This document shows positions 1-42,741 of a stretch of 42,741 nt of DNA, one piece after another. The stretch comes from Actinomycetota bacterium (GTDB taxonomy: Bacteria; Actinomycetota; Thermoleophilia; Solirubrobacterales; Solirubrobacteraceae). A program made the translations under genes and the position numbers. Within the stretch, counting starts at the first letter, position 1. Every line of letters begins with the position of its first letter. Under the pieces are notes generated by a model that was not told where the DNA came from, made no database searches, and was given only the letters and a program-made list of their open reading frames with translations. Location of the stretch: assembly GCA_005888335.1 (NCBI GenBank), contig VAWY01000027.1:1-42741 (forward strand). Direction: 5' to 3'.

Positions 1-233
1 CCGCCATCGAGTCCCGCGACGGAAAGGCTCTGCTCGCGGATCCGGAGCATGCCGCTCGCATCCGACGCGACGATGTCGTTGTTCTCGGTGACAGTGGACG
101 TGACCGTGACGAGGTTGGCGTCACGGGTCACAATGGCGTTGGCCAGCGCGGGTGCCGGAAGCGCGAGGGCGAGGAGCGTCGCGTAGGGAAGGGCGCGGCG
201 GAGCGTGCGCTGCGCGCGGATGAGGGACGGGAT
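1..233 (-). CDS. Secreted RTX/calcium-binding-like protein, N-terminal fragment
   Basis: Only the first ~77 codons are in the window; the gene runs off the left edge. The frame reads an N-terminal Arg-rich stretch, a hydrophobic segment ending in PAPALANA (a good signal-peptidase site), then a Thr/Val-rich beta-type sequence ending in LSVAGLDG. This resembles the start of the secreted calcium-binding (hemolysin-type) proteins common in Solirubrobacterales; that is family inference, since the repeats are not visible. The start is odd: a perfect AGGAGG (antisense of 239-244) lies 5 nt before an ATC codon (231-233), and no in-frame ATG, GTG or TTG lies near it. The first GTG in frame is after the signal peptide. 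Either ATC initiates, or a base is wrong here. It lies 85 bp downstream of dnaE on the same strand. Confidence 0.55.
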   Translation of the reverse strand, partial: MPSLIRAQRTLRRALPYATLLALALPAPALANAIVTRDANLVTVTSTVTENNDIVASDASGMLRIREQSLSVAGLDG

Positions 234-318
234 GGGTGCCTCCTGGAGACCGGGGGTGGTTCGGTCCCTATAAGTCGGCGGGGTCGCGCCGGAATTCAGC
301 GCGACGGCATGCGAGCGG

Positions 319-3300
319 TCAGGCGGGGAGCGCTGCCGGGCCCAGGATGAGCTCGAGCTCCGCTCGCAGCGTCGGGGTCGCCGCCACGCGGAACTCCTTG
401 CCGAAGCGCAGGCGCTTGGGCCCGATGCTCGTCTGGAGCTCGAGCACCAGCTCGCTGTCGCCGGGGAAGCTCCCGAGGATGTGCTTGATGTCGTCGATCA
501 CGGACGCCGGCAGCCGCGCGGCGTCGGCGGAGATTCGGAGGGGTACGGGCGCGGCGGCGAGCGCTCGCGTGCGGACCTCGACGCGCGCGCGCTCGACCTC
601 CTCGGACGTCGGCTTGAACGGCTCCGCGGAGTTGACGATCACCGACGTCTTGCCCGCCTCCTTGTGGTCGACGCGCCCGCGCACGACCACGACCTCATCG
701 ACGCCGAGCGCGCCCTCGTACTCGTTGAGGACCTTCTCGAAGACGACGATCTCGACCGCCCCCTCGAGGTCGTCGAGCGTCGCGAACATCATGTTGGTGC
801 CCGACTTGGTGCGCAGCTTCTTGGCCTGCGTGACGATCCCGCCGACGGTCACCCAGTCGCCGTCGCGGCGGCTGTCGAGCTCGGCGATGCGGCAGTCGCA
901 CTTGAGCTGAAGCGCCTCGCGCACCTCCTTGAGCGGGTGCGCCGAGATGAACAACCCGATCGACTCCTTCTCGACGGCGAGCAGCTCGGACTGGTCGAAC
1001 TCCTCGGCGGGGATCGGCGGGTGCTGAGGCTGGGCGAAGGCGGGCGTCGGATCGAGGTCGAAGATCGAGCCCTGCCCGACCTGCGCGTCGAGCTGGACCT
1101 TCTGGCCGGCGGCCTGCGCCGCCTCGAGCATGATCAGCATCCCCTTGCGGGTCGCGCCGGTCGAGCCGAACGCGCCGCACTTGATCAGCGCCTCGATCGC
1201 CTTCTTGTTCACCTTCTGGCAGTCCACGCGCGCGCAGAAGTCCCACAGCGACTCGAACGGACCGCCGTCCTCCCGCGCCGCCTTGATCGCCTCGACCGCC
1301 TGATGCCCGACGCCCTTGACCGCGTCCAGCCCGAAGCGGATGTGACCCTCGACGACGGTGAACTCGTGGTCTGAGAGGTTGACGTCGGGCGGCAGGATCT
1401 GGATCCCCATCTCCTCGCAGCGAGCGACGAAGAACGGGACCTTGTCCTTGGTCGACATCACGCTGGAGATCAGCGCCGCCATGTACTCGGCCGGGTAGTT
1501 GGCCCTCAGCCACGCCGTGCGGTAGGCGATCAGCGCGTAGCACGCAGCGTGGGAGTTGTGGGAGACGATCCCGTTGGCCAGGAAGTTCAGCGGGCCGTCC
1601 GGCGCCATCTCGACGTCGTATGTGCTCTCGTAGCCGACGGGCTCGATCGAGATGATCGGGTCACCGTTCTCGGCGTGCACGGTCGCGAGGTGGCGCTCGA
1701 CGCGGAAGCGGAAGTCCTCCGGCGTGACGACGACGTAGGGCAGGTCCCCGTACTTCGCCTGGAAATACTCGGGGACGCGGTCCATGCCGTCCATCTCCCA
1801 GTAGATGCCGCCGAAGTAGAAGTCGCACATGCGCCCATTCGCGATCGGCTTGTGCATCTCGAACTCGATGCCCTTGTCGATCAGCCACTCGCACATCTCG
1901 CGCTCCGGCCAGCTCGAGCACCACATGCCGTTCGACGCGATCGAGCAGTGGCCGTAGCCGGGTCCGGTCTCGTAGGCCTCGCGGACGCGGCGGAAGGAAG
2001 CGTCCACCTGACGCTGCCGCCACTCCGGATCGTTTGCCCAGAGCCACCGGACCCGCTCGTGCATGGCGGCGACTCCGGCTCGCTTCATGTCCGGATAGAG
2101 CACGTGCATGCGCCGCATGTGAGCGGCCTTCTCCTCGTGCGGGCGCGAGTCCTGGTACGCCTTCATACGAAGTGAGGCTTGGCGGTCCCATTCCGCCCGC
2201 TCCGGGCTGTGGGCCAATCGGGTCATGGTCTTCCGGCGCGCCTCACTCTGCTTGTCGCTGATCACCGGCGTTGTGATCAGCTCCGTCTCGCCAACGCGCA
2301 TCTGCTCGATGGGCAGGTAGCCGTCAGTCGTCAGCAACCGGTGATCCGCCGTCGCCTTGATCTGGCGGCCGCTCTCGCAGCGCACCCGATAGACGAACTT
2401 CCGGCCGGTCTTGACGATCCGCTCGACCTTGTGTGGCCGGATGCTGCCGTCCGCCCACATCGACATGACCTCGGGGATACGCTTGCGGTACGCCTCCGAC
2501 AGCCGCATCCGCGTGCCGTCCGGGAGGATGACTCGCGTCTCAGCTGAGGCGCACTTATTAAACGAGTAGTCAGCGCTCCGCTCGTTCGTCGCCCACAGCT
2601 GCTCGATGACCTGCTCGCTCGTGCCCGACGCCCGGCAGCCGGCCACGAACTCGGGCTTGAGCTTGGCCATCGCCTCGCGGTTCTTCTTGCCGATGGCCTT
2701 GCGGAGGTCGTCGGCCTTCGCGCCGCTGAAGCCCGCCAGGGTCTTGGCGATCTGCATCGCCTGCTCCTGGTAGAGGATCACGCCCTTGGTCGAGGCGAGG
2801 ATCGGGCGCAGGCGCTCGTCGGCGAACTGCACGCTCTCGGGCTCGCGCTTGCCGCGCGCGTACGTGCCGATCTGGTCCATGGCGCCCGGGCGGTAGAGAG
2901 CGTTGAGCGCGACGAGGTCGTCGAACTCGTCCGGGCGCACCTTCTGCAGCGCCTCCCGCATGCCCTCGGACTCGAACTGGAACACGCCGATCGAGTCGCC
3001 GCGCGCGAGCATCTCGTAGGTCTTGGCGTCGTCGAGCGGCAGCGTCGTCATGTCGGGGCGCACGCCGGTCGAGCGCTCGATGATGTCCAGCGCGTCCTCG
3101 ATGACGTCGAGGTTGCGCAGGCCGAGGAAGTCCATCTTGAGGAGGCCGATCTCCTCGACGGGCTTCATCGAGAACTGCGTGACCGTCTTGAAGACGCGGT
3201 TGCCCTGCTCGTCGGTCGTGCCGGCGTCGGCGAGCTGGAGCGGGACGATGTCGGTCAGCGGGCGGTCGGCGATGACGACGGCGGCCGCGTGGATCGACGA

Positions 3301-4824
3301 GTTGCGGACGATGCCCTCCAGCCCGCGCGCGACGTCGATGATCTGGCGCGCGGTCGGGTCCTCGTCGTAGGCCTTCTTGAGCTCCTGGCCGGGCGCGAGG
3401 CACTCCTCGAAGCTCGGCGCGCGCCCCATGATCGGGTCGGGGATGAGCTTGGCCAGCCGGTCGCCGACGCCGTAGTCGTGGCCGAGCACGCGCGCGGCAT
3501 CGCGCGTGGCCGCGCGCGGGAACATCTTGCCGAAGGTGACGATCTGCGCCACCGACTCGCGGCCGTACTTCTCGGTGACGTAGCGCATGACGCGCTCGCG
3601 CCCGCGCACCGAGAAGTCGATGTCGATGTCGGGCATCGACACGCGCTCCGGGTTGAGGAAGCGCTCGAAGAGCAGGTCGTAGCGCAGCGGGTCGACGTCG
3701 GTGATCGACAGGCAGTAGGCGACGATCGAGCCGGCCGCGCTGCCGCGGCCGGGACCCACCGCGATGCCGTTGGACTTCGCGTAGTTCACGAAGTCCCAGA
3801 CGATGAGGAAGTAGGCGTTGAAGCCCATGCGGTCGATGACGCCGAGCTCCATGTCGGCGCGCTCGCGCGCCTCGGCCGGCACCGGGTCGCCGTAGCGCAG
3901 GCGCAGGCCCTGGTCGACCAGCGTGCGCAGGTAGGCGCCCTCGTCGGCGCCGTCGGGCGTCGGGTAGCGCGGGATGAGCTGCTTGCCCAGCTCGATCGAG
4001 ACGTCGCAGCGCTCGGCGATGTCGATCGTCGACTGCAGCGCCTCGGGCCACTCCGCGAAGGCGCTCGCCATCTCGGCGTTGTCCTTGAGGTAGAACTCGT
4101 TGGTCTCGAAGGTCATCTTCGGCGCCTGCAGCGTGGACTTGGTCTGCACGCACAGCAGCGCCGTGTGGTGGGCGTGGTCCTCGCGGCGCAGGTAGTGCAC
4201 GTCGGCGGTGGCGACGAGCGGGCGCCCGACCTCGCGGGCGATGCGCACGATGCCCTCGTTGGCGTGGTCCTGCTGGGCGATGCCGTTCTTCTGGACCTCG
4301 AAGAACACGTTGTCGGGGCCGAACGCGTTGAGCAGGTCGTCGGCGTGAGCGCGCGCGTCGGCTTCGCGGCCCTCGGCGAGGCGCGAGCAGAAGCGGCTGG
4401 CCAGGCAGCCGGTGAGCGCGATGACCCCCGTGCCGTGCGCGGCGATCTGCTCGAGGTCGACGGTCGGCTTGCCGCGGCTGAGGCCCTCGAGGAAGCCGGC
4501 CGAGCTGAGCTTGACGAGGTTGCGGTAGCCCTCGTCGGTCTCGGCGAGCAGCGTGAGGTGGTTGCGCTCCACGCGCGCGCCAGCTTCGGCCTTGGCGTGG
4601 TCGTCGACGAAGTAGATCTCGCAGCCGACGATCGGCTTGACGCCATGCTTGGCGGCCGCCCTGGCGAGCTCGACCGCGCCGTTCATCACGCCGTGGTCGG
4701 TGAGGCCGAGCGCGGGCTGCTCGAAGGCGGCGGCGCGGGCGGCGAGCGCGTCGATCTTGCACGCGCCGTCGAGCAGCGAGTACTCGGAGTGGACGTGCAG
4801 ATGAGCGCAGGCAGCGGTTGTCAC
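319..4824 (-). CDS. dnaE: DNA polymerase III alpha subunit, intein-containing precursor
   Basis: Catalytic subunit of the replicative polymerase. The precursor is 1501 residues; removing the 333-residue intein leaves 1168, normal for DnaE. The PHP domain opens with HLHVHSEYSLLDG (residues 8-20), so its histidine metal ligands are intact. The C-family polymerase core contains GPGRGSAAGS and PDIDIDF (~397-404), the catalytic aspartates. The fingers motif is split: residues 1-757 end in DYSFNK and the C-extein resumes at SHAACYALIAYRT. A helix-hairpin-helix segment (GVGHQAVEAIK) and an OB fold (WVTVGGIVTQAKKLRTKSG) follow. The start chosen is a GTG at 4824, giving VTTAACAHLHVHS; the frame is open far upstream but that part is an Arg/Pro-rich shadow of the preceding gene. 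It sits 65 bp downstream of the coiled-coil gene. Confidence 0.97.
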   Translation of the reverse strand: MTTAACAHLHVHSEYSLLDGACKIDALAARAAAFEQPALGLTDHGVMNGAVELARAAAKHGVKPIVGCEIYFVDDHAKAEAGARVERNHLTLLAETDEGYRNLVKLSSAGFLEGLSRGKPTVDLEQIAAHGTGVIALTGCLASRFCSRLAEGREADARAHADDLLNAFGPDNVFFEVQKNGIAQQDHANEGIVRIAREVGRPLVATADVHYLRREDHAHHTALLCVQTKSTLQAPKMTFETNEFYLKDNAEMASAFAEWPEALQSTIDIAERCDVSIELGKQLIPRYPTPDGADEGAYLRTLVDQGLRLRYGDPVPAEARERADMELGVIDRMGFNAYFLIVWDFVNYAKSNGIAVGPGRGSAAGSIVAYCLSITDVDPLRYDLLFERFLNPERVSMPDIDIDFSVRGRERVMRYVTEKYGRESVAQIVTFGKMFPRAATRDAARVLGHDYGVGDRLAKLIPDPIMGRAPSFEECLAPGQELKKAYDEDPTARQIIDVARGLEGIVRNSSIHAAAVVIADRPLTDIVPLQLADAGTTDEQGNRVFKTVTQFSMKPVEEIGLLKMDFLGLRNLDVIEDALDIIERSTGVRPDMTTLPLDDAKTYEMLARGDSIGVFQFESEGMREALQKVRPDEFDDLVALNALYRPGAMDQIGTYARGKREPESVQFADERLRPILASTKGVILYQEQAMQIAKTLAGFSGAKADDLRKAIGKKNREAMAKLKPEFVAGCRASGTSEQVIEQLWATNERSADYSFNKCASAETRVILPDGTRMRLSEAYRKRIPEVMSMWADGSIRPHKVERIVKTGRKFVYRVRCESGRQIKATADHRLLTTDGYLPIEQMRVGETELITTPVISDKQSEARRKTMTRLAHSPERAEWDRQASLRMKAYQDSRPHEEKAAHMRRMHVLYPDMKRAGVAAMHERVRWLWANDPEWRQRQVDASFRRVREAYETGPGYGHCSIASNGMWCSSWPEREMCEWLIDKGIEFEMHKPIANGRMCDFYFGGIYWEMDGMDRVPEYFQAKYGDLPYVVVTPEDFRFRVERHLATVHAENGDPIISIEPVGYESTYDVEMAPDGPLNFLANGIVSHNSHAACYALIAYRTAWLRANYPAEYMAALISSVMSTKDKVPFFVARCEEMGIQILPPDVNLSDHEFTVVEGHIRFGLDAVKGVGHQAVEAIKAAREDGGPFESLWDFCARVDCQKVNKKAIEALIKCGAFGSTGATRKGMLIMLEAAQAAGQKVQLDAQVGQGSIFDLDPTPAFAQPQHPPIPAEEFDQSELLAVEKESIGLFISAHPLKEVREALQLKCDCRIAELDSRRDGDWVTVGGIVTQAKKLRTKSGTNMMFATLDDLEGAVEIVVFEKVLNEYEGALGVDEVVVVRGRVDHKEAGKTSVIVNSAEPFKPTSEEVERARVEVRTRALAAAPVPLRISADAARLPASVIDDIKHILGSFPGDSELVLELQTSIGPKRLRFGKEFRVAATPTLRAELELILGPAALPA
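1555..2553 (-). mobile_element. DnaE intein with a predicted PD-(D/E)XK-type homing nuclease
   Basis: 333-residue in-frame intein. Splicing residues are all present: Cys1, block B TADHRLLT (68-75), block F from YDVEM to NFLANGIVSHN (312-333) with penultimate His332 and Asn333, and Ser as +1 extein residue. The insertion point is FNK|SHAA in the DnaE fingers, four residues downstream of the position of the cyanobacterial split DnaE intein (Y|CFNKSH). Between the splicing halves there is no LAGLIDADG motif. Residues ~100-195 are basic, helical and repetitive (SEARRKTMTRLA, DRQASLRMKAY), like NUMOD-type DNA-binding segments. Residues ~200-290 read SSWPEREMCEWL, then MCDFYF, then IYWEMDG, which fits a PD-(D/E)XK/Vsr-like nuclease with E217 or E219, D244, E253 and D255 as candidate catalytic residues. 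The nuclease assignment is inference from motif order; the intein call is secure. Confidence 0.93.
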
Positions 4825-4889
4825 GAGGCCGCCAATGCTAGGCGCGGCACCGGACGGCCCGGCGGGGCGCTCCCGCTCGTTGCGATCGT

Positions 4890-7800
4890 TCAGTCCGCCT
4901 CGGGGATGCCCTGGACGCGGTCGATCCAGCGGTGCAGCAGCTCGAGGGCGCGGGCGTCGCCGTGGACGAGGGAGCGCTCGCCGGGCGGCGGCGTGACGCG
5001 CGCCAGCACCGCGACGAGGGCGCCGCGCCCGAGGGAGAGCGTCGCCGTCGGCGGCTCGGGCGGCAGGCCGGGCGCGGTGACGAGCGGGGCGCCGTCGGCC
5101 ACCTCGACGCGGTGGGCCGCGGGCGTCGCGCCGGCGACGTCGTAGACGACGGTGAACCGCTCGCCGGCGGTCCACGCCGGGTCGATGACGGCGGTGAGCG
5201 CCCTGAGGAGGAGACCGGGCTCGAGCGGGAGGCCCAGGACGGCGAGCTCGGCGAGGGACACGGGGCGGCGGCGCGCCTTGAGCAGTGGCTTGAGCCGGCG
5301 CCTGCGGCCGCTGACGCGGGCGCCGCGCAGCCGGCGGCCGGTCCCCCCGGCGACCAGGGGCGCCAGGGCGCTGGGCGGCCCGGCGACGCGGACCTCGACG
5401 TCGGGGTCCGGCGGCGTCGCGGGCGGCTGGGGCTCGACGCGGGCGACGCCGGCGCCGAGCTCGATCCGGAAGGCGCCGTCGCCGTCGACGTCGAGCTCGT
5501 AGGTCAGCGCGCGGTCGAGGGCCGGTCCCTGCGCAGGGAGCAGCGCGGTGATCAGCCGCGCGGCGACGCGCGGCTCGTCGGCGGCCAGGCGCTCGAGCGC
5601 GCCGAGCAGCCACGGCGTCGGGCGCCGCGCCTCGACCGGCACGATCCGCGGACGCAGCACCTCGGCGCCGACCGCGCCCGGGGACGACGGCGCGGCGGAG
5701 CGGCGGGCGGCGCGCCTGGCGGCGGCGCGCTCGGCGGCGGCGCGCTGCGCGGCGGCAAGCTCCTCGGCGGCCCGATGCAGCGCGTAGGTCGCCGGGTCGG
5801 CCTCGCCGGCGGCCTCGGGTGGCGCAGGAGCCGCGCCGCCGCCGCGCTCGACGACCGACAGTGCCCAGTCCGTCAGCGGCGGCTCGCCGGCGGCGGGCGG
5901 CTCGGCGGAGTGGTCGGCGGCGGGCGGCTCCGGCGGGCCAGGCGCGGCGGACGGCTCGAACGAGCGGGCGGTCGCGGGCGGCTCCGCGAAGCGGTCGGGG
6001 GCGGACTCCGGCGAGCGGTCCGCCGGCGGCTCGGCCGAGCGTTCGGTCGCGGCCGGCGTCGGCGGGCCAGGCGCGGCGGGCCGCTCGGCGGCGAGGTCGG
6101 CGGCGCGGCGGGGAGGTCGGCGGCGGGCGGCGTCGGCGGGCCGGGCGCGGCGGCGTCGGCGTCCGACTCGACGGCGCGCTCTGCCGCCGGCGTGGGCGGG
6201 CCAGGCTCCGCGGAGTGGTCGGCAGCGAGCGGCTCGGTCGGGCCGGACTCGAACGCCTCGGGCTCGATCGCCCCGGACGCCGACTCGATCGAGGGGAGAT
6301 CGGGCTCGTCGGGTGGGAGGGGCTCGCGGGCCGGCGGCGGCGGCTCCGCGTCGGCGGGGCCGACGTCGAACGCCTCGGGCTCGACAGCGCCCGACGCGGA
6401 CTCGATGGACGTCGCCTCATCCTCCGGCTCCTCGAGCGCCTCGCGCTCGGTGCGCAAACGCCGCTCCGCGTCCTCGAGGTTGCGGATCATCGCGCGCGCC
6501 TGCGCGTGAAGGTCCTCGCGCTCGCGGACGCGCTCGAGCTGCTCCTCGGCCGCCGCGAGCCGCGACTTCGCGCGCTCGAGGTCGGCCAGCCCCGCCTCGC
6601 TGGCCGCCGTCGCCCGGCGGCCCTCGCGCTCGGCGGCCAGCTCGCGCTCGGCGGCCGCCCGGGCGGCGCGCTCGCGCTCGAGCTCGGCGCGCAGGCCGGC
6701 CACATGGCGCTCGAGCTCCTCGAGCTGGCGGCGCAGGCCGTCGCGCTCGCCGGCCAGCCGCGCGCGCACCTCCTCCTCCAACCCGCGCAGCTCGCGCTCG
6801 AAGCCCTCGCGCAGGTCGGTCGACGTCGCGAGCAGGTCGCGCACCAGCGCGCCGACCTCGGCCTCGCGCGCCGTGCGCTCGTCGAGCTCGGCCCGCAGCA
6901 CGCCGGCCTCCCGCTCGGCCACCGCCCGCGCTTCGCGCTCCGCGTCCAGCCGCGCCTCGAGCTCCGCGGCAGCAGACGCCAGGCGCTCGCGCAGCTCGCG
7001 CGCCGTGCGTTCGATCGCCGTCGCCTGCTCCTCGAACGCGCGGCGCTCCGCCGCCAGCTGCGCGCGCAGCGTCCCCTCGGCCAGCGCCAGCCGCGACCCG
7101 AGCTCCTCCTGCGAGCGCTCGAGCTCGGCGCGCAGCTCGGCCTCGACCTCGAAGCGCCGCCGCCGCTCGTCCTCCACGCGCCGGCGCAGCTCGGCCGCCT
7201 CGCGGCGCACGTCGTCTGCCGCGCGCTCGGCCTCGCGCAGCGCGGCCGCCCGGGCGGCTTCCGTCTCGCGGACCATGACGAGCTCCGCCCGCGCGCCCTC
7301 CAGGGCGGCGCGCACGCGCTCGAGCTCGGCGGCGCGGCGCTCGAGCTCCTCGCGCGCGGCACGCTCGCCCCGCTCGAGCTCCTCGATGCGCGCCCGCAGC
7401 CCCGCCGCGACGGCGCGCAGCTCGGTGGCCTCGCCCCCGCCCGCCGCGGCCTCCTCGCGCACGCGCGCCAAGTCCGCGCGCAGCTCTTCGAGCTCGGCGC
7501 GGACGCCGCTCGCCAGCGCCGCGCGCCGCTCGACCTCGGCCTCCAACGACGCCACCCGATCGCGCTCCGCGGCCAGCGCGCGCTGGGCCTCCTCGCGCGC
7601 CCGGCGCTCGGCCGCGAGCCGCTCGCCGACGTCGCCCGCCTCGGCGTCGAGCGCGCTCAGCCGCGCCGCCAGCTCCGCCTCGCGGTCCGCCGCCGCGGCC
7701 TCGGCGCGCTCGGCCGCCCGCCGCGCGGCGACCGCCGCCTGCTGCGCCTCGGCCCCCTCGCGGCGGACCGCGTCCATCTCGCGCGCGAGCTCGGAGGCGT

Positions 7801-8470
7801 GCAGCTCAGCCGCGCGCAGGCGCGCGCGCAGGGCGCCGACGCGCCGCTCGCCATCCTCGCGCGCCGCGTCACGCTCCTCGAGCGCCTCGAGCCGCACCCG
7901 CCGCTCGGCCTCCTCGCGCTGCTCGGCCGCGCGCAGGTCGCGCGTCAACGCGTCGCGCTCGGTCACCGCCTCGCGCAGCCGCTCCTCGAGGTGCTCGAGC
8001 TGCGTGCGCAGCGTGGCGGCGGTCGCCTCGGCCGCCTGCGCCCGGCGGACCAGGCTCTCCTCGGCGCCCTCGAAGCGCCGCGCGCGGCGCTCGTCGAGCT
8101 CGCGCTGGTCGACGACCGTCGCCGGCGGCGGCGCGCTCGCCTCGTCGGCCGGACCGGCCGACGCGCCCGGGAGGCGCAGCTCGACGTTGCCGACGAGCAG
8201 GCCGAGCCGCCGCTCGACGTCGGGGCGCAGCTCGCTCGGGACGGTGAACGCCGCCCGCCAGACGCCCTCGACGATCCCGTGCTCGTCCGCGGGGAAGTGC
8301 CGCCGCTCGCCGTCCTCGACGAGCAGGATGGCCCCGTTGCGCGGCGGCTCCGCCCGCCACCGCCCGACGACGACCACGCGCAGCGTCGCGGGCGAAGCGG
8401 GGACCCACTCGACCCGCTCGACGTCGAGCGGCGACTCGGCCGGCGGGCCGTCCGGGCTCGGGGCGTTCAC
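4890..8470 (-). CDS. Large coiled-coil protein with C-terminal tandem SCP2-like domains, apparently frameshifted
   Basis: Read as one gene of ~1190 residues split by one frame change near 6110. The N-terminal ~90 residues form a beta-rich domain (TLRVVVVGRWRAEPP, AILLVEDGERRHFPADEHG). About 500 residues of Ala/Glu/Arg heptads follow, a long coiled coil. Next is an acidic Pro/Ala/Glu tract. The first frame then turns Arg-rich and nonsensical, while a second frame continues the same tract (AADHSAEPPAAGEPP recurs on both sides of the shift) into ALHRAAEELAAAQRAAAERA and a C-terminal part (LTYELDVDGDGAFRIELG; RFTVVYDVAG) resembling two SCP2-like lipid-binding modules. One base seems missing in the CCCC run at 6110-6113. 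Start is GTG 8470 (TTG 8479 possible). No signal peptide or membrane segment is seen. The gene lies between argG and dnaE; function unknown. Confidence 0.7.
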
Positions 8471-8554
8471 GCCCCGCAAAGTACGCGGCTATCCGGATGG
8501 TTTGCGCGGCTCGGGCATCCGGCCTCTCGCCCTCGATGCCGAACGGCTTCGTCC

Positions 8555-8592
8555 GGCCGCCTTTTGCGGCCTTCGCCGCCAGGCGGCGGCGA
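8555..8592 (-). terminator. Two adjacent hairpins downstream of argG
   Basis: The 129-bp spacer between argG and the coiled-coil gene contains a 6-bp stem GGCCGC/GCGGCC with loop CTTTT (8555-8571), followed directly by an 8-bp stem TCGCCGCC/GGCGGCGA (8573-8592). There is no U-tract on the minus strand, so efficient intrinsic termination is uncertain. The pair could equally be a transcript-stabilising 3' structure. The rest of the spacer shows nothing recognisable. Confidence 0.4.
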
Positions 8593-8599
8593 CCTCCCG

Positions 8600-9925
8600 T
8601 CAGCCGCCTTCGCTTCGCTCGGCTCTCAGCCGCCACGCCATTCGCGACTGCAGCGACCACAGCTCGATGAAGCCCGGCGACGCCTGCTGCGAGAACAGCC
8701 CGCCGGACTCGGCGAAGGTGGCGAGCTGCGCGTCGTAGACGGCGTGGGGCGACTCGCGCGTGACGACCCGCACGGAGCCCTTGTAGAGCTTGAGCCCGAT
8801 CGTCCCGGTCACCCACTCGTTGACCGAATCCATGTAGGCGTCGAGATCGCCCCGCAGCGGCTCCCACCACAGGCCCGCGTAGACGAGGTACGCCCACTGG
8901 CGGTCGAGCCCGGGCTTGAACTGGTTCTGGTGGATCGTGCCGACGAGCTTCTCGAGCTCGGCGTGCGCGGTGAGCAGGATCGCCGCCGCCGGCACCTCGT
9001 AGATGTCGCGGACCTTCAGGCCGACGATCCGGTCCTCGATGTGGTCGACGATGCCCACCCCGTGGCGCATGCCGATCTCCGCGGCGCGCTCGAGCAGCTC
9101 GACCAGCTCGAGCCGCTCGCCGTTCAGCGCGACCGGCACGCCGCGCTCGAACTCGACCGACAGCAGCTCGGGCTCGTCGGGCGCCTCCTCGGGGCGCGTG
9201 ACGAGCTGGAAGACGTCGTCCTCGGGCGCGTGCGCGAGGTCCTCGATCCACTTGCCCTCGCTCGAGCGCCCCCACAGGTTGTCGTCGATCGAGTAGGGCG
9301 CCGCCTCGGTGCCGCCCTTGACGGGGATGCCGTGCTCGCGCGCGTAGGCGATCTCCTCGTCGCGGCCCATCGACCACGAGCGGACGGGCGCGATGAGCTT
9401 GAGCTCGGGCGCGAGCGTCGCCACCGTCGACTCGATGCGCACCTGGTCGTTGCCCTTGCCCGTGCAGCCGTGGGCGATCGTGTCGCAGCCGCTGCGGCGC
9501 GCGTACTCGACGGCGAGCTTGGCGATCAGCGGGCGGCCGAGAGCGGTGAAGAGCGGGTAGGCGAGCCCGTAGATCGCGTTGGCCTTGATCGCCGGCACGA
9601 TGTACTCGCGCGCGAACTCCTCGCGCGCGTCGACCACGAAGGTCTCGACGGCGCCGAGCCGGCGCGCCTTGCCCTCGACGACCTCGTAGTCCTCGCCGGG
9701 CTGGCCCAGGTTGACGGTGAGCGTGACGACCTCGGCCTCGTACTCGTCCTGGATCCACTTGAGCATCACGCTCGTATCCAGGCCGCCCGAGTACAGGAGC
9801 AGAACCCGGTTGACCTCCTCCGGGCGCGCCTCGTAGGAGGCGATCGCCTGCGCGCGCATGCGCTCCTTGGCCTCGGGCGGCGGGATGTGGTGGGCGGAGA
9901 TGCGGGGAGCGTCGTCGTCGGCCAT
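8600..9925 (-). CDS. argG: Argininosuccinate synthase
   Basis: Condenses citrulline and aspartate with ATP to argininosuccinate, the penultimate arginine step, in the cytosol. 441 residues. The ATP pyrophosphatase P-loop SGGLDTS is at residues 46-52. Further family motifs are HGCTGKGNDQVRIE, SWSMGRDEE and SIDDNLWGRSSEGKW. The ~40-residue N-terminal extension before the first strand and the overall length match the longer ArgG subtype. ATG at 9925 is the natural start. It follows the NTF2-like gene after 29 nt on the same strand and closes the arginine cluster. argF, argR and argH, which lie between argD and argG or after argG in mycobacteria, are absent from this window. Confidence 0.96.
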   Translation of the reverse strand: MADDDAPRISAHHIPPPEAKERMRAQAIASYEARPEEVNRVLLLYSGGLDTSVMLKWIQDEYEAEVVTLTVNLGQPGEDYEVVEGKARRLGAVETFVVDAREEFAREYIVPAIKANAIYGLAYPLFTALGRPLIAKLAVEYARRSGCDTIAHGCTGKGNDQVRIESTVATLAPELKLIAPVRSWSMGRDEEIAYAREHGIPVKGGTEAAPYSIDDNLWGRSSEGKWIEDLAHAPEDDVFQLVTRPEEAPDEPELLSVEFERGVPVALNGERLELVELLERAAEIGMRHGVGIVDHIEDRIVGLKVRDIYEVPAAAILLTAHAELEKLVGTIHQNQFKPGLDRQWAYLVYAGLWWEPLRGDLDAYMDSVNEWVTGTIGLKLYKGSVRVVTRESPHAVYDAQLATFAESGGLFSQQASPGFIELWSLQSRMAWRLRAERSEGG

Positions 9926-9954
9926 GCGAAGCGCCGAAGCCTAGATGACCGGCG

Positions 9955-10341
9955 TCAAAGCCCGAGGGTGAGGTCCTCCTCGGCCTCGCGGGCGTCGCGG
10001 CCGCGGAAGCTGACGATCCGGCCGTTGCGAAACCGGCACTCGACGGCGATGCGCGCCTCGTAGGACTCCTCGCCGCGGTGGCCGACGAGCCGGACGAAGG
10101 CGACCACCTCATCGCCGACCTGGCGCGCCTTCTCGACACGCGACTCGAACCGCTCCCAGCGTGCCATGACCTCCTCGAACCACGCGGCGAGGTCCTCGCG
10201 CCCGCGGTAGCTCTCGCGCGCGTACAGGACGCCGAGGATCGGCTCGATCTCGACGTCCGGATCGACGACCTCGAGCATGGCCGGCAGGTCGCCCGCGCTC
10301 CACGCGTCATAGAAGCGGCGGACGAGGTCGACGTCGCTCAC
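9955..10341 (-). CDS. NTF2/SnoaL-like domain protein
   Basis: 128 residues starting VSDVDLVRRFYDAWSAGD, the hallmark N-terminal helix of SnoaL/NTF2-like proteins, followed by DVEIEPILG, YRGREDLAAWFEEV and strands rich in Val/Arg. These cone-shaped folds include small-molecule isomerases, hydratases and non-catalytic binding proteins; the substrate cannot be told from sequence. The GTG start overlaps the argD stop (GTGA), so translation is probably coupled to argD. That makes it an embedded member of the arginine operon rather than a chance neighbour. No arginine-pathway step is missing that it obviously supplies. Confidence 0.85.
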   Translation of the reverse strand: MSDVDLVRRFYDAWSAGDLPAMLEVVDPDVEIEPILGVLYARESYRGREDLAAWFEEVMARWERFESRVEKARQVGDEVVAFVRLVGHRGEESYEARIAVECRFRNGRIVSFRGRDAREAEEDLTLGL

Positions 10342-11474
10342 GGCTCCAGCAGCCTGTGTAGTCGCGCGACCGCCTCGTCGACCTCCGCCTCGCCGATCAC
10401 CAGCGGAGGCAGCAGGCGCACGGTCGCGGGGCCGGTCGCGTTGACGATGAGCCGCTGCTCGTGCAGCGCGCGCTTGACGAGCTCGGGCGCGCCGCCGTCG
10501 ACGAGGTCGAAGGCGACCATGAGGCCGCGCCCGCGGACCGCCGTCGCCCCAGGCAGGTCCGTCAGCGCCGCCCGCAGGCGCTCGCCCAGCTCGCGCACGC
10601 GGACGAGCAGGGCGTCGTCGCCGAGGACGTCGAGGACCGCGTGCGCCGCGGCGCAGACGACCGGGCCGCCCGCGAAGGTCGAGCCGTGGTCGCCGGGCTG
10701 GAAGACGTCGGCCAGGCGCGGGCCGGTGACGAGCGCACCGATCGGCAGGCCGCCGCCGAGCGCCTTGGCCGTCGTGAGCGCGTCGGGCATCACGCCGGTC
10801 TGCTCGTAGGCCCACAGCGTCCCGGTGCGGCCCAGGCCGGTCTGGATCTCGTCGAAGATCAGCGCCGCGCCGTAGGCGTCGCACGCCCGGCGGGCGGCGA
10901 GCAGCGTCTCCTCGCTGGCCGCGTGGATGCCCGTCTCGCCCCGGATCGGCTCGATCAGCACAGCGGCCGTGCGCTCGCTCACCGCGTCCCCGACGGCCTC
11001 GGCGGGCACGGTGACGAAGCCGGGCACGAGCGGCGCGAAGGGCGCCTGCTTGGTCTCCTGCGGCGTCGCCGAGAGCGCCCCGTATGTGCGCCCGTGGAAC
11101 GCTCCCTCGACGACGACGATCTCGCCGCCCTGGCGGGCGCGGCGGGCGAGCTTGAGCGCGGCCTCGATCGCCTCCGCACCGCTGTTGGTGAAGAACACCT
11201 TGCCGCCGAGCGAGCTTTGCGCCAGCCGCTCGGCCAGGCGGACCATCGGCTCGGTGTAGAAGAAGTTGCCGACGTGGATGAGCCGCCCGGCCTGCTCGCG
11301 GATCGCCTCGACGACGCGCGGGTGGCAGTGGCCGACGCTCGAGACGCTGATCCCGGTCAGGAAGTCGAGGTACTCCGCGCCGTCGGCATCCCACAGGCGC
11401 GCCCCCTCGCCGCGCGCGAATTCGACGTCGAACCGAGCGTACGTCGGGATCAGGTGGGCGTCGGGCGCGTTCAA
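10338..11474 (-). CDS. argD: Acetylornithine aminotransferase
   Basis: PLP enzyme converting N-acetylglutamate semialdehyde to N-acetylornithine. 378 residues with the class III aminotransferase signature: NSGAEA (97-102), FHGRTYGAL (127-135), FDEIQTGLGRTG (207-218) and the PLP lysine K237 in TTAKALGGGLPIG. The frame is open upstream, but the sequence before LNAPDAHLIPTYARF is a shadow of argB. The best start is therefore a TTG at 11474 whose last two bases begin the argB stop (TTGA overlap), indicating coupled translation. Its own stop overlaps the next gene (GTGA). A close relative with N-succinyl or GABA specificity cannot be excluded from motifs, but the context fixes the call. Confidence 0.95.
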   Translation of the reverse strand: MNAPDAHLIPTYARFDVEFARGEGARLWDADGAEYLDFLTGISVSSVGHCHPRVVEAIREQAGRLIHVGNFFYTEPMVRLAERLAQSSLGGKVFFTNSGAEAIEAALKLARRARQGGEIVVVEGAFHGRTYGALSATPQETKQAPFAPLVPGFVTVPAEAVGDAVSERTAAVLIEPIRGETGIHAASEETLLAARRACDAYGAALIFDEIQTGLGRTGTLWAYEQTGVMPDALTTAKALGGGLPIGALVTGPRLADVFQPGDHGSTFAGGPVVCAAAHAVLDVLGDDALLVRVRELGERLRAALTDLPGATAVRGRGLMVAFDLVDGGAPELVKRALHEQRLIVNATGPATVRLLPPLVIGEAEVDEAVARLHRLLEP

Positions 11475-12349
11475 CGGGCGGGCCGGATCTTCGTGCCGAT
11501 GCCGGAATCGGTGAACAGCTCGAGCAGCAGCGAGTGCGGGACGCGGCCGTCGATGATGTGGGCGTAGCCGACGCCGCCGTGGATGGCGTCCAGGCACGCC
11601 CGCAGCTTGGGTCCCATGCCGCCGGAGATCTGCGCCAGCGCGGCCTCGACCTCGTCCGCGCCGGCCTCGCTGATCACGCTCGCCGGGTCGGCAGGGTCGC
11701 GCAGCCAGCCATCGACGTCGGTGAGGAAGATGAGCTTGTGGGCGCCGAGCGCGCGGGCGACGGCGGCGGCCGCCTCGTCGGCGTTGACGTTGTGCGGCTG
11801 GCCGTCGCGGTCGGGCCCGACGCTGGCGATGACCGGTATGTAGCGCTCGGCGACGCGCTCGAGCAGGTCGGCGTCGACGCGCTCGATGCTGCCGACGAAG
11901 CCGACGTCCTCGCCGCCGGGCGCGGTCGTGCGTGCGACACGGAACAGCGCGCCGTCGTCGCCGCTGAGGCCGACCGCCGGCTGCCCGTGGCGGTTGATGC
12001 GCACCACGATGTCCTTGTTGACCTTGCCGACCAGGACCATCTTGGCCACCTCGACGGTCGCCGCGTCCGACACGCGCAGCCCGCCGACGAACCGCACGGG
12101 CAGATCGAGGCGCTCCATGTAGGCGGTGATGTCGGGCCCGCCGCCGTGGACGACGACCGGGTTGATCCCGACGTACTTGAGCAGCACGACGTCGCGGGCG
12201 AACTCCTCGCGCAGCGCCGGGTCGTCCATCGCCGCGCCGCCGTACTTGATGACCACGGTTCGCCCGTGGAACTCGCGGATGTACGGCAGCGCCTCGAGGA
12301 GCGTCTCGACGTCGCGCACGTGGTCAGTCCTTGTACGGATCGAAGACAT
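11471..12349 (-). CDS. argB: Acetylglutamate kinase
   Basis: Phosphorylates N-acetylglutamate, usually the feedback-controlled step. 292 residues of amino-acid-kinase fold: VVIKYGGAAM (33-41) with lysine K35, VVHGGGPDI (66-74), SGDDGALF, NVNADEAAAAVARALGA and LIFLTDVDGWL. The N-terminal helix LLEALPYIREFHG is typical of arginine-sensitive hexameric enzymes, so allosteric arginine inhibition is likely (inference). ATG 12349 overlaps the end of rtcB by 26 nt. A GTG at 12319 would begin 5 nt after the rtcB stop and give VRDVETLLEAL, also plausible. In most actinobacteria argB directly follows argJ; here rtcB intervenes. Confidence 0.96.
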   Translation of the reverse strand: MSSIRTRTDHVRDVETLLEALPYIREFHGRTVVIKYGGAAMDDPALREEFARDVVLLKYVGINPVVVHGGGPDITAYMERLDLPVRFVGGLRVSDAATVEVAKMVLVGKVNKDIVVRINRHGQPAVGLSGDDGALFRVARTTAPGGEDVGFVGSIERVDADLLERVAERYIPVIASVGPDRDGQPHNVNADEAAAAVARALGAHKLIFLTDVDGWLRDPADPASVISEAGADEVEAALAQISGGMGPKLRACLDAIHGGVGYAHIIDGRVPHSLLLELFTDSGIGTKIRPAR

Positions 12350-13505
12350 GGGCTCCCGCCATCGCCACGCCGACCGGCCGGAGCCGATGCGTGACCTTGA
12401 TCGTGTCCGCGTGCGCGGCCAGCACGTCGTCGAGCCGCTTGTACACCTCGGGCGCCTCGTCGGCGGCGCCGCCGCGCAGCTCGATGCCCCGCTTGCGCAG
12501 CCGGTCCTGGACCGCGCGCCAGTCGATCACCCCCGGCTTGCCCTTCTTGCCCTTGGCCTGGCGGCGCGACATCACGCGCCCGGCGCCGTGGATGGTCGAG
12601 TGGATGAGCTCCTTCGTCCCCGCAGACTCGACGCCCTCAACAACAACGGAGACGTCGCCCATGGTCGAGCCGACGAAGCCGCGCTGGCCGGGGAACGCGG
12701 GCGTGCAGCCCTTGCGCACGACCCAGCACTCAACGCCGTCGACCTCCTCTCTCCAGGCGAAGTTATGGTGGTTGTGGACCGAGTCGACCTCACGCGCGCC
12801 GAGGATCTCGAGCACGCGCGCGACGACGACGTCGCGCCCGGCGTAGGCGTACTCGCCGGCCAGCTGCATCGCTGCGATGTACGCCTGCCCGAGCTCTGAG
12901 TCCTGATGGAGCAGCACCGGCGGGGCATCCATCTCGCCGCCGGTCGGCCGGCCTTCGAATGCCAGCCCCTGAGCGCGTGCGAGGAACCCATTGGCGGTCT
13001 TGTAGCCGAAGCCGCGGGAGCCGAAGTGCACGCCGACCCACACGCGATCCTCCTCGTCGGCGAACAGGTCGACGTAGTGGTTGCCGCCGCCGACCGTCCC
13101 GAGCTGGTTCGCGGCCTGGTCGTAGAGCTTGCGCTGGGACGCGAAGTCCGCGCGGCGGATCTTGTCGAGGACCGGATGGTCGGCACGCTCGCCCTCGTTT
13201 CGCCCGATGCCGAACGAGATGCGCTTGGCGATCTTGTCCATGACCCGCGGGACGTCGATGTCGCCGAGCGTCAGGTCGGTCCGGGTGGCCTTGTTCCCAC
13301 ATCCGATGTCGTAGCCGACGCCGCTCGGCGAGATGTGCTCCGGATAGGCGATCACGCCGCCGATCGGCTGGCTGTAGCCCACGTGCCCGTCGGCGAGCAG
13401 GGCCGCCCGCACCGCGTCGCCGGCCTCGGCGCAGCGGGCGAGCTGCTCGACCGCGCGGGCGTCGACGTCGCCGCGGACGGCGATCTCAGGTCGTGTACTC
13501 GGCAT
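12324..13505 (-). CDS. rtcB: RtcB-type RNA ligase (3'-phosphate/5'-OH ligase)
   Basis: GTP- and Mn-dependent RNA ligase joining 2',3'-cyclic phosphate or 3'-phosphate ends to 5'-OH ends in RNA repair or splicing. 393 residues. Metal and guanylylation residues are recognisable: D66 and C69 in GYDIGCGN, GGGNHYVD (H143), VGVHFGSRG (H160), SVHNHHNF (244-247) and TIHGAGRVMSR, where H306 corresponds to the histidine that carries GMP. The usual STCHGAGR is STIHGAGR here. It starts at ATG 13505, 20 nt inside argJ, and ends 26 nt inside argB, so it is embedded in the arginine operon. No archease, RtcA or prfH gene is in the window. Its presence between argJ and argB is unexpected. Confidence 0.95.
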   Translation of the reverse strand: MPSTRPEIAVRGDVDARAVEQLARCAEAGDAVRAALLADGHVGYSQPIGGVIAYPEHISPSGVGYDIGCGNKATRTDLTLGDIDVPRVMDKIAKRISFGIGRNEGERADHPVLDKIRRADFASQRKLYDQAANQLGTVGGGNHYVDLFADEEDRVWVGVHFGSRGFGYKTANGFLARAQGLAFEGRPTGGEMDAPPVLLHQDSELGQAYIAAMQLAGEYAYAGRDVVVARVLEILGAREVDSVHNHHNFAWREEVDGVECWVVRKGCTPAFPGQRGFVGSTMGDVSVVVEGVESAGTKELIHSTIHGAGRVMSRRQAKGKKGKPGVIDWRAVQDRLRKRGIELRGGAADEAPEVYKRLDDVLAAHADTIKVTHRLRPVGVAMAGAHVFDPYKD

Positions 13506-14712
13506 TGATCCGGACGTACTCGTAGCCCAGGTCGGAGAAGAAGACCTCGGTCTCGAAGCCGTCGCCGGGGAGGCCGACGACGTACTCGATCTCCTCGCCG
13601 GCGACGGCGGCGTTCAGCGCCTCGGCGTCGTGCGGCAGCGCCGTGCCCTGCGTGCACAGCTGCACGCCCTCGATCGCGACGTCGAGCGGGAGCGGCGCCG
13701 TGTCGGGGAGCGCCGCGCCGACGGCCTGGGCGATGCGCCCCCAGTTGGGGTCGCCCCCGTGGAGCGCGGTCTTGACGAGCGGCGAGTTGGCCACCGCGCG
13801 CGCGGCCGCCTCGACGTGGTCGCCGTGCCCGCCGCGCACGACGACGCGCCCGACGCGCTTGGCGCCCTCGCCGTCGCGCACGATGAGCAGCGCGATGCGG
13901 CGCAGGAGCGCGTCGAGCGCCTCGCCGAAGCGGACCTCGTCGTCGGACTCGGGCTCGACGCGCACGCCGCTCGCGCCCGAGCACATGAGGATCGCCGTGT
14001 CGTTGGTCGAGAGCTGGCCGTCGACGCTGATGCGGTCGAACGAGCGCTTGACGCACACGCCCAGCAGCAGGTCGGCGGTCTCGGGCGCCAGCGCGGCATC
14101 GGTCTCGACAAAGCACAGCATCGTGGCGAAGGCCGGCGAGATCATGCCCGCACCCTTCGCCTGCGCGCACAGCCGCACGACCCCGCCCGAGAGCTCGACC
14201 TCCAGCTCGGCGCGCTTCTCGAAGGCGTCGGTCGTGCGGATCGCTTCCGACAGCGCGGCCGCGCCGTCGGGCGACAGCTCGCGCGACGCGGCGAGCAGGC
14301 CGCGCACGACCTTCTCCCCGTCGAGCTGGACGCCGATCACGCCGGTCGAGGCGACCGCGGTGCGGTCGACCTCCGCGCGCGCGACCGTCGCGGCCGCGCC
14401 CTGCATCCGCGCGGCCTCGTCGAGGCCGCGGCGCCCGGTCGCCGCGTTGGCGTTGCCCGAGTTGGCCGCCACCGCCCGCAGCGCGTCCAGCCGGCAGCGG
14501 TCGCGCGTGACGACGACCGGCGCCGCGAGGACGCCCGACCGCGTGAAGCGCGCCGCGCTGACACAGCCCGGCGCGTCGCAGACGAGCAGCGCCACGTCGA
14601 GCCCGCCCGACGGCTTGAGACCCGCCGCCGCGGCCGCCGCCCGGAAGCCGAGCGGCAGGCGCCCGTCGGCGACGTCGCGCGCGTGCGCGGGGAGCTGGAC
14701 CCAGCGGCTCAT
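13486..14712 (-). CDS. argJ: Bifunctional glutamate N-acetyltransferase / ornithine acetyltransferase
   Basis: Recycles the acetyl group from N-acetylornithine to glutamate and, in the bifunctional form, makes N-acetylglutamate from acetyl-CoA. 408 residues. NSGNANAATG (84-93) and the self-cleavage site FATMLCF are present; cleavage is expected between A196 and T197, leaving Thr as N-terminal nucleophile of the beta chain. The C-terminus YVRINAEYTT is the canonical ArgJ tail, which confirms the stop despite the 20-nt overlap with rtcB. ATG 14712 overlaps the argC stop (ATGA). Whether it is mono- or bifunctional cannot be decided here; no separate argA or argE is seen. Confidence 0.96.
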   Translation of the reverse strand: MSRWVQLPAHARDVADGRLPLGFRAAAAAAGLKPSGGLDVALLVCDAPGCVSAARFTRSGVLAAPVVVTRDRCRLDALRAVAANSGNANAATGRRGLDEAARMQGAAATVARAEVDRTAVASTGVIGVQLDGEKVVRGLLAASRELSPDGAAALSEAIRTTDAFEKRAELEVELSGGVVRLCAQAKGAGMISPAFATMLCFVETDAALAPETADLLLGVCVKRSFDRISVDGQLSTNDTAILMCSGASGVRVEPESDDEVRFGEALDALLRRIALLIVRDGEGAKRVGRVVVRGGHGDHVEAAARAVANSPLVKTALHGGDPNWGRIAQAVGAALPDTAPLPLDVAIEGVQLCTQGTALPHDAEALNAAVAGEEIEYVVGLPGDGFETEVFFSDLGYEYVRINAEYTT

Positions 14713-15764
14713 GGCTGCAGCCCCAGCGTCTCCGGCAGCCCGAGCATGACGTTGAGGTTCTGCACCGCCTGCGACGAGGCGCCCTTCCACAGGTTGTCGA
14801 TCGCGCAGAAGACGAACACCTTGCCCGTGCGCGCGTCGCCGTGCACGTGGATGCGCGCGACATTGGTGTCGCGCACGTCGCGCACGCCGGGCGGGCGGTC
14901 GGCGAGCTCGACGAACGGCTCGCCGGCGTACGCGTCCTCGTAGAGCGCGCGCAGGTCGCCGGGCGAGCCGTCCAGGGTCACGTAGCACGAGACGAGCTCG
15001 CCCTGGTCGAGCGGCAGCAGGTGCGGCGTGAACGTAGTCGTCACCGGCGCGCCGAGCGCCGCGAGCTCCTGGTCGATCTCCGGCATGTGGCGATGGCGCC
15101 CGACGCCGTACGGCGTGACGTTCTCGTCGGCCTCGACGAAGTGCGTCGTCTGCGTCGCCGCGCGGCCCGCCCCGCTGACCCCCGACTTGGCGTCGACGAT
15201 GACGTCGCGCATCACGCCCGCGCGCGCGAGCGGCGCGAGCGCGAGCAGCGTCGCAGTCGGATAGCAGCCCGGGTTGGCCACCAGGGTGGCGCCCGCCAGC
15301 TCGTCGCGGTGCAGCTCGGGCAGCCCGTAGACCGCCTCGTCGAGCAGCTCGCGCGCGGGGTGCTCGACGTACCACTGCTCGTAGACCGCGACGTCGCGCA
15401 ACCGGAAGTCGGCGGAGAGATCGACCACGGACACGTCCCGTTCCCGCAGGGCCGCGACGACCGGCGCCGCCGCCCCGTGCGGGTAGGCGACGATCGCCGC
15501 GTCGACGTCGGCGTGGCGGTCGAGATCGAGCTCCTCGAGCGGGCGGTCGACGCGGTGGCGCGGGTACAGCTCGGCCAGCGAGCGCCCGACGTCCGAGCGA
15601 GAGGTCACGGCGGTCAGCTCGAGCTCGGGATGGCGGTCGACGAGCCGCGCGGCGAGCGCGCCCGTGTACCCCGATGCTCCGGCGACGAGGACGCGTCGCG
15701 CGGCCGCGGGCCGCGAGGCGGCGCGGTTCCTCGGAGGCGACGGCGCCCGCGGCGGCTCAGGCAC
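14709..15764 (-). CDS. argC: N-acetyl-gamma-glutamyl-phosphate reductase
   Basis: NADPH-dependent reduction of N-acetylglutamyl phosphate to the semialdehyde. 351 residues: nucleotide-binding GASGYTG (29-35), DLSADFRL, catalytic C167 in NPGCYPT, SGVSGAGR, and a C-terminal domain ending DNLWKGASSQAVQNLN. The ~22-residue Pro/Arg-rich N-terminal extension is longer than usual; GTG at 15764 overlaps the pheT stop by 8 nt. No alternative ATG, GTG or TTG was found between it and the dinucleotide-binding motif. First gene of the arginine set and translationally linked to pheT. Confidence 0.96.
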   Translation of the reverse strand: MPEPPRAPSPPRNRAASRPAAARRVLVAGASGYTGALAARLVDRHPELELTAVTSRSDVGRSLAELYPRHRVDRPLEELDLDRHADVDAAIVAYPHGAAAPVVAALRERDVSVVDLSADFRLRDVAVYEQWYVEHPARELLDEAVYGLPELHRDELAGATLVANPGCYPTATLLALAPLARAGVMRDVIVDAKSGVSGAGRAATQTTHFVEADENVTPYGVGRHRHMPEIDQELAALGAPVTTTFTPHLLPLDQGELVSCYVTLDGSPGDLRALYEDAYAGEPFVELADRPPGVRDVRDTNVARIHVHGDARTGKVFVFCAIDNLWKGASSQAVQNLNVMLGLPETLGLQP

Positions 15765-18168
15765 GCAGCTCGCCCCCGACCTCGTCGCGCAGCGCCGCGA
15801 CGATGCGCTCGCGCAGCGGCGCCACGTCCTCGTCGGTCAGCGTGCGGTCGGGCGCGCGGAACGTCAGGGCGAGCGCGAGCGAGACGCGCCCCTCCCCCAC
15901 CTGCGCGCCGTGGTAGACGTCGAAGACGTGCGCGTCGCGCAGCACTTCGCCGCCCGCGTCGCGCACGATCGCCACGATGCGCGCGGCGGGCACGTCGTCG
16001 CCGACGATCACCGCGATGTCCTGGCGCAGCGCAGGGAAGCTCGTCAGGTCCTCGTACTGCGGGACGGCCACCGCGTGGCGCACGACCGCGTCGAGGTCGA
16101 CCTCGAAGGCCGCCACGTCGCCGAGCTCCCACTGCGCCGCGACCAGCGGATGCACCTCGCCGAGCCAGCCCACCGGCTCGCCGCGGGCCAGCACGCGCGC
16201 GCCTCGGCCGGGGTGCAGGAACGGCTCGGTCGCCGGCTCGACGCTCCACTGCACCCGCAGCGCCTCGAGGACCGCCCCGAGCACGGCCTTGATCGCGAAG
16301 ACGTCGGCGGCCGGCGGCTCGGGCGTGCGCCACGTCGCGGGCGCCGAGCGCCCGCGCAGCAGCGCGCCGAGCGCGCGGTGCTCGTGCGGAAGCGTTGCGC
16401 CGGTCGCCCGGTAGACCGCGCCCTGCTCGAAGAGGGCGAGGTCGCCGAAGCCGCGGGCGACGTTGTGGCGGGCGATGTCGAGCAGCGAGCCGAGCAGCGT
16501 CGTGCGCAGGACCGAGTGCTCGCTGCTCATCGGGTTGCGCAGCGCCACGACGCGCCGGCGCGCGTCCTCGGCGCCGAGCCGGAGGCGGTCGACGAGGCCG
16601 GGGTCGGTGAAGCTCCAGCCGACGACCTCGTGCAGACCGCGGCCGACGAGCGCGTCGGCGGCGCGGCGGCGCAGGCGCTGCTCGGCGCTCAGGCGGCCCC
16701 ACGCGCCGCGGCGCTTGGGCAGCGTGGCCGGGAGCTTCTCGAGGCCGTTGATGCGCGCGACCTCCTCGATGACGTCGGCCTCCCGCGTGACGTCGTTGCG
16801 GCGGAAGTACGGCACGGTGACGTCGAGGCCGTCGGACGCCTCGGCGACGCCGAAGTCCAGCGCGCGCAGGACCTCGGCCTGGCGCCCGACGGGGATCACC
16901 ATGCCCAGCACGTCGGTGACCTTCCGCGAGCGCAGGCGAATGGTGCGCGGCGGCGGGCCCTCGCCGCCGACATCGATGGTCCCCGGCACGAGCCGCGCGC
17001 CGCACACCTCGACCATCAGCTTGGCCGCGACGGCCTGCGCGTCCATGGCCTGCTCGGGCGCCAGCCCCTTCTCGAAGCGCGCGCTGGCCTCGCTGCGCAG
17101 GGCGAGCTTCCACGACGTGCGGTGGATGTTGGGGCCGTCCCAGTTGGCGACCTCCATCAGCACGCGCGTCGTCGAGGAGGCGACCTCCGAGCGCGCGCCG
17201 CCCATGATCCCGGCGATCGACGTCGGCCCCTCGGCGTCGTCGATGACGAGCATCTGCGAGTCGAGCTCGCGCCACTGCTCGTCGAGCGTCTGCACGCGCT
17301 CGCCGTCGCGCGCGCGGCGCACCACGAGCCGCCGCCCGGCGACGCGGTCGAGGTCGAAGGCGTGCAGCGGCTGGCCGGTCAGCAGCATCACGTAGTTGGT
17401 GATGTCGACGACGTTGTTGATCGGGCGCTGCCCGGCCGCCATCAGCCGCGCCTTCAGCCAGGGCGGCGAGGGCGCGATCGTGACGTCCTCGAAGACGCGC
17501 GCGGTGAAGCGCGGGCACAGGTCCGGCGCCTCGACGACGACCTCGACGCCGGGGATGTCGCCGGGCGTGCCGGAGTCGTCGGCCCACGGCGGCGCGCCGA
17601 GCGGCGCGCCGGTCGCGGCATGCACCTCGCGCGCGACGCCGTAGACGCCCAGGCAGTCGGGACGGTTGGGCGTGATCTCGAGCTCGAGCACGTCGGTGGC
17701 GATGAACGGCAGGACGTCGGAGAGGGGCGTCCCGGGCACCAGACCGTCCTCGTCGAGCACGAGGATCCCGGCGTGGTCGGTGCCGATCGCCAGCTCGTCC
17801 TCGGCGAGGATCATCCCCTCGGACTGCACGCCGCGCAGCTTGGCCTGGCCCAGGCGCGTGCCGTCGGGCATGACCGCGCCGGGCTGCGCGACGGCGACCG
17901 TCTGGCCGGCGGCGACGTTGGGCGCGCCGCAGACGATCGTCGCGACGTCGCCCTCGCCGACCGCGACCTTGCAGACGCTCAGCCGGTCGGCATCGGGGTG
18001 GCGCTCGGCCTCGAGCACGCGCCCGACGATGAAGCGATCGAGCTCGCGCACGCCGTGGTGGTGCAGCGCCTCGACCTTGGTGCCGGTCATCGTCAGGCGC
18101 TCCTCGAGCTTGCGCAGCGGCAACCCGGGGTCGCAATGCTCGCGCAGCCATTCGAGCGGGACGAGCAT
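15757..18168 (-). CDS. pheT: Phenylalanyl-tRNA synthetase beta subunit
   Basis: Beta chain of the (alpha-beta)2 PheRS: tRNA-binding, editing of mischarged Tyr-tRNA(Phe), and assembly. 803 residues, standard. It begins MLVPLEWLREH, followed by an EMAP/tRNA-binding domain (LSVCKVAVGEGDVATIVCGA), LEITPNRPDCLGVYGVARE of the B1 region, the B3/B4 editing region, B5 DNA-binding-like domain, and a C-terminal ferredoxin-fold anticodon-binding domain (FPALRQDIAVIVGDDVPA). The ATG at 18168 shares one base with the pheS stop (TGATG), the usual pheST arrangement. The frame is open far upstream but only through pheS shadow sequence. Confidence 0.97.
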   Translation of the reverse strand: MLVPLEWLREHCDPGLPLRKLEERLTMTGTKVEALHHHGVRELDRFIVGRVLEAERHPDADRLSVCKVAVGEGDVATIVCGAPNVAAGQTVAVAQPGAVMPDGTRLGQAKLRGVQSEGMILAEDELAIGTDHAGILVLDEDGLVPGTPLSDVLPFIATDVLELEITPNRPDCLGVYGVAREVHAATGAPLGAPPWADDSGTPGDIPGVEVVVEAPDLCPRFTARVFEDVTIAPSPPWLKARLMAAGQRPINNVVDITNYVMLLTGQPLHAFDLDRVAGRRLVVRRARDGERVQTLDEQWRELDSQMLVIDDAEGPTSIAGIMGGARSEVASSTTRVLMEVANWDGPNIHRTSWKLALRSEASARFEKGLAPEQAMDAQAVAAKLMVEVCGARLVPGTIDVGGEGPPPRTIRLRSRKVTDVLGMVIPVGRQAEVLRALDFGVAEASDGLDVTVPYFRRNDVTREADVIEEVARINGLEKLPATLPKRRGAWGRLSAEQRLRRRAADALVGRGLHEVVGWSFTDPGLVDRLRLGAEDARRRVVALRNPMSSEHSVLRTTLLGSLLDIARHNVARGFGDLALFEQGAVYRATGATLPHEHRALGALLRGRSAPATWRTPEPPAADVFAIKAVLGAVLEALRVQWSVEPATEPFLHPGRGARVLARGEPVGWLGEVHPLVAAQWELGDVAAFEVDLDAVVRHAVAVPQYEDLTSFPALRQDIAVIVGDDVPAARIVAIVRDAGGEVLRDAHVFDVYHGAQVGEGRVSLALALTFRAPDRTLTDEDVAPLRERIVAALRDEVGGELRA

Positions 18169-19217
18169 CAGCCGAACTGCTCCAGGAAGCGCAGGTCGTT
18201 CTCGTAGTACAGGCGCAGGTCGGTGACGCCGTGCTTGAGCATCGCGATCCGCTCGATCCCCATCCCCCAGGCGTAGCCCTGCACCTTCTCGGGGTCGTAG
18301 CGGTCGTCGTCGACGTAGGAGTAGACGTTGGGGTCGACCTCGCCGGCGCCGAGGATCTCCAGCCACGACTCGCCCTTGCATACCGGGCAGCGCGAGCCGT
18401 CGGCGAGGTAGCCGTCGTTGCAGTTGAAGCACGAGACGTCGACCTCGACGCTGGGCTCGGTGAACGGGAAGAAGTGCGGGCGCAGGCGGACCTCGCGCTC
18501 GTCGCCGAAGACCGTGCGGGCGAAGGCGAGCAGCGTGCCCTTGAGGTCGGCCAGCGTGATGTCCTCGTCGACGGCGAGGCCCTCGACCTGGTGGAACTGG
18601 GGCGTGTGGGTGGCGTCGGAGTCGGGCCGGTAGACGCGGCCGGGGATGACGACGTAGAGCGGCGGCGGGTGGGCCTCCATCGCGCGCACCTGCATGGGCG
18701 AGGTGTGCGTGCGCAGGACCACGTCGTCGGCGACGTAGAAGGTGTCGGTCGGCTCGCGCGCGGGGTGCGTCGGGCTGTGGTTCAGGGCGTCGAAGTTGTA
18801 GTGGACGGTCTCGACCTCGGGCCCCTCGACGACGGTGAAGCCGAGCCCGAGGAAGACGTCCTCGAGCTCGCGCCAGGTCTGGGTGATGAGGTGCAGGCGG
18901 CCGACGGGCTGCGGCGGGTCGCCGGGGAGCGTGACGTCGACGCGGTCGGCGACCAGCCGCTGCTCGAGCTCGGCGGCCTCGAGCTCGGCGTGGCGAGCGG
19001 CGATCGCGTCCTCGAGCTCGCGGCGGGCCAGGTTGGCCGCCTTGCCGACGCGGCCGCGCTCGGACGGCTCGAGCTCGGCCACGCCGCGCAGCAGGTTGGG
19101 CAGCTCGGCCTTGCGTCCCAGCCACTGCACGCGCGCCTGCTCGAGCGCGCCCGTGGTCGTCGCCTCGGAGATGGCGGCGCGCGCGTCGGCGGCGATCTGC
19201 TCGATGCGGTCGATCAT
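18168..19217 (-). CDS. pheS: Phenylalanyl-tRNA synthetase alpha subunit
   Basis: Catalytic alpha chain of PheRS. 349 residues: an N-terminal coiled coil of ~90 residues that contacts tRNA, then the class II core with THTSPMQVRAM, FHQVEGLAVD and, near the end, GYAWGMGIERIAML (motif 3). Between motifs 2 and 3 there is a four-cysteine insertion, CFNCNDG...CPVCKG, a CX2C-X9-CX2C pattern that probably binds zinc; comparable Cys pairs occur in many bacterial PheS proteins. ATG 19217 overlaps the upstream methyltransferase stop (ATGA). Confidence 0.97.
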   Translation of the reverse strand: MIDRIEQIAADARAAISEATTTGALEQARVQWLGRKAELPNLLRGVAELEPSERGRVGKAANLARRELEDAIAARHAELEAAELEQRLVADRVDVTLPGDPPQPVGRLHLITQTWRELEDVFLGLGFTVVEGPEVETVHYNFDALNHSPTHPAREPTDTFYVADDVVLRTHTSPMQVRAMEAHPPPLYVVIPGRVYRPDSDATHTPQFHQVEGLAVDEDITLADLKGTLLAFARTVFGDEREVRLRPHFFPFTEPSVEVDVSCFNCNDGYLADGSRCPVCKGESWLEILGAGEVDPNVYSYVDDDRYDPEKVQGYAWGMGIERIAMLKHGVTDLRLYYENDLRFLEQFG

Positions 19218-19927
19218 GGGCGGGTCAGCTCGTCCAAGCCGGCACGCTCGGCAGCGCCACCGCCGTGCTTGATGCGAGTGAGTTCATACAGCGCAACTGT
19301 GGCGGCCATGGCGGCGTTGAGGGACTCCGAGGCGATGGGGATGTGGGCGATGCGCTCGCATGCTGCCACGACCTCGTCCGGGAGCCCCGTCCGCTCGGCC
19401 CCGACGACGATCGTCGCCGCCGCGCGGCCCCGCAGCGGCTGGCCGGCGCGGGCGACCAGCGCGACGCGCTCGCCGGGCAGCTCGTCGACCGCGCGCACGC
19501 GCGCCAGGGGCACCGAGAAGATCGCTCCCATCGACGCGCGCACGGCCTTGGGCCCGTAGGGATCGGCGGTGTCGGGTCCGATGGCCACGCTGTCCGCGCC
19601 GAAGGCCAGCGCGCTGCGCAGGACCGTCCCCACGTTGCCCGGGTCGTGGACGCCCCACAGCGCCACGCACAGCGGGCCGGTCGCGCGCTCGGTCCACCGC
19701 TCCTCGTAGACGGCGAGCGCGCGGGTCCCCGAGCCCAGCGCGCTCACCTTGGCCAGCGCCTCGGCCTCGACGTTCTCACCGGCCACGTAGCGCTCGAGCG
19801 GCGTCCACCCGGCCGAGTCGGCGGCGGCGAGCAGGTCCTCGCCCTCGGCGACGAAGCGACCGCCGTCGTGCCTGCGAAGCAGCCGGCGGATCTCCTTGAG
19901 CTTGGGGTTGTGGTGGGAGGTGATCAT
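19214..19927 (-). CDS. SpoU/TrmH-family 23S rRNA 2'-O-methyltransferase
   Basis: 237 residues. An N-terminal substrate-binding domain (ITSHHNPKLKEIRRLL, GRFVAEGEDLL) precedes a SPOUT catalytic domain with the knotted-fold signatures HDPGNVGTVLRSALAFGAD, VVGAERTGLP and IPIASESLNAAMAATVALYE. By position after rplT and before pheS it matches the TsnR-like gene of mycobacteria; the exact nucleotide target is unknown. ATG 19927 has no Shine-Dalgarno: the preceding bases are the U-tract of a terminator (19940-19965). A GTG 12 nt upstream is in frame. Expression therefore probably depends on read-through or coupling. Confidence 0.92.
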   Translation of the reverse strand: MITSHHNPKLKEIRRLLRRHDGGRFVAEGEDLLAAADSAGWTPLERYVAGENVEAEALAKVSALGSGTRALAVYEERWTERATGPLCVALWGVHDPGNVGTVLRSALAFGADSVAIGPDTADPYGPKAVRASMGAIFSVPLARVRAVDELPGERVALVARAGQPLRGRAAATIVVGAERTGLPDEVVAACERIAHIPIASESLNAAMAATVALYELTRIKHGGGAAERAGLDELTRP

Positions 19928-19939
19928 CGCTGCGGGCAC

Positions 19940-19965
19940 AAAAAAGGCGCCTTCGCTGAGGCGCC
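19940..19965 (-). terminator. Intrinsic terminator after rplT, abutting the rRNA methyltransferase start
   Basis: On the minus strand a 7-bp stem GGCGCCT/AGGCGCC with loop CAGCGA is followed by six T residues. This is the best Rho-independent terminator in the window. It lies 30 nt after the rplT stop and its U-tract ends 12 nt before the ATG of the next gene. It should separate rpmI-rplT mRNA from methyltransferase-pheST-arg mRNA, or act as an attenuator. Confidence 0.85.
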
Positions 19966-19995
19966 CGGGAGGTTTGGTTTCGTCGGTCTGGCGGG

Positions 19996-20355
19996 TTACG
20001 CAGCCGACGCCTCGCGGGCGGCCTCGGCAAAGCGTCGGAAGGTCTCGGCGTCGCGCACGGCGATGTCGGCCAGGACCTTGCGGTCCAGCTCGATCCCAGC
20101 CAGCTTGAGCCCATGCATGAAGGTTCCGTAGCTCATCCCGTTCTGCCGCGCGGCGGCGTTGATGCGGGTGATCCACAGGCGGCGGAAGTCGCGCTTGCGG
20201 TTGCGGCGGTCGCGGTAGGCGTAGGAGTCCGCCTTGATCAGCGCCTCCTTGGCCCGCTTGTAGTTCGAGTGCGCCTCGCCGCGGTAGCCCTTGGTCAGCG
20301 CCAGGACGGCGCGGCGCTTCTTCTTGGCGTGGATGGAGCGCTTGACCCGGGCCAT
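19996..20355 (-). CDS. rplT: 50S ribosomal protein L20
   Basis: 119 residues, full length. It begins MARVKRSIHAKKKRR, the canonical basic N-terminal tail that threads into 23S rRNA, and contains GYRGEAHSNYKRAKEA, YRDRRNRKRDFRRLWI and INAAARQNGMSYGTFM. Needed early in 50S assembly. It follows rpmI after 4 nt. In E. coli L20 autoregulates this operon by mRNA mimicry; no such structure was identified here. Confidence 0.98.
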   Translation of the reverse strand: MARVKRSIHAKKKRRAVLALTKGYRGEAHSNYKRAKEALIKADSYAYRDRRNRKRDFRRLWITRINAAARQNGMSYGTFMHGLKLAGIELDRKVLADIAVRDAETFRRFAEAAREASAA

Positions 20356-20359
20356 GGCG

Positions 20360-20560
20360 CTAGCGGCCCTCGCGCAGGAGCTTCTTGACCCGCGGCGCGT
20401 CGTGATCGGAGAGGATCGCCGGCTTCTGGTTGGCGCGCTTCCGCTTGGGGCTCTTCTTCTCGAGGATGTGGCTCGTGAAGGCGTGGCGGCCCCTGACCTT
20501 GCCCTTGGCCGTCAGCTTGAAGCGCTTCTTCGCGCCGGAATGGGTCTTCATCTTGGGCAT
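20360..20560 (-). CDS. rpmI: 50S ribosomal protein L35
   Basis: 66 residues, normal length: MPKMKTHSGAKKRFKLTAKG, then RHAFTSHILEKKSPKRKR and a C-terminal VKKLLREGR. It is followed by rplT as usual, but infC, its normal upstream neighbour, lies 2.3 kb away. The gene immediately upstream is a methyltransferase whose stop is 34 nt before the L35 start. Ribosomal-protein transcription is therefore likely to begin at the promoter of that gene or within its 3' end. Confidence 0.98.
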   Translation of the reverse strand: MPKMKTHSGAKKRFKLTAKGKVRGRHAFTSHILEKKSPKRKRANQKPAILSDHDAPRVKKLLREGR

Positions 20561-20594
20561 GGCGAGCGGTCGAGGATAGCTGACCGATGCCGCT

Positions 20595-21374
20595 TCAGCC
20601 CCGGCGCCGGGCGAGCGTGATCAGATAGCGGCCGTCGGGGTCCGCGCCGAGCAGCCGCGCGGCATGGGCGCGCAGCCCGTTGGCGTCCGCGCCGGGGAAG
20701 GAGGCGAGCGCCGCGGCGACGGGCGGCAGCGCGCGCTCGGCCGCGGCGGCCGCGGCCTCGGGCGAGGCGTGGTGGGTGACGATGTCGCGCACCGCGACGC
20801 TCACCTGATCGGTGTGCGGGGCGAGCTCCTCGCGCAGGCGGCCCTCCTCGCCCCAGGCCAGGCGCGTGTCGACCTCGGGGTCCCAGTCGGCGACCGCCTG
20901 CAGCAGGCGGCCGATCGCGCCCTCGGCGGTCCAGCTGGCGAGCGCGACGTGGCCGCCGGGTCGCACGACGCGGAAGAGCTCGCGCAGCGCGGCGCGCGGC
21001 TCGGGGCAGTAGGCCGGCGCGAACGCGGCCAGGCAGCGGTCGAGCTCTGCGTCGTCGAACGGCAGGTCCTCGAGCTCGCCTGGCTCGACGACCGCGACGA
21101 GCCCGTCGTGCTCCTCGAAGCGATCCTCGAGCCCTCCGCCGCGCACGACGAGCAGATCCTCGCCCGGCCAGGGTGCCGCCAGCTCGGCCAGCGCCGCGGT
21201 CGGCTCGCCCGAGAGCGCGAGCAGGTCGGCCTGCTCGAGCGCCAGCCCAATCGGGTCGAGCGCCTCGGCGGCGCGGGGCGGGCGCGCCGGCGGCGGGGCG
21301 GGCGCGGCGGTTCCCCGCAGGCGGCTGAGGCCCAGGGACAGCAGCGCGCGGCGCGACAGGTCGCCCTCAGACAT
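20595..21374 (-). CDS. Class I SAM-dependent methyltransferase-like protein
   Basis: 259 residues from ATG 21374 (MSEGDLSRRALLSLGLSRLRG). The C-terminal half has a methyltransferase type 11 look: DLPFDDAELDRCLAAFAP (the acidic strand after motif II), then ALRELFRVVRPGGHVALASWTAEG. The expected glycine-rich SAM loop is weak; the corresponding segment reads LLVVRGGG, so activity is uncertain. An Ala/Pro-rich linker follows the N-terminal helix. It lies head-to-head with the + strand secreted gene and is the first gene before rpmI. Substrate unknown; a role in ribosome modification would be speculation from position alone. Confidence 0.75.
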   Translation of the reverse strand: MSEGDLSRRALLSLGLSRLRGTAAPAPPPARPPRAAEALDPIGLALEQADLLALSGEPTAALAELAAPWPGEDLLVVRGGGLEDRFEEHDGLVAVVEPGELEDLPFDDAELDRCLAAFAPAYCPEPRAALRELFRVVRPGGHVALASWTAEGAIGRLLQAVADWDPEVDTRLAWGEEGRLREELAPHTDQVSVAVRDIVTHHASPEAAAAAAERALPPVAAALASFPGADANGLRAHAARLLGADPDGRYLITLARRRG

Positions 21375-21384
21375 TCGGCTCACG

Positions 21385-21390
21385 AGTCTA
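21385..21390 (-). promoter_or_regulatory. Candidate -10 element upstream of the methyltransferase-rpmI-rplT unit
   Basis: TAGACT fits the actinobacterial TANNNT -10 pattern and ends 11 nt before the methyltransferase ATG, a spacing that would give a leaderless transcript. No good -35 hexamer is seen 16-18 nt upstream. The same hexamer occurs before infC. Assigned by eye only. Confidence 0.35.
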
Positions 21391-21432
21391 GGTCCGCTCA
21401 AGACGCGCACGCGCCTGCCGACCACCTCACCC

Positions 21433-22050
21433 ATGCGTCGTGTCGCTCTCTTCCTCGGCCTCATCCTCGCGCTGTCGGCCGCCGCCGCTCCCGCCCACGC
21501 CTTCCGCCTCGGCAACCACGCCCAGCGCCCCGTCCGCGCCAATCCCGCCGAGCGCTTCGCCGCCCTGCCGATCGACCCCGAGACCTACGACCCCGCCACC
21601 CACTGCTCGCCCAAGCCCAAGCCCGGCGTCGTCGCCCTGCAGCACTGGCTCGAGGGCCACGTCCGCGGCGTCTTCTGGGGCTCGTACCGCTGCGAGCGCT
21701 GGGGCAAGGACAGCGCCTCGCTGCACGCGGAGAACCGCGCGATCGACTGGCATCTCGACGTCGGCAACCCCGCCGACCGGGCCGAGGCGCGCCGCCTGAT
21801 CGACCTGCTGCTGGCCCCCGACCGCGCCGGCAACGAGCACGCCCTCGCCCGCCGCATGGGCGTCGAGGAGATCATCTGGGACTGCTCGTACTGGAGCGCC
21901 GGGTCACCCGACTTCGGTCCCTACGGACCGTGCTACTCCAAGAGCGGCAAGCTGCGCAAGCACGTCGACCCGACGATCGCGCACCGCAACCACATCCACC
22001 TGGGGATCAGCAAGCGCGGCGCCGCGGCGCGGACGTCGTTCTGGCGCTGA
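21433..22050 (+). CDS. Secreted M15-like (ARB-07466-type) peptidoglycan-associated protein
   Basis: 205 residues with a clear signal peptide (MRRVALFLGLILALSAAAA, cleavage near AHA). The mature part has SLHAENRAIDWHLD, MGVEEIIWDCSYWS and HRNHIHLGIS, the His/Asp metal-ligand arrangement of the M15/D-Ala-D-Ala-peptidase-like fold seen in ARB-07466-type C-terminal domains of actinobacterial secreted proteins. Four cysteines (near residues 58, 81, 150 and 167) may form disulfides. Function is probably cell-wall hydrolysis, but activity is not proven for this family. It stands alone on the + strand, diverging from the methyltransferase and converging on the oxygenase with a 3-nt gap. No clear Shine-Dalgarno precedes ATG 21433. 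Confidence 0.8.
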   Translation: MRRVALFLGLILALSAAAAPAHAFRLGNHAQRPVRANPAERFAALPIDPETYDPATHCSPKPKPGVVALQHWLEGHVRGVFWGSYRCERWGKDSASLHAENRAIDWHLDVGNPADRAEARRLIDLLLAPDRAGNEHALARRMGVEEIIWDCSYWSAGSPDFGPYGPCYSKSGKLRKHVDPTIAHRNHIHLGISKRGAAARTSFWR

Positions 22051-22053
22051 GCG

Positions 22054-22788
22054 TCACCGGGCGTCGTGGAAGATCAGCCCCAGGCTGGTCCGGCGCCCGC
22101 GTGACACGGTGCTCACGCCGTGGCGCAGCGTCGTGCGGTAGTGGCCGCGGGTCCCGTGCGCCGGGCGGTGGCGCGTCGCGAAGATGAGGAACTGTCCCTG
22201 GTCGGGCGCGACGACGTGGGCGCGCGACTGCTGGCGCGGCCGCTGCTCGACGAGCACGAGCTCGCCGCCCTCGTAGTCGGTCCGCGGGCTGAGCACCGTC
22301 ACGACCTGGAACGGGAAGGCGATCTCGCCGTAGAGGTCCTGGTGCAGCGTGTTGTGGTCGCCGGCGCCGTAGCGCAGCATCAGCGGCGTCGGCCGGGTCT
22401 GCCCGGCGGCGTGGCAGCGCTCGAGGAACGCGTCGAGGCCGCCCGGGTAGTCGCCCGGCGCGCCGAGCAACGCGGCCCAGCGGTTCGCGGCCGTCGCGAG
22501 GTGCGGGTAGAACGCCTCGCGCAGCGCCGCCACCGGCTCGGGGAGCGGGTAGGCGAAGTACTTGTACTCGCCCGACCCGAAGCCGTGGCGGCGCATGTCG
22601 ATCCGGCTGCGGAAGTCCCCGCCCTCGTACAGCCGCGCGAGCTGCGCGCACTCGCGCGCGCGAAGCACGGGCGGCGTGACAGCGAACCCACGCTCGTCGA
22701 GCGCCGCGTGCAGATCGTCCCACGGCAGCGCGTCGATCCGTCCGTCCGCGAAGGTGCTCTTCGCGGGTTCCTGCGTCGAAGTGCTCAT
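22054..22788 (-). CDS. 2OG-Fe(II) oxygenase (PF09859/Oxygenase-NA-like)
   Basis: 244 residues. Fe ligands H149 and D151 in HQDLYGE and the distal H223 in LRHGVSTV; R231/R232 are candidate 2-oxoglutarate-binding residues. The blocks RIDMRRHGFGSGEYKYFAYP and RCHAAGQTRPTPLMLRYGAG are characteristic of the family described as Oxygenase-NA, proposed to repair alkylated nucleic acid; that role is weakly supported in general. The C-terminus SLGLIFHDAR is also typical. It lies downstream of infC on the same strand, separated by 84 nt with two hairpins, and has no thematic tie to translation unless it modifies RNA. Confidence 0.88.
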   Translation of the reverse strand: MSTSTQEPAKSTFADGRIDALPWDDLHAALDERGFAVTPPVLRARECAQLARLYEGGDFRSRIDMRRHGFGSGEYKYFAYPLPEPVAALREAFYPHLATAANRWAALLGAPGDYPGGLDAFLERCHAAGQTRPTPLMLRYGAGDHNTLHQDLYGEIAFPFQVVTVLSPRTDYEGGELVLVEQRPRQQSRAHVVAPDQGQFLIFATRHRPAHGTRGHYRTTLRHGVSTVSRGRRTSLGLIFHDAR

Positions 22789-22796
22789 GCGAGGTC

Positions 22797-22845
22797 AACG
22801 GCGCAGCGGCGCCGTTCGTGAGCCTCGGGCGCTGATCCGCGCCCG
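22797..22845 (-). terminator. Paired hairpins between infC and the oxygenase gene
   Basis: Two perfect stems, 8 bp AACGGCGC/GCGCCGTT (22797-22816) and 7 bp CGGGCGC/GCGCCCG (22826-22845), fill the spacer after the infC stop. There is no U-run, so Rho-independent termination is doubtful, but infC transcription plausibly ends or is processed here. Confidence 0.35.
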
Positions 22846-22872
22846 GACCATGCGTAATGGCGAATGCCGGTA

Positions 22873-23508
22873 CTAGGCGGCGTCGTCCTGCGCGGCGGCC
22901 TTGGGGGCCTCGTCGGCGCCGTTCTCGGACGCCGCGGCCTCGTCGAGCGTGCCGGCGAGGACCGCCTTGGACGGGCCGAGCAGCATCGTCATGTTGCGCC
23001 CCTCGTTCGTCGGACGCTGCTCGATGACCGCCAGCTCCTGCAGTTCCTCGGCGAGGCGGTTGAGGATCGCCTCGCCGCGCTCCGGATGGGTGACCTCGCG
23101 CCCGCGGAACATGATGGTGATCTTCACCTTGTCCTTGTGGCGCAGGAAGCGCTCGACGTGGCGCTTCTTGGTGTCGTAGTCGGCCGCGGCGATCTTGGGG
23201 CGGAACTTGATCTCGCGGATCGTGATCTGCTGCTGGTGCTTGCGCGCCTGCTTGGCCTTCTGGGCCTGCTCGTACTTGTACTTGGAGTAGTCGAGCACGC
23301 GGCAGACCGGCGGGCGCGCCTCGGGCGCGACCTCGACGAGGTCGAGATCGTTGTCCTGGGCGTAGCGCAGCGCCTGCTCGGTGGGCATGACGCCGACCTG
23401 TTCGCCCTTCTCATCGATGAGGCGCACCTGGGGAACCCGGATGCGTTCGTTGATCCTGGTCTGGTCGCGCTCCGGCGGTCGCCGGTCGAACCTACGCGGA
23501 ACCGGCAC
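22873..23508 (-). CDS. infC: Translation initiation factor IF-3
   Basis: Binds the 30S subunit, prevents premature 50S joining and polices start-codon choice. 211 residues. The N domain starts RINERIRVPQVRLIDEKG, followed by DLDLVEVAPEARPPVCRVLDY and the linker KYKYEQAQKAKQARKHQQQ; the C domain has KFRPKIAAADYDTKKRH, ITIMFRGREVTHPERG and GRNMTMLLGPSK. An Ala/Glu-rich tail of ~30 residues follows the folded part. The start is taken as GTG 23508, giving a 17-residue basic lead; rare infC starts (ATT, ATC, ATA) are known, and an ATC occurs just before NER, so the true start is not certain. It lies 59 nt after thrS. Confidence 0.96.
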   Translation of the reverse strand: MPVPRRFDRRPPERDQTRINERIRVPQVRLIDEKGEQVGVMPTEQALRYAQDNDLDLVEVAPEARPPVCRVLDYSKYKYEQAQKAKQARKHQQQITIREIKFRPKIAAADYDTKKRHVERFLRHKDKVKITIMFRGREVTHPERGEAILNRLAEELQELAVIEQRPTNEGRNMTMLLGPSKAVLAGTLDEAAASENGADEAPKAAAQDDAA

Positions 23509-23546
23509 TCAGTTTTGATGCGCGAAGAGCTGGGTCAACGCGCGAC

Positions 23547-23552
23547 AGTCTA
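23547..23552 (-). promoter_or_regulatory. Candidate -10 element for infC
   Basis: TAGACT in the thrS-infC spacer, 38 nt before the GTG start, matches TANNNT. No convincing -35 hexamer accompanies it. It would allow infC to be expressed independently of thrS. Confidence 0.3.
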
Positions 23553-23567
23553 GCCGCCTCGCGCGCG

Positions 23568-25487
23568 TCATGCCGATCTTTCGCGCGTCTCGCGCGCGAC
23601 GCGCTCGGCGAACTCGGCGACCGCCACCGACCCGGTGTCGCCGCGGCGGTGCTCGCGCACCGCGACCGTGCCGCTCTCGGCCTCGCGATCGCCGACGACG
23701 AGCATGTAGGGAACCTTGCGCAGCTCGGCCTCGCGGATCTTGCGCCCGACCGACTCCGTGCGGTCGTCGAGCTCCGCGCGCACCCCCGCCGCGCGCAGGT
23801 CGTCGCGCACGCGGGCGGCCGCCTCGTTGTGGCGGTCGGCGATCGGCAGGACGAGCGCCTGCACCGGCGTCAGCCATACCGGGAGCTCGCCGCCGGTGTG
23901 CTCGAGCAGGATCCCGATGAAGCGCTCGTAGGAGCCCATGAGCGCGCGGTGGATCATCACCGGCGTGTGCTCGGCGTTGTCCGCGCCGGTGTAGGTCAGC
24001 TCGAAGCGCGCCGGCATCGAGTAGTCGAGCTGCACGGTGCCGAGCTGCCAGGAGCGCCCGAGCGAGTCGGTCACGTGGAGGTCGATCTTCGGCCCGTAGA
24101 ACGCGCCGTCCCCCTCGTTGACCTTGTACGAGAGCCCCTGCGAGTCGAGCGCCTCGGTCAGCGCCGCCTCGGCGTGGTCCCACATCTCATCCGTGCCGAT
24201 CCGGTTGTCGGGGCGCGTCGAGAGCTCGAGCGTCGGCTCAAGCCCGAAGATGCGGTACGTGGCGAAGGCGAAGTCGAGGCAGCCGGCGACCTCGTCCTGG
24301 ATCTGCCCCTCGGTGCAGAAGATGTGGGCGTCGTCCTGGGCGAAGTGGCGCACGCGCATCAGCCCGTGCAGCGCGCCCGACAGCTCGTTGCGATGCAGCA
24401 GCCCGGGCTCGGAGTAGCGCACCGGCAGGTCGCGATACGACCACTGCTGCAGGGAGAACAGGTGGCAGTGGCCCGGGCAGTTCATCGGCTTGACCGCCAT
24501 CGGGCGCTCCTCGGCCTCCGTGAGGAACATGTTCTCGCGGTACTTGCCCCAGTGGCCCGACGTCTTCCACAGCGAGCTGTCGTAGATCTGCGGGGTCTTG
24601 ACCTCCGTGTAGCCGCGCGGATCTCCCATCTCCCGGGAGAGCGCCACGAGCTCGTTGAACACGCGCGTGCCGTTGGGCAGCCAGAACGCCGCGCCGGGTG
24701 AGACGTCGCTGAACGTGAACAGCCCGAGCTCCCGCCCGAGCTTGCGGTGGTCGCGCGCGCGCGCCTGCTCGAGGCGCTCGAGGTGCTCGTCCAGGTCCTG
24801 CTGGGAGAGGAAGGCGGTCCCGTACACCCGCGTGAGCTGCTGGCGGTTGGCGTCCCCGCGCCAGTAGGCCCCCGCGAGCGACTGCAGCTTGAACGCCTTG
24901 ATGCGCTTGGTGGTCGGCGCGTGCGGGCCGCGGCAGAGATCGGTGAAGCCGTTGTTCGAATACAGCGAGACCGTCTCCACGCCCTGGTCGCGGATCAGGT
25001 CCTCGATGAGCTCGACCTTGTAGGGCTGGTCCTCGCGCGCGAATCGCTCGAGCGCCTCCCCCACGCCGACGTCCTGGCGCACGAACGCCTCGTCGGCCTT
25101 GACGTGCTGGCGCATGCGCTCCTCGATGCGCGGCAGGTCGGCCTCGCTGAGCGTCACGCCGTCGGGGAAGTCGAAGTCGTAGTAGAAGCCGTCGGCGATC
25201 GGCGGGCCGATCGAGATCTTCACCCCCGGGTAGAGCTCCATGACCGCAGTCGCCATGACGTGCGCGGCGTCGTGGCGGATGAGCTCGAGGGCGTCCGGGC
25301 TGCGCTCGGTGACGACCTCCAAGGCCGCGCCGTCGGGCAGCGGGCGCGAGAGGTCGCGCACCTCGCCGTCGACCTTGACGGCGAGCGCGGCGCGCGCCAG
25401 CCCCGCGCCGATCGAGGCGGCGGCGTCGGCGCCGGTGGCGCCCTCGGCGAGCTCGAGCCGGGTCCCGTCGGGAAGCGTGACGTGCAT
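23568..25487 (-). CDS. thrS: Threonyl-tRNA synthetase
   Basis: Full-length class II ThrRS, 639 residues from ATG 25487 (GTG 25490 directly precedes it and is an alternative). The N-terminal TGS domain starts HVTLPDGTRLELAEGATG. The editing domain has HDAAHVM (HXXXH) and DLCRGPH. The catalytic core has the zinc-site cysteine in PMNCPGHCHLF, motif 2 in LLHRNELSGALHGLMRVR, and motif 3 in IHRALMGSYERFIG. The C-terminal anticodon-binding domain carries VLPIADRHNEAA and RKIREAELRKVPYMLVVGD. It heads the thrS-infC pair. A GC-rich hairpin sits 17 nt upstream of the start. Confidence 0.97.
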   Translation of the reverse strand: MHVTLPDGTRLELAEGATGADAAASIGAGLARAALAVKVDGEVRDLSRPLPDGAALEVVTERSPDALELIRHDAAHVMATAVMELYPGVKISIGPPIADGFYYDFDFPDGVTLSEADLPRIEERMRQHVKADEAFVRQDVGVGEALERFAREDQPYKVELIEDLIRDQGVETVSLYSNNGFTDLCRGPHAPTTKRIKAFKLQSLAGAYWRGDANRQQLTRVYGTAFLSQQDLDEHLERLEQARARDHRKLGRELGLFTFSDVSPGAAFWLPNGTRVFNELVALSREMGDPRGYTEVKTPQIYDSSLWKTSGHWGKYRENMFLTEAEERPMAVKPMNCPGHCHLFSLQQWSYRDLPVRYSEPGLLHRNELSGALHGLMRVRHFAQDDAHIFCTEGQIQDEVAGCLDFAFATYRIFGLEPTLELSTRPDNRIGTDEMWDHAEAALTEALDSQGLSYKVNEGDGAFYGPKIDLHVTDSLGRSWQLGTVQLDYSMPARFELTYTGADNAEHTPVMIHRALMGSYERFIGILLEHTGGELPVWLTPVQALVLPIADRHNEAAARVRDDLRAAGVRAELDDRTESVGRKIREAELRKVPYMLVVGDREAESGTVAVREHRRGDTGSVAVAEFAERVARETRERSA

Positions 25488-25503
25488 CACTCAGCACTCT
25501 AAA

Positions 25504-25531
25504 GCCCCGAACGGACGTTCGCTTTCGGGGC
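25504..25531 (-). promoter_or_regulatory. Leader hairpin upstream of thrS
   Basis: Perfect 8-bp stem GCCCCGAA/TTCGGGGC with a 12-nt loop, followed on the minus strand by TTTAG and then the thrS start 17 nt later. It could be a weak attenuator or a translational operator. No T-box specifier loop or T-box consensus was recognised. The remaining ~150 nt between thrS and the divergent + strand gene show no other clear element. Confidence 0.4.
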
Positions 25532-25678
25532 ACCCTGGGTATCAGTCCGGCTCGGGCACAGGCGTGTCGACGACGTCCACGCCTCCCGCCTGAGACCGCC
25601 AGATGACAGCTATCCGGCCGACGCGCGGCGCGATGAAGCGTCCCGCGAACGCGCGCCGGAAGGAGGACGCACGTTTCC

Positions 25679-26254
25679 ATGCGCCCGACCCGATCCCTAG
25701 CCCTCGCCGGCGCCGCCGGCGTCCTTGCCACGCCGGCCGCGATCGCGCTGGCCGCCGAGCCCGACACCGCCCCCGGCACGATTCAGCCGCTGGACGCGCG
25801 CCTCGCGGGCAGCCCGACCCTGCGCGCCCAGATGCGCGGCGCCGAGCACGACCGGCTGCTGCACCGCCTGCGCCGCCTGGCCAAGGCAGCCGGCGAGCAT
25901 CATCCCGACGCGCGGATCTGGTCCAACGGCCGCCTGCGCGGCGAGATCCGGCGCCTGCGCGCCGCGCTGCGCGCCCAGCGCGTGACCACCGCCGGCGCCG
26001 CGGCCCCGGCGGCCGGCGGCGGCAGCGTCGCCACCCCGCAGCTCGCCGCGATCGCCGCCTGCGAGTCGGGCGGCGACCCGCATGCGGTCGGCGGCGGCGG
26101 CGCCTTCCGCGGCAAGTACCAGTTCACGTACTCGAGCTGGCAGGCCGTCGGCGGCAGCGGCGACCCCGCTGCCGCGCCGGAGGCCGAGCAGGACCGCCGC
26201 GCGGCGATGCTGATGGCCCGCTCGGGCGCCGGCAACTGGCCCGTCTGCGGCTGA
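25679..26254 (+). CDS. Secreted Rpf-like transglycosylase-domain protein
   Basis: 191 residues. The signal peptide is MRPTRSLALAGAAGVLATPA, cleaved near ALAAE. A central Arg/Leu-rich helical stretch (~50-100) precedes a C-terminal Rpf/transglycosylase-like domain: QLAAIAACESGGDPHAV with candidate catalytic E129, GKYQFTYSSWQAVGG, and a final WPVCG, so C128 and C190 probably form the conserved disulfide. Resuscitation-promoting factors cleave peptidoglycan and promote regrowth. A strong AGGAGG lies 12 nt before the ATG, further than ideal. It diverges from thrS. The 111 nt downstream contain a small ACGGCC/GGCCGT stem without a U-run. Confidence 0.88.
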   Translation: MRPTRSLALAGAAGVLATPAAIALAAEPDTAPGTIQPLDARLAGSPTLRAQMRGAEHDRLLHRLRRLAKAAGEHHPDARIWSNGRLRGEIRRLRAALRAQRVTTAGAAAPAAGGGSVATPQLAAIAACESGGDPHAVGGGGAFRGKYQFTYSSWQAVGGSGDPAAAPEAEQDRRAAMLMARSGAGNWPVCG

Positions 26255-26365
26255 TGACCGGCCCCACGACCCCCGCACCCGGACCCATTGCGACGGCCTG
26301 CGGCCGTGCTTCGGGTGCCCGGCACGGCGGGCCGCGGGGCCGGCCATCGTGACACGCTGCGGGGC

Positions 26366-27466
26366 GTGAACCCCGCCGAGCTGCGCGCCGCCTTCCCCGT
26401 CCTCGACCGCCTCGCGTACCTCAACGCGGGCACCTGTGGGCCCGTCCCGCGCGCGGCGGTCGAGGCGGCGCGCGCCGAGCTCGAGTCGGCCGCCGAGGCG
26501 GGCCGCTGGACGCCGTACTTCGAGCGGCTGCGCGACCTGCAGGCCCGCCACCGCGCCGCCTACGCGGCGCGGGTCGGCGCCCGCCCGGAGGACGTCGCGC
26601 TGACGACGTCGACGACGGACGGGGTCGCCCGCGTCGTCGCCGCGCTCGGCCTCCGCCGCGGCGACGAGATCGTCACCAGCGACGAGGAGCATCCCGGCGT
26701 CTACGGCCCGCTCGTCGCCGCGCGCGAGCGCCTCGGGGTCCGCGTGCGCGCCGTCGCGCTCGCCGACGTCGCCGACGCGATCGGCCCGGACACCGCGCTG
26801 GTCGCGTGCTCGCACGTCGGCTGGGTGTCCGGCGCGGTGGCGCCGCCGGCGCTCGCCGAGGTCGTCAACGTCCCGGTGCTGCTCGACGGCGCGCAGGGCG
26901 CGGGCGCCGTCCCGGTCGACGTCGGCGCGCTGCGCTGCGCGTTCTACGCCGCCGCCGGCCAGAAGTGGCTGTGCGGCCCGATCGGCACCGGCCTGCTCTA
27001 TGTAGCGCCGGAGTGGCGCGAGCGCCTGCCGCCGGCCGGACCCGGCCATGTCAACCTCGGCGATCCCCACGCCGGGCTCGATGCGGTCCCGCATGGTGAC
27101 GCCCGCGCCCACGACGCCTCCGCGCTGCCGCCCGAGGCGAGCGCCTTCGCGCTCGCCGCCGACGCGGTCCTTGGCGCGTTCGGCTGGGACGCCGTGCATG
27201 CACGCGCGCGCGAGCTCGCCGAGCGGCTGGCCGGCGCGCTGCGCGAGCGCGGGCTGACGGTCGCGCCGCGCGGCGAGACGACGCTCGTCGCCTGGGAGAC
27301 CGACGACGCGCCTGCGGTGCGCGACCGCCTGGCCGCGGCGGGGGTCGTGGTGCGCGACCTCCCGGGCACGCCGTTGGTCCGCGCGTCGGTCGGCGCGTGG
27401 AACGACGAGGGCGACCTCGAGCGCCTGCTCACCGCGCTGGAGGCAGGCGCTCGCGGGCGGGGATGA
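26366..27466 (+). CDS. Class V aminotransferase (cysteine desulfurase-like PLP enzyme)
   Basis: 366 residues from GTG 26366. It starts LRAAFPVLDRLAYLNAGTCGPVP, typical of the class V fold, followed by ALTTSTTDGVARVVAALGL, DEEHPGVYGPLV, SHVGWVSG, LLDGAQGAGAVPVDV (PLP aspartate) and AAAGQKWLCGPIGTG with the PLP lysine. The active-site cysteine loop of group I and II cysteine desulfurases is not evident, so an isopenicillin-epimerase-like or other aminotransferase activity is as likely. It has no obvious operon partner; the next gene converges on it with a 7-nt gap. Confidence 0.85.
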   Translation: MNPAELRAAFPVLDRLAYLNAGTCGPVPRAAVEAARAELESAAEAGRWTPYFERLRDLQARHRAAYAARVGARPEDVALTTSTTDGVARVVAALGLRRGDEIVTSDEEHPGVYGPLVAARERLGVRVRAVALADVADAIGPDTALVACSHVGWVSGAVAPPALAEVVNVPVLLDGAQGAGAVPVDVGALRCAFYAAAGQKWLCGPIGTGLLYVAPEWRERLPPAGPGHVNLGDPHAGLDAVPHGDARAHDASALPPEASAFALAADAVLGAFGWDAVHARARELAERLAGALRERGLTVAPRGETTLVAWETDDAPAVRDRLAAAGVVVRDLPGTPLVRASVGAWNDEGDLERLLTALEAGARGRG

Positions 27467-27473
27467 TGCGAGG

Positions 27474-28232
27474 TCAGCCGAGCGTGACGCTGGCCTCGTC
27501 GAGCGAGCCGCGGAAGTACTCGGAGCCCGGCCGCGCGCCGATCGCCATATCGACGCTGTTGGCGATCGAGCCGACGTTGGCCGCCTTCGAGAACGCCTGT
27601 CCGTCGACGATCACCTGGATCGACGAGGACGTCTTTCGGCACTGGACCGTGTGCCAGCGGCCGTCCTTGATCGACGGGCCGGCGATCAGCTCGCTGTAGC
27701 CGGACGAGCCCTTGAAGCCGCACGACGCCTGCCCGGACGGCTGGTACTCCATCTTCCACTCGCCCCCGGGCGTCGTGTAGAGGCCCTTGCGGATGATGTC
27801 CCAGTCGGGGGTGGCGGGAGCGCTGGTCGTCTTGATGTGGATCGTGACGGTGAGGTTCGCCGAGCCGGGATTGAGGTCGGCGGCCGACGGCACAGAGACG
27901 TAGCCGGAGCCCGAGAACCCGTACGCGGTGCCCAGGAAGCCGGGCTGGCCGAGCTGGACGGAGTGCAGCGAGCCGGTGTGCCCGCCGACCGAGTCGGTCA
28001 TCACGGTCCCCGACGTCTCGTCCATGTGCCAGAGCGCCACGGTGCCAGTCGAGGTCGCCGTCGGCGGCGGGGGCGGAGGCGGCTGCTGCTTGGGCGGCTT
28101 CCTCGCGAACGCGCTCGTGGCGCCGGCCCCGCACGCGACGCACACGAGAACCGGGACGACCGACCTCCGACACGCGCGGCACCTCCGGACCGCCGGTCCC
28201 ATCCTTGGCGACGCGTGGTGACGAAGCACCAT
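27474..28232 (-). CDS. Secreted LamG/concanavalin-A-like domain protein
   Basis: 252 residues from ATG 28232, preceded by a purine-rich AAGGAAGGGAG. A signal sequence (SVVPVLVCVACGAGATSAFA) is followed by a Pro run (PPPPPPP) and a LamG jelly-roll: VALWHMDETSGTVMTDSVGG, GSGYVSVPSAADLNPG, FTVTIHIKTT-like strands, WHTVQCRKTSSSIQVIVDG and a closing FRGSLDEASVTLG. Such domains bind carbohydrates or act as structural modules; no catalytic residues are visible. GC content is somewhat lower than in neighbouring genes. Confidence 0.82.
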   Translation of the reverse strand: MVLRHHASPRMGPAVRRCRACRRSVVPVLVCVACGAGATSAFARKPPKQQPPPPPPPTATSTGTVALWHMDETSGTVMTDSVGGHTGSLHSVQLGQPGFLGTAYGFSGSGYVSVPSAADLNPGSANLTVTIHIKTTSAPATPDWDIIRKGLYTTPGGEWKMEYQPSGQASCGFKGSSGYSELIAGPSIKDGRWHTVQCRKTSSSIQVIVDGQAFSKAANVGSIANSVDMAIGARPGSEYFRGSLDEASVTLG

Positions 28233-28440
28233 GGTGGCTCCCTTCCTTGGGGGCTTGCAGTGGCGGCGAACCTTGCCGGAGCGCAGCGCCGACGCTACAC
28301 GAACTCGAAGCCCCGGAAAACGGCTTCGCATCGTCGCTTCGAAGACACGCGCTACGCGCGCGCGGCGCGCGGCCGCATCACCTCGCGTCCAAGCCGCCGG
28401 CGTGAGGACCGCGGCGGTCGCGCTCATGCTCCACCCGGGC

Positions 28441-28920
28441 CTACCACCGCATCCGCGCCGGGCACGATAGGCCGTATGCCCGCATGTCGACGCTCAGCTC
28501 TCGTGCCGCCCGCCCGAACCGCTTGGTCTGCGGCAGCTCGGCGAGCTCCTGCGCCTGGCGTGCGGTCAGGTCCCGCTCCCCGACTCGGGCTAGGAGCTGC
28601 GTCTCCATCCGCACGACCGACCGGAACTGCTTCTGCAGAGCGCGCGCCTCGTGATCCGGAGCGTCGAGAGCCAAGAAGCGACGGTAGAACTCTCGCCGTG
28701 CCGCCCGCCTTTCGCGGGTAAAGCGAGCGATCATCTGCTTGGGATCGACGTTTCCGTACACCGGCCTCGAGGCATGACGCAGCTGCTGGTTCATCTCGCG
28801 GCAGAGCCCGTTGGTGTGCGCGATGAAATGCTCCTTGGCCGTGTCGCCACAACCCATCGTGACCGTCGCGAGTGCGATGGTTACTGCTGCCGATAGTGCC
28901 CGGATGAACTGAGGTTTCAT
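28441..28920 (-). CDS. Putative lipoprotein of unknown function
   Basis: 159 residues from ATG 28920. The N-terminus is a lipoprotein signal: basic start, hydrophobic core and lipobox VTMGC with C24 as the acylation site. The rest is mainly helical and charged (MIARFTRERRAARREFYRRF, ARALQKQFRSVVRMETQLL), with Cys at the mature N-terminus, near LCREMN and near the C-terminus. Third-position GC is visibly lower than in surrounding genes (many A/T-ending codons), which suggests acquisition by transfer or weaker selection. Not recognised; probably envelope-anchored. The 174 nt between it and the next membrane-protein gene show nothing recognisable. Confidence 0.65.
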   Translation of the reverse strand: MKPQFIRALSAAVTIALATVTMGCGDTAKEHFIAHTNGLCREMNQQLRHASRPVYGNVDPKQMIARFTRERRAARREFYRRFLALDAPDHEARALQKQFRSVVRMETQLLARVGERDLTARQAQELAELPQTKRFGRAARELSVDMRAYGLSCPARMRW

Positions 28921-29094
28921 TGCGATCCTCGCTGCGTTGTGATTACGCAGGACAGGGTCGCGCGCAGCGAGGTAGATCGCCATCGACCTCAGGGTGGCTC
29001 TCAACCACCCCAGCGGCGCAGGTTCCTGAGCGAGCCGCGAAGCCAGCCCGGCGCCAAGCAGAACACTCTGCGAGAAGCGGCGGGGGGCGGCGCG

Positions 29095-29481
29095 CTACTC
29101 GGTGTAACGCGCGACGGTGAAGGCGATGAGCACCGGTACGTGAACCGCGTAGACGACCAGCGACAACGTCAGCACGACGAGCGGACCGCCGCTGAGGTGG
29201 TTGCGCACGAAGGAGAACTCGATCAGCCCGGCGGTGATCGCGTAGGCGAGCAGCGCCCAGCGGCCGACCTCGACGAAGCGCTGCCAGGCGAAGCCGCGGA
29301 CGCGGCTCAGCGCTATGAGGTTGGCGGCGAGCAGGGTCGCGGAGGCGATCAGCAGCGCGACCGCCGGGCCGAGCGGCACGTGGTTGGGCAGGTGCGAGGC
29401 CAGGTAGATGCCGCCGGCGACGATCAGGGCCAGCGACGCCATGCCGAGCTCGGTTACCGAGGGCAGCTTGCGCTCGGTCAT
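29095..29481 (-). CDS. Small integral membrane protein, four predicted helices
   Basis: 128 residues with four hydrophobic segments (LGMASLALIVAGGIYLASHL; LGPAVALLIASATLLAANLI; WALLAYAITAGLIEFSFV; VVLTLSLVVYAVHVPVLIAF). The ATG overlaps the stop of the upstream membrane-protein gene (ATGA), so the two are probably made together and may form a complex. The family is not recognised. Confidence 0.7.
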   Translation of the reverse strand: MTERKLPSVTELGMASLALIVAGGIYLASHLPNHVPLGPAVALLIASATLLAANLIALSRVRGFAWQRFVEVGRWALLAYAITAGLIEFSFVRNHLSGGPLVVLTLSLVVYAVHVPVLIAFTVARYTE

Positions 29482-30074
29482 CCGGTGCGGATCTTGGTCA
29501 TGATCACGAACGTCGCCACCTGCATGACGCCGAGGAACCCGGCGCTGTAGACGAAGCGCTTCATCAGCCGCTCGATGACCTGGGGGTTGGGGCGCGGCTT
29601 CTTGAGCTCGTAGAGCACGGCGACGTTCGCCGGCTCGAGCAGCCCGAGCGCGATCACCGCCATGCAGCCGACGACGATGTAGCTGGCGACGATCCAGCCG
29701 TGGTGGGCGTAGGAGCTGTCGACCGTGCCGAGCAGGTGCCCGAGCTGCCAGCCCGCGGCGAGCGTCACGGTGACGACGGTCGGCATGATCAGCAGCATCT
29801 TCGGCATCAGCCGCGTCGAGAGCTCGACGCGCGCGGGGATCGGCATCCGGCCCAAGATCGGGCCGAGGATGAGCCCGAGGAAGAGATCGATGATCGTCCA
29901 CGCCGAGCCGAAGACGACGTGGAAGAACTCCAGCGGCCAGAAGCGGTTCGCGACGATCGCCACGACGAGCGCGGCGAAGACGACGGCGACGATCGGCAGC
30001 CCGCGGCGCGGGACGATCTCGAAGTCGCGGGCGGGCGCGGCGGCGGGCGGGGCGGCGACAGCGACCTCGGCCAT
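29478..30074 (-). CDS. Integral membrane protein, five predicted helices
   Basis: 198 residues. An Ala/Pro-rich cytoplasmic lead is followed by five hydrophobic segments, beginning GLPIVAVVFAALVVAIVA and FFHVVFGSAWTIIDLFLGLI. His and Trp residues in the second helix (FFHVVFGSAWT) and a charged loop RMPIPARVELSTRLMPK recall DUF2269/CopD-like membrane proteins, but this is only a resemblance. It overlaps the following small membrane gene by 4 nt. Function unknown; possibly a two-component membrane complex. Confidence 0.68.
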   Translation of the reverse strand: MAEVAVAAPPAAAPARDFEIVPRRGLPIVAVVFAALVVAIVANRFWPLEFFHVVFGSAWTIIDLFLGLILGPILGRMPIPARVELSTRLMPKMLLIMPTVVTVTLAAGWQLGHLLGTVDSSYAHHGWIVASYIVVGCMAVIALGLLEPANVAVLYELKKPRPNPQVIERLMKRFVYSAGFLGVMQVATFVIMTKIRTG

Positions 30075-30081
30075 GGCTCGC

Positions 30082-30294
30082 TCAGGCGCTTTCGACGACC
30101 TCGCGGGTCTCGATGCGCTCCGCCTTGCCGTCCTGCGGGGCGATCCAGTAGCCGGCCACGAAGCGGCGATCATCGCACGCCCGACGAGTCCGCCGGCGGA
30201 CAGCCGGCGGATGCGGCGCCAGCCCCCGCTGAAGCGGATCTCGTCGCTGAACTCGGCGAGGGAGTCGCATCAAGAGCACGTCGTCGTCGGTCAA
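30082..30294 (-). pseudogene. Short ORF, probably remnant of a broken gene
   Basis: 70-codon frame ending 7 nt before the membrane-protein start. The C-terminal part (FVAGYWIAPQDGKAERIETR) and the first residues (TDDDVLLMRL) look protein-like, but the middle is Arg/Pro-rich. In that stretch a different frame gives the more natural DEIRFSGGWRRIRRLSAGG. This suggests two compensating indels in an older gene rather than a normal small protein. No family is recognised. Confidence 0.3.
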
Positions 30295-30316
30295 GATCAG
30301 CCGGAGGCGGTGTCCG

Positions 30317-31537
30317 TCAGACCCGTCGAGCTGCCGGCGGCGGGCGCCGGCGGGTGTGCGCGGCGCGCGTCGAGATGACCGGCAGTCCGAGGAGTTGCGG
30401 CACGGTCGCGAAGTCGTAGCGCTCCGCGCGCAGCCGTGCGATGACCCGCGGCAGGGCCGCGGCCGTCTCCTCGCGCGGGCCGCCGCCGTCGTGCATGAGC
30501 ACGATCGCTCCGGGGTGTACGGCGCTGACGATCCGCTCGAAGATCGCGTCGGCGCCCGGTCGCGCCCAGTCGCGCGGGTCGACGTCCCAGCCGACGGTCA
30601 GCATGCCGAGCGCTCCGGCCTCGGCGATGAGGGCCGGGCTCGTGGCGCCGAAGGGCGCGCGGAACAGGCACGGCTGGTAGCCGCTCGCGCGGACGATCGC
30701 CGCGTTGGTCTCGGTCAGCTCGCGTTCGCCGTGCGGGCCGGCGTCGGCGAGGTCGGCGTGGTCCCAGGAGTGGTCGCCGAGCGCGTTGCCGTCGGCGAGC
30801 ATGCGCCGCACGAGCGCTTCGCGGCCGGCCACCTCGCGGCCGATGAGGAAGAACGTCGCCGGGACGCGCTCGGCCTCGAGGACGCGCAGGACCTCGGGCG
30901 TGGACTCGCCCGGGCCGTCGTCGAAGGTCAGCGCGACGGTGCGCCCGGCGGCCGGCGCGTCCAGGACGAGCCCGGGCGTCACCGGGCCGCAGCCGACCGG
31001 CCGCACGCCGACGAGTCGCAGCGAGAGCGTGCCCGCGTCCGGCGCGACATCGACACACGGCTGCGGGCGAGCGGCGGTCGGGCGGCAGCGGCGCCCGCCG
31101 ACCCACGTCGTGCGGGCGCCGACGGAGACCTCGGCGCCGGGCGCCAGCCCCAGGTTCGTGGGCGCGAGGCGCACGCGGACCTCGCGGCGGCTCGTGCGCG
31201 CGACCTCTGCCGTGACCGGCGCTCCGCCCGCGCTGAGGCGCCCATCGGCGGTCAGGCACAGCGGCGTCGTCGCGCCCAGGACGAAGCACACCGACCGCCC
31301 GGGCGGCGCGGCCAGCGCGGCCGGCGTCCAGCGCCCGCGCGTGCGCAGCGCGAGCACGAGCATGTCGCCGTCCTGCGCGACGGCGAGGGAGACGATGTCA
31401 AGCGGCCCGGCGGTGTCGGCGCCGTCGACCACGGTGCGCTCGTCGTGGAAGTCGCTCGCCGGCGGCGGGACCGCGCGGGCGCCTGCGGCGGCGGCGACCG
31501 CGGCGACGGCGGCCAGCAGGATCGCTCGGCGAGACAC
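30317..31537 (-). CDS. Secreted polysaccharide deacetylase (NodB homology, CE4)
   Basis: 406 residues from GTG 31537. A signal peptide (ILLAAVAAVAAAAGARA) is followed by an ~170-residue beta-rich N-terminal domain with several cysteines, then the NodB domain: LTFDDGPGEST (motif 1), GDHSWDHADLA (motif 2 metal histidines), FRAPFGATSP (motif 3), VGWDVDPRDW (motif 4) and VLMHDGGG (motif 5). All catalytic motifs are intact, so it should deacetylate N-acetylated cell-wall glycans such as peptidoglycan. It is followed downstream by the short broken ORF and preceded 31 nt upstream by the amidase, a likely cell-wall pair. Confidence 0.93.
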   Translation of the reverse strand: MSRRAILLAAVAAVAAAAGARAVPPPASDFHDERTVVDGADTAGPLDIVSLAVAQDGDMLVLALRTRGRWTPAALAAPPGRSVCFVLGATTPLCLTADGRLSAGGAPVTAEVARTSRREVRVRLAPTNLGLAPGAEVSVGARTTWVGGRRCRPTAARPQPCVDVAPDAGTLSLRLVGVRPVGCGPVTPGLVLDAPAAGRTVALTFDDGPGESTPEVLRVLEAERVPATFFLIGREVAGREALVRRMLADGNALGDHSWDHADLADAGPHGERELTETNAAIVRASGYQPCLFRAPFGATSPALIAEAGALGMLTVGWDVDPRDWARPGADAIFERIVSAVHPGAIVLMHDGGGPREETAAALPRVIARLRAERYDFATVPQLLGLPVISTRAAHTRRRPPPAARRV

Positions 31538-31568
31538 AGCCGAGTATTCGCCCGGCGTGCTCGTGCGG

Positions 31569-33299
31569 TCAAGCGGGAACCGCCGCGGCCGGCACCTGGA
31601 TGGTCACGCCGGGCGAGACGCTGCCCGGGACCTCGGCGACGGCCACGTAGCTGCCCGGCTCGGCGAGCGTCACCGCCTGCGACGCCCGCCCGGCGCGCGC
31701 TCGCAGGTGCACCCGGGCGACCACCGTGACCGTGCCGTCGAGCTCGACGCGCTCGACCACGATCGTCATGCGCCTGGCCGGCGGCTGCGTCGTGGCCGAC
31801 AGGACGACGGCCTCACCCGCCGGGACGATCGTCCGGTCCGCGCTGACCGTGACCGCGGGCAGCACGCTCACCGCGTGGTAGGCCGAAAGCGCCCCGGTCC
31901 GGCGGCCCGCGCCGGCGAACCGTGCCCGCACGAGCGCCGAGGCCTTCAGTGCGATGAACGCCGACCACGAGCCGTCGGCGCCCGTGGTCGCGGTGGCGAG
32001 CCTCTCGGTCCGCAGACCGATGCGCGCCTCAACGGCGATCTCGGCCGCGGCGACCCCGGCGCCGGCCGCGTCGAGCAGCCGGCCGGCGACCGTCTGCGGC
32101 GCCGCGAACACGACGCGCTCCGGCGGCCCGTCGAGGGCCAGCGACAGCGCCGCCGGCGCGCGCGCGGCGGCTGCGGCGCGCAGGCGAGGCAGCCCGCGGT
32201 AGGCCGCCGCGCCCGGGCAGCTCGTCGAGTCGACGTCGCGGTGGCCGGCGACGCGGTGGACCATGACGCGCCGCCCCCGGCCGTAGCGCGTGTACGGCCC
32301 GCCGTCCGAGACCGTCTGCACCCTCCCGGTGACAGGGGCGCCGTGCAGCGGCAGCTTCCAGGCCAGCAGCCGCGTGAGGGCGCGTTGGGCGGCGGCGGAC
32401 GGCCCGCGCGGGCCGTAGCTGCCGAGCAGGGCGACACCGGTCGAGGCGGCGTTGAAGCCACCGGCGTGGGCGCCGACGATGGGCTCGTCGATCCCTCCCG
32501 CCCGCGCCTCGAAGATCCGCCCGAAGCGATCGACGACGAAGTTGTAGCCGATGTCGTGCCAGCCGTTGAAGAACCGGTGGTAGCGGAAGATGGCCCGCAA
32601 CGCAGCGGGGACCTGGGCGGCGCCGTAGCCGTTCGGGGTTTCCGTGTGGTGCACGCACGCGAACTCGACCGTCCCCAGCGCAGGTGCGACCGACGGCAGG
32701 CAGCGGCCCAGCGCCCAGACCTCGCGTCCGACGATCGCCGGCTGGCCCGCATAGAACGCGGGCAGGAAGGCGAGCGCCGCGGCGGCCGCCCCGACCGGGC
32801 CGTCGGCCGCGGCCGTCACGCACGCGGCCACCAGGCCCTCGGCGCGATCGCTCACACGGACCTGCAGCTCGTCGGCACGCCCCACCCAGACCGGCTCGCC
32901 GCCGGCGGGCGCCGCCGCGCCGTCGGGGGCGTGGGCGCCGCCCGCCGCCGCCCACTCGCTCCACGCACCGCCCCGGCGGCGGACGTGCAGCTCGGCGTGG
33001 CCCGGCGGCGCAACGCGCCAGCGCAGACCGACCACCGAGAACGCGTGCGGCGCCCGAACCGGCTCGGAGACCAGCCGGCCGCGCGCGTCGCGGGCGAACC
33101 GGACGCCGTCGAGCGCCACGGTGAAGTGACCGCCCGCCGCCCGGGCGAGCGCCGCGGGCGCCCCCTCGAGGGCTGCGGCGAGCGTCCACGCCGCGCCGCC
33201 GCCCAAGAGCGCCCGGCGCGTGATCGGGCCTCCGGCACCGGGATCGAGGACCACGGTCTCAAACAACGCCCGAGAGCGCCGTTTGATGCGGCTGCTCAC
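31569..33299 (-). CDS. Tat-exported PGRP-type N-acetylmuramoyl-L-alanine amidase
   Basis: 576 residues from GTG 33299. A twin-arginine signal, TRRALLGGGAAWTLAAALEG, lies ~28 residues in. A PGRP/amidase_2 domain carries the zinc ligands and neighbours VHHTETPNGY, HDIGYNFVVDRFGRIFEAR and GHRDVDSTSCPG. The region before it is a beta-sandwich-like segment (FSVVGLRWRVAPPGHAELHVRRRG). After it come two Ig-like or carboxypeptidase-regulatory-like beta domains ending in VTLAEPGSYVAVAEVPG. The protein likely hydrolyses the Mur-peptide amide bond outside the cell. It is co-directional with the deacetylase. Confidence 0.92.
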   Translation of the reverse strand: MSSRIKRRSRALFETVVLDPGAGGPITRRALLGGGAAWTLAAALEGAPAALARAAGGHFTVALDGVRFARDARGRLVSEPVRAPHAFSVVGLRWRVAPPGHAELHVRRRGGAWSEWAAAGGAHAPDGAAAPAGGEPVWVGRADELQVRVSDRAEGLVAACVTAAADGPVGAAAAALAFLPAFYAGQPAIVGREVWALGRCLPSVAPALGTVEFACVHHTETPNGYGAAQVPAALRAIFRYHRFFNGWHDIGYNFVVDRFGRIFEARAGGIDEPIVGAHAGGFNAASTGVALLGSYGPRGPSAAAQRALTRLLAWKLPLHGAPVTGRVQTVSDGGPYTRYGRGRRVMVHRVAGHRDVDSTSCPGAAAYRGLPRLRAAAAARAPAALSLALDGPPERVVFAAPQTVAGRLLDAAGAGVAAAEIAVEARIGLRTERLATATTGADGSWSAFIALKASALVRARFAGAGRRTGALSAYHAVSVLPAVTVSADRTIVPAGEAVVLSATTQPPARRMTIVVERVELDGTVTVVARVHLRARAGRASQAVTLAEPGSYVAVAEVPGSVSPGVTIQVPAAAVPA

Positions 33300-33486
33300 C
33301 CACGTCCGCTGCCGAGGTGGGCGATCAGCGGTCCTCTGCGTGCGGGGCGGTGACGCGGAGATCCGCTGGGCCGGGGGAGCCGGCCGGCGCGTCAGGTCGC
33401 CGTGGCGTTTGCCTGCGCGCCGCCAGAGTCCTTCGCCGCCGCCTGCTTCGTGGCCTCGTTGGGCCTCGCCACCACGAATCAGGCCG

Positions 33487-33951
33487 CTACGGATGGCGCG
33501 TGACGACGACGACGCGGCGCACTGTCGCTGGCAGGCCGTTCGCGTTGGTCATCTGCAGGGTGACGCGCAGGCGCACGCGTCCGCCGTCACGGCCGAGTTC
33601 GCGCGCGACGAGGCGACGGTCGGCGCCGAAGGCGACGTACTCGCGGCGTGCGGGCCTGGTGCAGGTGTAGCGGCCATGGTCGATGCCGCCGACGCGCCGG
33701 CCGTCGAGGAGGCGGGCGGTGATCGTCGCGCGCGTCGCCTGGGTGACGTCGCGCAGGACCAGGCCGACGCGGCCGCTCGATGCCCGGAACGTCCCGCGGC
33801 CGGGCAGCTGCGCGCGCGGCGCCTGGTCGCTGGCGGTCGGCGGCGGGTCGCAGCCGCTCGGTCCGGGCGGCGCGACCGGGCCGGCGGACGCGGTGCCGGC
33901 GCCACCGAACGCGATGAGCGCGGCGATAACGATGGCGGGGACGTGGCGCAT
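33487..33951 (-). CDS. Secreted hypothetical protein
   Basis: 154 residues. A signal peptide (MRHVPAIVIAALIAFGGAG, cleavage after TASA) precedes a beta-rich domain with repeated basic strands (RATITARLLDGRRVGG, VRLRVTLQMTNANGLPATV). Two cysteines (CDPPP; YTCTR) could pair. No family is recognised. The 187 nt between it and the amidase start hold no identifiable element. Confidence 0.55.
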   Translation of the reverse strand: MRHVPAIVIAALIAFGGAGTASAGPVAPPGPSGCDPPPTASDQAPRAQLPGRGTFRASSGRVGLVLRDVTQATRATITARLLDGRRVGGIDHGRYTCTRPARREYVAFGADRRLVARELGRDGGRVRLRVTLQMTNANGLPATVRRVVVVTRHP

Positions 33952-33963
33952 GGGCGGACCGGG

Positions 33964-34155
33964 TTACGGCGCGCGTCGCGCTTCGCGCAGGACGGCGGTT
34001 CGCTCGACGCCGGTCGCGGTGCTGTGGCCGCCCGGGCGGCCCGCCCACACGACGGCCGGCGCGTCGGTGGCCGAGTCGAAGGCGGCGCGCGGCGACAGCG
34101 CACGTTCGTCGCGCGGCGCCACGGTCTCGGGCGCGGAGAACAGGGAGGGGATCAC
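33964..34155 (-). CDS. Uncertain short ORF upstream of the secreted hypothetical protein
   Basis: 63 codons from GTG 34155, ending 12 nt before the next ORF. The segment PAVVWAGRPGGHS reads like a real beta-strand-containing protein, but there is no ribosome-binding site and no family match. It could be the tail of a deleted gene, given the broken sequence just beyond it. Confidence 0.25.
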   Translation of the reverse strand: MIPSLFSAPETVAPRDERALSPRAAFDSATDAPAVVWAGRPGGHSTATGVERTAVLREARRAP

Positions 34156-34229
34156 TTCGAGTCGGGCGTGGTCTTCTGCGTCTCGGGCGGTTGCTGGTTA
34201 TACAGCCAATCCGCGCGTGCAACCGGCCG

Positions 34230-34390
34230 GACGTCCTGCGAATGGTCGCGTGCGGATGCACCGACAAGGAGTTCGCGGACGAGCTCTTCATCTCGCCGCA
34301 CGGTGCAGAACCACCTGACCAGCATCCGCGAGAAGATCGTTTGCGCCGCCGCGCCGAGCTGACGCGCTGGGCGATCGAGCACGCGCTCAC
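34230..34390 (+). pseudogene. LuxR-family helix-turn-helix remnant with two frame changes
   Basis: Joining three stretches rebuilds a typical LuxR C-terminal HTH: VLRMVACGCTDKEFADELFIS in the first frame, RTVQNHLTSIREKI in the second (shift near 34296), then RRRAELTRWAIEHAL back in the first (shift near 34340). The order and spacing match the usual LuxR pattern of a KEFADELFIS-type helix, RTVQNHL recognition helix and a RAEL-type last helix. No receiver or sensor domain is found upstream. The third piece runs straight into the ABC exporter frame. Confidence 0.8.
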
Positions 34391-35465
34391 GCGGCGCTTT
34401 CGACGCGTTGCCGAGAGCCGCTTCAGCGTCCAGCTCTACGGCCCGATCCGTTCGCTCGCGCGGCTCGTCAACCGCCTCCACGCCGCCTCGGCGGGCGCCG
34501 AGCGCATCATCGAGCTGCTCGACGTCCGCCCGACCATCCGCGAGCGGCGCGGCGCGCGTCGCCTCGAGCGCGCCGCCGGCGAGGTCGAGCTGCGCCGCGT
34601 CTCGTTCCGCTACCCCGAGAGCCCCCGGCTGGCGCTGCTCGACGTCTCCGCCCGCGTCGAGCCCCGTCAGACGCTCGCCATCGTCGGCGCCAGCGGCGCC
34701 GGCAAGTCGACGCTGGCCAAGCTCCTGCTGCGCTTCTACGACCCGCTGGCGGGCGCCATCGCCCTCGACGGCGTCGACCTGCGCGACCTGCGCGTGCGCA
34801 ACCTGCGCGCGAACGTCGCGCTGGTGCTGCAGGAGACGCTCGTCTTCGACGGGACGATCCGCGAGAACATCCTGTTCGGCCGCCCGGATGCGAGCCCCGG
34901 CGAGCTCGCCGCCGCCGTCCGCGCGGCCGACCTCGACGAGGCGCTCGAGCTGCTCCCCGACGGCCTCGACACGCGCGTCGGCCAGAAGGGCCGGCGGCTG
35001 TCGGGCGGCCAGCGCCAGCGAATCGCCATCGCCCGCGCGATGATCCGCGACGCACCCGTCCTGCTCCTCGACGAGCCGACCGAGCTGCTCCCCGACGGCC
35101 TCGACACGCGCGTCGGCCAGAAGGGCCGGCGGCTGTCGGGCGGCCAGCGCCAGCGAATCGCCATCGCCCGCGCGATGATCCGCGACGCACCCGTCCTGCT
35201 CCTCGACGAGCCGACCACCGGTCTGGACGTCGAGTCCTCGCGGCGCATCATCGATCCGCTGCGCCGGCTGATGGACGGCCGCACGACGATCGTCATCTCG
35301 CACAACCTGCTTACCGTCCGCGACGCCGACAGCATCCTCGTGCTCGACCGCGGCACGGTCGCCGAGCATGGCCCGCACGACGAGCTGATAGCCGCCGACG
35401 GCATCTACGCGCGGCTCTACCGCCTGCACCAGCCCGAGGATCTCGTCGCGGGAGGCGCCGGATGA
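34242..35465 (+). CDS. Truncated ABC exporter (ATPase half) fused to HTH debris, with an internal duplication
   Basis: The frame is open from a TTG at 34191; the first ATG is 34242, inside the LuxR remnant. True exporter sequence begins around YGPIRSLARLVNRLHAASAGAERIIELLD, the last piece of the transmembrane domain, so five or so helices are missing. The nucleotide-binding domain has Walker A GASGAGKST, a Q-loop in LVLQETLVFDG, signature LSGGQRQR, Walker B VLLLDEPT and switch-loop histidine in VISHNLL. A 45-residue block holding both signature and Walker B occurs twice in tandem. The stop overlaps the kinase start (ATGA). As it stands the product lacks a membrane pore and has a distorted ATPase, so it is probably non-functional. 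Confidence 0.75.
   Translation: MVACGCTDKEFADELFISPHGAEPPDQHPREDRLRRRAELTRWAIEHALTRRFRRVAESRFSVQLYGPIRSLARLVNRLHAASAGAERIIELLDVRPTIRERRGARRLERAAGEVELRRVSFRYPESPRLALLDVSARVEPRQTLAIVGASGAGKSTLAKLLLRFYDPLAGAIALDGVDLRDLRVRNLRANVALVLQETLVFDGTIRENILFGRPDASPGELAAAVRAADLDEALELLPDGLDTRVGQKGRRLSGGQRQRIAIARAMIRDAPVLLLDEPTELLPDGLDTRVGQKGRRLSGGQRQRIAIARAMIRDAPVLLLDEPTTGLDVESSRRIIDPLRRLMDGRTTIVISHNLLTVRDADSILVLDRGTVAEHGPHDELIAADGIYARLYRLHQPEDLVAGGAG
34947..35216 (+). repeat. Perfect 135-bp tandem duplication inside the ABC ATPase
   Basis: Copies 34947-35081 and 35082-35216 are identical base for base and 135 bp (45 codons) long, so the reading frame is kept. Each encodes ELLPDGLDTRVGQKG through LLLDEPT. 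Identity with no silent change indicates a very recent event or an assembly artefact. Confidence 0.97.
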
Positions 35466-36304
35466 GCGCGACCACGATGTCGCTCGCCCCGCCGCTCGCG
35501 CCCGGCGAGCGGCTCGCGCAGGGCTACACCGTCCTCAGCCACGTCGGCCGCGGTCGCCTGCTCGACGTTTACGAGGTCTGGAGCGAGGCGCGCGACTGCG
35601 GGTGCGTCGCCAAGCTCGCGATTCCCGAGCTGCGCGGCGACGAGCGCGGCCGCGAGGGCCTGGTGCGCGAGGGCGAGCTGCTGCAGACGCTCACCCATCC
35701 GCACCTCGTCCGCGCCTACGAGACGATCGCCGAGCCGGACCCGATCATCATCCTCGAGCTGCTCAGCGGCGCGACGCTCCAGTACGTCATCGACAACGCG
35801 ACGCGCCGCATGGCGGCGATGCCGATCGTCTACCTCGGGATGCACCTGTGCTCGGCGATCGGCTACCTGCACGGCCAGGGCGTCCTGCACCTCGACCTCA
35901 AGCCGGGCAATGTCGTGGTCGGCAACGACGGGCGGACCCGTGTGATCGACCTCAGCCTCGCCGGCCCCCCGCGGCACACCCGCGGTGGGCGGGGCACCCC
36001 GCTCTACATGGCCCCCGAGCAGGTCAACGCGGGCTGGCTGGATCGCCCGACCGACGTGTGGGGGATCGGCATGCTCCTCTACGAGGCGGCGGCCGGCCGC
36101 CCGCCGTTCGAGTACGACCGCGACGATCCGCCGCAACTGCGCGGACGCGTCGACTCGGTGCGCCGTTACCGCCGGCTGCCCGAGCCGCTGGCTGCCGCTA
36201 TCGACGCGTGCCTCGAGCCCGAGCCCGACCGCCGGCCCACGATCGCGGCCCTCGCCGAGCTGATGCGCGACCTGCACCGCGCGCACGTCGCCCGGGTCCG
36301 CTGA
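35462..36304 (+). CDS. Hanks-type serine/threonine protein kinase, kinase domain only
   Basis: 280 residues, no membrane segment. The glycine loop is weak (GRGRLLDVYEVW). The ATP lysine is K51 (CVAKLAIP), the C-helix Glu is E70 or E72 (REGELL), the catalytic loop is HLDLKPGN (143-150) with D145, K147 and N150, the metal aspartate is D163 in VIDLSLAG (DLS instead of DFG), and the activation segment ends in GTPLYMAPEQ. D and K residues for catalysis are present, so it may be active, but HRD is HLD and DFG is DLS. The ATGA overlap with the ABC gene shows they were one operon; the kinase looks intact although its partner is broken. Confidence 0.9.
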   Translation: MSATTMSLAPPLAPGERLAQGYTVLSHVGRGRLLDVYEVWSEARDCGCVAKLAIPELRGDERGREGLVREGELLQTLTHPHLVRAYETIAEPDPIIILELLSGATLQYVIDNATRRMAAMPIVYLGMHLCSAIGYLHGQGVLHLDLKPGNVVVGNDGRTRVIDLSLAGPPRHTRGGRGTPLYMAPEQVNAGWLDRPTDVWGIGMLLYEAAAGRPPFEYDRDDPPQLRGRVDSVRRYRRLPEPLAAAIDACLEPEPDRRPTIAALAELMRDLHRAHVARVR

Positions 36305-36626
36305 GAGCCCGAGGCATGATGGCGGGTGCGGCCGTCAGCCGATCTGGCGACGACCATCCTGCTGGCGCGCGTCCTGTAGCCGCCCTTTCGCTCCGCCTTC
36401 GCGCGCGACGACGCCGAGCTGGCAGGAAAGATCTAGTGGTGCCGCTGCGGTCCGCCGACCACGGCGACACGCGGATGCGGCATTTTCCGCGCGGACGCAT
36501 CGCTCCACCGGCCCGGGCTCCGCATCCTTGGTCTGCGGGGTCCGGCCTCGTCGTTCTCGGCGTCGTTCCTGTGTCGGCGTTCCCGGGAATTGCGCGGCCA
36601 CTTGCCAGGCGCGAAGCTGGCCTCAG
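36305..36626 (+). other. 322-bp spacer without a recognisable gene
   Basis: Lies between the kinase and the glutamine amidotransferase. Short open frames occur on both strands but none has family features. Codon-phase bias is weaker than in flanking genes and A/T-richer patches occur. No terminator hairpin with U-tract was found. It may contain the promoter of the amidotransferase-gadB pair, not identifiable by eye. Confidence 0.5.
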
Positions 36627-37514
36627 ATGTGCCGGCTGTTCGGCATGAGCGGCGGGACCAAGCGGGTGCGCGCGACGTTCTGGCTGCTCGAGGCGCCCGA
36701 CAGCCTCGCCGAGCAGAGCCGCCGCGAGCCCGACGGCACGGGCGTTGGATGGTTCGACGCCGACGGTCATCCGCTTGTGGCCAGGCAGCCGCTGGCCGCG
36801 CACGAGGACCAGGCCTTCGCGCGTGAGGCGCGCGAGCTCGAGTCGACGACGTTCGTTGCCCACATCCGCTACGCGACGACCGGGGCGATCGAGGCGCGCA
36901 ACACGCACCCGTTCGAGCAGCGCGGCCGCCTCCTCGCCCACAACGGCGTCATTCATGATCTCGACCGCCTCGAGCGCGAGCTCGGCGACGATCGCGCTCT
37001 GGTCAAGGGCGACACCGACTCCGAGCGGCTGTTCGCACTCGTGACGCGGGAGACCGAGCGCCGCGGCGGCGACGTCGGCGCGGGTATCGCCGCCGCAGCG
37101 AGCTGGGTGGCGGCACAGCTGCCCCTGTACGCGATCAACATCGTCCTCGCCACCGCCGACGGCCTGTGGGCGCTGCGCTACCCCGACGTCCACGAGCTGT
37201 GGGTCCTCGAGCGCGGAGCCGGCGGCCCGCGCGGCGGGCGCCACCTCGACGCCGCGAGCGCCGCCGGCACCGTCCGCGTGCGCTCGGCGCATCTCGCGCG
37301 TCGGGCGTCGGTGATCGTCGCGAGCGAGCCGATGGACGAGGACCCTGGCTGGCGGGCGCTCGAACCGGGTGAGCTGGTGCACGTGGCGGCCACACTCCAG
37401 GTCGAGTCCACGATCGTGCTCGACCGGCGCCCCGCACAACAGCTGACGCTCGACGACCTGGAGCCGCTCGCCGCCGCCGCCCAGGCGCCGCCGCGTGCGA
37501 CTCCCCAGCCATGA
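36627..37514 (+). CDS. Class II glutamine amidotransferase
   Basis: 295 residues. The catalytic Cys2 follows the initiator Met (MCRLFGMSGG), which fixes the start at 36627. Other Ntn-hydrolase/GATase-II features are PDGTGVGWFDADG, STTFVAHIRYATTGA, THPFEQRGRLLAHNGVIHD and LVKGDTDSERLFALV. It lacks any synthase domain, so it is a stand-alone YafJ/EgtC-like member hydrolysing glutamine or a gamma-glutamyl compound to glutamate. The glutamate decarboxylase gene starts 22 nt downstream, suggesting the two act together. No clear Shine-Dalgarno precedes the ATG. Confidence 0.9.
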   Translation: MCRLFGMSGGTKRVRATFWLLEAPDSLAEQSRREPDGTGVGWFDADGHPLVARQPLAAHEDQAFAREARELESTTFVAHIRYATTGAIEARNTHPFEQRGRLLAHNGVIHDLDRLERELGDDRALVKGDTDSERLFALVTRETERRGGDVGAGIAAAASWVAAQLPLYAINIVLATADGLWALRYPDVHELWVLERGAGGPRGGRHLDAASAAGTVRVRSAHLARRASVIVASEPMDEDPGWRALEPGELVHVAATLQVESTIVLDRRPAQQLTLDDLEPLAAAAQAPPRATPQP

Positions 37515-37536
37515 CCATCCCCACCCAGGAGGCGCC

Positions 37537-38928
37537 GTGGCCCTGCACCGCTACGTCGACGACGCGGACGACCACCTGCAGCTCGATCCGCTGCTGTCGA
37601 TCCCGTACAGCCCCGGCCGGTTGCCCCGATCACGCATCCCCGAGGGCACGACCCCGCCCGAGATCGCCGCACGGCTCGTGCGCGGCGATCTCATCCTCGA
37701 CGGCAACGCGCGGCTGAACCTGGCCACCTTCGTGACGACGTGGATGGAGCCCGAGGCCCGCGCGCTCATGGCCGAGACCTCCGACAAGAACATGATCGAC
37801 AAGGACGAATACCCGCAGACCGCCGAGCTCGAGAGCCGTTGCGTCAGCATCCTCGCCGACCTCTGGCACGCACCCTCGGGCGGGCAGGCTACGGGCACGT
37901 CGACCACGGGCTCGAGCGAGGCGGCGATGCTCGGCGGGATGGCGCTGCTGTGGCGCTGGCGCGCTCGCCGGCGGGCGGCGGGGCGGCCGATCGACGCACC
38001 GAACCTCGTGACCGGGATCAACGTCCAGGTCTGCTGGGAGAAGTTCTGCCGCTACTGGGACATCGAGCCGCGCCTGGTGCCGATGGACGGCGATCGCCGG
38101 CACCTCGACGGCGAGCAGGCGGTGAAGCTGTGCGACGAGAACACGATCGGCGTCGTCGCGGTGCTGGGCAGCACGTTCGACGGCAGCTACGAGCCGGTCA
38201 AGGAGATCTCCACGGCACTCGACGCCCTCCAGGGCGAGCGTGGCATCGACGTCCCGCTGCACGTCGATGCCGCCTCCGGCGGGTTTGTCGCGCCCTTCAT
38301 CCAACCCGACCTCGAATGGGACTTCCGGCTGGGGCGGGTGCAGTCGATCAACGCCTCGGGCCATAAGTACGGGCTCGTCTACCCGGGCATCGGCTGGGCG
38401 CTGTGGCGCGACGCCGAGGCGCTGCCCGAGGACCTCGTGTTCAAGGTCAACTACCTCGGTGGGGAGATGCCGACCTTCGCCCTCAACTTCTCGCGGCCGG
38501 GCAGCCAGGTCGTGGTCCAGTACTACAACTTCCTGCGCCTCGGGCGCGAGGGCTACCGCGCCGTCCAGCAGGGCTGCCAGGACGTCGCGCGACGGCTGTC
38601 GGCCGGCATCGCCGAGCTCGGACCGTTCGAGCTGCTCACTGACGGCAGCGACCTCCCCGTCTTTGCCTTCACGCTGCGCGACGACGTCACGAACTACACC
38701 GTCTTCGAGGTCTCACGCGCGCTGCGCGAGCGCGGATGGCAGGTGCCGGCCTACACGCTGCCTGCCAACCTCGAGGACCTCGCCGTCCTGCGCATCGTCG
38801 TCCGCAACGGTCTCAGCGCCGACATGGCCGACATCCTGCTCGCCGACCTCAGACGCGCCGTCGAGGAAGACCTCTCAAAGCTGCCGGCGCCGCCTCCGAT
38901 CTCAAGGCCACAGTCGTTCCATCACTGA
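37537..38928 (+). CDS. gadB: Glutamate decarboxylase
   Basis: PLP enzyme converting glutamate to GABA and CO2 with proton consumption; confers acid resistance or makes GABA. 463 residues from GTG 37537, preceded by AGGAGG at good spacing. Motifs: TGSSEAAMLGGMALLWRWR, CWEKFCRYWDIEPR, HVDAASGGFVAPF (PLP aspartate D244) and INASGHKYGLVYPG with PLP lysine K277. The N-terminal region IPEGTTPPEIAARLV and the MIDKDEYPQT block are typical GAD. No GABA antiporter is in the window. It is paired with the upstream amidotransferase, which could supply glutamate. Confidence 0.95.
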   Translation: MALHRYVDDADDHLQLDPLLSIPYSPGRLPRSRIPEGTTPPEIAARLVRGDLILDGNARLNLATFVTTWMEPEARALMAETSDKNMIDKDEYPQTAELESRCVSILADLWHAPSGGQATGTSTTGSSEAAMLGGMALLWRWRARRRAAGRPIDAPNLVTGINVQVCWEKFCRYWDIEPRLVPMDGDRRHLDGEQAVKLCDENTIGVVAVLGSTFDGSYEPVKEISTALDALQGERGIDVPLHVDAASGGFVAPFIQPDLEWDFRLGRVQSINASGHKYGLVYPGIGWALWRDAEALPEDLVFKVNYLGGEMPTFALNFSRPGSQVVVQYYNFLRLGREGYRAVQQGCQDVARRLSAGIAELGPFELLTDGSDLPVFAFTLRDDVTNYTVFEVSRALRERGWQVPAYTLPANLEDLAVLRIVVRNGLSADMADILLADLRRAVEEDLSKLPAPPPISRPQSFHH

Positions 38929-38967
38929 GCGCGTGGCGCCTCCTGGTCCGGCAGAACGAGCCAGGCC

Positions 38968-39012
38968 GCCCTGACAAGAGTGAGTGTTTCGAACAGGCCC
39001 TTTCGTCAGGGC
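38968..39012. repeat. Inverted repeat downstream of gadB
   Basis: GCCCTGAC (38968-38975) and GTCAGGGC (39005-39012) form a perfect 8-bp stem with a 29-nt loop, 40 nt after the gadB stop. No U-run follows. It could be a weak gadB terminator. The rest of 38929-39118 shows nothing else. Confidence 0.35.
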
Positions 39013-39118
39013 GCCGCCCGCGCCGTGCTCGCCGAGCTCGACGTCGCGGACGGGCAGCGGATCGTGGAGGTCCAATTCCTGGCGGCGTCGGCCCTGCAAA
39101 TAGGGGCTTTTGTGCGAG

Positions 39119-39191
39119 TGGGCGATACTGGGCTCGAACCAGTGACCTCCGCCTTGTCGAGACGGCGCTCTCCCAGCTGAGCTAATCGCCC
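39119..39191 (-). tRNA. tRNA-Val(GAC)
   Basis: 73 nt, CCA not encoded. Acceptor GGGCGAT/ATCGCCC is perfect, D stem GCTC/GAGC, anticodon stem CCGTC/GGCGG (one G-U), variable AGGTC, T stem ACTGG/CCAGT with TTCGAGC loop, discriminator A. The only register that pairs the anticodon stem gives loop TCGACAA, hence anticodon GAC (Val). In that register position 33 is C instead of the near-universal U. A TAGGCT -10-like hexamer lies shortly upstream of the 5' end. Confidence 0.92.
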
Positions 39192-39363
39192 TGGGACGGT
39201 CAAGCCTAGCAATGCAGGCGGGGTGCGAGATTGCTGCAGAGAACCTGCAGCGAGTGCTCATGTGCGGGGTCCGACAGTCGTTGACACTGGTCGAGCCCAG
39301 AGGGTGACGGCCGACTTCTTCGTCGCAGCGGTCCCCTCAACCGGGGGCCCCGACCGGCCCCTC

Positions 39364-39415
39364 GCTCAGCCGGGCGGCACCGGAGGCGTGGCGGCGCCGG
39401 TGCCGCCCGGCGAGC
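39364..39415. repeat. Very strong hairpin between the two tRNA genes
   Basis: A perfect 15-bp inverted repeat (39369-39383 with 39397-39411) encloses a 13-nt loop; after one bulged base the stem extends by 4 bp (GCTC/GAGC). It is flanked by further GC-rich complementary runs (39332-39362) and followed 42 nt later by a terminator-like hairpin. A TTGACA hexamer stands at 39281-39286 on the + strand, but no good -10 follows. The 322-nt spacer 39192-39513 has no coding feature; it could encode a structured RNA. Confidence 0.6.
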
Positions 39416-39457
39416 TCCCCATACGCTCGCGCGGGACGCGCTCCCGCCCCAGCTGCG

Positions 39458-39489
39458 AAGGGCCCGCTCCCCGGCGGGCCCTTTGCTTT
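39458..39489 (+). terminator. Rho-independent-type terminator upstream of tRNA-Cys
   Basis: A perfect 10-bp stem AAGGGCCCGC/GCGGGCCCTT with a 6-nt loop (39458-39483) is followed by TTTGCTTTC-type T-rich sequence on the + strand. Because the nearest + strand gene upstream (gadB) is 530 nt away, it most likely terminates an unrecognised short transcript from the structured spacer. It could also act on the minus strand. Confidence 0.6.
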
Positions 39490-39513
39490 CGGTCCCTAAG
39501 ATGCGTGGGCCCC

Positions 39514-39584
39514 GGCGCCGTGGCGGAGTGGCTACGCAGCGGCCTGCAAAGCCGTTTACACCGGTTCGATTCCGGTCGGCGCCT
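39514..39584 (+). tRNA. tRNA-Cys(GCA)
   Basis: 71 nt, CCA not encoded. Acceptor GGCGCCG/CGGCGCC is perfect, the D arm is short (GCG/CGC), anticodon stem GCGGC/GCCGT with loop CTGCAAA (anticodon GCA, U33 present), a 4-nt variable region, T stem ACCGG/CCGGT with loop TTCGATT, discriminator T (U73), the Cys identity base. Confidence 0.96.
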
Positions 39585-39608
39585 CTGACGGAACCTCCGC
39601 GACGAGGG

Positions 39609-39949
39609 TCACGCGGTCACGGTGATCCGGCCGCGCATGGTCGGGTGCACGTCGCACTGGTAGGCGTAGACGCCGGGAACGGTCAGCGCGCGCGTGAACC
39701 GTGACCGACTGGCCCGCGCGAGATCGTCACATCGGCGGCAGCAAAGGCCAGGTTGCGGATGGTCACGTCGGCGCCGCGCGCCGGGGCGGGCATCGGCGCG
39801 CGGGGCATGCGGTACAGGTCGCCGTAGACGCCCGGGTCAGCGTTCACGCCGGCAAGCGCGCCCGCCGGAACGGCGAGGACGCCGACGGCGAGCAGCGCGC
39901 CGGTCGCCACGCCGAGACGGCGGCGAGCCGCAGCAAGCGAGCAGAACAT
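39609..39949 (-). pseudogene. Broken plastocyanin-like cupredoxin
   Basis: From ATG 39949 a signal sequence (LGVATGALLAVGVLAVPAGA) leads into NLAFAAADVTISRGPVG, the first strands of a cupredoxin, then the frame ends at a stop near 39683. A second frame supplies FTRALTVPGVYAYQCDVHPTMRGRITVTA, the C-terminal strand with Cys, His and Met copper ligands, and stops at 39609. Between the pieces about 25-30 residues of the normal fold (the WxN/first His-ligand loop) are missing. Deletion plus frameshift means no copper site can form, hence the pseudogene call. Confidence 0.78.
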
Positions 39950-40016
39950 GATCGTGGGGCTCCTGGTGGGCGTGGTGGGGAGGTCCGCGGCCGCGCAAAC
40001 TTGTGCAGTTCGGCGA

Positions 40017-40226
40017 ATGGACTTGAAGTTCTCCGGACGAACCGGCAACCTACGCCGCCTCGTGTTGGGGTTCGGAGGGGTGCTGCGGCTCGCCACGCGC
40101 GTGCTCGAGCCAAGGAAAAGCGAACGACGTCAGGTCGACCGGCGCCGCAACCCCGGCGGCGTCGTCGAGCGCGAGCGCCGCACCGGCGGCGACCGGCGCG
40201 TGCGCGACCGCCGGGTCACGGGTTAA
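40017..40226 (+). CDS. Small Arg-rich protein
   Basis: 69 codons from ATG 40017. The N-terminal half is mixed hydrophobic (LRRLVLGFGGVLRLATRVL); the C-terminal half has repeating ERRQVDRRRN / ERERRTGGDRRVRDRR units, a pattern seen in many small bacterial proteins of unknown function. No Shine-Dalgarno. It converges on the M23 gene with a 4-nt overlap. Could be a chance frame in GC-rich DNA, but the repeat pattern favours a real gene. Confidence 0.4.
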   Translation: MDLKFSGRTGNLRRLVLGFGGVLRLATRVLEPRKSERRQVDRRRNPGGVVERERRTGGDRRVRDRRVTG

Positions 40227-41077
40227 CCGGTCAGCGCGGGCAGCGGGTCGGCGTTCGCGCCGCGGACGAGGACCTCGAAGTGCAGGTGCGGCCCGGTCGC
40301 GCGCCCGGTCGCGCCGACGAGGCCGAGCGGCGCACCCGCGCCCACCGCCTCGCCGCGCCGGACGGCGAAGCGCGACAGGTGCGCGTAGCGGGTGAGCACG
40401 CCGCCGCCGTGGTCGACGACGACGAGCTTCCCGAAGCCCGACGCGTCGTAGCCCGCGAAGACCACGCGGCCGCCCGCCGCCGCGCGGATGGGCGCGCCGT
40501 AGTTCGCACGGAAATCGAGGCCGGCGTGGAAGCGGTGACCGCGCGGCCCGTACAGGTCGCCCAGCGGGGCCGCGACCGGTCGCAGCAGCGCGATCGGCGA
40601 GCGGGGCACGGGTGCCCCGGCGAGCGTGCGCAGCGTCGCCGGCCCGGCGACGCCGTCGGGCGCCAGGCCGGCCCACCGCTGGAAGCGCGCGACTGCGGCG
40701 GCCGTGTGCCACCCGTAGCCGCCGTCGAACGTCCCCGACGGGCAGCCGTGCAGCGCCAGGAGGAACTGCAACACGGCCACGTCCCAGCCGATCCGCCCAC
40801 GCCGCAGCGTCCGCGAGCCGTAGGGATGACGGCCGTGGCGGCCCATGGCCCGGCGCGTCCGCGGACCTGCGATCCCGTCGGGCGCCAGCCGCTCGCGGCG
40901 CTGGAACGCGCGCACCGCGCCGGCGGTCGCCGGGCCGGGAAGCCCGTCGACGTCGCCCGCGTAGAGCCCGCGCGCGTACAGCGCGACCTGCAGCGCCGCG
41001 ACATCGGCGCTGCGCGCCGACGCCGTGGCGGCTCCGGCGCCGAGCAGGACGAGCATCGCGAGGCCGAGCGCGCGCAT
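40223..41077 (-). CDS. Secreted M23 endopeptidase with two peptidoglycan-binding domains
   Basis: 284 residues. Signal peptide (LGLAMLVLLGAGAATASA) then two PG_binding_1 modules: VAALQVALYARGLYAGDVDG...AVRAFQRRERL (26-77) and VAVLQFLLALHGCPSGTFDG...AVARFQRWAGL (100-152). The C-terminal LytM/M23 zinc peptidase domain has HAGLDF (H184, D188) and PHLHFEV (H264, H266), with YGAPIRAAAGGRVVFAG and HLSRF between. All metal and catalytic residues are present, so it should cut peptide cross-bridges in peptidoglycan. Stands alone. Confidence 0.94.
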   Translation of the reverse strand: MRALGLAMLVLLGAGAATASARSADVAALQVALYARGLYAGDVDGLPGPATAGAVRAFQRRERLAPDGIAGPRTRRAMGRHGRHPYGSRTLRRGRIGWDVAVLQFLLALHGCPSGTFDGGYGWHTAAAVARFQRWAGLAPDGVAGPATLRTLAGAPVPRSPIALLRPVAAPLGDLYGPRGHRFHAGLDFRANYGAPIRAAAGGRVVFAGYDASGFGKLVVVDHGGGVLTRYAHLSRFAVRRGEAVGAGAPLGLVGATGRATGPHLHFEVLVRGANADPLPALTG

Positions 41078-41125
41078 GCCACAGCGGGCTTCGCGGCCGA
41101 CGCGCCGCGCTCCTGCCGAACGCGC

Positions 41126-41785
41126 TTACTCGCCGGCGACCCGCTCGACCAGCTCCGGCGTCACCTCGCCGACCGTGTCGACCACCGCGCCGGCCAGCTC
41201 GACCGCCGCCTGATCGGGCGCGAACGCGGCGTTGGGCACCGCGACGACCGCCATGCCCGCCGCGTGCGCCGACCGCAAGCCGTTGGTGGAGTCCTCGATC
41301 GCGACGCAGCGCCGCGGGTCGACCCCGAGCCGCCGCGCCGCCTCGACGTACACGTCGGGCGCGGGCTTGCCGTGCGCGACCTCCTCGGACGACACCGTCG
41401 CGCCGAAGCAGGCATCCAGGCCGGCCACCTCGAGGACCAGGCCGATGATCGGCCGGTTGGCCGACGAGGCGAGCCCGAGCGGCCAGCGCGCGGCCAGCGC
41501 CCGGACGGCCTCGACCGCGCCGGGCAGCAGCGGCAGGCCGTCGCGGTAGCCGGCCTCCATCCGCGCGACGACGGCGGCGTTGATGTCCTCGGCCGACATC
41601 GGCACGCCGAGCTCCTCGCGCAGGTAGCGCGACCACTCGGGCGCGCTCATCCCCATCATCGCCCGCGGCGCCTCGGCGGTCCACGTGCCGCCGGACTCGC
41701 GCGTCAGCGCCTCGCGGGCGGCGTTCCAGCGCTCCTCGGAGTCCACCAACACGCCGTCGAGGTCGAAGACGACCGCGTCCGGCAT
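41126..41785 (-). CDS. HAD-superfamily phosphatase (beta-phosphoglucomutase-like)
   Basis: 219 residues. Motif I FDLDGVLVDSE (D8, D10), motif II LASSANRP, motif III lysine in HGKPAPDVY, motif IV AIEDSTNGLRSAHAAGM. The helical cap between motifs I and II (ALTRESGGTW...GYRDGLPLLPG) is the small type-I cap of phosphoglucomutase or phosphoglycolate-phosphatase-like enzymes; the substrate is not predictable. Its ATG shares one base with the stop of the upstream HAD-IIA gene (TGATG), indicating one operon. Confidence 0.92.
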   Translation of the reverse strand: MPDAVVFDLDGVLVDSEERWNAAREALTRESGGTWTAEAPRAMMGMSAPEWSRYLREELGVPMSAEDINAAVVARMEAGYRDGLPLLPGAVEAVRALAARWPLGLASSANRPIIGLVLEVAGLDACFGATVSSEEVAHGKPAPDVYVEAARRLGVDPRRCVAIEDSTNGLRSAHAAGMAVVAVPNAAFAPDQAAVELAGAVVDTVGEVTPELVERVAGE

Positions 41786-42564
41786 CAGCCGAGCTCGGCG
41801 ACCAGGTCGGCGACCGAGTCCACGATCCGCGATGGCCGATAGGGATACCGCTCGGCCTCGTTGGGCCCGGTGACGCCGCTGAGCACGAGGATCGCCTCGA
41901 GGCCGGCCTCGAGACCGGAGACGACGTCGGTGTCCATCCGGTCGCCGATCATCGCGGTGTGCTCGGAGTGCGCCTCGATCGCGTTGAGCGCCGAGCGCAT
42001 CATCAGCGGGTTGGGCTTGCCGACGAAGTAGGGGTCCACGCCCGTCGCCCGGCTGATCAGCGCGGCGACCGACCCGGTCGCGGGCAGCGGGCCGTCGGGG
42101 CTGGGCCCGACGTTGTCCGGGTTGGTGGCGATGAACCGCGCCCCCTCCCCGATCAGGCGGATCGCGCGCGTGATCCGCTCGAAGCTGTAGGTCCGCGTCT
42201 CGCCGAGCACGACGTAGTCGGGGTCGCGGTCGCTGAGCGTGTAGCCGGCCTCGTGCAGCGCGGTGGTCAGCCCCGCCTCGCCGATCACGTACGCCGAGCC
42301 GCCCGGGCGCTGGTCCTCGAGGAACTTCGCGGTGGCCAACGCCGAGGTCCAGATCGACTCCTCGGAGACCTCCAGGCCGCTCGCGCGCAGGCGGGCGGCC
42401 AGGTCGCGGCGCGTGTAGATCGAGTTGTTGGTGAGCAGCAGATGCGGGACGCCTAGCTCGCGCAGCCGCCCGAGGAACTCGGGCGCGCCCGGGATCGCGT
42501 GCTCCTCGTGCACGAGCACGCCGTCCATGTCCATCAGCCAGGAGCGGATCTCGCGGCGGGGCAT
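41785..42564 (-). CDS. HAD-IIA family phosphatase (NagD-like)
   Basis: 259 residues. Motif I WLMDMDGVLV (D12, D14), motif II LLTNNSIYTRRDLAARL, a large C2-type cap (YVIGEAGLTTALHEAGY, YVVLGETRTYSFERI, ARFIATNPDNVGP), motif III GKPNPLMMRSAL, motif IV MIGDRMDTDVVSGLEAGL. This layout is typical of NagD/4-nitrophenylphosphatase-like enzymes acting on nucleotides or sugar phosphates. First of a two-phosphatase pair. Confidence 0.93.
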   Translation of the reverse strand: MPRREIRSWLMDMDGVLVHEEHAIPGAPEFLGRLRELGVPHLLLTNNSIYTRRDLAARLRASGLEVSEESIWTSALATAKFLEDQRPGGSAYVIGEAGLTTALHEAGYTLSDRDPDYVVLGETRTYSFERITRAIRLIGEGARFIATNPDNVGPSPDGPLPATGSVAALISRATGVDPYFVGKPNPLMMRSALNAIEAHSEHTAMIGDRMDTDVVSGLEAGLEAILVLSGVTGPNEAERYPYRPSRIVDSVADLVAELG

Positions 42565-42585
42565 GAGCCGCGAGACTAGGCGACC

Positions 42586-42741
42586 CTACTCGGCGCCCAC
42601 GGGCTCGCGGGCCGCGACCGTCTCGAGCAGGGCGCGCGTGGCCCCGGCCACCTCGACGACCGCGTCGCGCGAGACGCGGCTGACGCCGGTGGCGTTCAGG
42701 AAGCCGTGGATGAGTCCGGTGAAGCGGCGCAGCACGACGAC
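42586..42741 (-). CDS. Alpha/beta hydrolase, C-terminal fragment
   Basis: The last 51 codons of a gene that continues beyond the right edge. The sequence VVVLRRFTGLIHGFLNATGV carries the catalytic-histidine motif IHGF of acetyl-esterase/hormone-sensitive-lipase-type hydrolases, followed by a terminal amphipathic helix (AVVEVAGATRALLETVA). The stop is 21 nt before the HAD-IIA start, so it probably belongs to the same operon. Confidence 0.7.
   Translation of the reverse strand, partial: VVVLRRFTGLIHGFLNATGVSRVSRDAVVEVAGATRALLETVAAREPVGAE

Follow-up and report, generated by a model that had tools for sequence, protein, structure and literature searches.

A contiguous DnaE intein with an in-frame nuclease domain of predicted PD-(D/E)XK fold, proposed as a mobile homing element

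The cyanobacterial split DnaE intein is not known to carry an endonuclease. Vsr-like nucleases are reportedly tied to split inteins in the 'fractured genes' described by Dassa in 2009, where the nuclease is said to be a separate gene between the intein halves. The accessible text of PMC3759424 gives the native flanks of the Npu DnaE intein as AEY|CFNK, and the available portion of a recent review (PMC7765530) lists four homing endonuclease families for inteins: HNH, His-Cys, GIY-YIG and LAGLIDADG. The excerpt of PMC12350094 describes an outgroup of EDxHD/Vsr nucleases, large and previously unrecognised, that have CapR-like domains and lie in phage group II introns, and the intein section of PMC9403480, in its excerpt, mentions a DUF559/EDxHD gene, leaving unsaid whether it is embedded. 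A literature search on titles and abstracts, in which subscription journals are thinly covered, returned no description naming a DnaE intein family at the FNK|SH site. A contiguous intein with an in-frame nuclease at this dnaE site, found in more than 200 protein clusters, appears to be new.

The window, by which we mean the whole stretch of 42,741 nucleotides that was analysed, holds the host gene of such an intein among ordinary neighbours:

319..4824, minus strand: dnaE, DNA polymerase III alpha subunit, the intein's host gene (NCBIfam DnaE models, NF004226 at 1239 bits)
8603-9925, minus strand: argininosuccinate synthase
11474-12349, minus strand: amino acid kinase
12327-13505, minus strand: RtcB-like protein
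18171-19217, minus strand: PheS
37495-38925, plus strand: PLP decarboxylase
39118-39191, minus strand: tRNA-Val
39514-39585, plus strand: tRNA-Cys

DnaE and intein together comprise 1501 aa, the start codon having been inferred from the length of P0003 (1501 aa). The intein is divided as follows:

1555..2553, minus strand: intein, 333 aa, C1 to N333, at FNK|SH
2266..2553, minus strand: N-terminal splicing region, aa 1-96 (Cys1, T68-x-x-H71), TIGR01445 above its cut-off
1972..2265, minus strand: helical region, aa 97-194, presumed DNA-binding arm, five helices in the model, net charge +8
1666..1971, minus strand: nuclease domain of predicted PD-(D/E)XK fold, aa 195-296, assigned from the model, fold matches and a profile match to free-standing nucleases
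1555..1665, minus strand: C-terminal splicing region, aa 297-333, ending HN, TIGR01443 above its cut-off

The coordinates given for the intein in the preliminary description proved exact, and the frame is that of the minus strand, with stops on the plus strand; translation of 1555-2553 yields 333 aa, with C first and HN last, between ...DYSFNK and SHAACY... of DnaE, and the Ser+1 codon (1552-1554) follows the HN directly. This frame is not due to chance, since 242 of 310 candidate proteins, the window's own among the candidates, match the insert at E<=0.01; the best 120 of the 242 carry DnaE domains. Canonical splicing blocks had also been described, and Cys1, TADHRLLT (block B, TxxH), the terminal HN and Ser at the Ser/Thr/Cys+1 position are all there, with splicing models above their curated cut-offs (TIGR01445, 41 bits against 24.5; TIGR01443, 19.3 against 15.6; PF14890, 45.8 against 35.8). 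From 164 proteins we obtained 118 inteins that occupy the same site and are complete at both ends, 44 others being without one or both ends by end patterns; in the resulting 118-row alignment, which counts the window's copy once and includes one row (P0078) without the N-terminal region, T68 and H71 are kept in 117 rows and H332 and N333 in all 118. The host of the insert is a contiguous class-1 intein in DnaE. Its site, as had been claimed, adjoins that of the split DnaE intein and is not identical to it, since insertion here is just after the K, four residues past the split point of AEY|CFNK, within the highly conserved dnaE sequence DYSFNK|SHAACY.

Modelled in full (77 rows, pLDDT 75.5), the intein has five predicted helices at residues 100-194, followed by an alternating alpha/beta domain. 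The earlier suggestion that these basic helices are NUMOD-like found no support: no NUMOD model in Pfam matches at E<=10, and internal repeats that seemed likely by eye were rejected, shuffles being equal or better in 134 of 500, so that neither a model match nor clear repeats place the arm with NUMOD. Binding of DNA by this arm is nevertheless what we infer. Five inteins (P0069, P0071, P0091, P0103 and P0111) are shorter, at 290-315 aa, and in the four of these whose sequences were inspected the missing residues are chiefly those of the helical arm, with the nuclease core kept.

The nuclease region was modelled alone because a fold search with the full-length intein yielded a list full of inteins. 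The resulting model (aa 176-297, 64 rows) has a pLDDT of 83.9, with core blocks at 87-95, and its elements (helix 215-226, strands 232-236, 242-247 and 250-254, helix 261-268, strand 273-276, helix 281-296) follow the a-b-b-b-a-b order of the PD-(D/E)XK core as predicted; the stretch 196-213 (GPGYGHCSIASNGMWCSS) is conserved and badly modelled in both models. The best solved fold match of the nuclease model is the EDxHD homing endonuclease I-Bth0305I (3r3p), whose catalytic-domain fold the model is predicted to share, and close matches include Vsr and TnsA, lists of this kind being such that a family's absence from them does not exclude it. The preliminary description had read the insert as a PD-(D/E)XK/Vsr-like nuclease on the strength of SSWPEREMCEWL, MCDFYF and IYWEMDG; all three motifs occur as written, and the predicted fold and the PDB fold matches favour the interpretation. 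The candidate active-site residues lie as follows:

1903..1905, minus strand: E217 codon, in nuclease helix A, kept in 118 of 118 rows
1822..1824, minus strand: D244 codon, strand 2 (CDFYF), aligned with the D of PDF, 118 of 118
1795..1797, minus strand: E253 codon, strand 3 (WEMDG), aligned with the E of EIK, 118 of 118
1789..1791, minus strand: D255 codon, directly past strand 3, aligned with the canonical (D/E)xK lysine position, 118 of 118

The strand-2 Asp and strand-3 Asp/Glu of the PD-(D/E)XK fold are thus found as D244 and E253. The lysine of the xK motif is replaced by D255 throughout, and for that reason the domain is classed by fold only and not as a canonical member. Lysine swaps of the xK motif do occur in the PD-(D/E)XK superfamily.

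Besides the four acids, D258, R259, C212 and C243 are invariant in the alignment. E219, put forward earlier as a catalytic candidate, is variable (E in 64 rows, D in 36, Q in 11, others in 7), contrary to that proposal. Across 12 DNA copies, a sample in which decayed or insert-less copies are under-represented because relatives were retrieved by the insert, mean pN is lowest in the nuclease (0.154, against 0.220 for the splicing regions and 0.328 for the helices), and median dN/dS runs in the same order (0.15, 0.20 and 0.29, from 44, 53 and 43 usable dS pairs of 66, respectively). The nuclease is under purifying selection. A divergent protein, P0173 (193 aa, on a contig of 1148 bases), looks like a free-standing arm and nuclease; at 34% identity over 177 positions it keeps the four acids and not the conserved cysteines. 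In P0078, where DnaE reads FNK|CASICARAYQ..., an in-frame gap takes away the N-terminal splicing region together with part of the helical arm and leaves the nuclease; lacking that region it should not splice, and the deletion may be either real decay or an assembly error.

The intein is sporadic. A collection of 84,980 species holds 13 loci, all MAG, with taxa that include Solirubrobacterales/Thermoleophilaceae, Thermomicrobiales, Chloroflexi/Ktedonobacteria, Armatimonadetes and Eremiobacterota, and an even draw from one class found it in 2 of 299 genomes (<=10 candidates scored per genome). Empty dnaE sites exist in relatives: a joined-flank search of 61 genomes, read by eye, found 56 unbroken across the site, 1 broken by the intein and 4 uninformative. 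Among near hosts (extein >70% identical; 67 proteins including the window's) the intein is on average less alike than the extein (75.8 vs 80.1%), 11 of the 67 showing the reverse order, whereas among distant hosts (extein <55%) it is more alike in 22 of 22 (63.1 vs 44.6%); over all pairs of 100 proteins, it is more alike in 1887 of 1887 pairs with extein <50%. P0104 and P0119 share 98.1% of the extein and 73.3% of the intein, and they change partners between the two trees. These identity contrasts and this change of partners indicate that the intein has moved horizontally between hosts, and, with an in-frame insert between splicing blocks and sporadic presence, they complete the pattern of an intein homing endonuclease. 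Much of the descent is nonetheless vertical, since both trees group 4 Actinomycetota and 3 Chloroflexota rows. Among 13 alleles with the intein, the window's included, 5 have TTT as the Phe codon at -3, vs 0 of 29 empty ones, a bias suggestive of a co-conversion trace and confounded by taxon, as the host taxa of the two sets (L001-L012 and L039-L068) differ. Three DnaE proteins of 1946-2031 aa (P0099, P0110 and P0117) carry, besides the FNK|SH intein, a LAGLIDADG-bearing insertion elsewhere in the protein, which in P0099 is of ~380 aa and follows residue 70.

We consider it probable, at roughly 0.8, that this is a mobile homing intein whose in-frame nuclease, PD-(D/E)XK in fold and EDxHD/Vsr-like, cuts intein-less dnaE. 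To judge from the intact blocks, the Hint domain would excise itself by Cys1/Asn333/Ser+1 chemistry and restore DnaE; the basic arm (net +8) of the freed intein would hold the DNA target, and E217, D244, E253 and D255 would surround a metal in the nuclease domain, which would cut empty dnaE at or near DYSFNK|SHAACY. Repair from the intein-bearing allele would then copy the intein into the cut gene. Splicing, cleavage, choice of target and DNA binding by the helices are all steps that we infer.

An unlikely, though the best surviving, alternative is that the domain is a nuclease by descent now domesticated or inactivated, for example as a structural or splicing-control module, in an intein that persists mainly vertically. 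The replacement of the (D/E)xK lysine by D255 would suit such a history, as would the retention of the nuclease in P0078 after loss of its N-terminal splicing region and the grouping of the named Actinomycetota and Chloroflexota rows in both trees; however, E-x-D is also present in the DUF559 rows compared, the four acids persist in 118 of 118 rows with pN lowest in the nuclease, and near-identical hosts carry different inteins. That last point also bears on a still less probable reading, in which the nuclease is active without homing, in nicking, repair or defence, and the intein is transferred by ordinary dnaE recombination. In its favour, the close folds include TnsA and Vsr, the latter a nicking repair enzyme. 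Yet whole-gene exchange would not yield the different inteins of P0104 and P0119 behind N-exteins 97% identical over 764 aa, and the nuclease sits between the splicing halves, the usual place of intein homing endonucleases according to the available text of PMC6801210.

Pfam, PHROGs and the PDB gave no confident match to the insert by sequence: residues 97-296 match nothing in Pfam at E<=10, Vsr (PF03852) and DUF559 (PF04480) included, and nothing in the PDB by profile, and the absence of LAGLIDADG noted earlier is borne out, no LAGLIDADG or HNH model matching at E<=10. PHROG 16145, of function unknown, matched 5 of 6 rows (best E 0.008). PDB sequence matches of the whole intein are splicing domains plus two weak response regulators (E 0.14 and 0.79), with 3r3p absent by sequence and by profile. 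Hhalign in local mode scored the nuclease at 27-33% against Vsr, 1-2% against DUF559 and 0.1-0.2% against HNH and LAGLIDADG, and in global mode at <=0.5% against all four alike (rows kept: DUF559 17 of 22, Vsr 15 of 16, HNH 15 of 19, LAGLIDADG 10 of 12; those left out had short flanks or stops). It is highly improbable that an unrecognised endonuclease of the LAGLIDADG, HNH or GIY-YIG kind makes up the insert, for although LAGLIDADG is the most frequent intein endonuclease in the review excerpt (PMC7765530), Pfam, the local profile scores for HNH and LAGLIDADG, and the predicted fold all speak against it.

Neither phages nor plasmids gave a tblastn match to the insert, P0173 was not found in phages, and of the pattern matches in viral contigs, none out of 53 was confirmed for the insert and none out of 4 for P0173. 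The whole intein gave 95 matches at E<=10 in phage records; among the best 30 of these, the Cane17 ThyX match was rejected as kin, being an HNH intein, as was that to StAugustine, a DUF932 protein. Among 400 genomes from a single phylum, a profile including the divergent P0173 hit 6, four through the DnaE insert itself and two through weak matches to other sequences. One of the latter, L159, has E 6.6e-5 for its genome and therefore ~0.03 by chance over 400 genomes; it is a free-standing, bacterial 240-aa frame that has PDF..VEIKG and hits PHROG 945, an endonuclease, at 3e-4, as well as 12 records of large phages. When the insert nuclease is compared by hhalign with L159 plus four relatives from phages (L162-L165), the probability is 93-95%, and 88% without L159 (score 41.4; best of 150 column shuffles 22.4); singly, L159 reaches 92.8%, L162 50.2% and the other three <=3.2%, and in a plain profile search L159 scores 15.7 bits vs 14.6 for the top of 2000 shuffled decoys. 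In the alignment, E217 falls opposite the helix-A Glu, D244 opposite the Asp of PDF, and E253 and D255 opposite the Glu and the Lys of EIK. We lean, with only modest confidence, towards a wider proposal: that a lysine-less nuclease of PD-(D/E)XK fold, itself a branch of the free-standing phage nucleases, was captured in-frame, as a homing enzyme, by a contiguous intein, giving a widespread, undescribed class of bacterial inteins aimed at a conserved stretch of dnaE. Since few parts of that gene are as conserved as its target, such an intein would be able to cross phyla.

If the reading holds, an EDxHD-like enzyme would be the driver of a large intein family. Inteins would then have taken up one more nuclease fold, dnaE would have a second point of invasion, independent of the split DnaE site and four codons away from it, and site-specific nucleases of a seldom-used type would become available. 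Catalysis and homing are open to direct test, thanks to the K-to-D active site and to the near-identical hosts whose inteins differ.

Set beside the known systems, the intein resembles the EDxHD homing endonucleases, in its best solved fold match and its proposed role, and by that shared predicted fold its nuclease is expected to work like them. Those enzymes are described as phage-derived and of mobile introns, whereas the domain described here is embedded in a bacterial intein that is contiguous; E217, D244, E253 and D255 are there, in the motif E..D-x(8)-E-x-D, and the literal HD and a match to 3r3p in the PDB searches by sequence or profile are not, so that the likeness, drawn by fold and not residue by residue, falls short of proven family membership. 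With the outgroup in the excerpt of PMC12350094 it would share a distant EDxHD/Vsr nuclease C-terminal to DNA-binding domains, with CapR-like domains and introns there and the presumed helical arm and an intein here. The fractured-gene nucleases are likewise Vsr-like and linked to inteins; here intein and nuclease form one chain. L159 and L162-L165 are alike in the profile match across E217, D244 and E253, but have a canonical PDF..EIK with lysine, and none was seen in inteins, whereas the DnaE insert has D255. LAGLIDADG and HNH inteins also place a nuclease between the splicing halves, and the nuclease fold differs. Finally, the cyanobacterial split DnaE intein shares the host protein and nearly the same place, but it is split and sits four codons upstream (AEY|CFNK in the accessible text of PMC3759424), whereas the intein described here is contiguous.
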